From positions 3,166,181-3,230,180 of the forward strand of contig NZ_MCGV01000001.1 in assembly GCF_001705235.1 (NCBI RefSeq): DNA of 64,000 bases, in the 5' to 3' direction. Positions 1 through 64,000 of this stretch are shown here, piece by piece. Made by a program: the position numbers and the translations under genes. A model generated the notes under the pieces. It searched no databases, had not been told where the DNA came from, and saw nothing but the letters and a program-made list of their open reading frames with translations. Each line of letters begins with the position of its first letter. The first letter of the stretch is position 1. The stretch is from Clostridium pasteurianum. Lineage in GTDB: Bacteria > Bacillota > Clostridia > Clostridiales > Clostridiaceae.

Positions 1-1
1 A

Positions 2-274
2 AGAGAAGAAGGAAAATCCATAGTAGAAGATTATAAAGTTAAGGCTGAAAAAGTTTCAGAAGAGATAACAACAGGAGCTAAGAATGAAGCTCAGACGATC
101 TTAGAAAGAGCTAAAAGAGAAACCCAAAGAGAAAAAGAAAAGGCTGAAGATGAAATTAAAAGTCAGGTTGTTGATTTGGCTGTATTATTATCATCTAAGG
201 CTCTTGAAAAATCCATAAATGAAGAAGAGCATAGAAGACTTATAGAAGATTTTGTATCTAAGGTAGGGATTTAA
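2..274 (+). CDS. atpF: ATP synthase F0 subunit b, C-terminal part
   Basis: This reading frame is open from the window edge and ends in TAA just before atpH. The visible 90 residues are a highly charged Lys/Glu/Ala-rich helix ending in [12 protein letters not shown]. That is the cytoplasmic coiled-coil stalk of the b subunit, which ties F1 to the membrane sector. The N-terminal membrane anchor lies outside the window. The position directly upstream of delta, alpha, gamma, beta and epsilon genes supports the call. Confidence 0.9.
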
Positions 275-276
275 TT

Positions 277-2341
<2,065 letters not shown>

Positions 2342-2375
2342 TAAGTTATAAATTTCCTATGCAGGAGGTGAAGTA

Positions 2376-3224
2376 ATGGCAGGAGCAGGACTTATAGCTA
2401 TTAAAAGAAGAATTAAGTCTGTTACTAATACTAAAAAAATAACAAACGCCATGGGACTTATAGCCACCTCTAATTTGAGAAAATCAAGGAACAATCTTGA
2501 GGCTAATAAAGCATATTATGAGGCTTTTAATGATGTCATGAATAAGATAGTAAATTCTTGTGATAAAAAGAATTTATATGTATCAGGAAATAAAAGTGAC
2601 AAAAAGCTTTATATAGCTTTGTCTTCTGATTCTGGTCTTTGTGGAGGTTTTAACGGAGCTGTTGTAGCTGCTGCAGACGGAGTTATGAGTAAAGATAAAG
2701 AAAAATCATTACTTATAACAGTTGGTCAAAAAGGAATATCTTATTTTAAAAGACTTAAATATGATACTTTATCAGAGTATGTTGATATTCCAAATGAACC
2801 TGGGTTAAAGGAAGCTAAAGAAATAGCGGACCGTGCTTTAGGTCTTTATGCAAAAGGTGAAGTAGGCGAAGTTTATGTAGTTTATACTAAATTTATTTCA
2901 ACAGTAACTCAAAAAGTTGAGGTAAAGAAGATACTTCCCCTTGAACCTAAGAAAATGGATACTATGAGTATAGCTGAGTTCGAGCCAAGTGCAGAAATTA
3001 TACTTGAAAGAGCTGTAAAGCTTCATTTAGAGCAACAGGTATTTAATTTATTATTAAATTCTAAAGCGAGTGAGCAAGCATCTAGAATGTCTTCTATGGA
3101 CAGTGCTACTAAAAATGCCAATGACTTACTTGATTCTCTAAATCTTCAGTATAATAGAATAAGACAAAGTGCTATTACTCAGGAAATAACAGAAATAGTT
3201 GGAGGAGCGGAAGCTCTTAAATAA
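2376..3224 (+). CDS. atpG: ATP synthase F1 subunit gamma
   Basis: This 282-residue central rotor shaft has both hallmark ends. The N-terminal helix has IKRRIKSVTNTKKITNAM, and the C-terminal helix has YNRIRQSAITQEITEIVGGA. The middle motif SDSGLCGGFN is also present. A strong AGGAGGTG lies 6 bases before ATG 2376. It sits between alpha and beta, as in other bacteria. Confidence 0.97.
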   Translation: MAGAGLIAIKRRIKSVTNTKKITNAMGLIATSNLRKSRNNLEANKAYYEAFNDVMNKIVNSCDKKNLYVSGNKSDKKLYIALSSDSGLCGGFNGAVVAAADGVMSKDKEKSLLITVGQKGISYFKRLKYDTLSEYVDIPNEPGLKEAKEIADRALGLYAKGEVGEVYVVYTKFISTVTQKVEVKKILPLEPKKMDTMSIAEFEPSAEIILERAVKLHLEQQVFNLLLNSKASEQASRMSSMDSATKNANDLLDSLNLQYNRIRQSAITQEITEIVGGAEALK

Positions 3225-4634
<1,410 letters not shown>

Positions 4635-4647
4635 GGAGTGATTTTGT

Positions 4648-5052
4648 ATGGCAACTAATATTAAATTGAGCATACTAACTCCTCAAAAGACGTTTTATGT
4701 TGGAGAAGTAAAAGAAATAGTAACTGAAACAGTTGAAGGTGCAATTGGAATACTTCCAAATCACTCCGATATGGTTGCTTTTCTAAATCCAGCTGAAACT
4801 AATTTTGTTCAAGCAGATGGTTCAGAAAAGAAAGTTTTTACATCTACTGGTGTTTTAAATGTAGGTGCGTCTGAAGTAACATTTATGTGTGATGCAAGTG
4901 AATGGCCTGAAGAGATTGACGTTAAAAGAGCTGAGACAGCGAAAGAAAGAGCTGAAAAAAGGTTAAAAACTAGCAGTAATAACATAGATGTTAAAAGGGC
5001 AGAGCTTTCACTTTCAAGAGCGCTTGCTAGAATTAAAACAAAACGTGGTTAA
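4648..5052 (+). CDS. atpC: ATP synthase F1 subunit epsilon
   Basis: This 134-residue protein has the N-terminal beta-sandwich (LSILTPQKTFY, GAIGILPNHSDMVAFL) and the C-terminal two-helix regulatory domain (KRAETAKERAEKRL). It is the last gene of the operon, and a strong intrinsic terminator begins within 10 bases of the stop. Confidence 0.96.
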   Translation: MATNIKLSILTPQKTFYVGEVKEIVTETVEGAIGILPNHSDMVAFLNPAETNFVQADGSEKKVFTSTGVLNVGASEVTFMCDASEWPEEIDVKRAETAKERAEKRLKTSSNNIDVKRAELSLSRALARIKTKRG

Positions 5053-5059
5053 CTGCGTA

Positions 5060-5093
5060 AAAAACTGTGGAATTATTCCACAGTTTTTTTTTT
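5060..5093 (+). terminator. Intrinsic terminator of the atp operon
   Basis: The perfect 10-bp stem AACTGTGGAA / TTCCACAGTT has a 3-base loop and is followed by a run of ten T. It ends the ATP synthase transcript. Confidence 0.95.
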
Positions 5094-5297
5094 CACACTT
5101 TTTTATATAAATTTATATATTAATACTGTATTGGTAATTATATTTTATCTAGTGATTTTTTTAAAAGGCATTGAATTAAAACCCTATAGATGTACATTTT
5201 ATTGAATTACTAAATTAAAATCAAACAGAAAATGGAATAATAAGGGAATACAAAGCATGTTTTCTGTCAACAATTATAGTATAGGAGGCGGAGAAAT

Positions 5298-6014
5298 ATG
5301 AAGCATAATAAATCAATTTTCTGTTTGGCATTATTAATATTTATACTGCTGATTTTTATATGTGGACATAGTATAGAAGCTAAAACTGATTATGATATTT
5401 TTAGTGATATACTAAGAAATACAAATAGTGAAGTTATTGAAACTGGTGCAAATATTTCATTTGAAGACAATAAGAATTACAAAAATGTATGTAATAATAT
5501 AGTACAAAATGTACAAAATAAAAATAGTTTAAAAGAGAAAAAAGTATATAGTAAAGTTGTTTTAGATGACGGACGTAATTATTGTGTGAAATTCAAAACC
5601 TTAAAAATGTCTGGATATGTAGAAAGCAATAAATTGGAAAATAACAGAGCTAGGGTAAATATTGTAGTAAAAGAAAATACACGTGACAATGATTTAAAAG
5701 ACATTGAAAAAAAATTAATGAGAAGTAGTTCTACATGTTCATATTTGCAATGTTATAAATATTTAAAAGCTAAAAGTAAAATGAAAAATCTGAAAAACAT
5801 AGATGTAAAAGTAAAGAAAATTTTAAGTAGTATTGGGACACAAAATATAAAAACGGTTGTATTAAATAAAAATTTGAGCACTACTGCATATACAAAAAGA
5901 TTTAATTATATACAAGATGGAGATAGAAAAATTGATTTGAATTATTCTATATGTAAAGATGGTGATGAAAGTTCTATAATAATTGGCACACCAATCATAC
6001 CAATTACTTATTAA
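5298..6014 (+). CDS. ywmB: YwmB-family exported protein (DUF1779-like)
   Basis: This 238-residue protein has an N-terminal signal or anchor helix (IFCLALLIFILLIFICGH, about residues 6-23) followed by a lysine- and asparagine-rich soluble region. The length and the position between atpC and murA match the YwmB family (named for a TATA-box-binding-like fold). The molecular function of that family is unknown. AGGAGG lies upstream of ATG 5298. The family call rests on location and architecture more than on a catalytic motif. About 200 bases without a gene precede it. Confidence 0.6.
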   Translation: MKHNKSIFCLALLIFILLIFICGHSIEAKTDYDIFSDILRNTNSEVIETGANISFEDNKNYKNVCNNIVQNVQNKNSLKEKKVYSKVVLDDGRNYCVKFKTLKMSGYVESNKLENNRARVNIVVKENTRDNDLKDIEKKLMRSSSTCSYLQCYKYLKAKSKMKNLKNIDVKVKKILSSIGTQNIKTVVLNKNLSTTAYTKRFNYIQDGDRKIDLNYSICKDGDESSIIIGTPIIPITY

Positions 6015-6066
6015 AAATATATAACTAAATTATACTTGGTATGCAGTTTATGATTGGAGGATTAAA

Positions 6067-7320
6067 ATGAATAAATTTATTATAAAGGGTGGGGAAACTC
6101 TAAATGGAGAAGTTGATATAAGTTCAGCCAAAAATTCAGTTTTGCCTATAATTGCAGCTACTATATTATGCGGCGAGAAATGTACAATACAAAATTGTCC
6201 TATGCTTTTAGACGTTTTTGTTATTAGAGATCTTTTGAAATCATTAGGAGCAAAAATAAATATAAATTTCAAAAGTGGGGATATGGAGATTGATACTTCG
6301 AATGTAAAATCTATTGAACCAGATGCGGAGCTTGTTAGAAAAATGCGAGGATCTTTTTTAATTATGGGACCTATGATTTCCAGATACGGAAAATTTAAAA
6401 TATCACTTCCTGGTGGATGTAATATTGGAACGAGGCCAATTGATCTTCATCTTAAGGGATTAAAAGCACTTGGTGTAGACATAAAAATTGGTCATGGTTA
6501 TGTAGAAGCTAGTGCAGCAAAACTTTTGGGAGACAAAATATATCTTGATTTTCCTTCAGTTGGGGCTACCGAAAATATAATTATGGCTTCAGTATTTGCG
6601 GAGGGAGAAACTATAATTGAGAATGCGGCACAAGAACCAGAAATAGATGATTTAATTAATTTTCTAAATAAAATGGGATCAAATATAAGAAAAGTTGAAA
6701 CAGGTGCAATTGTTATAAGAGGAGTTAAGGAATTAAGAGGAGTAAAATATAGACCTATACATGATAGAATTGAGATAGGAACGTTTATAATAGCAGCGGC
6801 TATAACCAAGAGTAAGATAAAAATAAATGGTGTAGATGAAAGACACATAAAGCCTATGGTAGCAAAATTTTGTGAAATGGGAATTGGAATGGAGATAAAC
6901 GATGAAAGTTTGATAATAGATGGAAGAAATAAGTTAAAACCTGTTGATATAAAGACTATGCCATATCCTGGTTTCCCTACAGATATGCAATCACAAATTA
7001 TGGCACTTTTATGTTGCATTGAAGGTACTAGCGTAATAACAGAAACTATTTTTGAAAATAGATTTATGCATGTACCTGAACTTAAAAGGTTTGGTGCAAA
7101 TATAAAAATAGATGGAAGAAGTGCCGTTATAGTTGGCGTAAAAGAACTTACAGGTTGCAGCGTTAAAGCAACGGATCTTAGAGCAGGAGCTGCACTTATA
7201 TTAGCAGGGCTTGCAGCAGAGGGTGAGACTGAAGTAAATGATATATATCATATAGATAGGGGATATGTAAGTATTGAAAAAAAACTTAAGAAGTTAGGAG
7301 CAAAAATTGAAAGAGTCTAA
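6067..7320 (+). CDS. murA: UDP-N-acetylglucosamine 1-carboxyvinyltransferase
   Basis: This 417-residue enzyme transfers enolpyruvate from PEP to UDP-GlcNAc, the first committed step of peptidoglycan synthesis, in the cytosol. Substrate-binding K22-N23 lies in SSAKNSVLP. The catalytic Cys118 lies in PGGCNIGTRPIDLHLKGL, so fosfomycin-sensitive chemistry is expected from the family. The C-terminal DLRAGAALILAGLAAEG is also conserved. Its place next to spoIID resembles the murAA/spoIID arrangement of Bacillus. Confidence 0.95.
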   Translation: MNKFIIKGGETLNGEVDISSAKNSVLPIIAATILCGEKCTIQNCPMLLDVFVIRDLLKSLGAKININFKSGDMEIDTSNVKSIEPDAELVRKMRGSFLIMGPMISRYGKFKISLPGGCNIGTRPIDLHLKGLKALGVDIKIGHGYVEASAAKLLGDKIYLDFPSVGATENIIMASVFAEGETIIENAAQEPEIDDLINFLNKMGSNIRKVETGAIVIRGVKELRGVKYRPIHDRIEIGTFIIAAAITKSKIKINGVDERHIKPMVAKFCEMGIGMEINDESLIIDGRNKLKPVDIKTMPYPGFPTDMQSQIMALLCCIEGTSVITETIFENRFMHVPELKRFGANIKIDGRSAVIVGVKELTGCSVKATDLRAGAALILAGLAAEGETEVNDIYHIDRGYVSIEKKLKKLGAKIERV

Positions 7321-7363
7321 AGTAATTTTTGTAAAATAACAATGGCATTATAATAATTTTATT

Positions 7364-7405
7364 TAGATCGCAGTTGATTTGAAGTCAGCTGCAATTTTAT
7401 TTTTT
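7364..7405 (+). terminator. Probable terminator after murA
   Basis: The 8-bp stem GCAGTTGA / TCAGCTGC (7370-7377 with 7385-7392, one G-T pair) is followed by AATTTTATTTTTT. It lies 45 bases beyond the murA stop. Confidence 0.75.
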
Positions 7406-7530
7406 GTGATTAAAATTTACTGTAATAAATTAAAAAACACATAAGTACAATAATATAAATAAAGTATTTTTATAGTTAAATTTATAGGCTAGTGTATGTA
7501 TAAATTAACTTCAATTCATAATACATAAAA

Positions 7531-7760
7531 ATTGCGAAACAAAATCCAGTTACAAGTGACAAAGGACAAGTTAAGGTGAGTTTTTTCCCATTTTATTATT
7601 AAAAACTTTAAAACTTAATTTTAGCTTCATTTTCCCTAGGGAAAATGAATAATAAGTTGTATGATTTTCGGTAGTGAGTATGCAAGCGAATGTAAGAAAA
7701 TCACCCCAAACTTGTCAATTATAGCCTATCACTTGTCACTGTTTTTAGTTAGTTCGCAAC
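7531..7760. repeat. MITE-like inverted repeat element, copy 1
   Basis: This element fills most of the 500-base gap between murA and spoIID. The ends are imperfect inverted repeats: TTGCGAA at 7532-7538 against TTCGCAA at 7753-7759. Just inside each end is a CAGTnACAAGTGA-type motif (7548-7560, and inverted at 7728-7741). GGACAAGTTAAGGTGA against its inverse extends the arms. The 20-bp perfect palindrome CATTTTCCCTAGGGAAAATG sits near the centre. There is no reading frame inside. A second element with the same end motif is at 42578-42737. Confidence 0.65.
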
Positions 7761-7832
7761 ATTTATATATTAACGGTTTTAAATAAATAATATGTGGGTT
7801 AGTTTTTATAAATAGAACAGGGGGATGAATAA

Positions 7833-8897
7833 GTGGTGAAAAAGTTGTTTATGGGGTTAGTTATTGTTGTGGCTTTTATTTTTTCAGTCTCTATATTTGT
7901 TGGTGGTGTAAATAATAAAGTTAATAATAAAGTAAATGGTAACGTAACTAATAATACCACAAAAACTACAAGCAAAAGGCAAAATTATAGAATAAATAAT
8001 GATGAAATTGATGTTGTTAAAAAGGATACTAAAGATTGTGACATAAGTGTATATATGAGTAATGAAAGAAGAACTGAGAAAATAAACCTTGAGGAATATA
8101 TAAAAGGGGTTGTTTCTTCGGAAATGCCAGTTGAATTCAATATTGAAGCACTTAAAGCTCAAGCAGTTGCGGCGAGAACTTTTGCAGTGTGCCATATGGA
8201 GGAATTTGGAGGGCGAAAATATAAAAATGCAAACGGAGCAGATGTTGTTAACACAGTTCAATGTCAGGTTTATACAAGAAAAGAAGAAAGACTAAAGACA
8301 TGGCCTAAGGATAAGGCTCAAGAATATTGGAATAAAATAAGTAATGCTGTGGATAGTACTGAGGGTGAGGTAATTACATATAAAGATAAAATAATAACTG
8401 AACCATATTACTTTTCTATTAGCAGTGGAAAAACAGAAAATATAAAAGATGTAATGGATGAAGACAAGCCGTATTTGAAAAGTGTATCAAGCCCGGGAGA
8501 AGAAGCTGCGCCTAAATATAAGACAAGTTTAAAAATGTCATATAGCGAATTTGTAAATAGGGTGAATTCATCATCAAATAGGCATATAAATACTTTTCAA
8601 GCGAGATTTAATACTGATGTAGTTGAAAGAAATGATACTGGAAGTGTTAGGAAAATTAAAGTTGGAAATAGTATTATTTCAGGATCAGAATTTAGAAGCA
8701 TAACGGGTATTAATTCTACAAATTTTACTATAAAGCGTAATATTTCAAACATTGAATTTGACTGTACTGGATATGGTCATGGTATTGGGATGAGTCAGTG
8801 GGGAGCAAAGGCGATGGCAGACAAAGGAAGTAACTATATTGATATAATTAAACATTATTATACTGGTGTGGATGTGAAAAAATTATCAACTAAATAG
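7833..8897 (+). CDS. spoIID: Stage II sporulation protein D (peptidoglycan lytic transglycosylase)
   Basis: This 354-residue protein has an N-terminal membrane anchor (about residues 3-24), a low-complexity Asn/Lys/Thr linker and the SpoIID domain. The catalytic Glu lies in VVSSEMPVEFNIEALKAQAVAART. The C-terminal end has GYGHGIGMSQWGAKAMA. In the mother cell it degrades septal peptidoglycan during engulfment, together with SpoIIM and SpoIIP. The start is GTG 7833 or the adjacent GTG 7836, after GGGGGAT. Sporulation sigma control (SigE) is expected from the family. Confidence 0.93.
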   Translation: MVKKLFMGLVIVVAFIFSVSIFVGGVNNKVNNKVNGNVTNNTTKTTSKRQNYRINNDEIDVVKKDTKDCDISVYMSNERRTEKINLEEYIKGVVSSEMPVEFNIEALKAQAVAARTFAVCHMEEFGGRKYKNANGADVVNTVQCQVYTRKEERLKTWPKDKAQEYWNKISNAVDSTEGEVITYKDKIITEPYYFSISSGKTENIKDVMDEDKPYLKSVSSPGEEAAPKYKTSLKMSYSEFVNRVNSSSNRHINTFQARFNTDVVERNDTGSVRKIKVGNSIISGSEFRSITGINSTNFTIKRNISNIEFDCTGYGHGIGMSQWGAKAMADKGSNYIDIIKHYYTGVDVKKLSTK

Positions 8898-9155
8898 AAA
8901 AGAGTTATTTTACATGTTTTAATAGGATGTTATAAATAAAAGATTTATGCATCCTAATTTTTAATATGCATAAAAATTACAAATTTGCTATATTCTTGTA
9001 CTAAATTAAAATATGTGCTAAAAAAATCACATTAAAATTAAAGCTAATTCTTTTTTTTACATTGTTATGGTTATAAATCTATTTTTAGAAAAAAGTTCAT
9101 ATAAAATGTATTTTTTTCTATGTTATGGACACAATAGTAAAAGGAGGTGTTAGCA

Positions 9156-9896
9156 ATGAACAATGATTGGAAAGATAATAAACAAAATAAGGTTACAGAT
9201 TTTTTGAAACGAAATGTATTCTACATAGTATTATTTCTTTGTTTATGTATTATAGGCGGAGTTAGTGTGTATATGAACATTAGAAGTAACACTAAGAGCG
9301 TTTCTGTAGGAAATCAATCAAAAGTTAAAAGCAAAGTACAAAGTAAATGTAAAACATCGCAAGTAAGCAATAACGGAAATGCAGCTAAAGAGAAAATGGA
9401 GAATGCAAAACAGGTTAATCAAAATCAAAATTTAATAAAAAAGGATTCTCAAGCTGCACAAACCTCAACAGCAAATATTGCTAAAAAGAGTTTTGTAGAA
9501 CCAGTTGAAAATGGGAAAATAGTGGTTAAATTTGATACTTGGCATTCAAAAGATGGGAAGTATACAAATATACCAGGAGAATATATATCACCTAGTAAAA
9601 ATTCAAATGTAGTTGCAACTTGTGATGGAGTAGTAAAAGGTATTGATGGTGGTAAAGTCACAATTTTAAATGCTCAAAACGGATATACTACAGTTTATGA
9701 CAACTTAGATGAAAAAAGTATTTCACTTAAGGTAAATGACAATGTTAAACAAGGTCAAGTGCTAGGAAAAATAGGTGATAGTAATTACAGCAATAAGTTG
9801 ATAACAGATTCTAGTTGTTTATATTTTGAAATTGATCAAAAACAAAAGGATGGAACATACTTAGCTGTAGATCCTGAAAAAATTTTAATCCATTAA
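9156..9896 (+). CDS. spoIIQ: SpoIIQ-like M23/LytM-fold sporulation protein, apparently non-catalytic
   Basis: This 246-residue protein has one transmembrane helix (about residues 22-44), a Lys/Ser/Gln linker and a C-terminal LytM fold (PVENGKIVVKFDTWHS through VDPEKILIH). The zinc-binding residues of active M23 enzymes look replaced. The HxGxD region reads IPGEYISP, the YxHL region reads YDNL, and the HFE region reads LYFEID. SpoIIQ of Bacillus is likewise degenerate and acts as a channel or anchor partner of SpoIIIAH rather than as a hydrolase. The start is ATG 9156 because the upstream GTG overlaps the AGGAGGTG. The neighbours spoIID and spoIIID support the role. Confidence 0.8.
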   Translation: MNNDWKDNKQNKVTDFLKRNVFYIVLFLCLCIIGGVSVYMNIRSNTKSVSVGNQSKVKSKVQSKCKTSQVSNNGNAAKEKMENAKQVNQNQNLIKKDSQAAQTSTANIAKKSFVEPVENGKIVVKFDTWHSKDGKYTNIPGEYISPSKNSNVVATCDGVVKGIDGGKVTILNAQNGYTTVYDNLDEKSISLKVNDNVKQGQVLGKIGDSNYSNKLITDSSCLYFEIDQKQKDGTYLAVDPEKILIH

Positions 9897-9986
9897 GATT
9901 ATGAGTTATTTTGTCAAAAATACAAAGTAATTTATGAAGATATCAGTGCATATTTATTAATTAGAAGTATTAAGGAGGTAGCAACT

Positions 9987-10241
9987 TTGAAAGATTACAT
10001 TGAAGAAAGAGTTATGGAAGTTGCGAAATATATAATTGAATCTAAAGCTACGATTAGAAAGACGGCTAAAGTTTTTGGTGTTAGTAAAAGCACAATACAC
10101 AAAGATATGACGGAAAGATTGCCACAAATAAATCCTCAAATTGCTGAGCTTGCTAAGGGTGTACTTGAGTTAAATAAAGCAGAAAGGCATATAAGAGGAG
10201 GAAAGGCAACAAAAATGAAGTATAAAGCTATTGAAGGTTAA
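9987..10241 (+). CDS. spoIIID: Sporulation transcriptional regulator SpoIIID
   Basis: This 84-residue DNA-binding protein has the helix-turn-helix TIRKTAKVFGVSKSTIHKDM, and its EERVMEVAKYIIE N-terminus is typical of SpoIIID. It switches mother-cell genes from the SigE to the SigK programme. AAGGAGGT precedes the TTG start at 9987. It sits between spoIIQ and mbl, as in other spore formers. Confidence 0.95.
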   Translation: MKDYIEERVMEVAKYIIESKATIRKTAKVFGVSKSTIHKDMTERLPQINPQIAELAKGVLELNKAERHIRGGKATKMKYKAIEG

Positions 10242-10430
10242 AAGCATTCCGATTATAATGATATAAGAGATATATAATTATATTTCTAATATTGTTACAC
10301 TACAGGTTACGATAGATATAATACTTAAGTTTAATTTCTTTAAAATTACAACTCTAAGAGAGATTATATAGCTTTATGTATCTATATTTAAAACGTAGAA
10401 ATAAACGTATGAGATGGAGTGAATAAAGGA

Positions 10431-11456
10431 ATGTTTTTTGGTATAGGAAATGATATGGGAATAGATCTAGGAACTGCTACAGTTTTGGTCTATTTAAAAG
10501 GCAAAGGAGTAATTTTAAAAGAGCCATCAGTTGTAGCAATTAATCGTACTACTAATGACGTTTTAGCTGTTGGAGAAGAAGCCAGACAGATGATAGGTAG
10601 GACACCAGGTAACATTGTAGCAATACGTCCGTTAAGAAATGGTGTAATTTCTGATTATGATGTAACTGAAAAAATGCTTAAGCATTTTATTAAAAAAGCT
10701 TGTGGTAAAAGAAGAGTTTCTGCCCCAAAAATTATAATATGTGTCCCATGTGAAGCTACTGGAGTTGAACAAAGGGCGGTAAAGGATGCGGCTAAAAATG
10801 CAGGGGCTAAAAAAGTTCGTTTAATTGAAGAACCTTTGGCAGCAGCTATTGGAGCAGGACTTGATATTACTAAAGCAAGTGGAAATATGGTTATAGATAT
10901 TGGTGGAGGAACTACAGACATTGCTGTAATTTCATTAGGTGGTATGGTTGTAAGAAGTTCTATAAAAGTAGCAGGAGACACATTTGATGAAGCGATAATT
11001 AAATATATAAGAAAAAAACATAAATTAATGATCGGTGAGAGAACTGCTGAAGAACTAAAAATCAATATTGGATCAGCATATAAAAAAGATATAGAGGAAA
11101 CTATGGAGATAAGAGGAAGAGATTTAGTAACAGGGCTTCCTAAAAATGTTGAAGTCTCTTCTGCAGAAATGCGTGAGGCTCTTAGAGAAGCCGTAAGTGC
11201 AATTGCAGAATGTGCACATGCAGTTCTTGAAAAAACTCCTCCAGAACTTGCTGCTGATATATCTGATAAAGGTATAATGATGACAGGTGGAGGTTCTTTG
11301 TTAAATGGTCTTGATAAATATATACAGGATATTACTCAAGTGCCTGTATATGTTGCTGAAGATCCCGTATCATGTGTTGCCTTGGGAACTGGTAAATCAC
11401 TTGAATATATAGATAAATTAGACTTTGATGCTGATGAAATAAGTCTTATTAAATAA
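10431..11456 (+). CDS. mbl: MreB-family actin-like cell-shape protein (Mbl type)
   Basis: This roughly 341-residue cytoskeletal ATPase guides lateral wall synthesis. Phosphate-1 is MGIDLGTATVLVY, phosphate-2 is MVIDIGGGTTDIAVIS, and the adenosine motif is GIMMTGGGSLLNGLD. I prefer ATG 10431 (MFFGIGNDMGID), as in other Mbl proteins. A GTG at 10419 would add four residues but overlaps the only ribosome-binding site. Adjacency to spoIIID favours Mbl over MreB. Confidence 0.9.
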   Translation: MFFGIGNDMGIDLGTATVLVYLKGKGVILKEPSVVAINRTTNDVLAVGEEARQMIGRTPGNIVAIRPLRNGVISDYDVTEKMLKHFIKKACGKRRVSAPKIIICVPCEATGVEQRAVKDAAKNAGAKKVRLIEEPLAAAIGAGLDITKASGNMVIDIGGGTTDIAVISLGGMVVRSSIKVAGDTFDEAIIKYIRKKHKLMIGERTAEELKINIGSAYKKDIEETMEIRGRDLVTGLPKNVEVSSAEMREALREAVSAIAECAHAVLEKTPPELAADISDKGIMMTGGGSLLNGLDKYIQDITQVPVYVAEDPVSCVALGTGKSLEYIDKLDFDADEISLIK

Positions 11457-11510
11457 TATTTTTAAGGAAAATTCAGAGAAATTCTATAAAAAAGTTTTGT
11501 GCTTTATAAA

Positions 11511-11572
11511 GAACGAGAAAATATATGATTGGAGATTATAAAAATATCTCTTTGAATTTTCTCGTTTTTTGT
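11511..11572. terminator. Bidirectional terminator between mbl and yyaC
   Basis: ACGAGAAAAT (11513-11522) pairs with ATTTTCTCGT (11556-11565), with T runs after it on the plus strand and A-rich sequence before it. It is placed to end both convergent transcripts. Confidence 0.75.
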
Positions 11573-11577
11573 ATGTT

Positions 11578-12141
11578 TTAAATATTAGGCATACTATCAT
11601 GAAATATATTGTTATTGAAGTTTGTATAAAGGTAATATGAGTGCATAATTGTTTGTACTATAATTGTTGCCATTTGGAAAATTAAATTTAATCGTATGTT
11701 TCTATTAGTAAATAATTCGCTGCTTTCACACGAATCGACTATTCCTACTATTGAGGTTTCACCGACATCAGGAAGTGACTTACCAACCCCTTTTCCCGGA
11801 TGAATAGCGTAATCTCTTACTTGAATTTCACCTATATTTTCAGTATCACCAAGACAGGCATCTATGCCTATTATTGTTGAAGTTGGATGCTCTTTTTTTA
11901 TTTTGACTAATTTTTTGTCTATATTTAAAGCATGTATGGGTTCTGAAATTGTTCCGTAAATGGTTAGAGGAAAATACTTTTCTTTAAGCATTGTGCCAAC
12001 TAAGGGACCAAGACAGTCACCTATACAGCGATCTGTTCCTATACATATTAGTATTGTATTATCATTTATATAGTGTTTTAAAAAGTTTGAAAGTTTGTAG
12101 TAAGCCATAGGGGTATTGTAAAAAGCTCTTATTTTGTTCAA
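11578..12141 (-). CDS. yyaC: YyaC-family putative spore protease
   Basis: This 187-residue protein has ILICIGTDRCIGDCLGPLVG near the N-terminus, the conserved IIGIDACLGD and a later GKSLPDVGETSIVGIVD. Together these mark the YyaC family, related in fold to the germination protease GPR and hydrogenase maturation peptidases. Its role is poorly known, but it is linked to sporulation. It is transcribed from the opposite strand, converging on mbl, with AGGAGG before ATG (complement of 12139-12141). Confidence 0.85.
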   Translation of the reverse strand: MNKIRAFYNTPMAYYKLSNFLKHYINDNTILICIGTDRCIGDCLGPLVGTMLKEKYFPLTIYGTISEPIHALNIDKKLVKIKKEHPTSTIIGIDACLGDTENIGEIQVRDYAIHPGKGVGKSLPDVGETSIVGIVDSCESSELFTNRNIRLNLIFQMATIIVQTIMHSYYLYTNFNNNIFHDSMPNI

Positions 12142-12284
12142 TAAAATTCACCTCCTAGTTGTAAAAAGCTAATTTAGTACATATATATAAGCTTTGTAAT
12201 AGCTTTCTTATAATTTATATGAAGTAAACTTTATTAATATCACTATATAAACTTTAAATGTGAGGTAATAGTATTTTGCTTAGA

Positions 12285-12327
12285 ATAAAAGCAATGTGAA
12301 TTTTTCTCCGCTTTCCTACGAAAAATA
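12285..12327. repeat. Dispersed 43-bp repeat, copy 1
   Basis: The segment matches 59876-59919 at most positions, including the invariant pieces AATAAAAGCAA, TGAATTTTTCTCCG and CTACGAAAAATA. It lies in the otherwise featureless gap between yyaC and the tRNA cluster (12142-12521). The flank GGTAATAGTATTTTG (12263-12277) also resembles, inverted, the end of the hairpin element at 59688-59868. Confidence 0.6.
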
Positions 12328-12521
12328 CAATAATATATTGTAGAAGCTAAGTACTTTTGTAATTTATGATTTGCGTGCTTAATATAGAGAAATATAGAGA
12401 TTTAAGTAATAATGTAAAGATATTTATACATAACGGTCTATAATAATCATTGATTTTTTAAATGTATCAATGTATACTATTACTTGTTGACGCGATAAAG
12501 GTCATGTAAATAAAGTTTTGT

Positions 12522-12606
12522 GGAGGAATTCCCGAGTGGCCAAAGGGGGCAGACTGTAAATCTGTTAGCTCAGCTTTCCATGGTTCGAATCCATGTTCCT
12601 CCACCA
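12522..12606 (+). tRNA. tRNA-Tyr (GTA), copy 1
   Basis: This is an 85-base class II tRNA. Acceptor arms GGAGGAA / TTCCTCC pair perfectly. The anticodon loop CTGTAAA gives GTA. There is a long variable arm, the T-loop GGTTCGAATCC, and an encoded CCA end. It is first of a four-gene array. Confidence 0.97.
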
Positions 12607-12623
12607 TTTTAAAAGTATTATGT

Positions 12624-12699
12624 GGGCGCTTAGCTCAGCTGGGAGAGCATCTGCCTTACAAGCAGGGGGTCACAGGTTCGAACCCTGTAGTGCCCACCA
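12624..12699 (+). tRNA. tRNA-Val (TAC)
   Basis: This 76-base tRNA has acceptor arms GGGCGCT / AGTGCCC and anticodon TAC in CTTACAA. It also has the T-loop GGTTCGAACCC and an encoded CCA. Confidence 0.96.
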
Positions 12700-12715
12700 T
12701 TAAAATTATATATAA

Positions 12716-12791
<76 letters not shown>

Positions 12792-12796
12792 GATGT

Positions 12797-12881
12797 GGAG
12801 GAATTCCCGAGTGGCCAAAGGGGGCAGACTGTAAATCTGTTAGCTCAGCTTTCCATGGTTCGAATCCATGTTCCTCCACCA
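12797..12881 (+). tRNA. tRNA-Tyr (GTA), copy 2
   Basis: The sequence is identical to the first tRNA-Tyr over all 85 bases, which indicates a recent duplication or gene conversion. A short hairpin AAAAAGG / CCTTTTT follows at 12885-12910 and may end the array. Confidence 0.97.
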
Positions 12882-12970
12882 TTTTAAAAAGGTACTTATT
12901 TGCCTTTTTAATTTTAATATTGACTATGTTAGAAAATAAGTATATTATAAGTATGTAATTGTTATAAAAA

Positions 12971-13075
12971 ATCTTATCAAGAGAGGTGGAGGGAAATGGC
13001 CCAATGAAGCCCGGCAACCGGTGTGTTGATGCATTAAGGTGCCAATTCCTGCAGAAGCTATTCTGCGAGATAAGA
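12971..13075 (+). ncRNA. SAM-I (S-box) riboswitch
   Basis: P1 arms CTTATC (12973-12978) and GATAAG (13069-13074) close the aptamer. Inside are the S-box blocks GAGAGGTGGAGGGA, GGCCCAATGAAGCCCGGCAACC and AAGGTGCCAATTCCTGC. S-adenosylmethionine binding should stabilise the aptamer and let the downstream terminator form, lowering metK expression. It lies about 90 bases before metK. Confidence 0.95.
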
Positions 13076-13096
13076 AAGATAGATTGTAAATGTCAG

Positions 13097-13130
13097 GTCT
13101 CTTCTTATTTGAAGGGGCTTTTTATTTTTT
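13097..13130 (+). terminator. Riboswitch expression-platform terminator
   Basis: GTCTCTTC pairs with GAAGGGGC (G-T pairs included) and is followed by TTTTTATTTTTT. It lies between the SAM aptamer and metK, so read-through is expected when SAM is low. Confidence 0.85.
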
Positions 13131-13161
13131 GTATTAGTAATAGTAAAGGAGTTGGAAAAAA

Positions 13162-14337
13162 GTGAGAAAGTTATTTACTTCAGAATCAGTAACAGAAGGT
13201 CATCCAGATAAAATTTGTGATCAAATATCAGATGCCATTTTGGATGCTATTTTAGAAAAAGATCCTAATGGAAGAGTAGCTTGTGAAACAACTGTAACAA
13301 CAGGTATAGTTAATGTTATGGGAGAAATATCTACAAATTGTTATGTTGATATTCCTAAAGTTGTAAGAAATACTATAAGAGAAATTGGATATACTAGAGC
13401 TAAGTATGGATTTGATTGTGATACATGTGCAGTAGTAACATCTATAGATGAACAATCACAAGATATTGCTATGGGTGTAGATGAAGCACTAGAATCTAAA
13501 AAAGGTGAAATGGATAAAATTGATGCAATAGGTGCTGGAGATCAAGGAATGATGTTTGGATTTGCAACAAATGAAACTCCAGAATATATGCCTATGCCAA
13601 TTGCACTTGCACATAGATTATCTAGAAAATTAGCTGAAGTTAGAAAGAATGGTACTCTAGATTATTTAAGACCAGATGGTAAAACTCAGGTAACAGTAGA
13701 ATACGATGATGATAAGCCAGTAAGGGTAGATGCTATTGTAATATCAACGCAGCATAGTCCTAAGGTACAACATGATCAAATTGAAAAAGATATGATAAAT
13801 GAGGTAATAAAGGCTGTTATACCATCAGAATTTTTAGATGACAAAACTAAATATTATATAAATCCTACTGGAAGATTTGTTGTAGGAGGACCTCAAGGTG
13901 ATTCTGGTCTTACAGGAAGAAAGATAATAGTTGATACTTACGGTGGATATGGAAGACATGGCGGTGGTGCGTTTTCTGGAAAAGATCCAACTAAGGTTGA
14001 TAGATCAGCAGCTTATGCAGCTAGATGGGTAGCTAAGAATCTTGTAGCAGCAGGTGCTTCAGATAAAATTGAAATACAGCTTGCGTATGCTATAGGAGTT
14101 GCAAAGCCAGTGTCGATTTCAGTTGATACTTTTGGTACAGGTAAAATATCAGAAAGTAAGATTGTAGAAATTGTAGAAAAAGTATTTGATTTAAGACCAG
14201 GTGCTATAATAAGAGATCTTAATCTTAGAAGACCTATTTATAAGCAGGTAGCAGCATATGGACATTTTGGAAGAATAGATTTAGATTTACCATGGGAAAA
14301 GCTTGATAAAGTTGAAGAGATAAAGAAATATTTATAG
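13162..14337 (+). CDS. metK: S-adenosylmethionine synthetase
   Basis: This 391-residue enzyme makes SAM from methionine and ATP. Signatures are the ATP-binding [16 protein letters not shown] near the N-terminus, [12 protein letters not shown], and [18 protein letters not shown]. The start is GTG 13162, spaced from AAAGGAG; the frame matches the family from residue 1. It is under the SAM-I riboswitch just upstream, giving feedback control. Confidence 0.98.
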
Positions 14338-14343
14338 TGGGAA

Positions 14344-14372
14344 GGATACTGTATTAATTGCAGTATCTTTTT
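14344..14372 (+). terminator. Terminator after metK
   Basis: GATACTG and CAGTATC form a stem around TATTAATTG and are followed by TTTTTTA, six bases after the metK stop. Confidence 0.85.
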
Positions 14373-14470
14373 TATTAAGTATATCTAAAATTTCTTTGTT
14401 ATATTTTAAATTTGTATATATTGTGCTATTATAATACTATTAGGTAACATAAGTTAAAGAAGGTTGATTT

Positions 14471-14740
14471 ATGAAAAATCCGTATGGACAAGGATTTTTG
14501 CATATGATTTGGAATGTGAAAAATGTTCTTATAAAGATTTTAATTATTGTAGTTGTAATAGCAGTAGGTTTAGCACTTTCATCAGTTTCAACTTTACTTC
14601 ATATATTGAATTATTTATATATCTTTTCAGGAAATAAAGTAAGTATTGAAATTTTATGGCTTTTAATCTATGTAGGTGTTGTTTTAATTTTGAAATTTTT
14701 TGAAATCATTTGCAAGAAACATTTACTAAAAAAGAAGTAA
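14471..14740 (+). CDS. Small two-helix membrane protein, unknown function
   Basis: I do not recognise this 89-residue protein. It has two hydrophobic segments (about residues 20-48 and 55-77) and a basic tail ending KKHLLKKK. GAAGGTTGATTT precedes ATG 14471. Its 3' end and downstream terminator are repeated in diverged form just before recD2 at 23162. This suggests the gene used to lie next to recD2 before accessory block 1 arrived. Confidence 0.6.
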   Translation: MKNPYGQGFLHMIWNVKNVLIKILIIVVVIAVGLALSSVSTLLHILNYLYIFSGNKVSIEILWLLIYVGVVLILKFFEIICKKHLLKKK

Positions 14741-14861
14741 ACAAAAATGTGGGGATACATAATTGTGGTGTATCTCTTTTTGTTTGTAAGTTTTAATATA
14801 TAATTAGGTTTAAAAGGCATTAAGGAAGTTTTGTTTTAAATAAGTACAAAGTATTCATAAA
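14702..14861 (+). repeat. Left copy of direct repeat bracketing accessory block 1
   Basis: It runs from the last 13 codons of the small membrane-protein gene through its terminator (ATACAT...ATGTAT-type hairpin followed by CTCTTTTTG), then AAGTTTTAATATATAATT and ATTAAGGAAGTTTTGTTTTAAAT. The same order of blocks, at roughly 70-75 % identity by eye, is at 23162-23332. The rest of the gap to 15112 shows nothing else I can name. Confidence 0.7.
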
Positions 14862-15112
14862 AATTAAATTTAGGATAGACATATACTATATAGTTAACAT
14901 AGTCAGATCTTTAGTATAAGATTGTTTTTGGTGATTCATCTTATATTTTTGATGTATGACTATGTTTTTCTGTTTAAAATAATAAATATCTTGTTTTATA
15001 ACAAATTATTACGTCATATTATTACAATTTCATGTCATGTTTCTCCAATGTCAAAATACTTATTTCTTGTTATTATAAATGCATAAACAGAATAAAAAAG
15101 GAGGTATTTATT

Positions 15113-16240
15113 TTGAGAAAAGCTTTTATTTGTCCAACAAAATATGTACAAGGAGAAAATGAAATCCTTAATCTAGGATATTTTGTACAGGGTTATGGAA
15201 AATCGGCACTATTAATTGCACATCCAGATGATGTAGAACGTGTAAAAACAAAACTTCAGAAAACAGCTGAAAAGTTTAATATTACATTTGTAGAAAGTAC
15301 ATTCCGTGGAGAGTGTTCTAGAAATGAAATTGCAAGACTTCAGAAATTGGCTAAAGAAAAGGGTTGCAGCTGTACTATTGGTCTTGGTGGTGGTAAAGCA
15401 ATTGATACAGCAAAATGTGTTGCTAAAGGTGAAGCACTTATTATTGTACCGACGATTGCAGCGACAGATGCACCTACTAGTCATTCAGCGGTAATGTATA
15501 CAGATGAAGGAGCATTTGATGATTATGCATATTTCAAACAAAGTCCTAGCGTTATTTTAATAGACACTGAAGTAATTGCTAAGGCACCTACGAGATTCCT
15601 TGTATCAGGTATGGGGGATGCGCTTTCAACTTATTTTGAAGCAAGATCAACATCGGCATCACGTTCAAATGTAAATGCAGGACTTCCATGCGGCGCAAGA
15701 GAAAACGTTTGCGAACCGGCAAAGGGTACTAACGCTGCATTAGCACTTGCAACTTTGTGTTATAAGATATTGCTTGAAGATGGGGTTAAAGCAAAAGAGG
15801 CATCTGATTGTAATAAGGTAACACAAGCATTAGAAAATATTATTGAAACAAATATTTTATTATCAGGACTTGGTTTTGAAAGTGGTGGTTTAGCTGGGGC
15901 ACATGCAATTCATGATGGATTAACAATTTTAGAAGGAACACATAAATATTTTCATGGCGAAAAAGTTGCTTTTGGAACTCTTGTTCAGTTAGTGCTTGAA
16001 AATTCAACTACAGAAGAAATTGAAGAAGTATTAGATTTTTGTGTATCAATAGGTCTTCCTGTTTGCCTAGAAGATATAGGAGTAGATAAAATTACTGACG
16101 AAGAATTAATAGAGGTAGCAGAAAAAGCGTGTATTCCAGAAGAATCAATGCATTCAATGCCATTTCCGGTGACGCCAGATATGGTTATAGCAGCAATTTT
16201 AACAGCAGACAGTATTGGAAGAAAATATAAAAGCAAATAA
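15113..16240 (+). CDS. gldA: Glycerol dehydrogenase (NAD+, zinc-dependent)
   Basis: This 375-residue member of the iron/zinc alcohol dehydrogenase superfamily oxidises glycerol to dihydroxyacetone. The NAD-binding motif is IGLGGGKAIDTAK. Probable zinc ligands are Asp169 in GMGDALSTYFEA, His264 in LAGAHAIHDG and His281 in KYFHGEK. The start is TTG 15113 after AAAGGAGG; a longer upstream frame has no homologous look. It is followed by a membrane protein and dihydroxyacetone kinase, so product and next enzyme are adjacent. Confidence 0.92.
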   Translation: MRKAFICPTKYVQGENEILNLGYFVQGYGKSALLIAHPDDVERVKTKLQKTAEKFNITFVESTFRGECSRNEIARLQKLAKEKGCSCTIGLGGGKAIDTAKCVAKGEALIIVPTIAATDAPTSHSAVMYTDEGAFDDYAYFKQSPSVILIDTEVIAKAPTRFLVSGMGDALSTYFEARSTSASRSNVNAGLPCGARENVCEPAKGTNAALALATLCYKILLEDGVKAKEASDCNKVTQALENIIETNILLSGLGFESGGLAGAHAIHDGLTILEGTHKYFHGEKVAFGTLVQLVLENSTTEEIEEVLDFCVSIGLPVCLEDIGVDKITDEELIEVAEKACIPEESMHSMPFPVTPDMVIAAILTADSIGRKYKSK

Positions 16241-16266
16241 GATAGAAAAATGATTTTAAGGGGGAT

Positions 16267-16728
16267 ATGCTAAATATGATAAGGAAAGAACGTTTTGGAA
16301 CAATTATGAATTTAGGTATGAATGCCATACTTGGGGTAGTTCTCACTTCAGTAGCATTAACATTGTTAAATGCTTTAATACCATTAGTATTTATTCAGAA
16401 TTTTATTCTTAGTCTTGCAATAGGTTTTTTTGTTGGGGATTTAATTCCAGCACCAGCCTTGGGAGAGAAACTAGCAGATGCACTTGGTTGTAAGGGTAAA
16501 TTTATGCGCCATTTAATAAGTACTATTGTAATAAGCTTATTGATGGTTACTATTATCAGTTTTTTATGTCAATTTATAAGTTTTGGAACTAAAATGATGC
16601 CAATATGGTTAAAGTGCATGCCTTATCTTTTAGGTTTTGGAACAGCTGCAATTTTTATTGCTTTACCGATAGTTTTAAGAATTGCTTTATTTCTCACAGC
16701 TGGTTATGAAGAACATACTGATAATTAA
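16267..16728 (+). CDS. Four-helix membrane protein of unknown function in the glycerol operon
   Basis: I do not recognise this 153-residue protein. It has about four hydrophobic segments (approximate residues 15-38, 42-58, 80-103, 116-143) and a conserved-looking GDLIPAPALGEKLADALG loop. AAGGGGG precedes ATG 16267, and a second ATG at 16276 is possible. It sits 26 bases after glycerol dehydrogenase and 86 before dihydroxyacetone kinase, so a role in uptake of glycerol or a related diol is conceivable. It does not look like an aquaporin-type facilitator: it has no NPA motifs and is too short. Confidence 0.6.
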   Translation: MLNMIRKERFGTIMNLGMNAILGVVLTSVALTLLNALIPLVFIQNFILSLAIGFFVGDLIPAPALGEKLADALGCKGKFMRHLISTIVISLLMVTIISFLCQFISFGTKMMPIWLKCMPYLLGFGTAAIFIALPIVLRIALFLTAGYEEHTDN

Positions 16729-16814
16729 AAAATTAATGCTTTTCAACAATACATCATTAATCATGACGGTATAACGACACTAATAAAATAAATAAAATAA
16801 GGAGCAATGTTGAG

Positions 16815-18566
16815 ATGAAGAAAATTATAAATAATCCACAAAATGTAGTAATTGAAATGTGTAAGGGAATTGCTTTAGCACATCCAGAACTTAAGCTTAA
16901 TACAAAATATAAAATATTTAAACGTAGGCAGCTAAATGTAAATAAAGTTAGTCTTATTAGTGGAGGAGGAAGTGGTCATGAGCCCGCACATGTTGGCTTT
17001 GTAGGAAAAGGAATGCTTGATGCGGCTGTATGCGGTGATGTATTTGCTTCTCCCTCACAAATGCAAGTATATAAGGCTATTACAGAAACTGCAAGTAATA
17101 AAGGAACTCTTTTGATTATTAAGAATTACAGTGGAGATATGATGAATTTTAGAAATGCAGCATATTTAGCAGAGGAAGATGGAATTACAGTAGATTATAT
17201 TAAAGTAGATGATGATATTGCCGTTCAAGATAGCCTTTATACTGTGGGAAGAAGAGGAGTTGCAGGTACTGTTTTTGTACACAAAATAGTTGGTGCAGCA
17301 GCAGAACGTGGTATGGAACTTACAGAAGTAAAAAGGATTGCAAGAAAAGCAGTGAATAATGTAAAAAGTCTTGGATTTGCATTTAGTTCATGCACCGTTC
17401 CAGCAAAGGGAACTCCAACTTTTGAATTGGCTGAAAGTGACATGGAATATGGAGTTGGCATTCATGGGGAACCCGGAATAAAGAGGGAAAAGGTTCTTAC
17501 GGCAGATGAACTGGCCAAAAGAATAACAGGAGCTTTAGTTAAGGAATTGAAGTTGAATAAAGAAGATGAGGCAGCAATATTAGTTAACGGATTTGGTTCT
17601 ACACCGCTGCAAGAACTTTATATTCTAAATAATGCAGTTTATAAAGAATTACAAAAGAATAAAATCAAAGCACCTAGAATTTTGGTGGGAAATTTTATGA
17701 CAAGTATTGATATGGAAGGAGCCTCTGTGTCAATTATAAAACTTGATGAGGAATTGAAAGAGTTATTATCGGATTCTTGTGATACACCTGCCCTTAAGAT
17801 TAATACATGGAATGAAACTTTGGATGAAGAAATAATACAAGAAACTTGTACTTCACAGAAGGTTACCTATGAAGTTGAAACAGATAATGCATATTCTGTA
17901 ATAAAAGATAAAAAAATTACATTAGAAAATATTATTTATATGGTAGATTGTATGAGTGAATGTATTATTCGTAACGAAGTGCCATTTTGTGAATTGGATT
18001 CTCATGCTGGCGATGGAGATTTTGGAATGAGTGTCGCTAAAGGATTCCGCCAATTAAAAGTTGAATGGAAGGAAATTATAAATCAAAATACAGAGAACAT
18101 TGGAGATTTTTTAAATGCATGTTCTATGGTGATTATGGAGTACTGTGGTGGTGCTTCAGGTCCTATTTGGGGATCAGCATTTCGTATGGCCAGCAAATGT
18201 GTAGGAAATAAGACAAAATTAAATATCAATGAATTTGCTGGTATGATACAGGCAGCAGTAGAAGGTATTCAGGCAACAGGAAAAAGATCTTTTGGGAGAG
18301 GAGCAGTAGTAGGAGATAAAACACTCATTGATGCATTAGTGCCATGTGCAAATGCATTGAGTGAGCTTTCTAAAAGTTCAGAAGAAGTTCATAGAATATT
18401 GAAAGAAGCGGCAAAAGAAGCAGTAGACGGAGCAAAAGCAACTGAGATGATTGTAGCTCATATGGGAAGAGCTGGTACAGTTGGGGAGAGAAGTTTAGGA
18501 TATCCAGATGCAGGTGCTTATGCATTAGGTGTCATTTTTACAGAAGTTGCAGATAGGATGAAATAG
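16815..18566 (+). CDS. dhaK: ATP-dependent dihydroxyacetone kinase, fused DhaK-DhaL
   Basis: This 583-residue single-chain kinase phosphorylates dihydroxyacetone to DHAP for glycolysis. The DhaK half has GGGSGHEPAHVGFVGKGMLDA and the substrate-binding His217 in YGVGIHGEPG. The DhaL half, from about residue 370, has the metal-ADP site LDSHAGDGDFGMSVAKG, then GGASGPIWGSAFRMA, and GRAGTVGERSLGYPDAGA. The fusion corresponds to the Citrobacter-type ATP enzyme rather than the PTS-dependent DhaKLM. It follows glycerol dehydrogenase in one operon. Confidence 0.95.
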   Translation: MKKIINNPQNVVIEMCKGIALAHPELKLNTKYKIFKRRQLNVNKVSLISGGGSGHEPAHVGFVGKGMLDAAVCGDVFASPSQMQVYKAITETASNKGTLLIIKNYSGDMMNFRNAAYLAEEDGITVDYIKVDDDIAVQDSLYTVGRRGVAGTVFVHKIVGAAAERGMELTEVKRIARKAVNNVKSLGFAFSSCTVPAKGTPTFELAESDMEYGVGIHGEPGIKREKVLTADELAKRITGALVKELKLNKEDEAAILVNGFGSTPLQELYILNNAVYKELQKNKIKAPRILVGNFMTSIDMEGASVSIIKLDEELKELLSDSCDTPALKINTWNETLDEEIIQETCTSQKVTYEVETDNAYSVIKDKKITLENIIYMVDCMSECIIRNEVPFCELDSHAGDGDFGMSVAKGFRQLKVEWKEIINQNTENIGDFLNACSMVIMEYCGGASGPIWGSAFRMASKCVGNKTKLNINEFAGMIQAAVEGIQATGKRSFGRGAVVGDKTLIDALVPCANALSELSKSSEEVHRILKEAAKEAVDGAKATEMIVAHMGRAGTVGERSLGYPDAGAYALGVIFTEVADRMK

Positions 18567-18656
18567 TAATATACAATAAATAGTATTTTTCAAAATTTTC
18601 AGGCAAGTATTACCATTGAAATTTTCCTTGCACATACATAATAAGATAAAATATAG

Positions 18657-18690
18657 TTTCCACTAGAAACAAAATTGTTTCTAGTGGAAA
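18657..18690. promoter_or_regulatory. Perfect 16-bp-arm palindrome, probable MarR operator
   Basis: TTTCCACTAGAAACAA (18657-18672) and TTGTTTCTAGTGGAAA (18675-18690) are exact reverse complements two bases apart, and the palindrome ends 17 bases before the MarR start codon. It is probably the autoregulatory operator. The long symmetry overlaps the expected 5' leader. Confidence 0.7.
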
Positions 18691-18707
18691 GCAAATGGAG
18701 GGATCTT

Positions 18708-19220
18708 ATGAAACTGGAATGGCTGGGAGAGTATAGAAAACTAGTAAAAGAGATAATTTGGTTTGCTAACGGATATTCGCAACTATATAACAAAGAGATT
18801 TTGGGTATGGATATTAAGTATTCTTTTCTGCAAATTCAGATCATAGAACATTTGCTTGAAAATGAAGACTTAAATGAAAAGATGGCTGAGATTGCCGTAC
18901 AATTGGGTCTCACAGCTAGCACATTTACTAAATTAGTGAAAAAGCTAGTAGATAAAGGACTCTTGGATAAATTTCATATTCAAGGGAATCGTAAAGATGT
19001 TATTTTAAAGGTTACTGATAAAGGTAGACATATTTATAAAGAATATTCTGAGCAAATTGCGATGGAACTGTTTTCGGGAATGTTCGAAATTGGTAAGGAT
19101 GTACCAATTGAATTTATTGAAATGTTCTCGAGAATGGTTGGTTCTTTAAATAGCAAGATGGATTTGAAAGGGAAAGAACCAATTATTTTAGTGCCTATGA
19201 AAAACAAAAAAGATGTTTAA
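18708..19220 (+). CDS. MarR-family transcriptional regulator
   Basis: This 170-residue winged-helix protein has QLGLTASTFTKLVKKLVDKGLL as the recognition helix region and VILKVTDKGRHIYKEY as the wing and following helix, typical of MarR. The start is ATG 18708 after GGAGGG. A perfect palindrome lies immediately upstream. It is followed, nearly overlapping, by a PocR/AraC regulator, and both precede the esterase and the flavoenzyme. The inducer is unknown; a phenolic acid would fit MarR habits and the neighbours. Confidence 0.85.
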   Translation: MKLEWLGEYRKLVKEIIWFANGYSQLYNKEILGMDIKYSFLQIQIIEHLLENEDLNEKMAEIAVQLGLTASTFTKLVKKLVDKGLLDKFHIQGNRKDVILKVTDKGRHIYKEYSEQIAMELFSGMFEIGKDVPIEFIEMFSRMVGSLNSKMDLKGKEPIILVPMKNKKDV

Positions 19221-19233
19221 GAAGGTGCAGATA

Positions 19234-20241
19234 ATGAAAAAAGTGAATGCGATGAATAGTATTTTGAATATGGAGCATTGGGAAAGGCTTCAGCAATCTA
19301 TAGCTGGAGCAACTGGAATGGCTATTGTAACCGTTGATCATTGTGGAAAACCTGTAACTACACATAGTGGCTGCTGTGAGTTCTGTAAAAAGATACGAAG
19401 CGATGCTGTGATGGGGGAGTTCTGTCAAAAATGTGATGCAAGGGGTGGCCTAGAAGGATTTAGAAGCAATCAGCCGTATATTTATAGATGTCACTTTTCT
19501 ATTATTGATATTGCAATTCCGTTAATTGTAAACGATAACTATTTAGGCGCAGTAATGGTAGGACAAATCAGACTTTCAGATTCAGATAGTTATATCGTTA
19601 ATAAATTAGAACATATTTACACCCATAGAAATAAGATTGAAGCCGAAAATAAAAAAAAGGATTTAGCTGCATATTATGAATTAATTCCAATTATCTCCTT
19701 TAAAGAATTAGAAAGAGTTGTAAAAATGCTATATAATTTCTTCGAATATATCATCAAAGAAACTATATACAAAGATTATGATTATAGTAAAGATAACTTA
19801 TTGCAGATGAAAATTAATGACTATAGTATAAATAATATTGATAAAAAATTTGAATTGAAAGATATTCCTAATTCAGAATTTATAAACGTAAAAAAAGAGA
19901 AGGAGATTACATCAAATAGTATTGTTGCAAACGCACTCAATTATATCAATTCAAATAAAGGAGAGTTCATATCACTTACTAAAATGGCAGAATATTGTCA
20001 CGTTAGTTCGGCATATTTAAGCAGACTTTTTACAAAAGAAGTTGGTGAAAGCTATTCTTCATTTGTTACAAGATTAAAAATATCATGGTCAAAAGAATTA
20101 TTAGAAGAAACTAATATGACAGTAACGGAAATCAGTGAAAGGTTAGGATTTAATGAACCAGGTTATTTTATAAAAATATTCAAAAATAATACAGGTGTGA
20201 CGCCAGCTTTCTATCGGACACATTGTAAGAATGTAGTTTAG
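19234..20241 (+). CDS. PocR-domain AraC-family regulator
   Basis: This 335-residue protein has an N-terminal PocR sensory domain (about residues 8-130) with the Cys cluster SGCCEFCKKIR and CQKCDARGG. The C-terminal AraC double helix-turn-helix (about residues 225-330) includes MAEYCHVSSAYLSRLFTKEVG and EISERLGFNEPGYFIKIFK. PocR domains in other bacteria respond to propanediol or glycerol-type ligands, which fits the glycerol genes upstream. ATG 19234 is preferred, with AAGAAGGTG upstream; an ATG at 19213 would overlap the MarR stop. Confidence 0.88.
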   Translation: MKKVNAMNSILNMEHWERLQQSIAGATGMAIVTVDHCGKPVTTHSGCCEFCKKIRSDAVMGEFCQKCDARGGLEGFRSNQPYIYRCHFSIIDIAIPLIVNDNYLGAVMVGQIRLSDSDSYIVNKLEHIYTHRNKIEAENKKKDLAAYYELIPIISFKELERVVKMLYNFFEYIIKETIYKDYDYSKDNLLQMKINDYSINNIDKKFELKDIPNSEFINVKKEKEITSNSIVANALNYINSNKGEFISLTKMAEYCHVSSAYLSRLFTKEVGESYSSFVTRLKISWSKELLEETNMTVTEISERLGFNEPGYFIKIFKNNTGVTPAFYRTHCKNVV

Positions 20242-20272
20242 TAAATAATTTATATTAAGGAGTAGATGAATT

Positions 20273-21025
20273 ATGGAAATTGTAAAAATTAAACGAGCAG
20301 GCTTAAACTTAATAGGAACACTTGAAAAACCCGAGCTTAAAGAAGGAGAGAAATGTCCTCTTGTTATTATCATGCATGGTTTTACTGATGATCGTCAAAA
20401 ACCTGTTGTTTTTAATATGGCACAAGAATTACTTAAGTATGGTATTGCATCAGTGAGATTTGATTTTAATGGACATGGTGAAAGTGAAGGAAGATTTGAA
20501 GATATGACTGTAATGAATGAGCTTGAAGATGCTAGGGAAATTTTACGTTATACAAAGAGTCTTGATTTTGTAGAAAACATTAGTATATTTGGACATTCAC
20601 AGGGAGGCGTGATTGCAGGTATGATTGCTGGTTGTTATCCAAATGAGATTAATTGTATCGTACAGATGGCACCAGCTGCAACTTTAAAGGATGATGCTAT
20701 AATTGGTACATTAATGGGTACACAATATGATCCTGACAATATACCTGAATATGTTAACTTTTGGGACAAGCACTTAAGTAGTTTATATTTTAGCATTGCG
20801 CAGTGTTTACCGATTTATGAAATGTCATCTAAATACAAAGGTCCTGTATGTCTTATTCATGGTACAGGTGATAATATTGTTAGTTATAATGCTTCTAAAA
20901 AATATCATGAAGTATATGATAATAGCCAATTACATTTAATTGAAGGTCAAGATCACTGGTTTACAACTGCTTTAGATGAAACGCTAGTATTAGCAAAGGA
21001 ATTTATCTTATCAAAAGTAAAATAA
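20273..21025 (+). CDS. Alpha/beta hydrolase, cinnamoyl-esterase-like, copy 1
   Basis: This 250-residue serine hydrolase has the nucleophile elbow GHSQGG, oxyanion-side HGFTDDR, acid Asp in LIHGTGDNIV and His in EGQDHWF. The run RFDFNGHGESEG and MTVMNELEDAREIL closely resemble Lactobacillus cinnamoyl esterases as I remember them (about 250 residues). Those enzymes release ferulic or caffeic acid from plant esters. No signal peptide, so it acts inside the cell. It is about 80 % identical by eye to the protein at 38609. The next gene is an enoate-reductase-like enzyme. Confidence 0.85.
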   Translation: MEIVKIKRAGLNLIGTLEKPELKEGEKCPLVIIMHGFTDDRQKPVVFNMAQELLKYGIASVRFDFNGHGESEGRFEDMTVMNELEDAREILRYTKSLDFVENISIFGHSQGGVIAGMIAGCYPNEINCIVQMAPAATLKDDAIIGTLMGTQYDPDNIPEYVNFWDKHLSSLYFSIAQCLPIYEMSSKYKGPVCLIHGTGDNIVSYNASKKYHEVYDNSQLHLIEGQDHWFTTALDETLVLAKEFILSKVK

Positions 21026-21093
21026 ATATAAAGATTTTGCGTAATATATATAATTTTAAAAAATTCATAGTTATAGAATATGGAGGAAACCAC

Positions 21094-23085
21094 ATGAAAT
21101 ATAAAAACCTATTTACTCCAATTAAAATTGGATCTGTTACTATAAAGAATCGTTTTGCATTGGCACCTATGGGACCACTTGGGCTAGCAGATGCGGAAGG
21201 CGGCTTTAATCAAAGAGGAATTGATTATTACACCGCTCGTGCAAAAGGTGGAACTGGTTTAATTATAACAGGTGTTACTTTTGTAGAAAATACAATAGAA
21301 GAACATGGTATGCCAAACTGTCCATGCTCTACGCATAATCCTGTACAATTTATACGTACAGCCCGTGAAATGACGGAACGTATACATGCTTATGATGCTA
21401 AGGTGTTTTTACAAATGTCAGGTGGATTTGGACGTGTTACTATACCTACCAATCTTGGTGAATTTCCACCGGTTGCTCCGTCACCAATTCAGCATCGTTG
21501 GTTAGACAAGACCTGTCGTGAGCTTACAATTAATGAAATTCAGAAAATTGTGAAAGCATTTGGAGATGGTGCGTTTAATGCAAAACGTGCAGGATTTGAC
21601 GGTGTTCAGATTCATGCAGTTCACGAGGGATATTTAATTGATCAATTCGCAATTGCATTGTTTAATAATCGTACAGATGAATATGGTGGTAGCCTTGAAA
21701 ATCGTTTGCGTTTTGCTAAAGAAATTGTAGAAGAAATTAAGAGACGTTGTGGGAATGAGTTTCCAGTAACATTGCGTTATAGTCCTAAAAGCTTTATTAA
21801 AGAATTACGAGATGGTGCACTTCCAGGAGAGGAATTTGAAGAAAAAGGACGTGATATTGAGGAAGGTATTGAAGCAGCTAAATTACTTGTAAATTATGGC
21901 TACGATGCCCTTGATGTGGATGTTGGATCTTATGATGCATGGTTCTGGAGCCATCCGCCAATGTATCAGAAAAAAGGTCTTTATATACCATATGCTAAAT
22001 TAATGAAAAAGACTGTTGATGTACCTATTATTTGTGCAGGCCGTATGGATAATCCGGATACAGCACTTTCTGCTTTAGAAGACGGTGCTTGTGATATGGT
22101 TTCGCTTGGAAGACCACTGCTTGCTGATCCTGATTATGTTAATAAGCTGCGTTGTGGTAAAGTAGAAGAAATTAGACCATGCATTTCATGCCAAGAAGGG
22201 TGCATGGGACGTATTCAGGAATACTCTGCTTTAAATTGTGCTGTAAATCCTCAAGCTTGTCGTGAAAGATATACAGCATTAACACCAATTATTAAGAGTA
22301 AAAGGGTTGTGATTGTTGGAGGAGGAGTTGCAGGATGTGAAGCAGCGCGAGTATTATCACTCCGTGGACACAGACCAGAAATTTATGAAGCAGGGAATTG
22401 TCTTGGGGGAAATTTGATTCCAGGTGGTGCACCAGACTTTAAAGAGGATGATATTGCATTAGCAGACTGGTATACACATCAGTTGGAGCTTTTAAAGGTT
22501 CCGGTTCATTTGAATACTAGGATTGATGATGAAATGATTAAAAGTATTAAGGCGGATGTAGTAGTAATTGCTACAGGTTCTACACCAAAGATATTTAAAA
22601 TGGGAGACGATAGTAAAGTATATACAGCTGCAGATGTTCTTACGGGAGTTAAAGAATGTGGCAACACAAATGTTATTATTGGGGGTGGTCTTGTTGGCTG
22701 CGAAACAGCATTATGGTTAGCGCAGAAGGGAAAGAAAGTAATAATTGTAGAAGCACTTCACAAGTTACTTGCTGTAAATGGACCACTTTGCCATGCAAAC
22801 AGTGAAATGCTTGAGAAGCTTATTCCATTCAATAATATAGAAGTTATTACAAATGCTAAAGCAAAAGGATATATAAATGGTAAATTAACTATTGAATTAG
22901 CAGAGGGTGTAAGGGAAGTTTCGTGTGACAATATTATTCTTGCAGTTGGATATAAAGAAGAAAAATCTTTGTTTGAGAAACTGAAATTTGAAATTGATAA
23001 TATATATATAGTAGGAGATGCAAGACGTGTAGCAAATATTATGTATGCAATATGGGATGCATATGAAGTTGCTAATAATATTTAA
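21094..23085 (+). CDS. Enoate-reductase-like FMN/FAD/4Fe-4S oxidoreductase
   Basis: This 663-residue protein has an old-yellow-enzyme TIM barrel (about residues 1-340: FTPIKIGSVTIKNRF, HAVHEGYLIDQF, CAGRMDNP). The cluster motif CISCQEGCMGRI with a distal Cys in NCAVNPQA follows, and then a FAD/NAD(P) domain (VVIVGGGVAGCEAARVL, NVIIGGGLVGCETALWLAQ). This is the layout of 2-enoate reductase, 2,4-dienoyl-CoA reductase and bile-acid BaiCD enzymes. Size and context favour a reductase of alpha,beta-unsaturated acids such as cinnamates. The start is ATG 21094 after GGAGG. It uses CGT for Arg far more than core genes here, consistent with transfer. Confidence 0.85.
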   Translation: MKYKNLFTPIKIGSVTIKNRFALAPMGPLGLADAEGGFNQRGIDYYTARAKGGTGLIITGVTFVENTIEEHGMPNCPCSTHNPVQFIRTAREMTERIHAYDAKVFLQMSGGFGRVTIPTNLGEFPPVAPSPIQHRWLDKTCRELTINEIQKIVKAFGDGAFNAKRAGFDGVQIHAVHEGYLIDQFAIALFNNRTDEYGGSLENRLRFAKEIVEEIKRRCGNEFPVTLRYSPKSFIKELRDGALPGEEFEEKGRDIEEGIEAAKLLVNYGYDALDVDVGSYDAWFWSHPPMYQKKGLYIPYAKLMKKTVDVPIICAGRMDNPDTALSALEDGACDMVSLGRPLLADPDYVNKLRCGKVEEIRPCISCQEGCMGRIQEYSALNCAVNPQACRERYTALTPIIKSKRVVIVGGGVAGCEAARVLSLRGHRPEIYEAGNCLGGNLIPGGAPDFKEDDIALADWYTHQLELLKVPVHLNTRIDDEMIKSIKADVVVIATGSTPKIFKMGDDSKVYTAADVLTGVKECGNTNVIIGGGLVGCETALWLAQKGKKVIIVEALHKLLAVNGPLCHANSEMLEKLIPFNNIEVITNAKAKGYINGKLTIELAEGVREVSCDNIILAVGYKEEKSLFEKLKFEIDNIYIVGDARRVANIMYAIWDAYEVANNI

Positions 23086-23108
23086 TTATATAAATTAAAT
23101 ATTTATAT

Positions 23109-23152
23109 ACATACATAGAGCTGAGTAAATTGAGTCTATGTATGTTCTTTTT
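23109..23152 (+). terminator. Terminator at the end of accessory block 1
   Basis: ACATACATAGA (23109-23119) pairs perfectly with TCTATGTATGT (23134-23144), followed by CTTTTTTTT. Confidence 0.9.
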
Positions 23153-23161
23153 TTATTTATT

Positions 23162-23332
23162 GGAATCACTTGCAGGAAGTGTTTTACAAGAATTAAAAAT
23201 CAAAAATGGGATACATAATTAAAATGTATCTCTTTTTTTTTGTTGGTTTTAATATATAATTGTATTGAGAGACTATGTTTAAAGATGATTAAGGAAGCTT
23301 TGCTTTAAATGAGTGTAAAAAACTTATAGAAA
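23162..23332 (+). repeat. Right copy of direct repeat, with a gene 3'-end remnant
   Basis: It begins GGAATCACTTGCAGGAAG, the diverged counterpart of the tail of the small membrane-protein gene. It has lost the stop position: the frame reads GITCRKC against EIICKKH. A terminator-like GGGATACAT...ATGTATCTCTTTTTT, then TTTTAATATATAATT and ATTAAGGAAGCTTTGCTTTAAAT follow in the same order as at 14702-14861. It lies directly upstream of recD2. Confidence 0.7.
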
Positions 23333-23370
23333 CAAGGCCTAGTGAATAAATTAGTGAGGAGAAATTTTGT

Positions 23371-25590
23371 ATGGCAGAGCTTCGTTGTGTAATTGAATCC
23401 ATTGTATTTAAAAATGAAGAAAATGGATATGTAGTTGCAAATGCTAAATCCGAGGATGCAAATAAAATAACCATTGTGGGATGTATACCTTATGTTATGG
23501 AAGGGCAATCATTAAAAGTTTTTGGAGAATGGAGTGTTCATCCTCAATTTGGAAAACAATTTAAAATTAATCACTGTGAAGAGGTTTTACCAAATTCATT
23601 ACTGGGAATAGAAAAATATTTAGCATCGGGAATTATTTATGGAATAGGACCTGTAACAGCAAAAAAAATAGTTGAAAAATTTGGAGAGCAAACTCTTGAA
23701 ATATTAGATAGCGATATATATAGACTAAGTGAAATAGAGGGAATAGGTAAAAAGAAAATAGATAAAATATATGAATCATATACAGCACAAAGAGAAGTTA
23801 GAAATATAATGATTTTTTTACAGAATTACGGTGTTACGCCAAAGCAGTGTGTAAAAATATATAATCATTATAAAGCTAAAGCTATAGAGGTTGTACGTGA
23901 AAATCCATATATATTAGTAGAAGAGATATCTGGAATAGGCTTTAAAACAGCAGATAAAATAGCTAGAAGCCTTGGAATAAAGGGAGATTCGCCATTTAGA
24001 ATTGAAAGTGGAGTATGCTATGTTATAAATGAATTCTGTGCTTCAGGCAATACATATATGCCAATGGATAAACTAATAAAAAGTTCAGTAAATATTCTTA
24101 ATGTAAAAAAGGAAGATGTTGAAAAGGCAATATATGAATGTACACTTTCTCAAAAAATAAAGGTTGAAATTATAGATGGCAAAAATTGCGCATTTACAAT
24201 GGAATATTATTATTGCGAAATAGGGGTTACTAGAAAAATAATAAGTCTTGCATATGACAATTATGAGGATTTAAGTGATGATGTAGATGAGAAAATTACT
24301 AAATTTGAAAATGAAAATGAAATAAAGTTTGCACCATCACAAAGAGAAGCTATTGAAGGTGCTTTTTGTAGTGGCATAGAAGTAATAACCGGTGGTCCAG
24401 GTACAGGTAAAACTACTATAATAAGATGTATAACAAATATATTCGAAGAACTAAATATGAAGGTATTTATGGCGGCACCAACAGGAAGAGCTGCAAAAAG
24501 AATGTCAGAATCTACTGGGCGTGAAGCTAGAACGATTCATAGAATGCTTGACATTGGATTTGATGATGATGTATTTTTTGATAGTGCAAATGAGAGTACA
24601 CTTCAATGTGATGTTATAATAATTGATGAGGCATCAATGATTGATATAGCTTTGATGAACAACCTGTTAAAAGCAATAGGTATGGGAACTAGACTTATTA
24701 TCGTTGGAGATGTAGATCAGCTTCCGTCAGTTGGACCTGGAAATGTTTTAAGGGATATAATTGAAAGTAAGTGTGTAAAGGTTGTTAGACTAAAAGAAAT
24801 TTTCAGGCAAGCAAAGGAAAGCATGATTATAGTAAATGCTCATAGAATAAATAGCGGTGAAATGCCTTTTATAAATAAAAAGGGAAAAGATTTTTATTTT
24901 ATAAAAGAAGATAATGCAGAAGCAATAACTAATACTATTATAGGTTTGGTACATACAAGGCTTCCACACTTCAACAGTAAATGGGAAGCAAAAAGAGACA
25001 TACAAGTGCTTTCTCCAATGAAAAAGGGGATAGCTGGAGTTATGAATTTAAATGTTAATCTTCAAAATATTCTCAATCCACATAGCAAAAGTAAAAACGA
25101 AATAAAGTTTAGAGAAAATATTTTTAGAGTTGGGGATAAAGTTATGCAAATTAAGAATAACTATATGCTCAAGTGGAACAGAATTGCTGGAGAGGGAGAT
25201 AATGCTGGAGAAGGCGTATTTAATGGTGATATAGGTTTTATAAGTGATATAGACGAGGATAATAATGTAGTAGTTGTTTTTGATAATGAGAAAGAAGTTG
25301 TATACGAGAGAATTAATTTAGATGAGCTGGAACTAGCGTACGCAATAACTATTCACAAAAGTCAGGGAAGTGAGTTTCCAGTTGTTATAATTCCATTAAC
25401 TATGGGTCCACCACTTTTAATGAATAGAAATCTTTTGTATACTGGTATTACAAGGGCAAAACAACTTGTAGTTTTAGTTGGATTCCCTAAAGCAATTAAA
25501 TTTATGATAGATAATGATAAAAGTTTTGAGAGATATTCAGGACTTAAATGGAGAATAGAGGATATAATAAAAGAAGAGAGTGGTGAGTAG
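23371..25590 (+). CDS. recD2: RecD2-type 5'-3' DNA helicase
   Basis: This 739-residue SF1B helicase has an N-terminal OB-like region, tandem helix-hairpin-helix stretches (ALGIEKYLASGIIYGIGPVTAKKIV, LSEIEGIGKKKI, EEISGIGFKTADKIARSLG), and a helicase core. The Walker A GGPGTGKTT starts at residue 341, Walker B is IIIDEASMID, and motif VI is LELAYAITIHKSQGSEFPVV. It belongs to the RecD2 family found without RecBC, implicated in replication-fork maintenance and repair. It is followed after 6 bases by the ComFA-like gene. Confidence 0.94.
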   Translation: MAELRCVIESIVFKNEENGYVVANAKSEDANKITIVGCIPYVMEGQSLKVFGEWSVHPQFGKQFKINHCEEVLPNSLLGIEKYLASGIIYGIGPVTAKKIVEKFGEQTLEILDSDIYRLSEIEGIGKKKIDKIYESYTAQREVRNIMIFLQNYGVTPKQCVKIYNHYKAKAIEVVRENPYILVEEISGIGFKTADKIARSLGIKGDSPFRIESGVCYVINEFCASGNTYMPMDKLIKSSVNILNVKKEDVEKAIYECTLSQKIKVEIIDGKNCAFTMEYYYCEIGVTRKIISLAYDNYEDLSDDVDEKITKFENENEIKFAPSQREAIEGAFCSGIEVITGGPGTGKTTIIRCITNIFEELNMKVFMAAPTGRAAKRMSESTGREARTIHRMLDIGFDDDVFFDSANESTLQCDVIIIDEASMIDIALMNNLLKAIGMGTRLIIVGDVDQLPSVGPGNVLRDIIESKCVKVVRLKEIFRQAKESMIIVNAHRINSGEMPFINKKGKDFYFIKEDNAEAITNTIIGLVHTRLPHFNSKWEAKRDIQVLSPMKKGIAGVMNLNVNLQNILNPHSKSKNEIKFRENIFRVGDKVMQIKNNYMLKWNRIAGEGDNAGEGVFNGDIGFISDIDEDNNVVVVFDNEKEVVYERINLDELELAYAITIHKSQGSEFPVVIIPLTMGPPLLMNRNLLYTGITRAKQLVVLVGFPKAIKFMIDNDKSFERYSGLKWRIEDIIKEESGE

Positions 25591-25596
25591 CATATA

Positions 25597-26601
25597 ATGG
25601 AAAAAGTAAATATGAAGATTAGAGAAGAATACGGAAAAATATCTCAAACTCTTTTAAAATTACTTAATGGAAAAGAAAAGTATATAAGTGTGAATTCGCC
25701 CCCATATAATACAGCAGAAATTTTTGTTGACGCTATAATTGATTATATTAATACAGGTAGAAGTGTACTATACATAACTGATGAAGAAGAAAGCGAAGTT
25801 CAAATAATAAAACTTATAAAGAAAAGTGGATTTAAGCATTATGTATATTATAGGGGTAAAAAGCTGTATTCTAATTCTAGTTTTATAGTATGCAATTATA
25901 ATAATGCTTTTGAAATAGAAAATGATTTTAATCTCGTAATTTATGATGATATAAGAAGTTTTCCGACACATAATAGGTTAGAGATAAGGGAGCTACTTAG
26001 AAGGTTTGAATTGCATTCTTGCAAGTTTGTAGCGTATTCGGTTGACTCAATATTTGATAGGGGAAGAGAAATAAATATACCTATAAATTATGATGGAATG
26101 CCAATTGTTGAGCCTAGAATTATACTTACAAGAATTGATATAAATAATGATATGCCATTTGTTGTTTATGATTATTTAAAGTGGTCTTTGAGTACAAGGA
26201 GAAGCACTATAATCCCTGTTAAGGATGAAGAGAGAATGAACAGTTTTTTTCAATATTTAACTAATTATAAACTAGGATTTAAAGGAGAGGTGCTCCAGCA
26301 TTTAAGTGGTGATAAAATTGTATTAAAAGATATAAAAGAGTCAATAATTATAACAGATAGATTTGATGAAGTATGTAAGCCTGAAAGTGATGTAAACATA
26401 ATGGTATATTTTAATGAGGATAATAGATTTAGTTTTAAATCTCTTGTATATTTTTGTGGAAGAACTGGTAACAATGAAATTTCTAGGAGAGGAGAAGTTA
26501 TATTTATAGCCAATAAGGAGACTGAAATTATGGAAAAGGCTAAAAGTATAACGAGAAATTTTAATAAGATGGCATGGGAGAAAGGATTATTAACTATTTA
26601 A
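25597..26601 (+). CDS. Degenerate ComFA-like protein
   Basis: This 334-residue protein sits where comFA belongs, with its end overlapping comFC. ComFA is the ATP-driven helicase-like motor of DNA uptake. Here the expected Walker A segment reads YISVNSPPYNTAEIF, without GKT. The DEAD-box position reads VIYDDIRSFP. The general SF2 layout (beta strand, helix, VLYITDEEESE) is still visible. It is therefore probably an ATPase-dead remnant or a repurposed relative. The assignment rests mainly on synteny; an unrelated clostridial family is possible. Confidence 0.45.
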   Translation: MEKVNMKIREEYGKISQTLLKLLNGKEKYISVNSPPYNTAEIFVDAIIDYINTGRSVLYITDEEESEVQIIKLIKKSGFKHYVYYRGKKLYSNSSFIVCNYNNAFEIENDFNLVIYDDIRSFPTHNRLEIRELLRRFELHSCKFVAYSVDSIFDRGREINIPINYDGMPIVEPRIILTRIDINNDMPFVVYDYLKWSLSTRRSTIIPVKDEERMNSFFQYLTNYKLGFKGEVLQHLSGDKIVLKDIKESIIITDRFDEVCKPESDVNIMVYFNEDNRFSFKSLVYFCGRTGNNEISRRGEVIFIANKETEIMEKAKSITRNFNKMAWEKGLLTI

Positions 26602-27254
26602 AATATATATTTAATGCTGTAATAAGTGTAATATATTTTAATGATGGTAAATGTGCGGTATGTAAAACTGAAACATACGATGATAAAAATCTTTGTATAG
26701 ATTGTTTTAATAAAATAAAATTTTGCTATGATAGTTCTTTTATTGAGAAAAGTAAAATCTCATTTGAGGTATATTGCCTTGCATATTATTCTAGTGTTAT
26801 AAGAGAAATGATAATAAGACTTAAGTACAGAAAGGATTTTATGTGTGGCGAGGTTCTGGCAGGATTAATGTATGATGTGATTCAAAGAAATGCCATACAA
26901 TTTGATGAAATTAGTTTTGTGCCCATGATTAAAGAGGATTTAGCTAGAAGAGGATTTAACCAAAGCAAATTTTTAGCTATGAAAATCTGTGAAAAATGCA
27001 ATAAACCATTGAGTGATTATATAAAAAAGTGTGTTAAAACTAAGGATCAAATAGGACTTACAGATGAAATGAGATGGAATAATTTGCAGAAAACATTTGC
27101 CTTTGCGGGAAAAAATAAAATAGAAAATAAAATTATACTACTTATAGATGATGTTTTTACTACAGGAGCTACAAGCTTTTTTTGCTCAAGGGAACTTATA
27201 AATAATGGGGCAAAAAAAGTTATAGTCTTGACTGCTGCAAAAAGTAGTATATAA
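26574..27254 (+). CDS. comFC: ComFC-family phosphoribosyltransferase-like competence protein
   Basis: This 226-residue protein has an N-terminal zinc-ribbon (CAVC at about residue 28 and CIDC about 12 residues later) and a C-terminal PRTase fold with the PRPP loop ILLIDDVFTTGATS. VPMIKEDLARRGFNQSKFLA is the family's RGFNQ motif. ComFC is needed for cytoplasmic handling of incoming single-stranded DNA in competent bacteria. It overlaps the preceding gene by 28 bases, implying translational coupling. Confidence 0.9.
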   Translation: MGERIINYLKYIFNAVISVIYFNDGKCAVCKTETYDDKNLCIDCFNKIKFCYDSSFIEKSKISFEVYCLAYYSSVIREMIIRLKYRKDFMCGEVLAGLMYDVIQRNAIQFDEISFVPMIKEDLARRGFNQSKFLAMKICEKCNKPLSDYIKKCVKTKDQIGLTDEMRWNNLQKTFAFAGKNKIENKIILLIDDVFTTGATSFFCSRELINNGAKKVIVLTAAKSSI

Positions 27255-27266
27255 TATTAATATATA

Positions 27267-27471
27267 TTGAGTTAGGTTTGTGGTTGAAAGTCGATGCCAG
27301 TCGCAGGCAAAGCGATCCACGTAAGTTAAACAAAGTTTTAATGAGCATGGTGCGGTTTAGAAGTAAGTCCTGCCGCTTTTAAGCGAGAGTATTAGTAGTG
27401 AGAGGATAATTCCGGGTAGCGAAACTTCCAGCAGGCGAGTGTGGGGTCAAAGACCAGGTCAACTAACTTAA
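27267..27471 (+). ncRNA. raiA RNA: Probable raiA-motif structured RNA
   Basis: About 205 bases directly after comFC have no reading frame but are much more GC-rich and structured than the surroundings. A closing helix TTGAGTTAG (27267-27275) / CTAACTTAA (27463-27471) brackets blocks such as GTTGAAAGTCGATGCC, GGCAAAGCGATCCACG, CCTGCCGCTTTTAAGCG and TCCGGGTAGCGAAACTTCC. Size and position match the raiA motif RNA, which in clostridia lies near comFC and hpf (raiA) and has been linked to sporulation and aggregation. I recognise it by context and general pattern, not by alignment. Confidence 0.7.
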
Positions 27472-27516
27472 TATGATTTATTAAAAAAGCATTACATAAA
27501 GAATTGGTGTATAAGG

Positions 27517-27552
27517 ATAGTAGAGACATTTTTAGTCTTTGCTATTTTTTTA
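27517..27552 (+). terminator. Terminator after the structured RNA
   Basis: ATAGTAGAGAC (27517-27527) pairs fully, with G-T pairs, to GTCTTTGCTAT (27535-27545), then TTTTTTTA. Confidence 0.85.
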
Positions 27553-27585
27553 TTTGGCAACAATTATTTAGGTTAATATACTAGC

Positions 27586-27628
27586 AAACTGTGTATAGGC
27601 AAATTATGCTTATATGCAGTTTTTTTAT
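27586..27628 (+). terminator. Second tandem terminator
   Basis: AACTG...TATAGGCA pairs with TGCTTATA...CAGTT, followed by seven T. It lies 40 bases beyond the first terminator and isolates the RiPP cluster from upstream transcription. The left edge of accessory block 2 is at or after this point. Confidence 0.75.
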
Positions 27629-27695
27629 ACAAAAAATTAAATGTGAAGGTTGAAGTTATAAAACTTTATAAGTATCCAATAATTTTAAAGCACTA

Positions 27696-27750
27696 TTACA
27701 TTTATTGTATATTTATGATATAATTTAAAATAATGAAAATTATATCATAA
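27696..27750 (+). promoter_or_regulatory. Promoter with 14-bp inverted repeat before the RiPP protease
   Basis: TTACAT (27696) and TATAAT (27719) are 17 bases apart. The -10 lies inside TTATGATATAATTT (27713-27726), which is repeated exactly inverted at 27737-27750. A dimeric regulator bound here would block the promoter; a hairpin in the 5' leader is the alternative. Confidence 0.5.
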
Positions 27751-27793
27751 AAAGTAAAACAAAAATATTAAAAAAGGGGGAAAAAGCAATTAA

Positions 27794-29209
27794 ATGAAGA
27801 AAAGGCATATATTTTTATTTATCAATCTTATATTGTTAGTATTTTTACCTACTAACATACGCGCTTTTGCACAAAAGATTTCTACAGGCAATATAAATTT
27901 AATAATAACATATAACAATAATACTATTGATCCTAATGTGGAAAAACTAATAACAGACCTAGGGGGGCAAGTTACTTCTAAAATTCCAGAGTTAGGTACT
28001 TCAGAAGTTAAGTGTTCTCCTGAATGTATAGAAAAAATTAAAAGTTATGCAACTGTAGAAAGTATATCTCCCAATCCTGTAATAAAGATTCATGAATTAA
28101 AAGTCATACCTTTTAATGAATCAGGTAAAATTGATAATACTGATGAAGCAGACTTATTTAATTATTATCAATGGGATATTAAAGAAGTGACTGATAATGG
28201 CAAAAGTTTTTTAGAAGAGTCAGGAAATCATAATGTAGTTGTTGGAATACTAGATACAGGAGTAAATACAACTCATCCAGATTTGAAAAAAAATTTTTTG
28301 GGTGGTAAAAACTTCGTACCTAAAAATTTTGAAAATGATTCAACTGAAACAGGAGATACTAATGATATAGAAGATAGAGTTGGTCATGGTACACTTGTTG
28401 CAGGTACAATAGCTGGCAATGGAAGAATTAAGGGTGTAGCACCTAATACAGGTTTTAAATCTTATCGTATTTTTAATAAAGATAATGATACTACGGATTC
28501 AATAGCAGCTTCTGCTATAGTTAATGCAGTAAATGATAATGTTAAGGTTCTTAATTTAAGTTTTGGCGGATTCTTTATAAAGGGTAAGTGCATATTTAAG
28601 GATCCCAAGACACAAAAAATATACAACTTCAAAGGTAATAATGCATCATGTTTGTTATATAAAAAAGCTATAAGATATGCTGAAAAACATGGTGTTACTG
28701 TAGTTGCCAGTGTAGGGAATGAAGGTATTGATTGTTCAAAGTCGCAAAACATAGTGAACTATGTAAACAATGAATTTAAAGATCAAGGATTAAAATATGC
28801 AGGAGAAGGCATTGAGCTTCCAGGGGAAGCAAAAAATGTAATTACAGTATCAGCATCTAAAAGAGATGATACTATTGCAAGTTACTCTAATTATGGACAA
28901 AATGTTATAGATATAGCCGCTCCAGGTGGTGAATTAGTTGACATTAATAATATTAATAATCCTCAAAATATTTATAACTTATGCCTTAGTTCATATTTAA
29001 ATAATTCATATTTTTTTACAGAGGGAACATCTTTAGCGGCACCTAAAGTGTCTGCCGTTGCTGCTCTTATTATAAGTAAGTATGGAAATATTAAACCTAA
29101 AGAAGTAGCAAAAATAATATATAAATCTGCTGTGTCAATTAATACCCAAAATTCTAGAGAATATTTTGGACATGGAGTAATTAATGCTTATAATGCACTG
29201 GCTAAATAA
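27794..29209 (+). CDS. Exported subtilisin-like protease, candidate RiPP leader peptidase (LanP-like)
   Basis: This 471-residue S8 protease has a Sec signal peptide (about residues 1-25, ending RAFAQ) and a propeptide of the inhibitor I9 type (about 30-110). The catalytic domain has Asp154 (GILDTGV), His198 (GHGTLVAGT), oxyanion Asn in ASVGNEG and Ser413 (EGTSLAAPK). Such proteases (NisP, EpiP, ElxP types) remove leader peptides outside the cell. Here the cluster's exporter has no C39 peptidase, so a separate protease is needed. It has its own promoter and lies 370 bases before the precursor gene. Confidence 0.85.
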   Translation: MKKRHIFLFINLILLVFLPTNIRAFAQKISTGNINLIITYNNNTIDPNVEKLITDLGGQVTSKIPELGTSEVKCSPECIEKIKSYATVESISPNPVIKIHELKVIPFNESGKIDNTDEADLFNYYQWDIKEVTDNGKSFLEESGNHNVVVGILDTGVNTTHPDLKKNFLGGKNFVPKNFENDSTETGDTNDIEDRVGHGTLVAGTIAGNGRIKGVAPNTGFKSYRIFNKDNDTTDSIAASAIVNAVNDNVKVLNLSFGGFFIKGKCIFKDPKTQKIYNFKGNNASCLLYKKAIRYAEKHGVTVVASVGNEGIDCSKSQNIVNYVNNEFKDQGLKYAGEGIELPGEAKNVITVSASKRDDTIASYSNYGQNVIDIAAPGGELVDINNINNPQNIYNLCLSSYLNNSYFFTEGTSLAAPKVSAVAALIISKYGNIKPKEVAKIIYKSAVSINTQNSREYFGHGVINAYNALAK

Positions 29210-29356
29210 AATTAGTGATGTTCTTGCAATAGAAATGTTATTATTAATAGTTATTTTTGATAATATAGTAACAAAATCAATCCTTTAATATGCAATTTCA
29301 TAATGCTCACAATATTTTACAAATAAATTACCATAAAGATACTAATATTAACTTTA

Positions 29357-29404
29357 ATTACATAAATTTATTAATATTGAATTTATGTAATATTATGTTA
29401 TAAT
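29357..29404 (+). promoter_or_regulatory. Promoter and inverted repeat for the precursor operon
   Basis: TTGAAT (29377) and TATAAT (29399) are separated by 16 bases. ATTACATAAATT (29357-29368) and AATTTATGTAAT (29380-29391) are exact inverted repeats, and the second arm covers the -35. This is a probable operator. The transcript would carry a leader of about 165 bases before the precursor ATG. The rest of the 29210-29577 gap shows no gene. Confidence 0.55.
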
Positions 29405-29577
29405 AAAAATGAATTTAAGTTATTAATGTTTTTAACATACAGTTCACATTAAAGGACAAGCTAAGACTAAGATTAAAAAAATTGAAATATTACCTTAAAT
29501 TTATTTTGAGGATAATATATAGACTATATAGTTTAAAAATTCTAGAATTACAAAAATAAAAATTAGGAGGAATTATT

Positions 29578-29751
29578 ATGTTAAATGAAGATGCTTTAAA
29601 AATGGTAGGACCAACTTTTGAAGAAGTAGGAGGTAAAAATAAAGGAGCTGTAACTCCAAATTCTGCTGTTGCAGTTAGCTTAAGTTTATCACTAGCATAT
29701 TCACCAGTAGTAGTAGCATCGGTATATGCTACTACACATAGACATAAATAA
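29578..29751 (+). CDS. Cysteine-free class II lanthipeptide-like precursor peptide
   Basis: This 57-codon gene has AGGAGG eight bases before ATG. The acidic N-terminal leader MLNEDALKMVGPTFEEVGG ends in a Gly-Gly at residues 18-19. The C-terminal part has nine Ser/Thr and no Cys, so no lanthionine ring can form within it. Residues 30-42 alternate small and bulky: Ala, Ser at even positions (30, 32, 34, 36, 38, 40, 42) and Val, Leu, Tyr at odd ones. It ends with a basic tail THRHK. Different Ser codons (AGC, AGT, TCA, TCG) are used along the pattern, so the protein pattern is selected rather than being a DNA repeat. It lies directly before LanM. The true leader cut site is not visible. Confidence 0.85.
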   Translation: MLNEDALKMVGPTFEEVGGKNKGAVTPNSAVAVSLSLSLAYSPVVVASVYATTHRHK

Positions 29752-29771
29752 TAGTTATCTATTTAAAAAAC

Positions 29772-29800
29772 CACCTATAATAAAATTATAGGTGATTTTT
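29772..29800 (+). terminator. Attenuating terminator between precursor and LanM genes
   Basis: CACCTATAA / TTATAGGTG form a perfect 9-bp stem with a 5-base loop, followed by ATTTTT. Partial read-through would give many precursor transcripts per enzyme transcript, which is common in RiPP operons. Confidence 0.8.
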
Positions 29801-29828
29801 AAATATAAACAATGGGAGGAGGAATAAA

Positions 29829-32795
29829 ATGGAATTAAACTTAGCTAAAACATTAACAAATGAGCAAAAAATAGACATCTATAAAGGGAATTTATTAAAA
29901 GAAAAACAAGTAAATGAAGTAATAAATGATTGGATTAAAAATGATAATTTATTAAGTTATAATAACTTGTTAAAAAAATTATCAATAGAAGGTATTAATT
30001 TACAAGAATTTGCAAGCGTGTTAAATAAAAATAATATAAGTATAGATTATAAAAAAATAAGTTCTACTAAATGGTATGAACTATATAAAAATATAATTCA
30101 ACAATATTCTAAAAGTGATAATTTTAATTTCTATAATGAAGAATCTATAATGTATTTTTTGAATATTATGATATATTGGTGTAAAGTTCAAATGATGCAG
30201 CAAATATCTAAGTATAATAATATTAAGATCCATCAAGATATAGTTAATATAGTGCTAAATAGTATCGGAACAAATTTATTCAATGTTGCTAGTAAAACTG
30301 TAATTTATGAATACTATAATCAAGAAGAAAAAAATTTTAGGGACTATAATTTAAGTAATTTTAAAAATATAAAAGGTATAGAAAATTTTTTTAGTAAATA
30401 TCCAGTAATAGCAAAACGATTAGTTACAAAGGTAAAATATTTGTTAGAAAACTATTTAAGTTCTTTTAATAGAATAGATAGAGATTTTGAAATTATAGAG
30501 TCAACTCTAGGTATAGAAATAGGAAATATAATAACCAATATAGAAGGTAATATGGGAGATACTCATGAAAAGGGAAAATTTGTAATTCAATACGAATTTA
30601 ATAACAAAACAAAATTTGTGTATAAGCCTAAAAAACTTGCTATGGCAAAAGCTTTTTATAAAATTGTTGCATGGATAAATAAGAAAAGTGATTGTGAAAA
30701 ATTTAAAATCCCTAAAAATTATTATAATGAAGAATATACAATAGAAGAATACATTGAATCAAAGACTTGTGAAACAGAACAAGAAATTAAAAGATATTAT
30801 AAACGATTAGGTCAATTTTTAGGAATAGTATATCAGTTAAATGGAAATGATTTTCATTATGAGAATGTTATAGCAAATGGAGAATTCCCATATTTAATAG
30901 ATTTAGAAACTATTTTTACACAGCCAATACCTTTAAATAAAAGAGATATATTTGATTATTATAGTATAATTAAAAATCAAGATTCAATTATTAATACATG
31001 TTTTTTACCATCAAATACAGGACTTGCTGATGAAAAAGGTAAAGGTATTGATATAAGTGCATTATCTAATAAAAAGCAAAAATTACCTTATAAGATTTTA
31101 AGTTTAGTGGGAGATATAGATAACCCCAAATTTGAATATATTGATTTTGAAGTAGGAACGAAAAATAATATACCTTTATTAAATGGCGAAAAAGTAAATT
31201 ATGAAAATTATAAAAGTTGTATAGAAGAAGGTTTTACAGAGATAAGTAAATTTATTATTGAAAACAAATTTGAATTTTTGAAACAATTAAACATGTTTCA
31301 AGGTATAAGTGTAAGGCAATTAATTCGCAATACAAATGATTATTTTAAAATATTAGAATATGCTAGTCATCCTAAATATACAATGGATATGGCTAGTTTA
31401 GAAAAAATGTTGTATTTTATGTGGGAATACAATTTAGATGATAAAAGATGTATAACTTCTGAAATAGAAGATTTAATAAGGGATGATATACCTTTATTTA
31501 GAACGATTACTACAAGTAAAGACTTAATAGATTCAAAAGGAAAAATAATAAAAAATTATTTTGAGAAATCAGCTTTTAATCGTGTTAAAGAAAAGATTAT
31601 TAATTTTAATAAAAATGAATTAAATAAGCAATTGGATTATCTTAATATATCACTTAACAATAGTAGCAATGTTATTAATAGAAAATCAAGGATGAAAAAT
31701 AACCTATATGAATTCAATAAGACGTTGTTAAAAGATGATGGCTATATAAATTCAAATATTATGTTGAATGATATAAATAGTATAATAGAAAGCTTTTTTA
31801 TAAAATATAAGGATGAATGTATATGTCCTAATTTAATAAATGGTGATGTAAAATTAGACTTTGGATTTAAAAAGGGACTAATAGGAATATATTATTATTT
31901 ATATATGAATAATAGTTTAGACGTAAATATTCAAAAAATAAGAAATGTATTTTCTAATGAAAAAATTATTAGTTTATCAATAAGTAATAACAAGCTACAA
32001 GATTTATTAGATCTTTTAAATATTATAGAGAGAACGTTTGATAATAACTATAATGAAGATGTTTTAACATTAAGATCCAATATTATAAAAATTTTAAATG
32101 AAGAATTAATTAACAATAAAGTAAATCTTCTAGATACAATAAAGTTTATTAAGATTATTGGAGAATTATATAAAACTAATAAATCTTATGAATTGAAAAA
32201 AACCATATTAAAACTAAAAAATAATTTGGAAATTAAGTTATTGCAAGAGGGATTAATTACTCTAAAGTATAATAGCCATATTAGTACAATCGATTTGCTG
32301 GAATGTATTGATTTAATAAAAGATATATATCCTAATGAACAGTTTAGCTTTAATTTAGATTATATAAATAAGATTAATAGTGAATATTTTGAACAAATAT
32401 ATAATTTAGAATCACTAAAAATGTATAGTAATGAAGAATATAGAAATATTATAAGGAGTCTAAGTATAAATTTAAACAATACCTATATAGAACGTTATAA
32501 TTTAAAACAATGTGTATTTAAAGTAGTAAATGAAAATGAAATTGATGAAAATATTATATGTATACTAGATATTTTAATAAGTTGTTACACTAAGAGTGAA
32601 GATAAAGAAATAAAAAGTTTACTTGATAAAAAATTCAAACAATTAGTCCAATATTATACTATTACTAATAATTATCCAGTTGATGAGATGAATTATTTTA
32701 AAAATTTATCTATTGGAAATGGAATAAGTGGAATTGGATATGAAATATTACGATATCGAAACAATAAAATACCAGATGTACTAAATTTGTTCTAG
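29829..32795 (+). CDS. Class II lanthipeptide synthetase LanM with intact dehydratase and degenerate cyclase
   Basis: This is a 988-residue LanM. The dehydratase half keeps the kinase-like residues that phosphorylate and eliminate Ser/Thr: GDTH at 243-246, YKPK at 265-268, DFHYEN at 341-346, IDLE at 357-360, and the elimination motif RQLIRNTNDY. Their spacing equals that of CylM as I recall it. The C-terminal half (about 640-988) keeps the LanC-like start FGFKKGLIGIYYYL and end GNGISGIGYEILRYRNNKIPDVL. It has no WCxG and no CHG, so the three zinc ligands used to activate Cys thiols are missing. It should dehydrate but not cyclise, in agreement with the Cys-free precursor. Confidence 0.9.
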   Translation: MELNLAKTLTNEQKIDIYKGNLLKEKQVNEVINDWIKNDNLLSYNNLLKKLSIEGINLQEFASVLNKNNISIDYKKISSTKWYELYKNIIQQYSKSDNFNFYNEESIMYFLNIMIYWCKVQMMQQISKYNNIKIHQDIVNIVLNSIGTNLFNVASKTVIYEYYNQEEKNFRDYNLSNFKNIKGIENFFSKYPVIAKRLVTKVKYLLENYLSSFNRIDRDFEIIESTLGIEIGNIITNIEGNMGDTHEKGKFVIQYEFNNKTKFVYKPKKLAMAKAFYKIVAWINKKSDCEKFKIPKNYYNEEYTIEEYIESKTCETEQEIKRYYKRLGQFLGIVYQLNGNDFHYENVIANGEFPYLIDLETIFTQPIPLNKRDIFDYYSIIKNQDSIINTCFLPSNTGLADEKGKGIDISALSNKKQKLPYKILSLVGDIDNPKFEYIDFEVGTKNNIPLLNGEKVNYENYKSCIEEGFTEISKFIIENKFEFLKQLNMFQGISVRQLIRNTNDYFKILEYASHPKYTMDMASLEKMLYFMWEYNLDDKRCITSEIEDLIRDDIPLFRTITTSKDLIDSKGKIIKNYFEKSAFNRVKEKIINFNKNELNKQLDYLNISLNNSSNVINRKSRMKNNLYEFNKTLLKDDGYINSNIMLNDINSIIESFFIKYKDECICPNLINGDVKLDFGFKKGLIGIYYYLYMNNSLDVNIQKIRNVFSNEKIISLSISNNKLQDLLDLLNIIERTFDNNYNEDVLTLRSNIIKILNEELINNKVNLLDTIKFIKIIGELYKTNKSYELKKTILKLKNNLEIKLLQEGLITLKYNSHISTIDLLECIDLIKDIYPNEQFSFNLDYINKINSEYFEQIYNLESLKMYSNEEYRNIIRSLSINLNNTYIERYNLKQCVFKVVNENEIDENIICILDILISCYTKSEDKEIKSLLDKKFKQLVQYYTITNNYPVDEMNYFKNLSIGNGISGIGYEILRYRNNKIPDVLNLF

Positions 32796-32837
32796 TTAAT
32801 TTTTATGTAATTAAAAAGTGTTAAGTAGGAGGTAAGT

Positions 32838-33557
32838 ATGAAAAAAATATTAGCAGTTATAGGAAGTAGAAAGGGAGAAAATTCTTATACATATAAATTT
32901 ACTAAGTTAATATTAGATAAATTAATAATTAAAGATAAAGATATAAAATATGAAATAGTTTCTCCGGATAAATATAATATAAAACCGTGTAGAGGTTGTA
33001 ATAATTGCTTTTTTAAAGGATATTGTACTCAGGATGATAAAGACGATATGAATGTAATCAAAGAAAAAATGTTGAATGCTAATTTAATTATTTTAGGAAG
33101 TCCTGTTTATGCTCATAATGTAAGCGGGGATATGAAAATTTTTATAGATAGGCTTTCTTATTGGTTACATATTTTTAAGTTATCTAATAAAAAATTCGTT
33201 ACAATTACAACTTCATCATCTAATGGGAATATATATGTAAATGATTATTTAAAAAAAGTATTAAGTTTTATGGGTGCTGTAGATATATTAGATATAGAAG
33301 TTACGACTATGTCTCCAAATTTATTTCATGATGATGAATTTATGCAAAATGAAGTTACAAGTTATGTTGACTTAATTTGTAATGAATTAAATAGTTCCAC
33401 TTATATTTCAACAGAACTTCAAGAAAAAGAATTTAGAAATTTAAAAAATATTATATCGTTATATGACAAAGATAATGCAGAATATTTATATTGGCAAAAT
33501 AGTGGATTAAAAGATTGTGAAAGTTACCAAGAATATTTGCTTAAATCAAAGTTATAA
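32838..33557 (+). CDS. Flavodoxin-fold NAD(P)H-dependent reductase, candidate dehydroamino-acid reductase
   Basis: This 239-residue protein of the NADPH-dependent FMN reductase / iron-sulfur flavoprotein type has an N-terminal FMN phosphate loop GSRKGENSYT. The Cys cluster CRGCNNCFFKGYCTQDD follows, then the second FMN loop LGSPVYAHNVSGDMKIFIDRL. AGGAGGT precedes the ATG, 43 bases after lanM. In other clusters, reductases called LanJ hydrogenate Dha and Dhb to D-Ala and D-Abu. This fold is not the zinc-dependent LtnJ type, so it would be a distinct LanJ solution. The reductase activity on peptides is an inference from context. Confidence 0.75.
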   Translation: MKKILAVIGSRKGENSYTYKFTKLILDKLIIKDKDIKYEIVSPDKYNIKPCRGCNNCFFKGYCTQDDKDDMNVIKEKMLNANLIILGSPVYAHNVSGDMKIFIDRLSYWLHIFKLSNKKFVTITTSSSNGNIYVNDYLKKVLSFMGAVDILDIEVTTMSPNLFHDDEFMQNEVTSYVDLICNELNSSTYISTELQEKEFRNLKNIISLYDKDNAEYLYWQNSGLKDCESYQEYLLKSKL

Positions 33558-33584
33558 AAAATTATGAAAGGTAAACTAAAAAAT

Positions 33585-34349
33585 ATGGTTTCTCTAAAAA
33601 ATGTTACGAAAAAATATAATGATTTTGTTGCAGTTAATAATCTTAATATTGAAATTAAAGATGGTAGTATTGTAGGGTTAATAGGACCTAACGGTGCAGG
33701 AAAAACTACGACAATAAGTATGATAATTGGTATTCTCGATATGTCAGAAGGGGATATTATAATAAATGGCAACTCTATAAAAGATAAGCCTATGGAAATA
33801 AAGAAACAGATTGGGTATGTATCAGATGATGAAAATCAACTACTAAGTTTAAAAGCTATAGAGTATTTGAATTTTGCAGCAGATATGTACAGAGTGCCTG
33901 AAGCTGAAAGAAAAAAGCAAATATTAAGTTTAAGTAAGAGATTTGACATACAGAATGATTTAAACACTAGAATGGACAAGTTTTCAAAGGGAATGAAGCA
34001 GAAAATAATGATAATAGCATCTTTGATTCACAGCCCTAAAGTTTGGATTTTAGATGAACCTTTTACAGGATTAGATCCAAAAACTTCATATGAATTAAAA
34101 GAATTTATGAAAGAATATGCAGGCAGGGGGAATATAATACTTTTATCGTCTCACATACTTGAGATTGTAGAAAATCTATGTGACGAAGTTATTTTGATTA
34201 AAAAGGGTAAAACATTATATTTTGGAGGCTTGAAGGAGCTAAAAGAAAAATTCAACAACATGTATAGTCTAGAAAAAATTTATATGAAGGTGTTTGAGGA
34301 TGGAAAAACTAGCGAATCTAAAAGAGTTAGTCTCTCTGGTGAAAATTAA
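33585..34349 (+). CDS. ABC transporter ATPase, probable immunity/export subunit
   Basis: This ATPase of about 254 residues has Walker A GPNGAGKTT, signature FSKGMKQKI and Walker B VWILDEPFTGLDP. ATG 33585 starts the typical MVSLKNVTKKY; an in-frame ATG at 33564 is possible. Its end overlaps the permease start by 50 bases, so the two are a pair. In lanthipeptide clusters such pairs (LanFEG type) protect the producer; general ABC-2 export is the alternative. Confidence 0.85.
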   Translation: MVSLKNVTKKYNDFVAVNNLNIEIKDGSIVGLIGPNGAGKTTTISMIIGILDMSEGDIIINGNSIKDKPMEIKKQIGYVSDDENQLLSLKAIEYLNFAADMYRVPEAERKKQILSLSKRFDIQNDLNTRMDKFSKGMKQKIMIIASLIHSPKVWILDEPFTGLDPKTSYELKEFMKEYAGRGNIILLSSHILEIVENLCDEVILIKKGKTLYFGGLKELKEKFNNMYSLEKIYMKVFEDGKTSESKRVSLSGEN

Positions 34350-35874
34350 ATTAATAAGTAGAAGCAATATAATTTTAGGTGAAGAAAAGCGTACAAGCAG
34401 GATAATAGATATAGTAAGCTTATTCATTATTTTTATTGCGTTAACGGAAGTATCATTGGTAAGAATATTTAATGTTTTACATTTAAGCAATAATGAAATA
34501 ATGATTTTTAATTCAATTATAAACATACAATTAATTGCTACAACTCTTTTTATGTTTATAAGTATAATAAATACATTTTATTTAGCTAGTGACTGGAAAC
34601 AAATGATGGTTTATCCAATCAAATCGGGAAATTTATTGCTATCTAAATGTGTTCTTTGTTATTTTTCCAGTATGCTAATTTCAATATTTGCACTGATATT
34701 TTTATTTAGTTATGGAATTTTAGCTAATGAGGATATCATTTACTATTTGCAGTTGATATTGTATGAAATTATTATAACTGCTGTTCCAACTGTATATATT
34801 GTATTAACATCCTTAACAGTATTATGGATTATATCAGTAATAAAAAGCTCAGAAAGTAAAGATAAAAAGAATAAGTGGTTAATCGTAGTTGATTTAGTAG
34901 TAATAATTTTAACATGCATACTTTTTAAATTTACATTGAATAATCATATTAAAGTTAGTACCCTGTTATTTAATATTTTCTTTAGTGGAAATCAAAGATC
35001 AGAAATATTTGTGAAATTTATATTAGCACTATTCATAATTGTGATTGGTTGTATTGGATTTTATCTAGTTGGCGGGAATGTATATTTAACAATTATGAAA
35101 AGTGGGGCGTTTAGGTCAAAAGATTCTAAGAAAATAGAATTACATTTAACGGGATATGATTTCAAATTAAGAAATCCCATTGTTTCGAATATTATACGTG
35201 ATGTTAAGCTAATAATGAGAATACCAGTGCTGCGTACTAATTGTATTATGGGGAATGCTGTAATATCAGCCATTTCTGTAATTATCTTAATACTATTTAG
35301 AAAGCAGGTTGTTGGTTTTGCAAATGCCATGGGAGCTGGTGGAAAAAGTTTTTTATTAGTTTTGTGGCTTTTAAGTTTTGAACTTCTTAATTTTACGGCT
35401 GCAACATCATTTTCACGTGAAGGAAGAGCTTTAAATCAATTTAAAGTGTATCCAGTAGGAAATAAGAAAATTCTATTTTCAAAGATTTGTGTAGGTATTT
35501 TAACTAATATTTTTACGTTTATAAGCACAAATGTATTAATAGTCTTAATTTCATTAGGCTTTGTCCAGTTTATTTTGTTTGAAGCAGTCATAATTGTATA
35601 TATGATAGGAATAACAATAATTCAAATTGAAAGAGATATAAATAGTATAGAATTAAAATGGATTGATATTAAAGATTTATTTCAGATTGGTGTCATTTTT
35701 AAAGTTGTAAAGCCGTACTTTATACTTACTATGTTACCAATTATATATGCTATTTTATTTTATAGGTTATTTCATATTGAATTGACAGAGTTTTTAAATT
35801 CAGTTTTTTTAATTTTAATGGTTTGTATTTATTCTATCTATAGTTTTAAAAAGATAATTAATAATATGGGATAG
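34300..35874 (+). CDS. ABC-2-type permease, partner of the preceding ATPase
   Basis: This protein of about 524 residues has many hydrophobic segments (around residues 40-60, 80-105, 120-150, 160-185, 205-225, 245-270, 325-350, 360-380, 415-445, 480-515), arranged as in single-gene ABC-2 permeases of doubled size. ATG 34300 (MEKLANLKEL) is preferred to an upstream TTG. Translational coupling with the ATPase is likely. Substrate unknown; immunity to, or export of, the cluster peptide is the contextual guess. Confidence 0.75.
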   Translation: MEKLANLKELVSLVKIKLISRSNIILGEEKRTSRIIDIVSLFIIFIALTEVSLVRIFNVLHLSNNEIMIFNSIINIQLIATTLFMFISIINTFYLASDWKQMMVYPIKSGNLLLSKCVLCYFSSMLISIFALIFLFSYGILANEDIIYYLQLILYEIIITAVPTVYIVLTSLTVLWIISVIKSSESKDKKNKWLIVVDLVVIILTCILFKFTLNNHIKVSTLLFNIFFSGNQRSEIFVKFILALFIIVIGCIGFYLVGGNVYLTIMKSGAFRSKDSKKIELHLTGYDFKLRNPIVSNIIRDVKLIMRIPVLRTNCIMGNAVISAISVIILILFRKQVVGFANAMGAGGKSFLLVLWLLSFELLNFTAATSFSREGRALNQFKVYPVGNKKILFSKICVGILTNIFTFISTNVLIVLISLGFVQFILFEAVIIVYMIGITIIQIERDINSIELKWIDIKDLFQIGVIFKVVKPYFILTMLPIIYAILFYRLFHIELTEFLNSVFLILMVCIYSIYSFKKIINNMG

Positions 35875-35885
35875 GGGAATTTACA

Positions 35886-37526
35886 ATGAATATACTAAAA
35901 TTTTCAAATAAATATATAAATAAACCTAAATTAATTATGTATTTACTTATGTCTTTGGTAGCTTGGAGCATATCAATGTACTTACCTTTGGTAAATGGAA
36001 CTCTCATAGATTTATTAACTGGAAAGCATTTAAAATCAAGTTCATATGGTTTGTATAGTATATATGTTATTTTGTTAATTATATCAATATTGAGTGGATT
36101 AAATATAGTGTTAACATATTTTATAAATGTTTCATATGTTAAGTTATCATCAAAAACATCCTTTAAAATGAGTTATTACATATTAGATCATATAAAGAAA
36201 CTGCCAATATTTTTTTTCTACAATCAAAATGCGGCATATTTAAATCAAAGGGTAAATACAGATACAACAGCAGTGTCACAGTTTGTTCTAGATGAAATAA
36301 AAAACTTAATTGTTAATATTTTATCACTAATTATAAGTTCAATTATATTAATGAGGATAAATTTAAAAATAGCCTCAGTATTAATAATTTTAATACCAAT
36401 ATATTTAGCGCTATATTTCTTTTTTAAAAAAAGGTTATATAAATTAAGTTATAAATATAAAGAATGTCAGAACTTATATTTTGGCGAAATTAATTCACAA
36501 CTAGAAAATATAAAATTTGTCAAATTCAATTCATTATATTCTATACTTAATAAAAATTTGAAAAATAAGTTTGGTATGGTTTTTAATGCTATTGTACAGT
36601 TAACAAGAGCAAATAACATGTTTTCTAATTCAGGAATGTTGATTACAGTGCTGGCAAATGTTCTAATATTACTAATTGGAGTACAACAGATAATAAAAGG
36701 TAAGCTAACTATAGGACAATTTACTATAATTAGTACATATTTTAATACAATTATAGGTGGAATAAATTATTGTTTGTCATTCATGGAAAATTATCAAAAC
36801 ACTTTGGTATCTTACAATAGAATAGAAGAATTATTAAACTTACAAAGTGAAAAAAATGGAATAAAGACAATAAAAAATATAGAAAGTATTTCAGTTGAAA
36901 ATTTGTTCTTTAAATATCAAGATGGAAAGAGTGTTGTGTCAAATTTAAATTGTGAATTAAAGAAAGGTTTTATTTATAGAATAGTAGGTGAAAATGGTAC
37001 TGGAAAAAGTTCTTTAATTAATATTATAACGGGTTTATATAATGGGACTTATGATGGTGATATTAAATATAATGGAATAAACATATTAGATCTTAATATG
37101 TATGAAGTTAGAAAAGATTTAATTGGAATTGTTGAACAAGAACCAACTTTATTAAAAGATAGTATTGTAAATAATATAACTTATAATTTAGACAATTATG
37201 ACCCTAAGTTACTAAAAACACTAGTTAATAAGATCAAATTGAATAAATTTGTTTCAAAGCTAGATGATGGTTTAAATACTAATATATCTGAAAGAAGTTG
37301 TAATATTTCTGGTGGTGAAAAGCAGAAAATAAGTATAATAAGAACTTTATTAAAAAATCCTGATGTGATTATTTTAGACGAAGCAAATTCTGCTTTAGAT
37401 TATGATAGTACATATCAATTAAATTTAATATTGGAAAAAGAAAAAGAAAATAAAATAATAATATTAATATCTCACAGTAATGTTTTTGATGATATTGTAG
37501 ACTTTAATATAAATTTAGAAAAATAA
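35886..37526 (+). CDS. ABC exporter (transmembrane plus ATPase) without C39 peptidase
   Basis: This 546-residue type IV ABC exporter half-transporter has a transmembrane region of about six helices (residues 1-300) and then an ATPase domain with Walker A GENGTGKSSL, signature NISGGEKQKI and Walker B VIILDEANSALD. It begins directly with the first transmembrane helices and has no N-terminal Cys/His peptidase, unlike typical class II LanT proteins. It is the likely exporter of the modified precursor, leaving leader removal to the S8 protease. It is the last gene of the RiPP operon. Confidence 0.85.
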   Translation: MNILKFSNKYINKPKLIMYLLMSLVAWSISMYLPLVNGTLIDLLTGKHLKSSSYGLYSIYVILLIISILSGLNIVLTYFINVSYVKLSSKTSFKMSYYILDHIKKLPIFFFYNQNAAYLNQRVNTDTTAVSQFVLDEIKNLIVNILSLIISSIILMRINLKIASVLIILIPIYLALYFFFKKRLYKLSYKYKECQNLYFGEINSQLENIKFVKFNSLYSILNKNLKNKFGMVFNAIVQLTRANNMFSNSGMLITVLANVLILLIGVQQIIKGKLTIGQFTIISTYFNTIIGGINYCLSFMENYQNTLVSYNRIEELLNLQSEKNGIKTIKNIESISVENLFFKYQDGKSVVSNLNCELKKGFIYRIVGENGTGKSSLINIITGLYNGTYDGDIKYNGINILDLNMYEVRKDLIGIVEQEPTLLKDSIVNNITYNLDNYDPKLLKTLVNKIKLNKFVSKLDDGLNTNISERSCNISGGEKQKISIIRTLLKNPDVIILDEANSALDYDSTYQLNLILEKEKENKIIILISHSNVFDDIVDFNINLEK

Positions 37527-37561
37527 CATAGTTTAAACTTAGACAAGATATAAAAAAATAA

Positions 37562-37675
37562 TTTAGGATTCGTACTATTTAAATCAAAATACAAGAACTA
37601 CTAATACAGGGATAAAAGTCATGAAAAAGATTCACCACTGTAATAAGTAGTTGCTTTAAAATAGTCAATCCTAAA
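37562..37675. repeat. Nested long inverted repeat after the RiPP cluster
   Basis: TTTAGGATT...TACTATTTAAA (37562-37583) pairs with 37655-37675. An inner pair, CTACTAATACAG with CTGTAATAAGTAG, continues the helix. On the minus strand the outer arm is followed by a T-rich run, so it may terminate the minus-strand gene at 37695. It could also be a small MITE or a structured RNA. Confidence 0.6.
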
Positions 37676-37694
37676 GAGTTTTAATAAGTTCTAT

Positions 37695-38114
37695 TTAATT
37701 TTCTTTATATATTCCAAAGCCAGTTATAATAAGTGTATTCCAATCAGTTTCTTCGCTGGAAGTCCAATTATATTCAATATTAAGTTCTTTTAACCAGGCA
37801 TTAAGACCACTGCTCTTTTTACTTACATTTGGTGATTTTCTTCCGAAAATTTCTCTTATGGATTCAAGCAATTCTACTTGTTCTTCTTTTCCTAATTCTT
37901 TATTTAGCATTTTTTCTATAACTTCACGACATTCTGAATAACATTTATAATCTTCTGAATATATTTCATTGGCTAATAATTGTCTTTTGTTATTTAAAGT
38001 ATCCCGTACAGTATTTATTTCTTCTACATTTGATAAATACTTTTTAGCGATATTAAGAGCAGCAATATCAGTATCCAGTTTAACTATTGATTTCTCTAAT
38101 TGTTCATTTCGCAT
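37695..38114 (-). CDS. Hypothetical coiled-coil protein
   Basis: I do not recognise this 139-residue soluble protein. The N-terminal 90 residues are predicted-looking heptads rich in Leu, Glu and Lys. The C-terminus (LKELNIEYNWTSSEETDWNTLIITGFGIYKEN) is more polar. It has no signal peptide or known motif. It stands alone on the minus strand between the RiPP exporter and the second esterase locus. Confidence 0.45.
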   Translation of the reverse strand: MRNEQLEKSIVKLDTDIAALNIAKKYLSNVEEINTVRDTLNNKRQLLANEIYSEDYKCYSECREVIEKMLNKELGKEEQVELLESIREIFGRKSPNVSKKSSGLNAWLKELNIEYNWTSSEETDWNTLIITGFGIYKEN

Positions 38115-38280
38115 TTTAATATCCTCACTTTATATTTTTTATTTAATAATGATTTAGTGACAGTAAACAATTATATCATTAAAGTAGATATCATACAAAG
38201 TTTTAATAGAAATGAATTTTACTGAAAAATAATTTTTGTGCATTTATTTAAGTTAGAGAAAATTTATAAGAATAATTAAT

Positions 38281-38608
38281 GTTTTTTTATTATTAGGTAA
38301 ACGTTACCATTGAGCTTTTACGTATATATGCAGTATAATAAAATAAAAATAATTTATTAAGAAAATAAAGCCATTTTAGTGAAAAGTAAAGGGAGGGGAG
38401 ATGTGAGAACATAATAAATGGAATAATCTTAAAAGTGAATATTTTATCAAGCGCACTGTAAAAGTTGTGTTTAATAAACCTATGTTATGTATAAGCTCAG
38501 AAAATATTTTTGCCTAGAATATAACCTATTTATTTCAATAATTAAAATACTAACAGTCGATGATTATAAATTTAGTAAGAAGAATTTATATTAAGGAGTA
38601 GATGGAGT
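38281..38608 (+). other. Decayed copy of the MarR promoter region with regulators deleted
   Basis: TTACCATTGA (38303) and the following 40 bases match 18610-18650 upstream of the MarR gene. TTTTAGTGAAAAGTAAAGGGAGGG near 38375-38400 matches the MarR leader and ribosome-binding site. The last 40 bases before the second esterase (TTTATATTAAGGAGTAGATG) match those between pocR and the first esterase. Everything between, about 1.5 kb coding MarR and PocR, is absent. GGTAAACGTTACC at 38296-38308 is a palindrome that also fits a CcpA-like site. Confidence 0.6.
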
Positions 38609-39361
38609 ATGGAAATTGTAAAAATCAAACGGGCAGGTTTAAACTTAGTAGGAACACTTGAAAAGCCTGAGCTTAAAGAAGGAGAAAAATGCCCTCTTGT
38701 TATTATTATGCATGGTATTACTGAAGAACGTCAAAAACCCATTCCTTTAAGTATGGCAGAGGAACTTCTTAAACATAGCATTGCATCAGTGCGATTTGAT
38801 TTTAATGGACATGGAGAAAGTGAAGGAAGTTTTGAAGATATGACTGTAATGAATGAACTGGAGGATGCTAGAGAAATATTACGTTATGCTAAAAGCCTTG
38901 ATTTTGCAGAAAGCATTAGTATATTTGGACATTCACAGGGAGGGGTAGTTGCAGGCATGATTGCAGGTTGTTATCAGAATGATATTAGCTGTATTGTGCA
39001 GATGTCTCCAGCTGCAACTTTAAAGGATGATGCTATAATTGGTACAATAATGGGTATGCAATATGATCCTAATAATATACCTGAATATATTAGCTTTTGG
39101 GACAAACGCTTAAGTAGTTTATATTTTAGTACTGCTCAATATTTGCCAATTTATGAGATGTCAGCTAGATATAAAGGACCTGTATGCCTTATTCACGGTA
39201 CAGGTGATAATATTGTTAGTTGTAATGCCTCAAAAAAATACCATGAAGTATATGCTGATAGTGAATTACATTTAATTGAGGGTCAAGATCACTGGTGTAC
39301 GGATGTTTTAAGTGAAGTGATCGCATTGGCGGCAGATTTTATTCTAACAAAAGTAAAATAA
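38609..39361 (+). CDS. Alpha/beta hydrolase, cinnamoyl-esterase-like, copy 2
   Basis: This 250-residue paralogue of the protein at 20273 has the same length, the same GHSQGG elbow, HGTGDNIV and GQDHW motifs, and about 80 % identity by eye. Changes cluster in HGITEERQKPIPLS and the last 25 residues. It should hydrolyse similar hydroxycinnamoyl or related esters. It is monocistronic here, having lost the adjacent regulators, and a terminator follows. Confidence 0.83.
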   Translation: MEIVKIKRAGLNLVGTLEKPELKEGEKCPLVIIMHGITEERQKPIPLSMAEELLKHSIASVRFDFNGHGESEGSFEDMTVMNELEDAREILRYAKSLDFAESISIFGHSQGGVVAGMIAGCYQNDISCIVQMSPAATLKDDAIIGTIMGMQYDPNNIPEYISFWDKRLSSLYFSTAQYLPIYEMSARYKGPVCLIHGTGDNIVSCNASKKYHEVYADSELHLIEGQDHWCTDVLSEVIALAADFILTKVK

Positions 39362-39379
39362 TAAAGATTATAAATAAAA

Positions 39380-39418
39380 AGTAGTCAGTTTGTGTATCAG
39401 TACTGACTGCTTTTTATT
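39380..39418 (+). terminator. Terminator after the second esterase
   Basis: GTAGTCAGT (39381-39389) pairs with ACTGACTGC (39402-39410) and is followed by TTTTTATTTA. Confidence 0.85.
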
Positions 39419-39482
39419 TATGTACAATTTCATTAAGCAAGGTGGATTTACTATATTTGCGTATAGTTTATATAAAAAGTAT

Positions 39483-39516
39483 TTAACTAAAATGATTTTT
39501 TGAGTATACTAGTATA
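39483..39516 (+). promoter_or_regulatory. gntR promoter with TATACTAGTATA palindrome
   Basis: TTAACT (39483) and TATACT (39505) are 16 bases apart. The -10 is the left half of the perfect 12-bp palindrome TATACTAGTATA (39505-39516), which recurs exactly at the glpP promoter. Likely autoregulation. The rest of the 39419-39632 gap is leader sequence. Confidence 0.5.
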
Positions 39517-39632
39517 TGAGGATTTTAATTTTTGTTTGCTATAAGTTAATTCTTGTTATATTTTAATGCATGGCTTGATTTATGTATTAGGATGAATATG
39601 GGTTTTAATAATACTAAAAGTGAGGTACTAAT

Positions 39633-40328
39633 ATGAATTTTCTAGAAAGATTGAGTGGAGAAAATGCTAAAGAATACGCATATAGAGTTTTAAAAGATAA
39701 TATTATGTCATTAGAACTTAAGCCAGGTCAAAATATTAATGAATCGGAACTGGCAGAACAATTAAATATTTCGAGAACACCAATAAGAGAGATATTGATG
39801 AAATTAAAAGAGGAACATCTTATAGAGGTAAAACCACAGATAGGTACATATGTTTCTTTGTTAGAAGAGGATCTTATTGAAGAAGCGTTTTTTATGAGAT
39901 ATCATTTGGAGAAAGAAGTATTAAAGCTTGCATGCAATAAATTTCCCGAAGATAAATTAGAAGAATTAGAAAAAAGTTTAATGCAGCAAAATTTTATTCT
40001 TGGAAAGCAAAATAAAATACTTGAATTTCATCGTTTAGATATTGAATTCCATGGAATAATATTTTCTGGTGTTAATCTTCAAGAAGTGTGGAAAGGAATA
40101 TTGAGGATAAGCACTCATTATAACAGGATGAGATTATTATCAGAACTAAAACATTTTAGTGAATCTTTAGTTAAGCAGCATGAAGAGTTTATTAATGTTA
40201 TAAGAAGTAAAGATATAGATGCAATTGAACCATTGCTATTTAAACATTTTAAAGAGCCTAAAAAATATTGGAATATGCTTTTTGATAGTAATTCTCAATA
40301 TAAAGATTATTTTAGAGAAAAGAAATAA
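39633..40328 (+). CDS. GntR/FadR-family regulator of the hexuronate genes
   Basis: This 231-residue protein has an N-terminal winged helix with SELAEQLNISRTPIREILMKLKEEHLIEV and a C-terminal FCD ligand domain (about residues 85-215, with ARG/HRLD-type metal ligands in EFHRLDIEFHGII and HEEFINVIRS). FCD regulators of uronate genes (ExuR, UxuR types) bind aldonate or uronate ligands. It lies just upstream of uxuA, whose promoter holds two palindromic sites. Confidence 0.88.
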   Translation: MNFLERLSGENAKEYAYRVLKDNIMSLELKPGQNINESELAEQLNISRTPIREILMKLKEEHLIEVKPQIGTYVSLLEEDLIEEAFFMRYHLEKEVLKLACNKFPEDKLEELEKSLMQQNFILGKQNKILEFHRLDIEFHGIIFSGVNLQEVWKGILRISTHYNRMRLLSELKHFSESLVKQHEEFINVIRSKDIDAIEPLLFKHFKEPKKYWNMLFDSNSQYKDYFREKK

Positions 40329-40449
40329 AGAGTGTATGGATTTATGAAATACTATATGTTGTACAAATGAGTTGATTAATTATTATTTATACAGTATATA
40401 GTATTCTATTATTTTAATGTACAAATGTTAGATATTTTTTCATAAAGCA

Positions 40450-40485
40450 TTGACACTTGTATACAAGTATGATAGTATACAAGTA
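40450..40485 (+). promoter_or_regulatory. uxuA-operon promoter with two operator sites
   Basis: TTGACA (40450) and TAGTAT (40473) have a 17-base spacer. The spacer holds the 14-bp palindrome ACTTGTATACAAGT (40455-40468). A second related site, AGTATACAAG (40474-40483), covers the -10. Centres are 17 bases apart. This layout fits repression by the adjacent GntR-family protein. Confidence 0.65.
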
Positions 40486-40557
40486 TATTAGGATGCAAAT
40501 TTAAATATACATTAAGTAAATGATTACACTATAGGTTATAATTTTTTTTAATGCTAA

Positions 40558-40571
40558 TGTAATCGTTAAGA
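40558..40571 (+). promoter_or_regulatory. Possible CcpA (cre) site in the uxuA leader
   Basis: TGTAATCGTTAAGA matches the cre consensus TGNAANCGNTNNCA except for one position and lies downstream of the promoter, where a roadblock would act. A weaker cre-like TAAACGTTTA is at 42822-42831 before the transporter gene. Confidence 0.35.
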
Positions 40572-40616
40572 ATTATTAATAATTTATATAGGAGAAATGA
40601 AAGGAGAAATGATACC

Positions 40617-41660
40617 ATGCAGATGACTTTTAGGTGGTATGGTGATGATGACAAAGTTACCTTAGATCATATACGTCAGATACCAGGAGTAACTGGAATT
40701 GTGTCAGCTATTTATGATGTGCCTGTAGGTGAAGTGTGGCCAATGGAAAAAATTTTAGCTTTAAAGAAAAAAATTGAAGCTAAAGGATTAAAACTTGAAA
40801 CAATTGAAAGTGTTCCTGTTCATGAAGATATAAAAATGGGACTTCCATCAAGGGATAAATATATAGCTAACTATTGTGAGACTCTCAGAAACTTAGGGAA
40901 AGCAGGTATAAAAGTAGTTTGTTATAATTTCATGCCTGTGTTTGATTGGACAAGATCTGAGTTAGCACATGAACTTAAAGATGGTTCAAATGCACTGATT
41001 TATAAACATGAAACTGTATTAAAAATGGACCCATTAAATGGTGAGTTATCACTTCCTGGTTGGGATTCAAGCTATACGAAAGAAGAAATGAAGGGATTAC
41101 TTGAAAAATACAAAAAGGTTTCAGAAGAAGATTTATGGAATAATTTGAAGTATTTTCTTGATCACATTATTGCTGTAGCTGATGAGGTTTCAATTAAAAT
41201 GGCAATACATCCGGATGATCCACCTTGGTCAATTTTTGGACTTCCAAGAATAATAACAAATAAAGAAAATCTTGATAGACTTGTGAATTTAGTTGACAGC
41301 CCCAATAATGGCATAACTTTATGTTCTGGATCACTTGGTGCTGATCCTAATAATGATATACCGGAAATGATTCGTTATTTCGGAGCAAAAGGGAGAATAC
41401 ATTTTGGTCACTGTAGAAATGTTAAAATCACAGGAAAGAAATGTTTTGAAGAAGCAGCACATAGGAGCGAAGATGGTTCTTTAGATATGTTTGAAATCAT
41501 TAAAGCTTATCATGATATAGGCTTCGATGGTCCTATGAGACCAGATCATGGAAGAATGATTTGGGGAGAAACTGGAAGACCAGGATATGGACTTTACGAT
41601 AGGGCATTAGGTGCTACTTATATAAACGGAATATGGGAAGCTTTAGAAAAAAATAAATAA
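40617..41660 (+). CDS. uxuA: Mannonate dehydratase
   Basis: This 347-residue enzyme dehydrates D-mannonate to 2-keto-3-deoxygluconate in glucuronate breakdown. It begins [16 protein letters not shown], and the typical [20 protein letters not shown] follows. Metal-binding regions [25 protein letters not shown] and [12 protein letters not shown] are all present. It is the first gene of the hexuronate operon, 21 bases before the SDR reductase. Confidence 0.95.
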
Positions 41661-41681
41661 ATTTTTTAGGAGGTTCTGATT

Positions 41682-42539
41682 ATGAGTTTACCATTTGAAA
41701 TTGATTTAAAAAATAAAGTTGTAGTAGTTACAGGAGGCGGCGGAGTAATTTGTAGTGGTTTTGCAAAAGCGGTAGCAGAATGTGGCGCTAAAGTTGCAAT
41801 ACTAGATTTGCATAAGGATGCTGCAGATAAAGTTGCAGATGAAATAAATGCTAATGGTGGAACTGCAATTGGAGTTGAGGCGAATGTACTTGATGTAGAT
41901 GCTGTTAAAAGAGCAAGAAATGAAGTAACTGAAAAACTCGGAACTTGTGATATTTTAATAAATGGTGCAGGTGGTAATAATCCGAAAGGAACTACTTCTA
42001 AGGATTATTTATTTAAAGAAGACTTAGAAAATAAAGATGAAAGTATAAAAACTTTTTTTGATTTAGACCCTAAAGGAATTGAATTTGTTTTTAATCTAAA
42101 CTTTTTAGGAACATTGATTCCTACTCAAACTTTTGTAAAAGACATGATAGGTAAGGAGGGAGCTGCTGTAATAAATATTTCTTCTATGAATGCATTCACA
42201 CCACTTACAAGAATTCCAGCTTATAGTGGAGCTAAGGCAGCTGTTTCAAACTTTACTCAATGGCTTGCAGTACATCTTTCAAAAGTTGGCATAAGGGTAA
42301 ATGCTATAGCACCAGGCTTCTTATTGACGAATCAAAATAGAGGATTACTTGTAAATGAAGATGGAAGCTATACAGAAAGAGCTAAAAAGATAATAAATGC
42401 TACTCCAATGGGACGTTATGGTGAAGTCAGAGAATTAACAGGAACTCTTCTTTGGCTTTTAAGTAATAAGGCTTCAGGATTTGTAAATGGAGTAGTTGTA
42501 CCGGTTGATGGAGGATTCTCAGCTTATTCAGGTGTATAG
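41682..42539 (+). CDS. SDR-family D-mannonate oxidoreductase (fructuronate reductase)
   Basis: This 285-residue short-chain dehydrogenase has the cofactor motif VVVTGGGGVICSG, NAG-type NGAGGNNPKG, catalytic Ser in NISSMN and Tyr-Lys in YSGAKAA. It corresponds to the SDR that replaces UxuB in many Firmicutes, reducing fructuronate to mannonate, the UxuA substrate. AGGAGG precedes ATG. The substrate assignment comes from its place between uxuA and uxaC. Confidence 0.85.
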   Translation: MSLPFEIDLKNKVVVVTGGGGVICSGFAKAVAECGAKVAILDLHKDAADKVADEINANGGTAIGVEANVLDVDAVKRARNEVTEKLGTCDILINGAGGNNPKGTTSKDYLFKEDLENKDESIKTFFDLDPKGIEFVFNLNFLGTLIPTQTFVKDMIGKEGAAVINISSMNAFTPLTRIPAYSGAKAAVSNFTQWLAVHLSKVGIRVNAIAPGFLLTNQNRGLLVNEDGSYTERAKKIINATPMGRYGEVRELTGTLLWLLSNKASGFVNGVVVPVDGGFSAYSGV

Positions 42540-42577
42540 AAAAATATAATTGTTCAATTATTAAATTATACAAAAAT

Positions 42578-42737
42578 CAGTGGGAAGTAACAAGAGAAAG
42601 ATATTTTCTTTACTAGTTCGTATTACTTATTTACTATAAAAATTGTATTTTGTGCTCGTATCTCATTATATAGAAATAATTGAGGTTCAAAATTTTAAAG
42701 TAAAATGAATATTATTTTAACTTGTTACTTGTCACTG
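42578..42737. repeat. MITE-like inverted repeat element, copy 2
   Basis: The ends CAGTGGGAAGTAACAAG (42578-42594) and CTTGTTACTTGTCACTG (42721-42737) are inverted repeats with two mismatches. They share the CAGTGACAAGT end motif with the element at 7531-7760. There is no reading frame. It interrupts the uronate operon between the SDR and transporter genes, and the rest of the 42540-42919 gap is leader sequence. Confidence 0.6.
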
Positions 42738-42919
42738 TTTTATAAATATATTAGTCATAATATTACTTAAATTAAATGATGTAGTATAGCAGCAATATTT
42801 AGTGTATGTAAATACATAAAGTAAACGTTTATATAATAAAAGTTAAGTTCTTTAGAAAAATTATCAAATACTAAATTAGTTTACTACTAACAACATTACA
42901 AAAGGGAGGAAGAAATATT

Positions 42920-44290
42920 ATGGAAAATAAACCAGACAAGAAATTAACTTTAAAAGAGAAAATTGGTTACGGAGCTGGAGATTTAGGAAATGGCTTTATG
43001 TTTGACTTAGGTCAAGGATATCTCTTAAAGTTCTATACTGATGTTTTAGGGGTTTCAGGAGCTATTGGTGGAAGTGTTTTTTTAGTATCAAAAATATTTG
43101 ATGCTTTTGCAGATACAACAGTAGGAACTCTTGTTGATACTAGAAAAAACGTTGGTAAGAGGGGAAAATTTAGACCATTCATTTTATTTGGTACCGTACC
43201 ACTTGCAATTGCTACAGTTTTATCATTCCTGGCACCTAATCTTTCAATGGGAGCAAAAATAGCATACGCATATATAACATATATGATATTTGGATTGGCA
43301 TATTCTTTTGTAAACATTCCATATGGCTCATTAGCTGCTGCAATGACGCAAGATCCAGTTGAAAGAACAGAATTGGCATCATTTAGACAAGCTGGTTCAA
43401 CAATAGGTGCGTTAATAACAGGAGTAGTTGTAATACCTATAACTTTAATGTTTTCAAATTCTAAAGTAGGTTATCCTGCAACTATGGCTATTATGGCAAT
43501 TATAGGTGTAATGTTTCATTTGTTTTGTTATAAAAATACAAAAGAAAATATAATAGTTAATTCTCCTAAAAAGGAAAAAGTAACATTAGGTAGAATACTT
43601 AAAACTATTTTTTCAAATAAACCATTAATGCTTTTAAATGTGGTAGGTTTAATAACAATAACTTGCTACCAGTTAAAACTTGCAATGATGGTATACTACG
43701 CTCAATACAATCTTGGTAATGTAAAATTAACATCAATATTAAATTTTGTAAGCATAGGATGTTCTTTAATAGGTGTTGCAATAATGCCATTTGTTGTTAA
43801 GAAAATTGGGAAAAAGGCTACTTATATAGTTGGTTTAGCAATATGGATAGGCGCTGATTTGATAAATTATATACTTCCTTCAAGCACAGCTATATTTATG
43901 ACATTTACTGCTATTGCCTACTTCGGAACTTCTTTTATGAATGGACTAAACTGGGCATTTATATCAGATGCTATTGAATATGGAGAGTGGAAAACTGGAG
44001 AAAGAACTGAAGGTATTATTTATTCAACTTATAGTTTCTGTAGAAAGCTCGCTCAAGCTTTAGCTGGCTTTATCCCAGGTATGGTTTTAACTCTTATAGG
44101 ATATGTTCCTAATGCTCATCAGACAGCAGCAATATTAGGTGAATTAAAATCATTAATGCTTATAGTTCCAGCAGTTGGAGTTGGAGCAGCTCTTTTGATA
44201 TTCATATTTTTCTATAAATTAACAGATGAAAAATACAAAAATATTTTATCAGAATTAAAAATAAGAAGAAGTGCTAATGCTGCAAAATAG
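42920..44290 (+). CDS. GPH-family sugar/glucuronide:cation symporter
   Basis: This 456-residue protein has about 12 membrane segments. The N-terminal motif KIGYGAGDLGNGFMF, the loop DTRKNVGKRGKFRPFILFG and the later DAIEYGEWKTGERTEGI are hallmarks of glycoside-pentoside-hexuronide symporters. It should import hexuronates or glucuronides for the flanking UxuA and UxaC enzymes. AGGGAGG precedes the start. Confidence 0.92.
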   Translation: MENKPDKKLTLKEKIGYGAGDLGNGFMFDLGQGYLLKFYTDVLGVSGAIGGSVFLVSKIFDAFADTTVGTLVDTRKNVGKRGKFRPFILFGTVPLAIATVLSFLAPNLSMGAKIAYAYITYMIFGLAYSFVNIPYGSLAAAMTQDPVERTELASFRQAGSTIGALITGVVVIPITLMFSNSKVGYPATMAIMAIIGVMFHLFCYKNTKENIIVNSPKKEKVTLGRILKTIFSNKPLMLLNVVGLITITCYQLKLAMMVYYAQYNLGNVKLTSILNFVSIGCSLIGVAIMPFVVKKIGKKATYIVGLAIWIGADLINYILPSSTAIFMTFTAIAYFGTSFMNGLNWAFISDAIEYGEWKTGERTEGIIYSTYSFCRKLAQALAGFIPGMVLTLIGYVPNAHQTAAILGELKSLMLIVPAVGVGAALLIFIFFYKLTDEKYKNILSELKIRRSANAAK

Positions 44291-44328
44291 AATTCATATA
44301 AAATAATTTAAGGAATTAGGTGATTATA

Positions 44329-45732
44329 TTGAGAAAATTTATGGATGAAAACTTTCTATTATATAATAATACGGCAGTAAAGTTGTATAATGATTATGCA
44401 AAAGATATGCCTATAATTGATTATCATTGCCATTTAGATCCTAAAGAAATATATGAAAATAAGAAGTTTAAGAATATAACTGAAGCATGGCTTTATGGTG
44501 ACCATTATAAGTGGAGGGCAATGAGAAGTAACGGTATAGAAGAAAAATTTATTACAGGGAATGCTAGCGATTATGAAAAATTTGTTGCATGGGCAAAAAC
44601 AATGCCAATGGCTTTAGGAAATCCACTTTATCATTGGACACATTTAGAACTTCAGAGATTTTTCAATATATATGAGCCATTAAATGAAAAAAATGCTCCA
44701 GCTATTTGGGAGAAAGCAAATAAACTAATTAGTGGAGATGGTTTTGGAGCAAGAGATTTAATAATAAAGTCAAATGTTAAGGCAGTGTGTACAACTGATG
44801 ATCCAGTAGATTCACTAGAATATCACATTAAATTAAAAGAAGACTCTACTTTTAATGTAAAGGTTTTGCCTACCTTTAGACCAGATAAGGGTCTTGATAT
44901 AAACAAGCCTACATTTAAATCATGGCTTGAAAAACTGCAAAAGGTAACAGGAAAAATAATCAATAGTTATGATGAATTTTTAGAAGCTTTAGAAATGAGA
45001 GTGAGATTTTTTAATGAGGTTGGATGCAGAATATCAGATCACAGTTTAAGCAGTGTAACTTATAAAGAAGCTTCTAAAGAAGAAATAGATAGTATATTTA
45101 TCAAAGCATTAAAGGGTGAAACCTTAAATATCGATGAAGAAAGTAAGTATAGAACACATACAATGCAATTTCTGGGAAAGCTTTATTGTAAATTAGGATG
45201 GGCTATGCAGCTTCATATTGGAGCAATGAGAAATAACAATACTAAAAGATTTAAAGGTTTGGGAGCAGATACTGGCTTTGATTCAATTAATGATGAGCAA
45301 ATAGCATATCCAATTTCTAGATTTTTAGATTCACTTGAAGTAGAAAACTGTCTTCCTAAGGTTGTAGTTTATAATTTAAATCCAAAAGATAATCATGTAC
45401 TTGGTAGTATGCTTGGTAATTTTCAGGGAAGTGAAGTTCCTGGTAAAATACAATTTGGACCAGCTTGGTGGTTCCTTGATAATAAAAAAGGAATGCTTGA
45501 TCAATTAACAACTCTTGCAAATTTAAGTCTCCTGGGACGATTTATAGGTATGCTTACAGATTCCAGAAGCTTCTTATCTTATCCAAGACATGAGTATTTT
45601 AGAAGAATACTTTGCAATCTAATTGGAGAATGGGCTGAAAAGGGTGAAATACCAAATGATATAGAAGAACTAGGAAGTATTGTTAAAGGAATATCCTACA
45701 ACAATGCAAAGGAGTATTTTAAAATATTATAG
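44329..45732 (+). CDS. uxaC: Uronate isomerase
   Basis: This 467-residue amidohydrolase-superfamily enzyme converts glucuronate to fructuronate and galacturonate to tagaturonate. Family signatures are MDENFLLYNNTAVKLY at the start, PIIDYHCHLDPKEI with the two metal-binding His, AVCTTDDPVDSLEYH, and LTDSRSFLSYPRHEYFRRILC near the end. The start is TTG 44329 with AGGTGAT upstream. No tagaturonate reductase or altronate dehydratase lies nearby, so glucuronate is the likelier substrate. Confidence 0.95.
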   Translation: MRKFMDENFLLYNNTAVKLYNDYAKDMPIIDYHCHLDPKEIYENKKFKNITEAWLYGDHYKWRAMRSNGIEEKFITGNASDYEKFVAWAKTMPMALGNPLYHWTHLELQRFFNIYEPLNEKNAPAIWEKANKLISGDGFGARDLIIKSNVKAVCTTDDPVDSLEYHIKLKEDSTFNVKVLPTFRPDKGLDINKPTFKSWLEKLQKVTGKIINSYDEFLEALEMRVRFFNEVGCRISDHSLSSVTYKEASKEEIDSIFIKALKGETLNIDEESKYRTHTMQFLGKLYCKLGWAMQLHIGAMRNNNTKRFKGLGADTGFDSINDEQIAYPISRFLDSLEVENCLPKVVVYNLNPKDNHVLGSMLGNFQGSEVPGKIQFGPAWWFLDNKKGMLDQLTTLANLSLLGRFIGMLTDSRSFLSYPRHEYFRRILCNLIGEWAEKGEIPNDIEELGSIVKGISYNNAKEYFKIL

Positions 45733-45773
45733 TTAGGTATTATAGGAATACACATGACGGGAGGATATTATTT

Positions 45774-48263
45774 ATGAAAGTAAGTAACAAAATTATAAGC
45801 CTTAAAAATGTTGAAAACTATTTAGAGATTATTACAAATGCAGCTAAGTATAGAATCATACTTTTAAATGATGATATAGTAAGAATACGCTGTACTTTTG
45901 ATAAGGAATTTCAAAAGGAAGCATCTTATGCCTTAGTTATGACTGCATGGAATGATGAAACAGATAATTTATTGGCCAAAGAAAGAGTAAAGGTTGAGGC
46001 ACTTAGCAGTAAATATGAAGACTTAGGAGATCATATTCTGTTATCTACTGCAAAATTAAATATAAATATTTATAAAGAACCATTTGGAATAGAAATTTTA
46101 GATAAGAAGGGTAATGTATTACACTCCGATTTAATGGAAAAAGCTTATGTAGAGGATTCTAAAGGAAGATTATATCATTACTCTTGTATGGAAGATAATG
46201 ATTATTTCTATGGGTTTGGTGAAAAATCTGGATATTTAAATAAGAGAAGAAGAAGAATGAGAATGCATAACTATGATACTTATGGATATGATTCAGAATG
46301 TACAGATCCACTATACAAGCATATACCTTTTTATGTTAAGTTCAATAGTAAAAACAATATAGCTAGTGGATTATTTTATAACAATTCTTATGATTCAATT
46401 TTTGATGTTGGATGCGAAAGAGTAGGCTACTGGAAGGATTACAGTTATTTCTGTGCTGATGGCGGTGAATTAGATGTATTCTTTATATACGGACCTACAA
46501 TAAAAAATGTAGTAAAAAATTACACTGATTTAACTGGAAAAACTAAGTTGCCTCCAAGATATTCACTTGGTTATATGGGTTCAACAATGTATTATACAGA
46601 ACTTGATAAAGATTCAGATAAAACTATTTTGAAGTTCTTAGATAAATGTAAGGAAGCAGAAATTCCTTGTGATGGGTTCTTCTTATCATCAGGGTATACT
46701 TCCTCAAAGGACAATAAGAGATATGTATTTAATTGGAATTATGATAGGTTCAGTGATCCTAAAGATTTTGTTGAACAAATGAAAGAAAAGGGTGCGTCTT
46801 TAGTACCGAATATAAAACCGGGTATGTTGAAATCTCATCCATTATATAAGGAATTTGATGAAAGTGATGCTTATATAAAAGATGAAACAGGTAAAAAGTC
46901 TGAACAGGAAAGATACTGGGGAGGTCATGCTTCTTTTGTGGATTTTACAAGTCCTAAAGGAAGAGAAGAGTGGAAAAAGCATTTAAAGGATTCATTGGTT
47001 TCCCTTGGAATTACATCAATATGGAATGATAATAATGAATATGACATGAAAAATGATGATGCTGTTTGCTGCGTTGAAGGACTGAAAAGGGGAATAGGCG
47101 GTTTAAGACCGATTATGACAAATTTAATGTCCTTTGTAGCAAATGAGGCAGTGGAAGAAGTTTATCCAAATGCTAGACAATATGTAATTAGTAGATCTGG
47201 ATTTGCAGGAATTCAGCGTTATGCGCAGACATGGGCAGGAGACAATGGCACAAGTTGGAAGAGCCTTAAATTTAATATTCCTGTAATACTTGGATTAGGT
47301 CTTTCAGGAGTAGCAAATCAAGGCTGTGATATAGGTGGATTTTACGGAGAAGCACCTGAACCAGAATTATTTGTAAGATGGGTTCAAAACGGAATATTCC
47401 AGCCAAGATTTTCAATACATTCTTGCAATACTGATAACACTGTTACAGAACCATGGATGTACCCATCATATACTAAATATATACGTGATGCCATAAAACT
47501 TAGATATAAATTAGTACCATATATGTATTCTTTGTTATATGAAGCATCTACAGAAGGAAATCCAATTATGAGACCTTTAGTCTATGAATTTCCTGAGGAT
47601 AAGAAGTTGCTTGAAGAAAGTTTCGATTTTATGCTTGGAAAGTCTATTCTTGTTGCAAATGTTCTTGAAAAGGGTGCAAAAACTAGAAAAGTATATTTAC
47701 CAAAAGGGGCTCTTTGGTTTGAATGGAACACTAAACATGTATATCAAGGAGGACAGACCATTGAATTTGATGTTTCTTTAGATTCAATTCCGATGTTTAT
47801 TAGAAGTGGTGCGATTGTTCCTGTATGTGGAGAATTAACGAACCTTCATAAAGATTCAATGGAAAAACTTAATTTAATGATAGAGCCATCGCAGGAATCA
47901 AGTTTTGTATTGTATGAAGATGATGGAACTACAAATGATTATAAAAATGGAGATTATTTAAAAACAACAATAGCAATAGACAATAAGAGTGGAATAAAAA
48001 TAAGCTTTAATAAAACTGGAAATTACAAAACAGAAGTCAAGAAAATGCTAGTGGATGTAATCTGTAAGGATATGGCTCCAAAGCAGGTTAAACTGAAAGA
48101 TAAAGTACTTCCTATGTTCTTAGATGAAAAAGAATGGGAGAGTAGTGAATTTGGATGGCACTATGATATTGAACAAAAGACAGTAAGAGTAAAATATAAT
48201 AATGTTGATGGAGATTATATTTTGCATGTTGATTGTGACATGAAAGATTTAATTGCTATGTAA
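45774..48263 (+). CDS. GH31 family alpha-glycosidase
   Basis: This 829-residue protein has the N-terminal beta-sandwich (to about residue 250), the catalytic barrel and C-terminal beta domains. The nucleophile Asp is in SIWNDNNEYD and the acid/base Asp in WAGDNGTSWKS; the arm GFGEKSGYLNKR and the later HSCNTDNTVTEPWMYP also fit. GH31 covers alpha-glucosidases, alpha-xylosidases and related enzymes. NNEY in place of the common MNEP leaves the substrate uncertain. No signal peptide, so it acts on imported oligosaccharides, presumably freeing uronate-linked sugars. Confidence 0.9.
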   Translation: MKVSNKIISLKNVENYLEIITNAAKYRIILLNDDIVRIRCTFDKEFQKEASYALVMTAWNDETDNLLAKERVKVEALSSKYEDLGDHILLSTAKLNINIYKEPFGIEILDKKGNVLHSDLMEKAYVEDSKGRLYHYSCMEDNDYFYGFGEKSGYLNKRRRRMRMHNYDTYGYDSECTDPLYKHIPFYVKFNSKNNIASGLFYNNSYDSIFDVGCERVGYWKDYSYFCADGGELDVFFIYGPTIKNVVKNYTDLTGKTKLPPRYSLGYMGSTMYYTELDKDSDKTILKFLDKCKEAEIPCDGFFLSSGYTSSKDNKRYVFNWNYDRFSDPKDFVEQMKEKGASLVPNIKPGMLKSHPLYKEFDESDAYIKDETGKKSEQERYWGGHASFVDFTSPKGREEWKKHLKDSLVSLGITSIWNDNNEYDMKNDDAVCCVEGLKRGIGGLRPIMTNLMSFVANEAVEEVYPNARQYVISRSGFAGIQRYAQTWAGDNGTSWKSLKFNIPVILGLGLSGVANQGCDIGGFYGEAPEPELFVRWVQNGIFQPRFSIHSCNTDNTVTEPWMYPSYTKYIRDAIKLRYKLVPYMYSLLYEASTEGNPIMRPLVYEFPEDKKLLEESFDFMLGKSILVANVLEKGAKTRKVYLPKGALWFEWNTKHVYQGGQTIEFDVSLDSIPMFIRSGAIVPVCGELTNLHKDSMEKLNLMIEPSQESSFVLYEDDGTTNDYKNGDYLKTTIAIDNKSGIKISFNKTGNYKTEVKKMLVDVICKDMAPKQVKLKDKVLPMFLDEKEWESSEFGWHYDIEQKTVRVKYNNVDGDYILHVDCDMKDLIAM

Positions 48264-48348
48264 TTTGCTATATATGCTGTACTAGAATAGAAATATTTTA
48301 GTGCAGCATATATTTAAATTCAATGAAATAAAATTAGGGGGAATAAAT

Positions 48349-49290
48349 ATGGCATTTCAGGAAAGAAGCTTTAAATCATTTAATGAAAGAGACATGGTAC
48401 AAGCTTGGATTTATACTCCAGTACGTAAGCCAAAAGGAATTGTACAACTTGTACATGGTTATCATGAGCATTCACGTAGGTATTTACATACAATACTTAA
48501 GCTAAATGATGCAGGATTTATAGTTGCAGCAGATGATCATGTAGGGCATGGAAAAACTGCTTATTTGTCAGGTAACTGGACAGACTGGGGTGATAAAGGA
48601 TATATGACAATGGCAGAAGATGAGCACACTCTGCGTAAAATTGTACAGAAGGAATATCCTAATTTGCCTTACTTTATGTTTGGACATAGTATGGGTTCAA
48701 TGATTGCAAGATCTTATGCTACTGTTTATGGTGATGGACTTGATGGATTGATGCTATGTGGAACACCAGGAGTATTTAAAACAGCAGCTTCAGTTGCTTA
48801 TAGTTTAAAAAAGTTAATAGATGAAGGTAGAGGAGAAGAAAGTGCAGCAGAGTATGAAGGGAAACTTATGGGATGGATGTGGACATCAAAACGTTACGAA
48901 GAAAAGCCTATAACTTCAAGAAGTGAATGGGTTTGTAGTGACCCAGATGTAATTGCAGATCATGGAAGAGACATATATAGTGATTTAGTAACGTCACCTA
49001 ATATACGTTCTCTATACTATTTTGCAACGATGATGGATGCAAATGTAGGGACAAAGTGGGCAGAAAAGGTGCCAACATCAATTCCGGTTTATAATATTGC
49101 AGGAGATAAAGATCCTGTTGGAAATTATGGAGAAGGTGCATATGCTGTGTCAAATTGGCTTGCAGAAACAGGGCATATGGTGAGAACAAAGATTTATCCT
49201 GGATATCGTCATGAAATACTTAATTATCTTGATATTAGAGATGAAATTGAGGACGGAATCATAGAGTTTGTTAAATACATTATTGATTAA
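48349..49290 (+). CDS. Alpha/beta hydrolase, monoglyceride lipase/lysophospholipase type
   Basis: This 313-residue protein has the nucleophile elbow FGHSMGS, VQLVHGYHEHSRRY as the oxyanion region, acid Asp in AGDKDPVG and His in GYRHEILN. It has no signal peptide. A longer upstream frame exists, but ATG 48349 has AGGGGG before it. Arg codons CGT are frequent, unlike core genes. In this operon it more likely de-esterifies sugars than lipids, but that is a guess. Confidence 0.8.
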   Translation: MAFQERSFKSFNERDMVQAWIYTPVRKPKGIVQLVHGYHEHSRRYLHTILKLNDAGFIVAADDHVGHGKTAYLSGNWTDWGDKGYMTMAEDEHTLRKIVQKEYPNLPYFMFGHSMGSMIARSYATVYGDGLDGLMLCGTPGVFKTAASVAYSLKKLIDEGRGEESAAEYEGKLMGWMWTSKRYEEKPITSRSEWVCSDPDVIADHGRDIYSDLVTSPNIRSLYYFATMMDANVGTKWAEKVPTSIPVYNIAGDKDPVGNYGEGAYAVSNWLAETGHMVRTKIYPGYRHEILNYLDIRDEIEDGIIEFVKYIID

Positions 49291-49319
49291 TTAAGGATAG
49301 GGGAGGAGAATATTAAATT

Positions 49320-50270
49320 ATGGTGGAACCTAAAATGTATTCATATGCAGATTTTCCTACTAATGAAGCATCAATTGAAGGAATGAAAGTAATAGAAGGA
49401 GATATTGAAAAGCTTAATATTAAATGGTTTGAAAACGTTGAGTATAAGGGCAGGGGAGATAAGAAGCTTTATTTACAAGTTTTAGTTCCAAATACAGTTG
49501 ATGATCATGTATTTGTATCACCTACACCTATAAAGTCAGCTAAGCCATGGCCAATAATTATTTATATACCGGGTTCTGGATGGCATAAACAAAATATCAA
49601 TGAAGCTGTTATAAGGCTTTCTAAAATTGCAGAAAGAGGTTTTGTGGTTGCATTAGTTCAATACAGACCGTCAGAAGATGGCGGAATTTTTCCAGCACAA
49701 ATATTAGATGCAAAGGCAGCTGTTAAATTTATGAAAGAACATGCAGATTATTATTCTGCGGATCCTAATGAAATAGTAATTTGGGGAGATTCTTCAGGTG
49801 GGCATACAGCTTTAATGACAGCTTTTACAGGAGAGGAACAATTAATTGATAGAGAGGATTGTAAATTTAATTATGATTGTAGTGTAAGGGGTGTTATAAA
49901 TTATTATGGTGCTGTGGATATTTCTAAAATGAATGAGGAACTTTCTATTTTAGATCACAGAGGTGCAGATAGTCCAGAAGGATTTTGGCTTGGTCATAAA
50001 AGTGTACTCCAAAATATGGAGCTTGTTGAGCCAACAGTAGTTACAAATTATATATCTAAAACCAAAGATATTCCACCAGTTTTAACTTTCCATGGCGACA
50101 AGGATAGAGTTGTTCCAATTACACAGAGTATTTTACTGTATGAAACTTTAAAAAATGCAGGTAAAGATATAACTTTTTATAAAATTATAGGAGGAGATCA
50201 TGGAGGTCCAAGTTTTTGGACAGATTCTGTTTTAGATATTGTAGAAAAATTCATCAGAGGAGTTATCTAA
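49320..50270 (+). CDS. Alpha/beta hydrolase, carbohydrate-esterase-like
   Basis: This 316-residue protein of the BD-FAE/hormone-sensitive-lipase-like group has IIIYIPGSGWHKQN for the oxyanion region, the elbow WGDSSGGH, acid Asp in HGDKDRVV and His in GGDHGGPSF. The relatives I have in mind remove acetyl or feruloyl groups from plant polysaccharide fragments. It is the last gene of the uronate/esterase operon, 30 bases after the previous hydrolase, with a bidirectional terminator following. Confidence 0.8.
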   Translation: MVEPKMYSYADFPTNEASIEGMKVIEGDIEKLNIKWFENVEYKGRGDKKLYLQVLVPNTVDDHVFVSPTPIKSAKPWPIIIYIPGSGWHKQNINEAVIRLSKIAERGFVVALVQYRPSEDGGIFPAQILDAKAAVKFMKEHADYYSADPNEIVIWGDSSGGHTALMTAFTGEEQLIDREDCKFNYDCSVRGVINYYGAVDISKMNEELSILDHRGADSPEGFWLGHKSVLQNMELVEPTVVTNYISKTKDIPPVLTFHGDKDRVVPITQSILLYETLKNAGKDITFYKIIGGDHGGPSFWTDSVLDIVEKFIRGVI

Positions 50271-50312
50271 AAGATTTTTGTTTAAATTACAAAGATATAT
50301 AAATATTAAAAA

Positions 50313-50368
50313 TAGGAGTTTTGCAAACTTATGATATTTTTGTACTATAAGATTAAGCGAAGCTCCTA
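50313..50368. terminator. Bidirectional terminator between hydrolase and LysR genes
   Basis: TAGGAGTTTTGC (50313-50324) and GCGAAGCTCCTA (50357-50368) pair with G-T pairs, between two convergent genes. Confidence 0.6.
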
Positions 50369-50414
50369 ATTATTAAAAATTGTTTCAATAAAAGCATTAT
50401 AGAATAATAAAAAT

Positions 50415-51281
50415 TTATATTTTGAATGTCTGCAAAAAGTGTTTGGCAGCATAAGATAGGTACTGATCTTTCAGCCATACCACAGTTGTGCTTGTGTTTA
50501 AAGATGGCTCATTAATTTCTTTGTAATTTAAGTCCACACCAGAAATAAGTCCAACTGAATCTTTGGGAATGATGGCAACGCCTATTCCTGTATTTGCCAG
50601 GAGTAATATTGAGTGTGTATCTTCAATTTTGCACAGTATTCTTGGCTGAAATCCGGCTTTTTTGCATAATTCTACTATCAATTTTTCATATCTACGCTGT
50701 ACTAAAAGAGGTTTTCCATCAAGGTCACTTAGAGATATAGTTTTATTACTTGTCTTCCAGCACATATCTTTATTGGATACAGCCGCCATTGGCACAGAGG
50801 GTAAATTTATTGATTCATAAATTTCTGAATTTATTGGGGTTCGTATAATCCCAATATCTATTACACCATTTTTTAACAATTCTAGTATTTCATCTGTACC
50901 GCATTCCTGTATTTCAAAGTTTATTTTTGGATATTTTTTGTGAAAATCATATATTCGCTGCGGCAATAGTATATCTCCTGAAGATGATATGCTTCCTATA
51001 GATAGTGTTCCTTGAATTCCCTCATTAAAGTCCTTTAATTCTTTAACTGTGGATTCTATTAATTTCATTATTTGATTAGAATTATGATATAGTTTTCTTC
51101 CTGCATCAGTAAGCTGAAATTTTCTAGTACTTCTTTCTATTAACTTTACGTCTAATTCATTTTCTATTAATTTCAATTGTTGACTGAGATGAGGTTGAGC
51201 TATATGAAGCTTTTTAGCTGCTTTAGTTATATTTCCTTCTTCAACAATTGCGTGAAAGTAGGTAATCTGTTTTATATCCAT
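50415..51281 (-). CDS. LysR-family transcriptional regulator
   Basis: This 288-residue protein has the N-terminal winged helix MDIKQITYFHAIVEEGNITKAAKKLHIAQPHLSQQLKLIE and a C-terminal periplasmic-binding-like effector domain. The start is placed at the ATG complementary to 51279-51281, after GGAGTGATT. It is divergent from the radical SAM gene, which it may control. The effector is unknown. Confidence 0.9.
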   Translation of the reverse strand: MDIKQITYFHAIVEEGNITKAAKKLHIAQPHLSQQLKLIENELDVKLIERSTRKFQLTDAGRKLYHNSNQIMKLIESTVKELKDFNEGIQGTLSIGSISSSGDILLPQRIYDFHKKYPKINFEIQECGTDEILELLKNGVIDIGIIRTPINSEIYESINLPSVPMAAVSNKDMCWKTSNKTISLSDLDGKPLLVQRRYEKLIVELCKKAGFQPRILCKIEDTHSILLLANTGIGVAIIPKDSVGLISGVDLNYKEINEPSLNTSTTVVWLKDQYLSYAAKHFLQTFKI

Positions 51282-51493
51282 AAAATTAATCACTCCGAAC
51301 AATTAATTCATACATATATTTGTATAAATATAATAACAAATACATATTTTTTGTATATATAACTTTTTGATATAATGATACATGAAGTCAAAATTAAAGT
51401 CAAATGATAATAAATAAGATTTAATATTTAGCATTTTAAATTGCAAGCATTTATATTAGTTTATAAAGCTATAATTTACTAGGAGGAATTTGT

Positions 51494-52876
51494 ATGGAGA
51501 TAAAAGATACTTTGGAGAAAGCTGCTAAAGAGGCGATTATAAACAAAGTTGTTGGTTATCTTGACAAAGATCCGGAGAAAAATGTAAATAAAATATTTGC
51601 AGCCATTAAAAAGCTAACAAAAGATGAATCTGCATTATCTCAGATTGAGTTTGTTGAGAATTATTATAACAACGATAAGTACAAGCATGAATTTATTCAG
51701 GATATTTTAAAAAATACAGACACTAAATGCCTAAAAAAATTTTTTACCAACTTCTTTGCAAATGCAAATTGGTATGCTGGTCCTAGGAGACAAAAATATT
51801 TGGACAAAGAGGATACTAAAATACCATTTGTTATGCTTTTGAGTCCATCTATGAGATGCCCACTTCATTGTAAGGGATGTTACGCATCAAGTTTTAGTAA
51901 AAAGGATGATATTCCACCAGAGGAAGTTGATAGAATTGTTAGAGAAGCAAGAGATCTAGGAATTTATTATATTATTATTTTGGGCGGTGAGCCGTTTTTT
52001 AATGATTATCTTCTTGATATCTATGAAAAGTATGACGACATAATATTTACACCGTTCACCAGTGGACTTTTACTTAATGAAAAAATTGCTGATAGACTTA
52101 AAAAATGTGGAAATGTTATACCAATGCTTTCTATTGAAGGATTTGAAGAGGACACTGATTCACGTAGGGGAAAAGGAACTTATAAAAAAGTTTTAAAAGC
52201 TATGGATATGCTTCATGAAAGAGGTATACTATTTGGAGTATCGTCTGCAGTTACAAGAACTAATATAGATACAGTACTCAGTGATGAGTTTACAGACATG
52301 TTAATTGAAAAGGGCTCTAAAATGAGCTGGTATTTTCTGTTCATGCCTGTTAATGGTGAGTATGAAGATTTTAACATGATGCTTACGGCAAAGCAGAGAG
52401 ATTATCTTGGAAGAAGATCCCGAGAAATAAGAGCTAATAAGCCGTATTTTACAATAGATTTCTTTAATGATGCGCCATATGTAGGTGGATGTATTGCAGG
52501 AAAATATTATTTCCATGTTAATTCAAAAGAGGATGTTGAGCCATGTATATTTTCTCATTTTTCCACAGTTAATTTAAAGGGCAAGCATTTGATTGATGCA
52601 TTTAGAGATCCATTTTTCAAAAAACTAAGATCTATACAACCTTACAATAAAAACATGTTAAGGCCATGTATGATGATAGATAATACAAATGTTATAATAG
52701 ATGTATGTAATGAAGTAGGAGCAAAACCAGATGATTCTGGAGCAGAAAAAATGCTTCACGATGATGTGTTCCATAAAAAAATAACAAAATCAGCAGAGGA
52801 ATTTAAGCCCTATGCTGATAAGACATGGAAAGAATTTTTTAATGAGAAGGGTAACGATAATTTTTCTAGAGGATAA
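51494..52876 (+). CDS. Radical SAM protein with C-terminal cysteine domain
   Basis: This 460-residue protein has the 4Fe-4S/SAM motif CPLHCKGC (about residue 121), GGEPFF and a SPASM-like region with spaced Cys (GGCIAGKYY, EPCIFSHF, RPCMMIDN). An N-terminal helical extension of about 110 residues precedes it. The reaction is not known to me. AGGAGG precedes ATG. It is divergent from LysR and followed by a metabolite exporter gene, so it is not obviously part of the RiPP cluster 14 kb away. Confidence 0.8.
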   Translation: MEIKDTLEKAAKEAIINKVVGYLDKDPEKNVNKIFAAIKKLTKDESALSQIEFVENYYNNDKYKHEFIQDILKNTDTKCLKKFFTNFFANANWYAGPRRQKYLDKEDTKIPFVMLLSPSMRCPLHCKGCYASSFSKKDDIPPEEVDRIVREARDLGIYYIIILGGEPFFNDYLLDIYEKYDDIIFTPFTSGLLLNEKIADRLKKCGNVIPMLSIEGFEEDTDSRRGKGTYKKVLKAMDMLHERGILFGVSSAVTRTNIDTVLSDEFTDMLIEKGSKMSWYFLFMPVNGEYEDFNMMLTAKQRDYLGRRSREIRANKPYFTIDFFNDAPYVGGCIAGKYYFHVNSKEDVEPCIFSHFSTVNLKGKHLIDAFRDPFFKKLRSIQPYNKNMLRPCMMIDNTNVIIDVCNEVGAKPDDSGAEKMLHDDVFHKKITKSAEEFKPYADKTWKEFFNEKGNDNFSRG

Positions 52877-52976
52877 GGTTTAATTGGGTTTATCATATAA
52901 AGGTAGGTAACTTTATATGAGAAATCCTTAAAAATGATAATTAATTACTAATATTACAAAGGAAGTGTCTTTACAC

Positions 52977-53939
52977 ATGAAAAAGGGGTACCTATATATT
53001 TTGTTGTCCACCATACTATTTTCAAGTATGGAAATTGCTTTAAAACTTGTTGCAAGTATATTTAATCCAATTCAACTTACATTTTTAAGATTCTTAATTG
53101 GTGCATTAATTTTAATGCCATTTGCACTAAAGATTATGAAAAAAAAGAATCTAAAATTAAATAAAAGTGATTATAAATTTTTTCTTATTGAAGGCTTTAT
53201 ATGTGTTGTAATAAGTATGACATTTTTTCAATTGGGGGTTTTAAATTGTAAAGCTTCAATTGTTGCTATACTTTTTAGTTGTAATCCTATATTTGTAATT
53301 CCTTTTGCTTATTTTATGCTTGATGAAAAAGTATATAAGGCAACTATTGTTTCTTTAATTATAAGTATAATAGGAATGATTGTAATAATGAATCCTGCTA
53401 ATATGACAAGCAGTGTAAGTGGAATTATATTTACATTAATATCCGCAGTAACTTTTGCACTGTATGGTGTAGTTGGTAAAAAGAGAAGTGCAAGATATGG
53501 CGGAATAGTATCAAGTTCTTTTTGTTTCCTTTTTGGAAGTCTTGAAATGTTAGTACTTATTTTAATATCAAAAATAAGTTTTGTAGCAAACGCCCTTACA
53601 GGTGCAGGCTTAAAAACTTTTGCTAATATAAGTGTGTTTCAAGGAATTAGACTAGCTACATTGCCTAACCTTATTTATATCGGTATATTTATAACTGGTC
53701 TTGGATATACATTTTACTTTTTAGCTATGGAAGAAACATCTGCGGCTACAGCATCGCTTGTATTTTATATTAAACCAGCACTTGCTCCTATTCTTGCACT
53801 AATAATATTACATGAATCTATAGCATTAAATACAATTGCAGGAATTGTTCTAATAATTGCAAGTTCATGTATAACATTTATTGCAAATAGTAGAAGAGCA
53901 AAGGCTAATGAAGAAAATGAGGAAGAGGAAGCTGTTTAA
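52977..53939 (+). CDS. EamA/DMT-family transporter
   Basis: This protein of about 320 residues has ten membrane helices in two EamA repeats (IALKLVASIFNPIQLTFLRF in the first, ASLVFYIKPALAPILALII in the second). The C-terminus is acidic. The substrate is unknown; the family exports amino acids, nucleosides and other metabolites. ATG 52977 is preferred to an in-frame GTG at 52965 that overlaps the ribosome-binding site. Confidence 0.88.
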   Translation: MKKGYLYILLSTILFSSMEIALKLVASIFNPIQLTFLRFLIGALILMPFALKIMKKKNLKLNKSDYKFFLIEGFICVVISMTFFQLGVLNCKASIVAILFSCNPIFVIPFAYFMLDEKVYKATIVSLIISIIGMIVIMNPANMTSSVSGIIFTLISAVTFALYGVVGKKRSARYGGIVSSSFCFLFGSLEMLVLILISKISFVANALTGAGLKTFANISVFQGIRLATLPNLIYIGIFITGLGYTFYFLAMEETSAATASLVFYIKPALAPILALIILHESIALNTIAGIVLIIASSCITFIANSRRAKANEENEEEEAV

Positions 53940-53956
53940 GGTTTTTAATTCTTGTG

Positions 53957-53995
53957 AAGTAATAGTATTTAAGAGGTTAAATGCTATTACTTTAT
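53957..53995 (+). terminator. Terminator after the EamA gene
   Basis: AAGTAATAGTATTTAA pairs with TTAAATGCTATTACTT (one mismatch) and is followed by TATTTTTTT. Confidence 0.88.
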
Positions 53996-54011
53996 TTTTT
54001 TATGGAATGTA

Positions 54012-54056
54012 TTGAGTTTATCTAATAAAGTGATATAATTTAATTATACTAGTATA
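54012..54056 (+). promoter_or_regulatory. Promoter and operator of the glp operon
   Basis: TTGAGT (54012) and TATAAT (54034) are 16 bases apart. TATACTAGTATA (54045-54056) covers the expected start site and is followed by CAAG. The same palindrome is at the gntR promoter. About 315 bases of leader follow before glpP, in which I see a weak cre-like TGAAAACGTTATTT (54135-54148) and no gene. Confidence 0.5.
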
Positions 54057-54371
54057 CAAGGACAACAGCGTGCAATAAAAAACAAAATTTATATATAATT
54101 TTGAAGTGGAGAAATAGAAGCAATTGGGAGAAAATGAAAACGTTATTTTAAAATTCTTTAGAAAGAAGGGGTAAGAAAAGTTTTTTATGAATATAGTATT
54201 TATATAGTTTAATAAAAATAATGATATTATTACTTCGGATTAGACTAGTAGATATGAAACTGTTTTAATGATAATATTAATATTATAGGAATAAATTTTT
54301 AAGCAGTAAATTTAGCTTTTATTAAAAAGTATTTTATATGATGAAATATAAAATGTAAGTGTAGGAGTGTT

Positions 54372-54932
54372 ATGAATATTAAAGATTTATTAGAAGAGAA
54401 TCCGGTTATAGCAGCTGTGAAAAATGAAAAGCAATTAGAATTAGCACTAAATTCTGAGATTAAGATTATATTTGTTTTGTTTGGTGATATAATGAATGTT
54501 CAGAAAATAAGTGACGTTATAGCATCAAAAAACAAGATAGGAATAATTCATATTGATTTAGTTGAGGGATTAATGACTAATAAAGAAGTTGTTTTAAGGT
54601 ATATTAAAGAAAAAACAAAATTTAGGGGAATAATCAGTACGAAGTCGCAAGTTTTAAAATACGCTAAAAGGTATAATCTGATATGCGTTCAGAGAGTATT
54701 TATATTTGATACTCTTTCACTGAATAATGTTAAAAATCATATTATTTCCGAATGTGATGCAGTTGAAGTGCTTCCAGGAATAATTCCAAAGGTATTTAAA
54801 ATAATCGCAAAATGTTCTAATAAGCCAGTGGTTGCTGGTGGACTAATTGAGACTAAAGAAGAAGTAATGCAAGCTTTAAGTTCAGGAGCAGCATGTGTAT
54901 CTACAACTAAAAAAGAAATTTGGAGTATGTAA
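54372..54932 (+). CDS. glpP: GlpP-type glycerol operon antiterminator
   Basis: This 186-residue protein of the GlpP family (TIM-barrel-like RNA-binding antiterminator activated by glycerol-3-phosphate in Bacillus) is recognised by NPVIAAVKNEKQLELAL, IGIIHIDLVEGL, VQRVFIFDTLS, AVEVLPGIIPKV and PVVAGGLIETKEEV. It stands directly before glpK. I could not identify the antiterminator hairpin with confidence. Confidence 0.92.
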   Translation: MNIKDLLEENPVIAAVKNEKQLELALNSEIKIIFVLFGDIMNVQKISDVIASKNKIGIIHIDLVEGLMTNKEVVLRYIKEKTKFRGIISTKSQVLKYAKRYNLICVQRVFIFDTLSLNNVKNHIISECDAVEVLPGIIPKVFKIIAKCSNKPVVAGGLIETKEEVMQALSSGAACVSTTKKEIWSM

Positions 54933-54973
54933 AGTAAACTTAGGGCAATCGTTTAACTATAGAATTTAGATGA

Positions 54974-56488
<1,515 letters not shown>

Positions 56489-56559
56489 ATACTATACAAA
56501 TAAGTTATTAAAGTATATAATGTAATTACAAGTTAATATAAATTGCTTAGAGAATTTAG

Positions 56560-56612
56560 AGTCAGGCAAAAAAATGAGTGAAGTTTTCACTTGTTTTTGG
56601 TCTGGCTTTTTT
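56560..56612 (+). terminator. Terminator between glpK and the glpA-like gene
   Basis: AGTCAGGCAAAA...AGTGAA pairs with TTCACTTG...GTCTGGCT and is followed by TTTTTTT. Because it precedes the remaining glp genes, it is a candidate site for GlpP antitermination. Confidence 0.75.
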
Positions 56613-56639
56613 TATTTAGCATAATAAGGAGGGTGTAAT

Positions 56640-58067
56640 ATGTACGATGTTGCGATAATTGGGGCAGGTGTTATAGGTTGCTCTATATTTAGAGAACTAA
56701 CTAAGTATAAATTAAAAGTGGTTATTTTAGAAAAAGAGAAAGATGTTTCAATGGGGACTAGTAAGGCAAATTCGGCAATAGTTCACGCGGGTTATGATCC
56801 TGAAGAAGGAACATTAATGGCAAAATATAATGTAAAAGGTAACGAAATGTTTGAAGGTTTATGCAAAGAATTGAGTGTACCATTTAAGAGAAATGGATCA
56901 TTAGTTTTAGCTTTTAATGAAGAGGATATTAAGACAATAAAGCATTTATATGAAAATGGGACAAAAATAGGTGTAAAGAATTTAAAAGTTTTAACTAAGG
57001 ATGAAGTACTTAAAATGGAACCAAATCTCAGCGAAAAAGTACAGGGAGCATTATATGCACCTACTGGGGGAATAGTAGGACCTTTTGAATACACAATTGC
57101 ACTAGCGGAGAATGCTGCTCAAAATGGTGGAGAAATTAAATTAAAAAAAGAAGTAGTTTCAATAGAAAAAAATGACACTTTTAAAATTACAGCTAAAGAT
57201 GGAGAAATTATAGAAGCAAAATTTATAATAAATGCGGCAGGACTTTATGCGGATAAGATTCATAATTTAATTTGCAGTGAAAGCTTTAAGATAACTCCAA
57301 GAAGCGGTGAATATTTTGTAATGGACAAAAGCCAGGGAAGTGTAGTAAGTCATACAATATTTCAATGTCCATCAAAGTTAGGAAAAGGAGTTTTAGTAAC
57401 ACCAACTGTTCATGGAAATCTATTAATTGGCCCTGATGCTAGGGATATAGATGATAAGGAAGATATGGGAACTGAAGCAGAGGGACTAGCAGCTATAAGA
57501 GAGGCTTCTAAACTTTCAACTGAAAAGGTTAATTTTAGAGAATCTATAAGAAATTTTGCTGGACTTAGAGCAAATCCTGATACAGATGATTTTATAGTAG
57601 AGGAAAATAATGAGGTTAAAGGCTTTATTGATGCAGCAGGAATGAAATCGCCAGGGTTATCTTCGGCACCAGCTATTGCTTTAGATGTGGTAAATATATT
57701 AGAAAAGGCAGGATGTAAGCTGGATAAAAAAGAAAATTTTGAAGCTAAAAGAGAACAGATTTATTTTAAAGATTTGTCTCCTAAGGAAAAATCAAAATTG
57801 ATAAAGAAAAATCCTAAGTATGGCAGAATAATATGCAGATGTGAAAGTATAACGGAGGGTGAAATTGTAGATGCAATAAGGAGAAGCTTTGGAGTACTTT
57901 CAATAGATGGTATTAAAAGAAGATGCAGACCAGGAATGGGAAGATGTCAGGGTGGATTCTGTGGACCAAGAGTTCAGGAAATAATTGCAAGAGAATATAA
58001 TATTCCACTAGAAAATGTTGATTTAGAAAAAGATGGTTCTTACATTTTAGTGGGAAAAACTAAGTAG
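56640..58067 (+). CDS. glpA: Glycerol-3-phosphate dehydrogenase, anaerobic GlpA-like, FAD-dependent
   Basis: This 475-residue protein has a FAD Rossmann motif (VAIIGAGVIGCSIFREL), a DAO domain (to about residue 370) and a C-terminal BFD-like [2Fe-2S] domain with CRCESIT, RRCRPGMGRC and GGFC. It oxidises glycerol-3-phosphate to DHAP, passing electrons to the FAD/NAD partner encoded next. AGGAGGGTG precedes ATG. Shorter than E. coli GlpA, as usual in clostridia. Confidence 0.9.
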   Translation: MYDVAIIGAGVIGCSIFRELTKYKLKVVILEKEKDVSMGTSKANSAIVHAGYDPEEGTLMAKYNVKGNEMFEGLCKELSVPFKRNGSLVLAFNEEDIKTIKHLYENGTKIGVKNLKVLTKDEVLKMEPNLSEKVQGALYAPTGGIVGPFEYTIALAENAAQNGGEIKLKKEVVSIEKNDTFKITAKDGEIIEAKFIINAAGLYADKIHNLICSESFKITPRSGEYFVMDKSQGSVVSHTIFQCPSKLGKGVLVTPTVHGNLLIGPDARDIDDKEDMGTEAEGLAAIREASKLSTEKVNFRESIRNFAGLRANPDTDDFIVEENNEVKGFIDAAGMKSPGLSSAPAIALDVVNILEKAGCKLDKKENFEAKREQIYFKDLSPKEKSKLIKKNPKYGRIICRCESITEGEIVDAIRRSFGVLSIDGIKRRCRPGMGRCQGGFCGPRVQEIIAREYNIPLENVDLEKDGSYILVGKTK

Positions 58068-58083
58068 AAGGCGGTGGATAGTT

Positions 58084-59337
58084 ATGAATTATCAATTGAT
58101 AGTAGTTGGAGGGGGACCAGCAGGACTTGCAGCTGCTTATGAAGCATATAATAATGGAATAAAAAATATTTTGATTTTGGAAAGAGATAAAGAATTAGGT
58201 GGAATACTAAATCAGTGTATTCATAATGGTTTTGGTCTTCATACCTTTAAAGAGGAGCTTACAGGACCTGAGTATGCAAATAGATTTATTGAAATGGTTA
58301 AAGATACAGGTATAGAAGTTAAGCTTAATACTATGGTATTAGAAATAACAAAAGACAAAAGGGTTTATGCAATAAATTCAGAAGAAGGATATATGGAACT
58401 TCAAGCTGAAGCCATAATTCTTTCAATGGGCTGTAGGGAGAGAACTAGAGGTGCAATTAATATACCAGGAGATAGACCTTCAGGAGTATTTACTGCTGGT
58501 TCAGCACAGAGATACATTAATGTAGAAGGGTATATGCCAGGTAAAGAGGTTCTTATATTAGGATCAGGCGATATAGGACTTATAATGGCAAGAAGAATGA
58601 CACTTGAAGGTGCAAAAGTTAAAGCAGTTGTTGAATTGTGTCCATATTCTAACGGATTAAATAGAAATATAGTGCAGTGCTTAAATGATTACGATATACC
58701 GCTATATTTATCACATACGGTAGTAGATATTATTGGTAAAGAAAGAGTTGAAAAAGTAATAATAGCTAAAGTTGATGAAAATAAAAGACCTATTAAAGGA
58801 ACTGAAAAAGAGTTTAAGGTAGATACATTATTATTATCAGTTGGATTAATTCCTGAAAATGAATTATCATCTAATGCTGGAATAGAACTCGACAGAAGGA
58901 CAAATGGCTTAAGAGTTACAGAAAGTATGGAAACATCTGTGGATGGAATATTTGCTTGTGGTAATGTGGTACATGTTCATGATTTAGTTGATTTTGTAAC
59001 AGAAGAATCAAAACGCACAGGTGCTTCAGCTGCACGTTATATTAAGCATGAACTTAAAAAAGATAAATATGTAAATGTAGTGAATGGTAAAAATGTGAAT
59101 TACACAGTGCCTCAGAAGCTTAATACGGATGATGTTCAAGATAAGCTAACTATATTTATGAGAGTAAACAATATATATCATAATAAAGTATTAGTAGTTA
59201 GAAGCGGTGATACAATTATAGCCAAATTTAAGAGAGCTAATTTAGCACCATCAGAAATGGAGAAAATAGTTTTGAGTAAAGTGCTGCTTGATAAAATAAA
59301 AGATGATGTAACAATATCATTAGAGGATGGTGAGTAG
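58084..59337 (+). CDS. FAD/NAD(P)-dependent oxidoreductase, partner of the GlpA-like enzyme
   Basis: This 417-residue protein has two dinucleotide folds: LIVVGGGPAGLAAAYEA at the start and EVLILGSGDIGLIMARRM near residue 158. The motif MGCRERTRGA is typical of this subgroup of pyridine-nucleotide oxidoreductases, which lacks the usual CxxC redox pair and works with Fe-S partners. It begins 17 bases after the glpA-like gene, and the three downstream genes form a conserved clostridial trio. Confidence 0.88.
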   Translation: MNYQLIVVGGGPAGLAAAYEAYNNGIKNILILERDKELGGILNQCIHNGFGLHTFKEELTGPEYANRFIEMVKDTGIEVKLNTMVLEITKDKRVYAINSEEGYMELQAEAIILSMGCRERTRGAINIPGDRPSGVFTAGSAQRYINVEGYMPGKEVLILGSGDIGLIMARRMTLEGAKVKAVVELCPYSNGLNRNIVQCLNDYDIPLYLSHTVVDIIGKERVEKVIIAKVDENKRPIKGTEKEFKVDTLLLSVGLIPENELSSNAGIELDRRTNGLRVTESMETSVDGIFACGNVVHVHDLVDFVTEESKRTGASAARYIKHELKKDKYVNVVNGKNVNYTVPQKLNTDDVQDKLTIFMRVNNIYHNKVLVVRSGDTIIAKFKRANLAPSEMEKIVLSKVLLDKIKDDVTISLEDGE

Positions 59338-59338
59338 T

Positions 59339-59689
59339 ATGGAAAGGGAGTTAATATGCATATGTTGTCCTAGGGGATGTCATTTAAAAGTTGATGATAA
59401 AAATTTAATTGTAAGTGGAAATAATTGCCCTAGGGGAGCGGAGTATGGAGTTAATGAAGTAACAAATCCAGTAAGAATAATAACTTCAACTGTAAAAGTA
59501 AATGGTGAGAGTGCAGCAGTAGTTCCAGTAAAGACTCAAAATGCAATACCAAAAGGTCTTACTATGAAATGCATGGATGAAATTAATAAAGTTAGTGTAA
59601 ATACGCCTATTAAAATTGGCGATGTTATAATTAAAAATGTACTTGGAACTGGCGTTAATATTATTGCTACTAAGAATGTAGAGAAGTAA
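59339..59689 (+). CDS. DUF1667 cysteine-cluster protein
   Basis: This 116-residue protein has CICCPRGCHLKV and GNNCPRGAEYG, four to five Cys that look like an iron-sulfur site. It is the DUF1667 family, regularly encoded after the GlpA-like and FAD oxidoreductase genes; it is probably an electron-transfer subunit. ATG 59339 almost abuts the previous stop (59337). Confidence 0.85.
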   Translation: MERELICICCPRGCHLKVDDKNLIVSGNNCPRGAEYGVNEVTNPVRIITSTVKVNGESAAVVPVKTQNAIPKGLTMKCMDEINKVSVNTPIKIGDVIIKNVLGTGVNIIATKNVEK

Positions 59690-59868
59690 TAGTATTTTGA
59701 AACATTAAATAAAATTCATAAGTCTAAGTTACGAATTATAAAAATACTAAGACATTTTAATAACTCGCTGAAAAAATGCTCAAACAAATTAAAATTTCTA
59801 AGTCTTTTTATAATTTGTAACAAGACTTATTGAATTTTATTTAAACCGTTCCCAAAATACTATTACTT
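59688..59868. repeat. Long hairpin repeat element after the glp operon
   Basis: Arms of about 75 bases are inverted repeats. TAATAGTATTTTG (59688) against CAAAATACTATTA (59854-59866), then TAAATAAAATTCA, ATAAGTCT, GTTAC-AATTATAAAAA and ATTTTAAT, are each matched in inverse order on the other side. It begins within the stop codon of the DUF1667 gene. MITE or terminator-like element; no reading frame. Confidence 0.7.
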
Positions 59869-59875
59869 CTCTAAA

Positions 59876-59996
59876 AATAAAAGCAAGGTGAATTTTTCTC
59901 CGTTTCTCTACGAAAAATAATATATTAAACTATTTAAAGATCAAATAATTTGATTTCTCAAATTTTGTATTTACGGAGGAATTTTTACCTTGTTTT
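59876..59996. repeat. Second inverted repeat element, including copy 2 of the 43-bp repeat
   Basis: AAAGCAAGGTGAATTTTTC-TCCGT at 59879-59903 pairs with ACGGAGGAATTTTTACCTTG near 59973-59996. Bases 59876-59919 match the repeat at 12285-12327. The rest of the gap to 60570 is AT-rich leader sequence in which I see no gene. Confidence 0.6.
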
Positions 59997-60570
59997 ACCA
60001 CAAAAGCAAATTAACATTGATGAAGTAACTATTTAAAAAAATTCTAATAAATCTTGATTAAAAAATCATAAAATATACCATATACGAGGTTTGGACTTTG
60101 CCTATTATCCTTCTTTACCAAAGATAATATATCTTTGTATTTATAATAATATATTAAATATTATCGGTAACCCAATATGACCCAAGCTCAGTTATGATGA
60201 GATTTATATAATTTTTTAATGTTACAAATCAATGTTAATTCGCAATAGTTATATTTAGTGCAATAGTCTTACTTAATTTTGTGAAAAATTTTAATTATAA
60301 GATATAATAAAATTGCACATACTAGAAATAAACAAAAATATAGCAGAATAAACTGAAAATAAAAGCAATTCTAACAGAAAAGGTTTAAAACTAGAAGTAA
60401 TTTCAAGTAATAGCGATATAAATCAATTTAATATATAGTTTAATTGTTTTATTCTACTTGTTTTGTAAATTTAAAAAAGTTAAAATGTAGTCATAAAAGT
60501 AATATAAATATGATATGTAATTAAATAATTAATTATATATCCATATTGGGTTTAGAGAGGGGCTGGAATT

Positions 60571-61098
60571 ATGAAAATAGTAGTTAGTGGAAGAAATATT
60601 GAGGTTACTCAAGGACTTAAGGAAGCAGTCGAGAAGAAGCTATCAAAACTTGAAAGATACTTTAAACCTGAAGTAGAAGCACATGTAACATTAAATGTAG
60701 AAAAGAATAGACAAATTGTAGAAGTGACAATACCATTTAATGGTGTCATTTTAAGAGGAGAAGAGTCCAACAATGATATGTATGCTTCAATAGATATTGT
60801 TAGTGATAAACTTGAAAGACAAGTTAGAAAACAAAAAACAAAGCTAGAAAGAAGAAAATATTCGGATTCATTAAGATTCCAGAACATACCAGATTATCAC
60901 AACAAAGAAAATGATGAGGCTAAAATAGTAAAAACTAAGAAATTTGCTATAAAGCCAATGTCAGAAGAAGAAGCTGTACTTGAAATGGAACTCTTAGCAC
61001 ATAATTTTTTCGTATTTGAAAATGCAAATTCTAATGAAGTAAATGTAGTATATAAACGAAAAGACGGAAATTATGGATTAATTGAACCAGAATTTTAA
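60571..61098 (+). CDS. hpf: Ribosome hibernation promoting factor, long form
   Basis: This 175-residue protein has the RaiA/YfiA fold in the first 100 residues (MKIVVSGRNIEVTQGLKEAVEKKLSKL) and the C-terminal dimerisation domain (FAIKPMSEEEAVLEMELLAHNFFVFENA) of long HPF. It dimerises 70S ribosomes into 100S particles in stationary phase. GAGAGGGGCT precedes ATG. It normally adjoins comFC and the raiA RNA, which here lie 33 kb upstream. Confidence 0.96.
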   Translation: MKIVVSGRNIEVTQGLKEAVEKKLSKLERYFKPEVEAHVTLNVEKNRQIVEVTIPFNGVILRGEESNNDMYASIDIVSDKLERQVRKQKTKLERRKYSDSLRFQNIPDYHNKENDEAKIVKTKKFAIKPMSEEEAVLEMELLAHNFFVFENANSNEVNVVYKRKDGNYGLIEPEF

Positions 61099-61135
61099 AA
61101 AAGAGTAAGGAATTTTCCTTACTCTTTTATTTTGC
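61099..61135 (+). terminator. Terminator after hpf
   Basis: AAAAGAGTAAGGAA and TTCCTTACTCTTTT form a perfect 14-bp stem with a 2-base loop, starting at the stop codon. Confidence 0.93.
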
Positions 61136-61312
61136 AAATGTTAATTTTTTGTAGAAATTAATGTTTTAATCTTATATAAAGTTGAATGATTACCAAATAA
61201 ATGATATAATCTATTAGATATTGATTTATTTAAATAAATGTAAAAAATGATGCTAATATTAAAAAGGGCATTTTACGTAATTTTATAAAATTTATAGTGA
61301 GGATGAATTGTT

Positions 61313-63835
61313 ATGGGACTGTTAGAAAAGATATTTGGTACATACAGCGATAGGGAAGTTAAAAGAATCATCCCAATCGTTAATAAAGTAGATGCACTGG
61401 ATGAGTCTATGCAAGCTTTAAGTGATGATGACTTAAAAGCCAAAACTGCTGAATTTAAGCAAAGATATGAGAACGGAGAAACACTTGATGATTTGCTTGT
61501 AGAGGCTTTTGCTGTAGCTAGAGAAGCTTCATCAAGAGTGCTTGGAATGAAGCCTTTTAGAGAACAAATTATAGGTGGTATTGTACTTCATCAGGGTAGA
61601 ATTTCAGAAATGAAAACCGGTGAAGGAAAAACTTTGGTGGCAACTCTTCCTTCATATTTAAATGCCATTTCAGGAAAAGGTGTTCATGTAGTTACAGTAA
61701 ATGATTACCTTGCACAAAGAGATATGGAATGGATGGGTAAATTATATAATTTCCTTGGATTAACCACAGGAGTAATTGTTCATGATCTTGACCAACAGCA
61801 AAGGAAGGAAGCTTATGCTGCTGATATAACTTATGGTACAAATAATGAATTTGGATTTGATTATTTAAGAGATAACATGGTTATATATAAAGAAGAGAGA
61901 GTTCAAAGACCTTTTAACTTCTGTATAGTCGATGAGGTTGACTCAATTTTAATTGATGAAGCTAGAACACCTCTTATAATATCAGGTGAAGGTGAGAAGT
62001 CTACTGAGTTTTATAAAGTGGCAGATAACTTTGCTAAAATGCTTAAAGAGGAAAAAGACTTTACTTTAGATGAGAAGACAAATTCTGCTATATTGACAGA
62101 TGACGGAGTTGCAAAGGCAGAAAAATATTTCCACGTTGATAACTATGCTGATCCAGAGAACATGGAAATTCAGCATCATACTTCTCAAGCATTAAGAGCA
62201 AATTATTTGATGAAGCGTGATAAAGATTATATGGTAAAAGGCGATGAAGTAATAATCGTAGATGAATTCACTGGAAGACTTATGGAAGGTAGAAGATACA
62301 GTGATGGTCTTCACCAGGCAATAGAAGCAAAGGAAGGTGTTAAGGTTCAAAAAGAATCAAAGACACTTGCTACAATAACATTCCAGAACTATTTTAGAAT
62401 GTATAATAAACTTTCAGGTATGACTGGTACCGCACTTACAGAGGAGTTAGAATTTAGAGAGATATATGGACTCGATGTAGTTGTAATTCCAACTCATAAA
62501 CCAATAGCAAGAGTTGATGCACCAGATATTGTATATAAAACTGAAATGGGAAAATTTAAGGCCGTAGTTGAAGATATAGTTGAGACACATAAAAAAGGTC
62601 AGCCAGTACTTGTTGGTACTGTAAGTATAGAAAAGTCAGAACTAGTTTCTTCTTTACTAAAGAAAAAGGGAGTAAAGCATCAAGTTTTAAATGCAAAGTA
62701 TCATGAGCAGGAAGCCGAGATAATATCACATGCAGGCGAAAAAGGCATGGTAACTATAGCAACTAATATGGCGGGCCGTGGTACTGATATAAAACTTGGA
62801 GAAGGAGTAGTAGAACTCGGAGGACTTAAGATAATAGGTACTCAGAGACATGAATCAAGGCGTATTGATAATCAGCTTAGAGGTCGTTCTGGTCGTCAGG
62901 GAGATCCAGGATATTCAAGATTTTATGTATCATTAGAAGATGATCTTATGAGAATATTTGGATCTGATAAACTAAAGGGCATGGTAGAAAAGCTTGGTTT
63001 AAGTGATGACGATGCAATAGAAAGTAAAATGGTAAGTTCAGCTATAGAAAATGCGCAAAAGAAAGTTGAAGGTAACAACTTTGATATAAGAAAAACTCTT
63101 ATCCAGTATGATGATGTAATGAATAAGCAAAGAGAGATTATCTATAAACAGAGAAGTGAAGTTCTTGAGGGTGAAAACTTAAGAGATCAGATAGATTTAA
63201 TGGCTAAAGATTTGATTAATAATGCTGTAGCTTCACATATCAGTGGTATTGATGAAGAACTTGAAGGTGATATTACAAAAATTTTAGATTATCTTCAAGA
63301 TATATATCTTCCAAAGGGTGCAGTTACAGTTGAGGAACTTGCATCTATGTCTGATGAGGAAATGAAGGATAAACTTTATTCTATAGCTAAAGACATGTAT
63401 GATAAAAAAGAAGAACAATTTGGCAGCGAACAAATGAGAGAGCTTGAAAGGGTAATACTTTTAAGAGTTGTTGATACAAAGTGGATGGATCATATTGATA
63501 GTATGGAACATTTAAAACAGGGTATAGGACTTAGAGCATACAAACAGCAGGATCCTACACAGGCATATCAAATGGAAGGTAGCGAAATGTTCGAGGAAAT
63601 GGTAGAAGCTATAAAGGTTGAAACTGTTAAATACTTGTACCATGTTCAGGTTGAAAAAGCTCCTGAGAGAGAAAGAGTAGTAAATGTTGAACAAGTAAGT
63701 TACCAAGGTTCAGATGATGGAGCAGATACTAAGAAACAACCAGTAAGAAGAAAAACTAAAAAGATAGGAAGAAATGATCCATGTCCTTGTGGGTCAGGTA
63801 AGAAATATAAAGACTGTTGTGGAAGAAGAGCGTAA
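61313..63835 (+). CDS. secA: Preprotein translocase ATPase SecA
   Basis: This 840-residue motor drives Sec-dependent export through SecYEG. Walker A is [11 protein letters not shown], Walker B is [19 protein letters not shown], and the motif [13 protein letters not shown] is in NBD2. The C-terminal zinc domain [14 protein letters not shown], which binds SecB or lipids, is complete. The N-terminus [19 protein letters not shown] is standard. It is downstream of hpf, as in many Firmicutes. Confidence 0.98.
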
Positions 63836-63853
63836 GTTTTAATGAAATTAATT

Positions 63854-63905
63854 TATACCTGTTCTAAAATCTTGATAAAAGATTTTGGTGCAGGTATAGT
63901 TTTAT
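63854..63905 (+). terminator. Terminator after secA
   Basis: TATACCTG (63854-63861) and CAGGTATA (63891-63898) enclose an inner AAAATCTT / AAGATTTT helix, followed by GTTTTA. Confidence 0.8.
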
Positions 63906-63938
63906 ATATAAATTGTTTGAAATGAAAGGGTGATTTTA

Positions 63939-64000
63939 GTGCTAATAAAAGTTGAAGAAGCAGCTGCTTTAGTAAAAGAAATAGAAAATAGTACAAAAGA
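63939..64000 (+). CDS. prfB: Start of a gene, probably peptide chain release factor 2
   Basis: GTG 63939 follows AAAGGGTGATTTTA and opens a frame of 20 codons (MLIKVEEAAALVKEIENSTK) that runs off the window. secA is followed by prfB in related clostridia, and an N-terminal coiled-coil start fits RF2. Too little is visible to be sure. Confidence 0.45.
   Translation, partial: MLIKVEEAAALVKEIENSTK

Follow-up and report, generated by a model that had tools for sequence, protein, structure and literature searches.

Lactocin S, which contains D-Ala, is encoded on plasmid pL13-1 of Latilactobacillus sakei by a cluster (las) that comprises a precursor, a LanM, a 239-aa PF03358 flavoprotein and a C39-less ABC exporter (535 aa), with an S8 peptidase and ABC genes later on. 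Its precursor and synthetase, here labeled LasA and LasM, have two Cys and the WCRG and MCHG zinc motifs, respectively. LahM1 and LahM2 of the lah cluster reportedly lack zinc ligands, and the title of the original lah paper speaks of a dehydratase. They are unusual class II synthetases of Lachnospiraceae bacterium C6A11 (PMC10373908), and their cluster has Nif11 leaders and a methyltransferase (PMC6363468; PMC11285071). Bicereucin, from Bacillus cereus SJ1, is made with a LanJB (PMC11519912), a member of the FMN-reductase family that reduces dehydro residues (PMC7268733; PMC11519912; PMC7794033). It consists of two peptides, one with lanthionine, from which we infer that its LanM must cyclise, and a second (beta) that is free of Cys and contains several D-amino acids (PMC10502873). 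Dehydrazoles, the products of LanMbC enzymes (CcaM, carnazolamide), involve an azole-bearing peptide and a YcaO, and the CA_C0082-type LanM-like proteins of agr loci (670-728 aa) have lost the zinc site and lack the dehydratase residues (PMC10301443).

Here we describe a locus of Clostridium pasteurianum, contained in a 64,000-nucleotide stretch of DNA (the window), in which a Cys-free precursor, a LanM, an FMN-reductase-family protein, an ABC pair and a C39-less exporter are found together at 29578-37526, with an S8 protease upstream:

27794..29209, + strand: S8 (subtilase) protease, secreted, 471 aa (PF00082, 6e-56; hydrophobic N-terminal signal by eye)
29578..29751, + strand: precursor peptide, 57 aa, 0 Cys (C. 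hydrogenum has a homologue of equal length in the corresponding position)
29772..29794, + strand: hairpin with T-run in the precursor-LanM gap, perhaps a partial terminator (terminator scan)
29829..32795, + strand: LanM-type enzyme of 988 aa that lacks the cyclase zinc site (PF13575, 1.4e-91; TIGR03897, 457 bits)
30399..31505, + strand: DUF4135 dehydratase region, catalytic residues intact (Pfam match, residues 191-559; residue table)
31629..32792, + strand: C-terminal domain of cyclase descent that has lost its zinc ligands, residues 601-988 (ligand columns; purifying selection)
32838..33557, + strand: FMN-reductase-like protein of the LanJB kind, predicted to convert Dha/Dhb to D-Ala/D-Abu (PF03358, 1.4e-24)
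33564..34349, + strand: ABC ATPase, probably part of a self-protection pump (PF00005, 3.8e-29)
34294..35874, + strand: membrane permease paired with that ATPase, 526 aa (C. hydrogenum has a 65% homologue in the corresponding position)
35886..37526, + strand: ABC exporter, 546 aa, lacking an N-terminal C39 peptidase (PF00664 and PF00005)

The window shares with lactocin S the order of precursor, LanM, flavoprotein and C39-less exporter, together with an S8 protease, but two ABC genes separate its flavoprotein from its exporter and its S8 gene lies upstream. Unlike LasM, to which it is 25% identical over 437 residues, the window LanM is without zinc motifs, and the precursor is without the Cys pair of LasA. 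In contrast to bicereucin, there is one peptide and no zinc site. The dehydrazole systems, in which a YcaO partner goes with a class III-type cyclase domain, appear to differ in that Pfam finds no YcaO among the seven window cluster proteins, and in that the C-terminal half of the LanM matches the class II cyclase profile, the only cyclase class profile compared. The lah cluster would be set apart by the Nif11 leaders and methyltransferase described for it. Although the CA_C0082-type proteins share the loss of the zinc site, the window LanM, at 988 aa and with an intact dehydratase, does not fit a type defined as short, devoid of dehydratase residues and adjoining agr genes.

The preliminary description had also listed the reductase, the ABC pair and the exporter lacking C39, and all of them are here, the reductase, ABC ATPase and exporter identified by profile (PF03358, PF00005, PF00664). 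The ABC ATPase resembles the lantibiotic-protection model TIGR03740 at 155 bits, below the cut-off of 310. The permease, read from a TTG start with the real start possibly further in, has no Pfam match, and a like-sized frame adjoins an ABC ATPase in genome G197. No peptidase C39 match was obtained for the exporter with Pfam or TIGRFAM profiles, and C39-less exporters are also present in C. hydrogenum and G197. The S8 protease of the preliminary description is there, but not as a constant part of such clusters: homologues occur within the G184 cluster (43%) and in G002 (52%), the latter distant from RiPP genes, and C. hydrogenum and G197 gave none at E 1e-10. The window protease is a candidate leader peptidase. 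The gap between precursor and LanM (29751-29815) folds with a z of -4.6 relative to shuffles, a promoter scan stayed at chance level, and no regulator or kinase was seen among the cluster frames.

The synthetase, its former cyclase half and the precursor

All ten dehydratase residues examined (D244, H246, K266, D341, H343, N346, D358, E360, R496 and T502) are present, in agreement with the preliminary description, and the window LanM thus has the catalytic DUF4135 dehydratase expected of a class II synthetase. Its best TIGR03897 stretch spans residues 119-644 of 988, and its closest solved relative is CylM (5dzt, 6e-64). The LanC-like cyclase with a Cys/Cys/His zinc site, likewise expected of the class, is missing: no Cys or His occupies the three zinc-ligand columns, the WCxG stretch is a gap, and the C-terminal half has no LANC_like (PF05147) match in Pfam at E 0.1. 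A profile of six related domains nevertheless aligns with the class II cyclase profile over 363 columns, all six members being needed for this length, as the window, C. hydrogenum and G197 alone aligned over 75 columns, at the C-terminus. To judge from this alignment, the former cyclase half is derived from class II cyclases. Between the window and Clostridium hydrogenum dN/dS is 0.272 for the cyclase-derived domain and 0.267 for the dehydratase, values by which the former is apparently constrained as strongly as the latter and which rule out a functionless C-terminal domain. Structure prediction for this domain from two sequences was too poor for use (mean pLDDT 58.6, no PDB match at E <=0.001).

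The precursor has none of the Cys needed for (methyl)lanthionine (0 in 57 aa), as previously noted; zero Cys in one peptide of this length is not significant alone, and it is the association with zinc-site loss that exceeds chance. With residues 1-19 taken as a conserved leader and 20-57 as a variable core holding 6 Ser and 3 Thr, dN/dS against C. hydrogenum is 0.215 for the leader and 1.82 for the core, where the pN/pS interval of 0.90-3.01 includes 1. For the contrast between a constrained leader and a diversifying core the permutation p is 0.0001, and 7 of 9 core Ser/Thr sites stay Ser or Thr (p 0.006).

Zinc-site deficiency and precursor cysteine among relatives

The preliminary description had proposed a genome search for zinc-less LanMs beside Cys-free precursors and the same reductase. 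We found at least 10 zinc-site-deficient LanMs across 9 genomes, a lower bound, since few first-look candidates were taken per genome; a contig scan of the genomes yielded one relative only. Eight retain 0/3 ligands and two (G111a and G572) retain 1/3. A precursor with >=2 Cys in its C-terminal half is found in 0/10 zinc-deficient clusters vs 25/27 zinc-intact ones (Fisher p 1.9e-7, the clusters not being phylogenetically independent), and all called precursors are Cys-free in the C-terminal half in 5/10 vs 1/27. Single-Cys precursors are also present in G111a, G572, G776 and G982, and two G982 precursors have 2 Cys over their whole length. A zinc-intact LanM is encoded elsewhere too in G1064, G111 and G982.

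These counts depend on several choices. Precursors were chosen by eye from frame lists; three zinc-intact regions in which no precursor was found were left out (L090 in G490, L122 in G555 and L128 in G014), as was a second LanM-like frame of G162 (742 aa, L127, flagged noZn). Priestia DSM 32 was added, and Priestia pBMG4 and lactocin S were excluded. Among 28 further loci (L134-L161), motifs were read for 11, of which 10 were zinc-intact and one zinc-less (G1064); only G1064 entered the count, a choice that favours the association. Removal of G982b and G399b, near-copies of G776 and G399a whose LanM frames look broken near the N-terminus, gives 0/9 vs 24/26. G145 was counted as zinc-intact for the Cys at all three ligand columns of its LanM, although a motif regex flagged it noZn; moving it to the deficient side gives 0/11 vs 25/26. 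Its precursors have Cys-free C-terminal ends and it has a LanJB; zinc-site loss is therefore not a requirement.

All ten deficient LanMs sit in one broad LanM clade. A single loss was rejected in the form of a tree uniting them (p-AU 3.6e-6, with the caveats of long branches and of a group defined after the first tree), owing to the zinc-intact G399, sister to G111a (100/100), and to Priestia DSM 32, which falls in the same 12-row clade (86/97, a branch without a star). Only two changes are required by the starred branches, and these might instead be a single loss plus a regain in G399.

A predicted dehydration-reduction pathway and its alternatives

Beyond what can be read from the genes themselves, we infer the chemical steps, the D-configuration and an antimicrobial role. 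The cluster probably encodes a dedicated dehydration-reduction pathway to a linear peptide without thioether rings. The leader would bring the precursor to LanM, whose kinase-like half would phosphorylate core Ser/Thr and eliminate to Dha/Dhb. No thioether would form inside the peptide, since Cys is missing from the precursor and the zinc site from the cyclase domain; the ex-cyclase domain would be retained in a structural or substrate-holding capacity. Dha/Dhb, in part or in full, would then be reduced to D-Ala/D-Abu by the neighboring LanJB-like flavoenzyme. Secretion of the peptide would fall to the C39-less exporter, leader removal to an extracellular protease (the S8 enzyme may be the one), and protection of the producer to the ABC pair. 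The earlier proposal that cyclisation was abandoned for dehydration and reduction stands as regards the missing zinc site and a Cys-free precursor in which no ring can form, a coupling also shown by relatives; its D-residues are a prediction.

Dehydration might occur by itself, giving a Dha/Dhb-rich linear peptide while the flavoprotein serves, for example, another redox step. G1064 fits this reading, for despite its zinc-less LanM and Cys-free, Ser-rich precursor no LanJB was found in its 19-kb stretch in a profile search to E 10, and reduction is therefore not obligatory. It is nonetheless unlikely for the window: a LanJB adjoins or lies one gene from 9/10 zinc-site-deficient LanMs, as against 11/29 zinc-intact regions with one within 3 kb, the window gene is constrained (dN/dS 0.30 against C. 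hydrogenum), and its product shares its family with reductases that act on Dha/Dhb (PMC7268733). The core, by eye, resembles lactocin S and the beta-peptides, and bicereucin pairs a ringed peptide with a Cys-free D-amino-acid one (PMC10502873), so the window could hold half of such a two-peptide system whose ring-bearing partner is made elsewhere. This is quite improbable, as C. hydrogenum has the same single-precursor layout and the window's own genome gives only one match to this precursor (E 5) and two PF13575 places, the other being a 679-aa LanM-like protein adjoining LytTR regulator frames.

The purifying selection on the zinc-free domain would also suit a role in other crosslinks or adducts, for instance the addition of an external thiol, Lys or His to Dha, and the last residues of the core are basic in the window, C. 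hydrogenum, G184 and G197. Basic tails are, however, common in membrane-active peptides, and no conserved nucleophile position is visible in an alignment of five precursors; we consider such chemistry very improbable. Lastly, a lost zinc site and a Cys-free precursor might be the marks of a decaying, non-functional cluster, which is hardly credible given intact LanM, LanJB, ABC pair and exporter genes with dN/dS of 0.07-0.32 against C. hydrogenum (0.07 for the ABC ATPase) and a gene set retained at different genomic places.

Novelty and meaning

Much of this system is already known: the general layout from lactocin S, the Cys-free D-amino-acid peptide from bicereucin beta, and the reductase, which is of the LanJB kind (PMC7268733; PMC7794033) and not a new type. 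The suggestion that the system is undescribed may hold for the combination: in the literature searched, no class II system was found that stands alone, is Cys-free and unites loss of the zinc site with a LanJB. The lah cluster is a possible precedent. The chances seem about even that the window is a stand-alone example of a wider lanthionine-free branch of class II RiPPs, in which the zinc site would have been lost repeatedly, the cyclase domain re-used to hold substrate or present dehydrated peptide to LanJB, and Cys shed from precursors, giving linear D-amino-acid peptides. If the proposed pathway is true, ribosomal peptides rich in D-Ala/D-Abu would be made without ring chemistry, by enzymes that no longer have to cyclise, and genome-mining rules expecting core Cys would probably miss such clusters. 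Nature would thereby offer means of introducing D-residues into linear peptides, along with cases in which to ask why LanM dehydratases require a cyclase-like domain that does not cyclise.

Gene content of the cluster

Gene content and profile matches place the following parts, listed in their order, at 27794-37526 of the window, in a genome of 4.68 Mb.

S8 (subtilase-type) protease, secreted; first gene of the 27794-37526 cluster
Precursor peptide; 57 residues, no Cys
Hairpin with a T-run, 29772-29794; between the precursor and LanM genes (z -4.6, terminator scan)
LanM-type enzyme; 988 aa
FMN-reductase-family protein; PF03358
ABC ATPase and permease; cluster pair
ABC exporter; without the C39 peptidase domain

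The cluster lies in DNA of lower G+C: the 2-kb blocks between 28 and 38 kb have 0.216-0.269, the window's other blocks 0.278-0.344. A hairpin between the precursor and LanM genes is to be expected if the precursor is made in excess, a general pattern of lantibiotic operons. A raiA RNA (27267-27471; RF03072, 201 bits vs a gathering score of 101) is flanked by the S8 protease gene and a gene named by eye as ComF-like. Elsewhere in this genome (contig C1, ~2.197 Mb; loci L002/L038) a second DUF4135 protein, of 679 aa, adjoins response-regulator and kinase-like frames and is similar to the CA_C0082-type agr-linked LanM-like proteins (PMC10301443).

A LanM-type enzyme without a zinc site, and its partners

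Across 46 aligned LanM rows, all dehydratase residues examined are intact in the window LanM. Its three zinc-ligand columns (the Cys of WCxG, and the Cys and His of CHG) are without Cys or His, and the WCxG stretch falls in a gap. Together with the gene content and profile matches, this bears out the preliminary description of the parts, the Cys-free precursor and the loss of zinc ligands. The closest solved relative is CylM (5dzt), matched over query residues 55-630 and a weak stretch at 929-985. The window LanM alone has no LANC_like Pfam match; such a match is present in the zinc-site-deficient LanMs of three other surveyed genomes (G1064, G572 and G776). A profile of six zinc-site-deficient C-terminal domains aligns with 27 canonical ones over 363 columns (99.5%, E 5e-23), and one of just the three nearest members over 75 columns, all at the C-terminus. 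By the six-domain profile, the C-terminal half of the window enzyme still descends from class II cyclases. The two LanM halves evolve alike against Clostridium hydrogenum (dN/dS 0.267 and 0.272), so the cyclase-derived domain is being kept. Carnazolamide biosynthesis offers a precedent: dehydration there requires a cyclase-like domain that is zinc-independent, with no ring made (PMC10676384).

C. hydrogenum CUEA01 (L033) carries a Cys-free, 57-aa homologue of the precursor, followed in the window's order by a LanM (71%), a reductase, the ABC pair and an exporter; its cluster sits elsewhere in the genome, after a PF00731 gene, and it has no S8 protease homologue at E 1e-10. Between the two precursors, dN/dS is 0.215 in the conserved leader and 1.82 in the 38 codons of the unconserved core (core vs leader p 0.0001), for which the pN/pS bootstrap spans 0.90-3.01. 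Within this changing core, 7 of the 9 window Ser/Thr positions are kept as Ser or Thr (3.3 expected by our own arithmetic, p 0.006), as would be expected if those residues are the modified ones.

PF03358-type FMN reductases in LanM clusters are described as LanJB enzymes that convert Dha/Dhb to D-residues (PMC7268733, PMC7794033, PMC11519912). The window reductase is 45-72% identical to its homologues in G184, G197 and C. hydrogenum and 31-43% identical to a further 11 LanJB-like proteins encoded near LanMs; with the lactocin S cluster's PF03358 flavoprotein it shares 31% across 131 residues. The best solved relative of the window reductase is SP1951 (1sqs, 6e-30). Dehydration by the window LanM is likely, and reduction to D-residues is probable from the family and neighbourhood of the reductase; we infer the activity, stereochemistry and leader protease of the system. 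The sequence gives good support to the proposal that cyclisation has been abandoned in this cluster.

Zinc-site-deficient LanMs across genomes

LanM searches matched 2/4 genomes in the genus, 22/206 in the family, 19/225 in the order, 12/391 in the class, 3/398 in the phylum, 3/13 in the taxonomic family that holds G776 and 25/397 in that of G572, in sets that overlap and differ in E limits. Among LanMs whose motifs were read, ten in nine genomes are zinc-site-deficient: eight with 0/3 ligands (window, C. hydrogenum (G003), G197, G184, G776, two in G982, and G1064) and two with 1/3 (G111a and G572). A reductase lies next to or one gene from the LanM in 9/10, G1064 having no LanJB across 19 kb, and within 3 kb in 11/29 zinc-intact regions. 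Precursors with at least two Cys in the C-terminal half occur in 0/10 zinc-site-deficient clusters vs 25/27 intact ones, a contrast whose Fisher p of 1.9e-7 assumes independence that these related clusters do not have. All called precursors are Cys-free in that half in 5/10 vs 1/27 clusters (14/21 vs 5/55 peptides), with precursors picked by eye and G1064 taken from the G572-family search, whose zinc-intact loci were left out.

The full chain of Cys-free precursor, zinc-less LanM and LanJB put forward in the preliminary description holds in the window and three relatives (C. hydrogenum, G197 and G184) but is no strict law. G145 (L129 6339-12972) has four Nif11-type precursors, one of them Pfam-checked, without Cys in their last 60 residues, a LanJB, and a LanM whose three ligand columns all hold Cys, so that the Cys-free and LanJB combination arises without zinc-site loss. 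G1064 is the reverse, with a zinc-less LanM, a Cys-free precursor and no LanJB, and single-Cys precursors occur among those of G776, G982, G572 and G111a. The G1064 precursor (L162 6570-10025) has a Ser- and His-rich core with 25 Ser/Thr in its C-terminal half, and this cluster could be a source of a Dha-rich peptide. Besides its LanM and LanJB, G572 (L086, L130) encodes an ABC exporter of 712 aa and a set of at least seven precursors, similar in leader and diverse in core, 5/7 without Cys. The G982 (L092) and G776 (L087) clusters are near-alike, with a repeated 414-aa frame nearby that is transposase-like by eye; one G982 LanM (G982b) is apparently broken near its N-terminus into 159-aa and 836-aa frames.

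All ten zinc-site-deficient LanMs fall in one broad clade, shared with the zinc-intact LanM of G399, which is sister to G111a (100/100). In a tree without G1064 the clade has support of 100/99, and Priestia DSM 32 joins the same clade with weaker support (86/97). The ten as a single group are rejected (p-AU 3.6e-6), and the residues replacing the lost ligands vary between branches. The simplest reading is two or more losses of the zinc site, barring a regain in G399, within a lineage mostly accompanied by LanJB.

Relation to known systems

The lactocin S cluster resembles the window cluster in its LanM, flavoprotein, exporter without C39 and S8 peptidase, but its LanM keeps the zinc motifs and its precursor has two Cys; lactocin S reportedly contains D-Ala. 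The second peptide of bicereucin is described as Cys-free, with several D-amino acids (PMC10502873), but, unlike in the window, its partner peptide carries a lanthionine. The lah cluster is described as encoding unusual class II synthetases, LahM1/M2 (PMC10373908). LahM1/M2 may lack zinc ligands. Of the precedents, this cluster has the best chance of lessening the novelty of the window system. Among the literature matches listed, which comprise titles and the starts of abstracts from mostly openly accessible papers, none concerned a class II cluster that stands alone, is Cys-free and combines LanJB with a zinc-less LanM. With no Cys and no zinc cyclase, the system falls outside the lanthipeptide definition, and it would work like the front half of a lanthipeptide pathway followed by a LanJB step.
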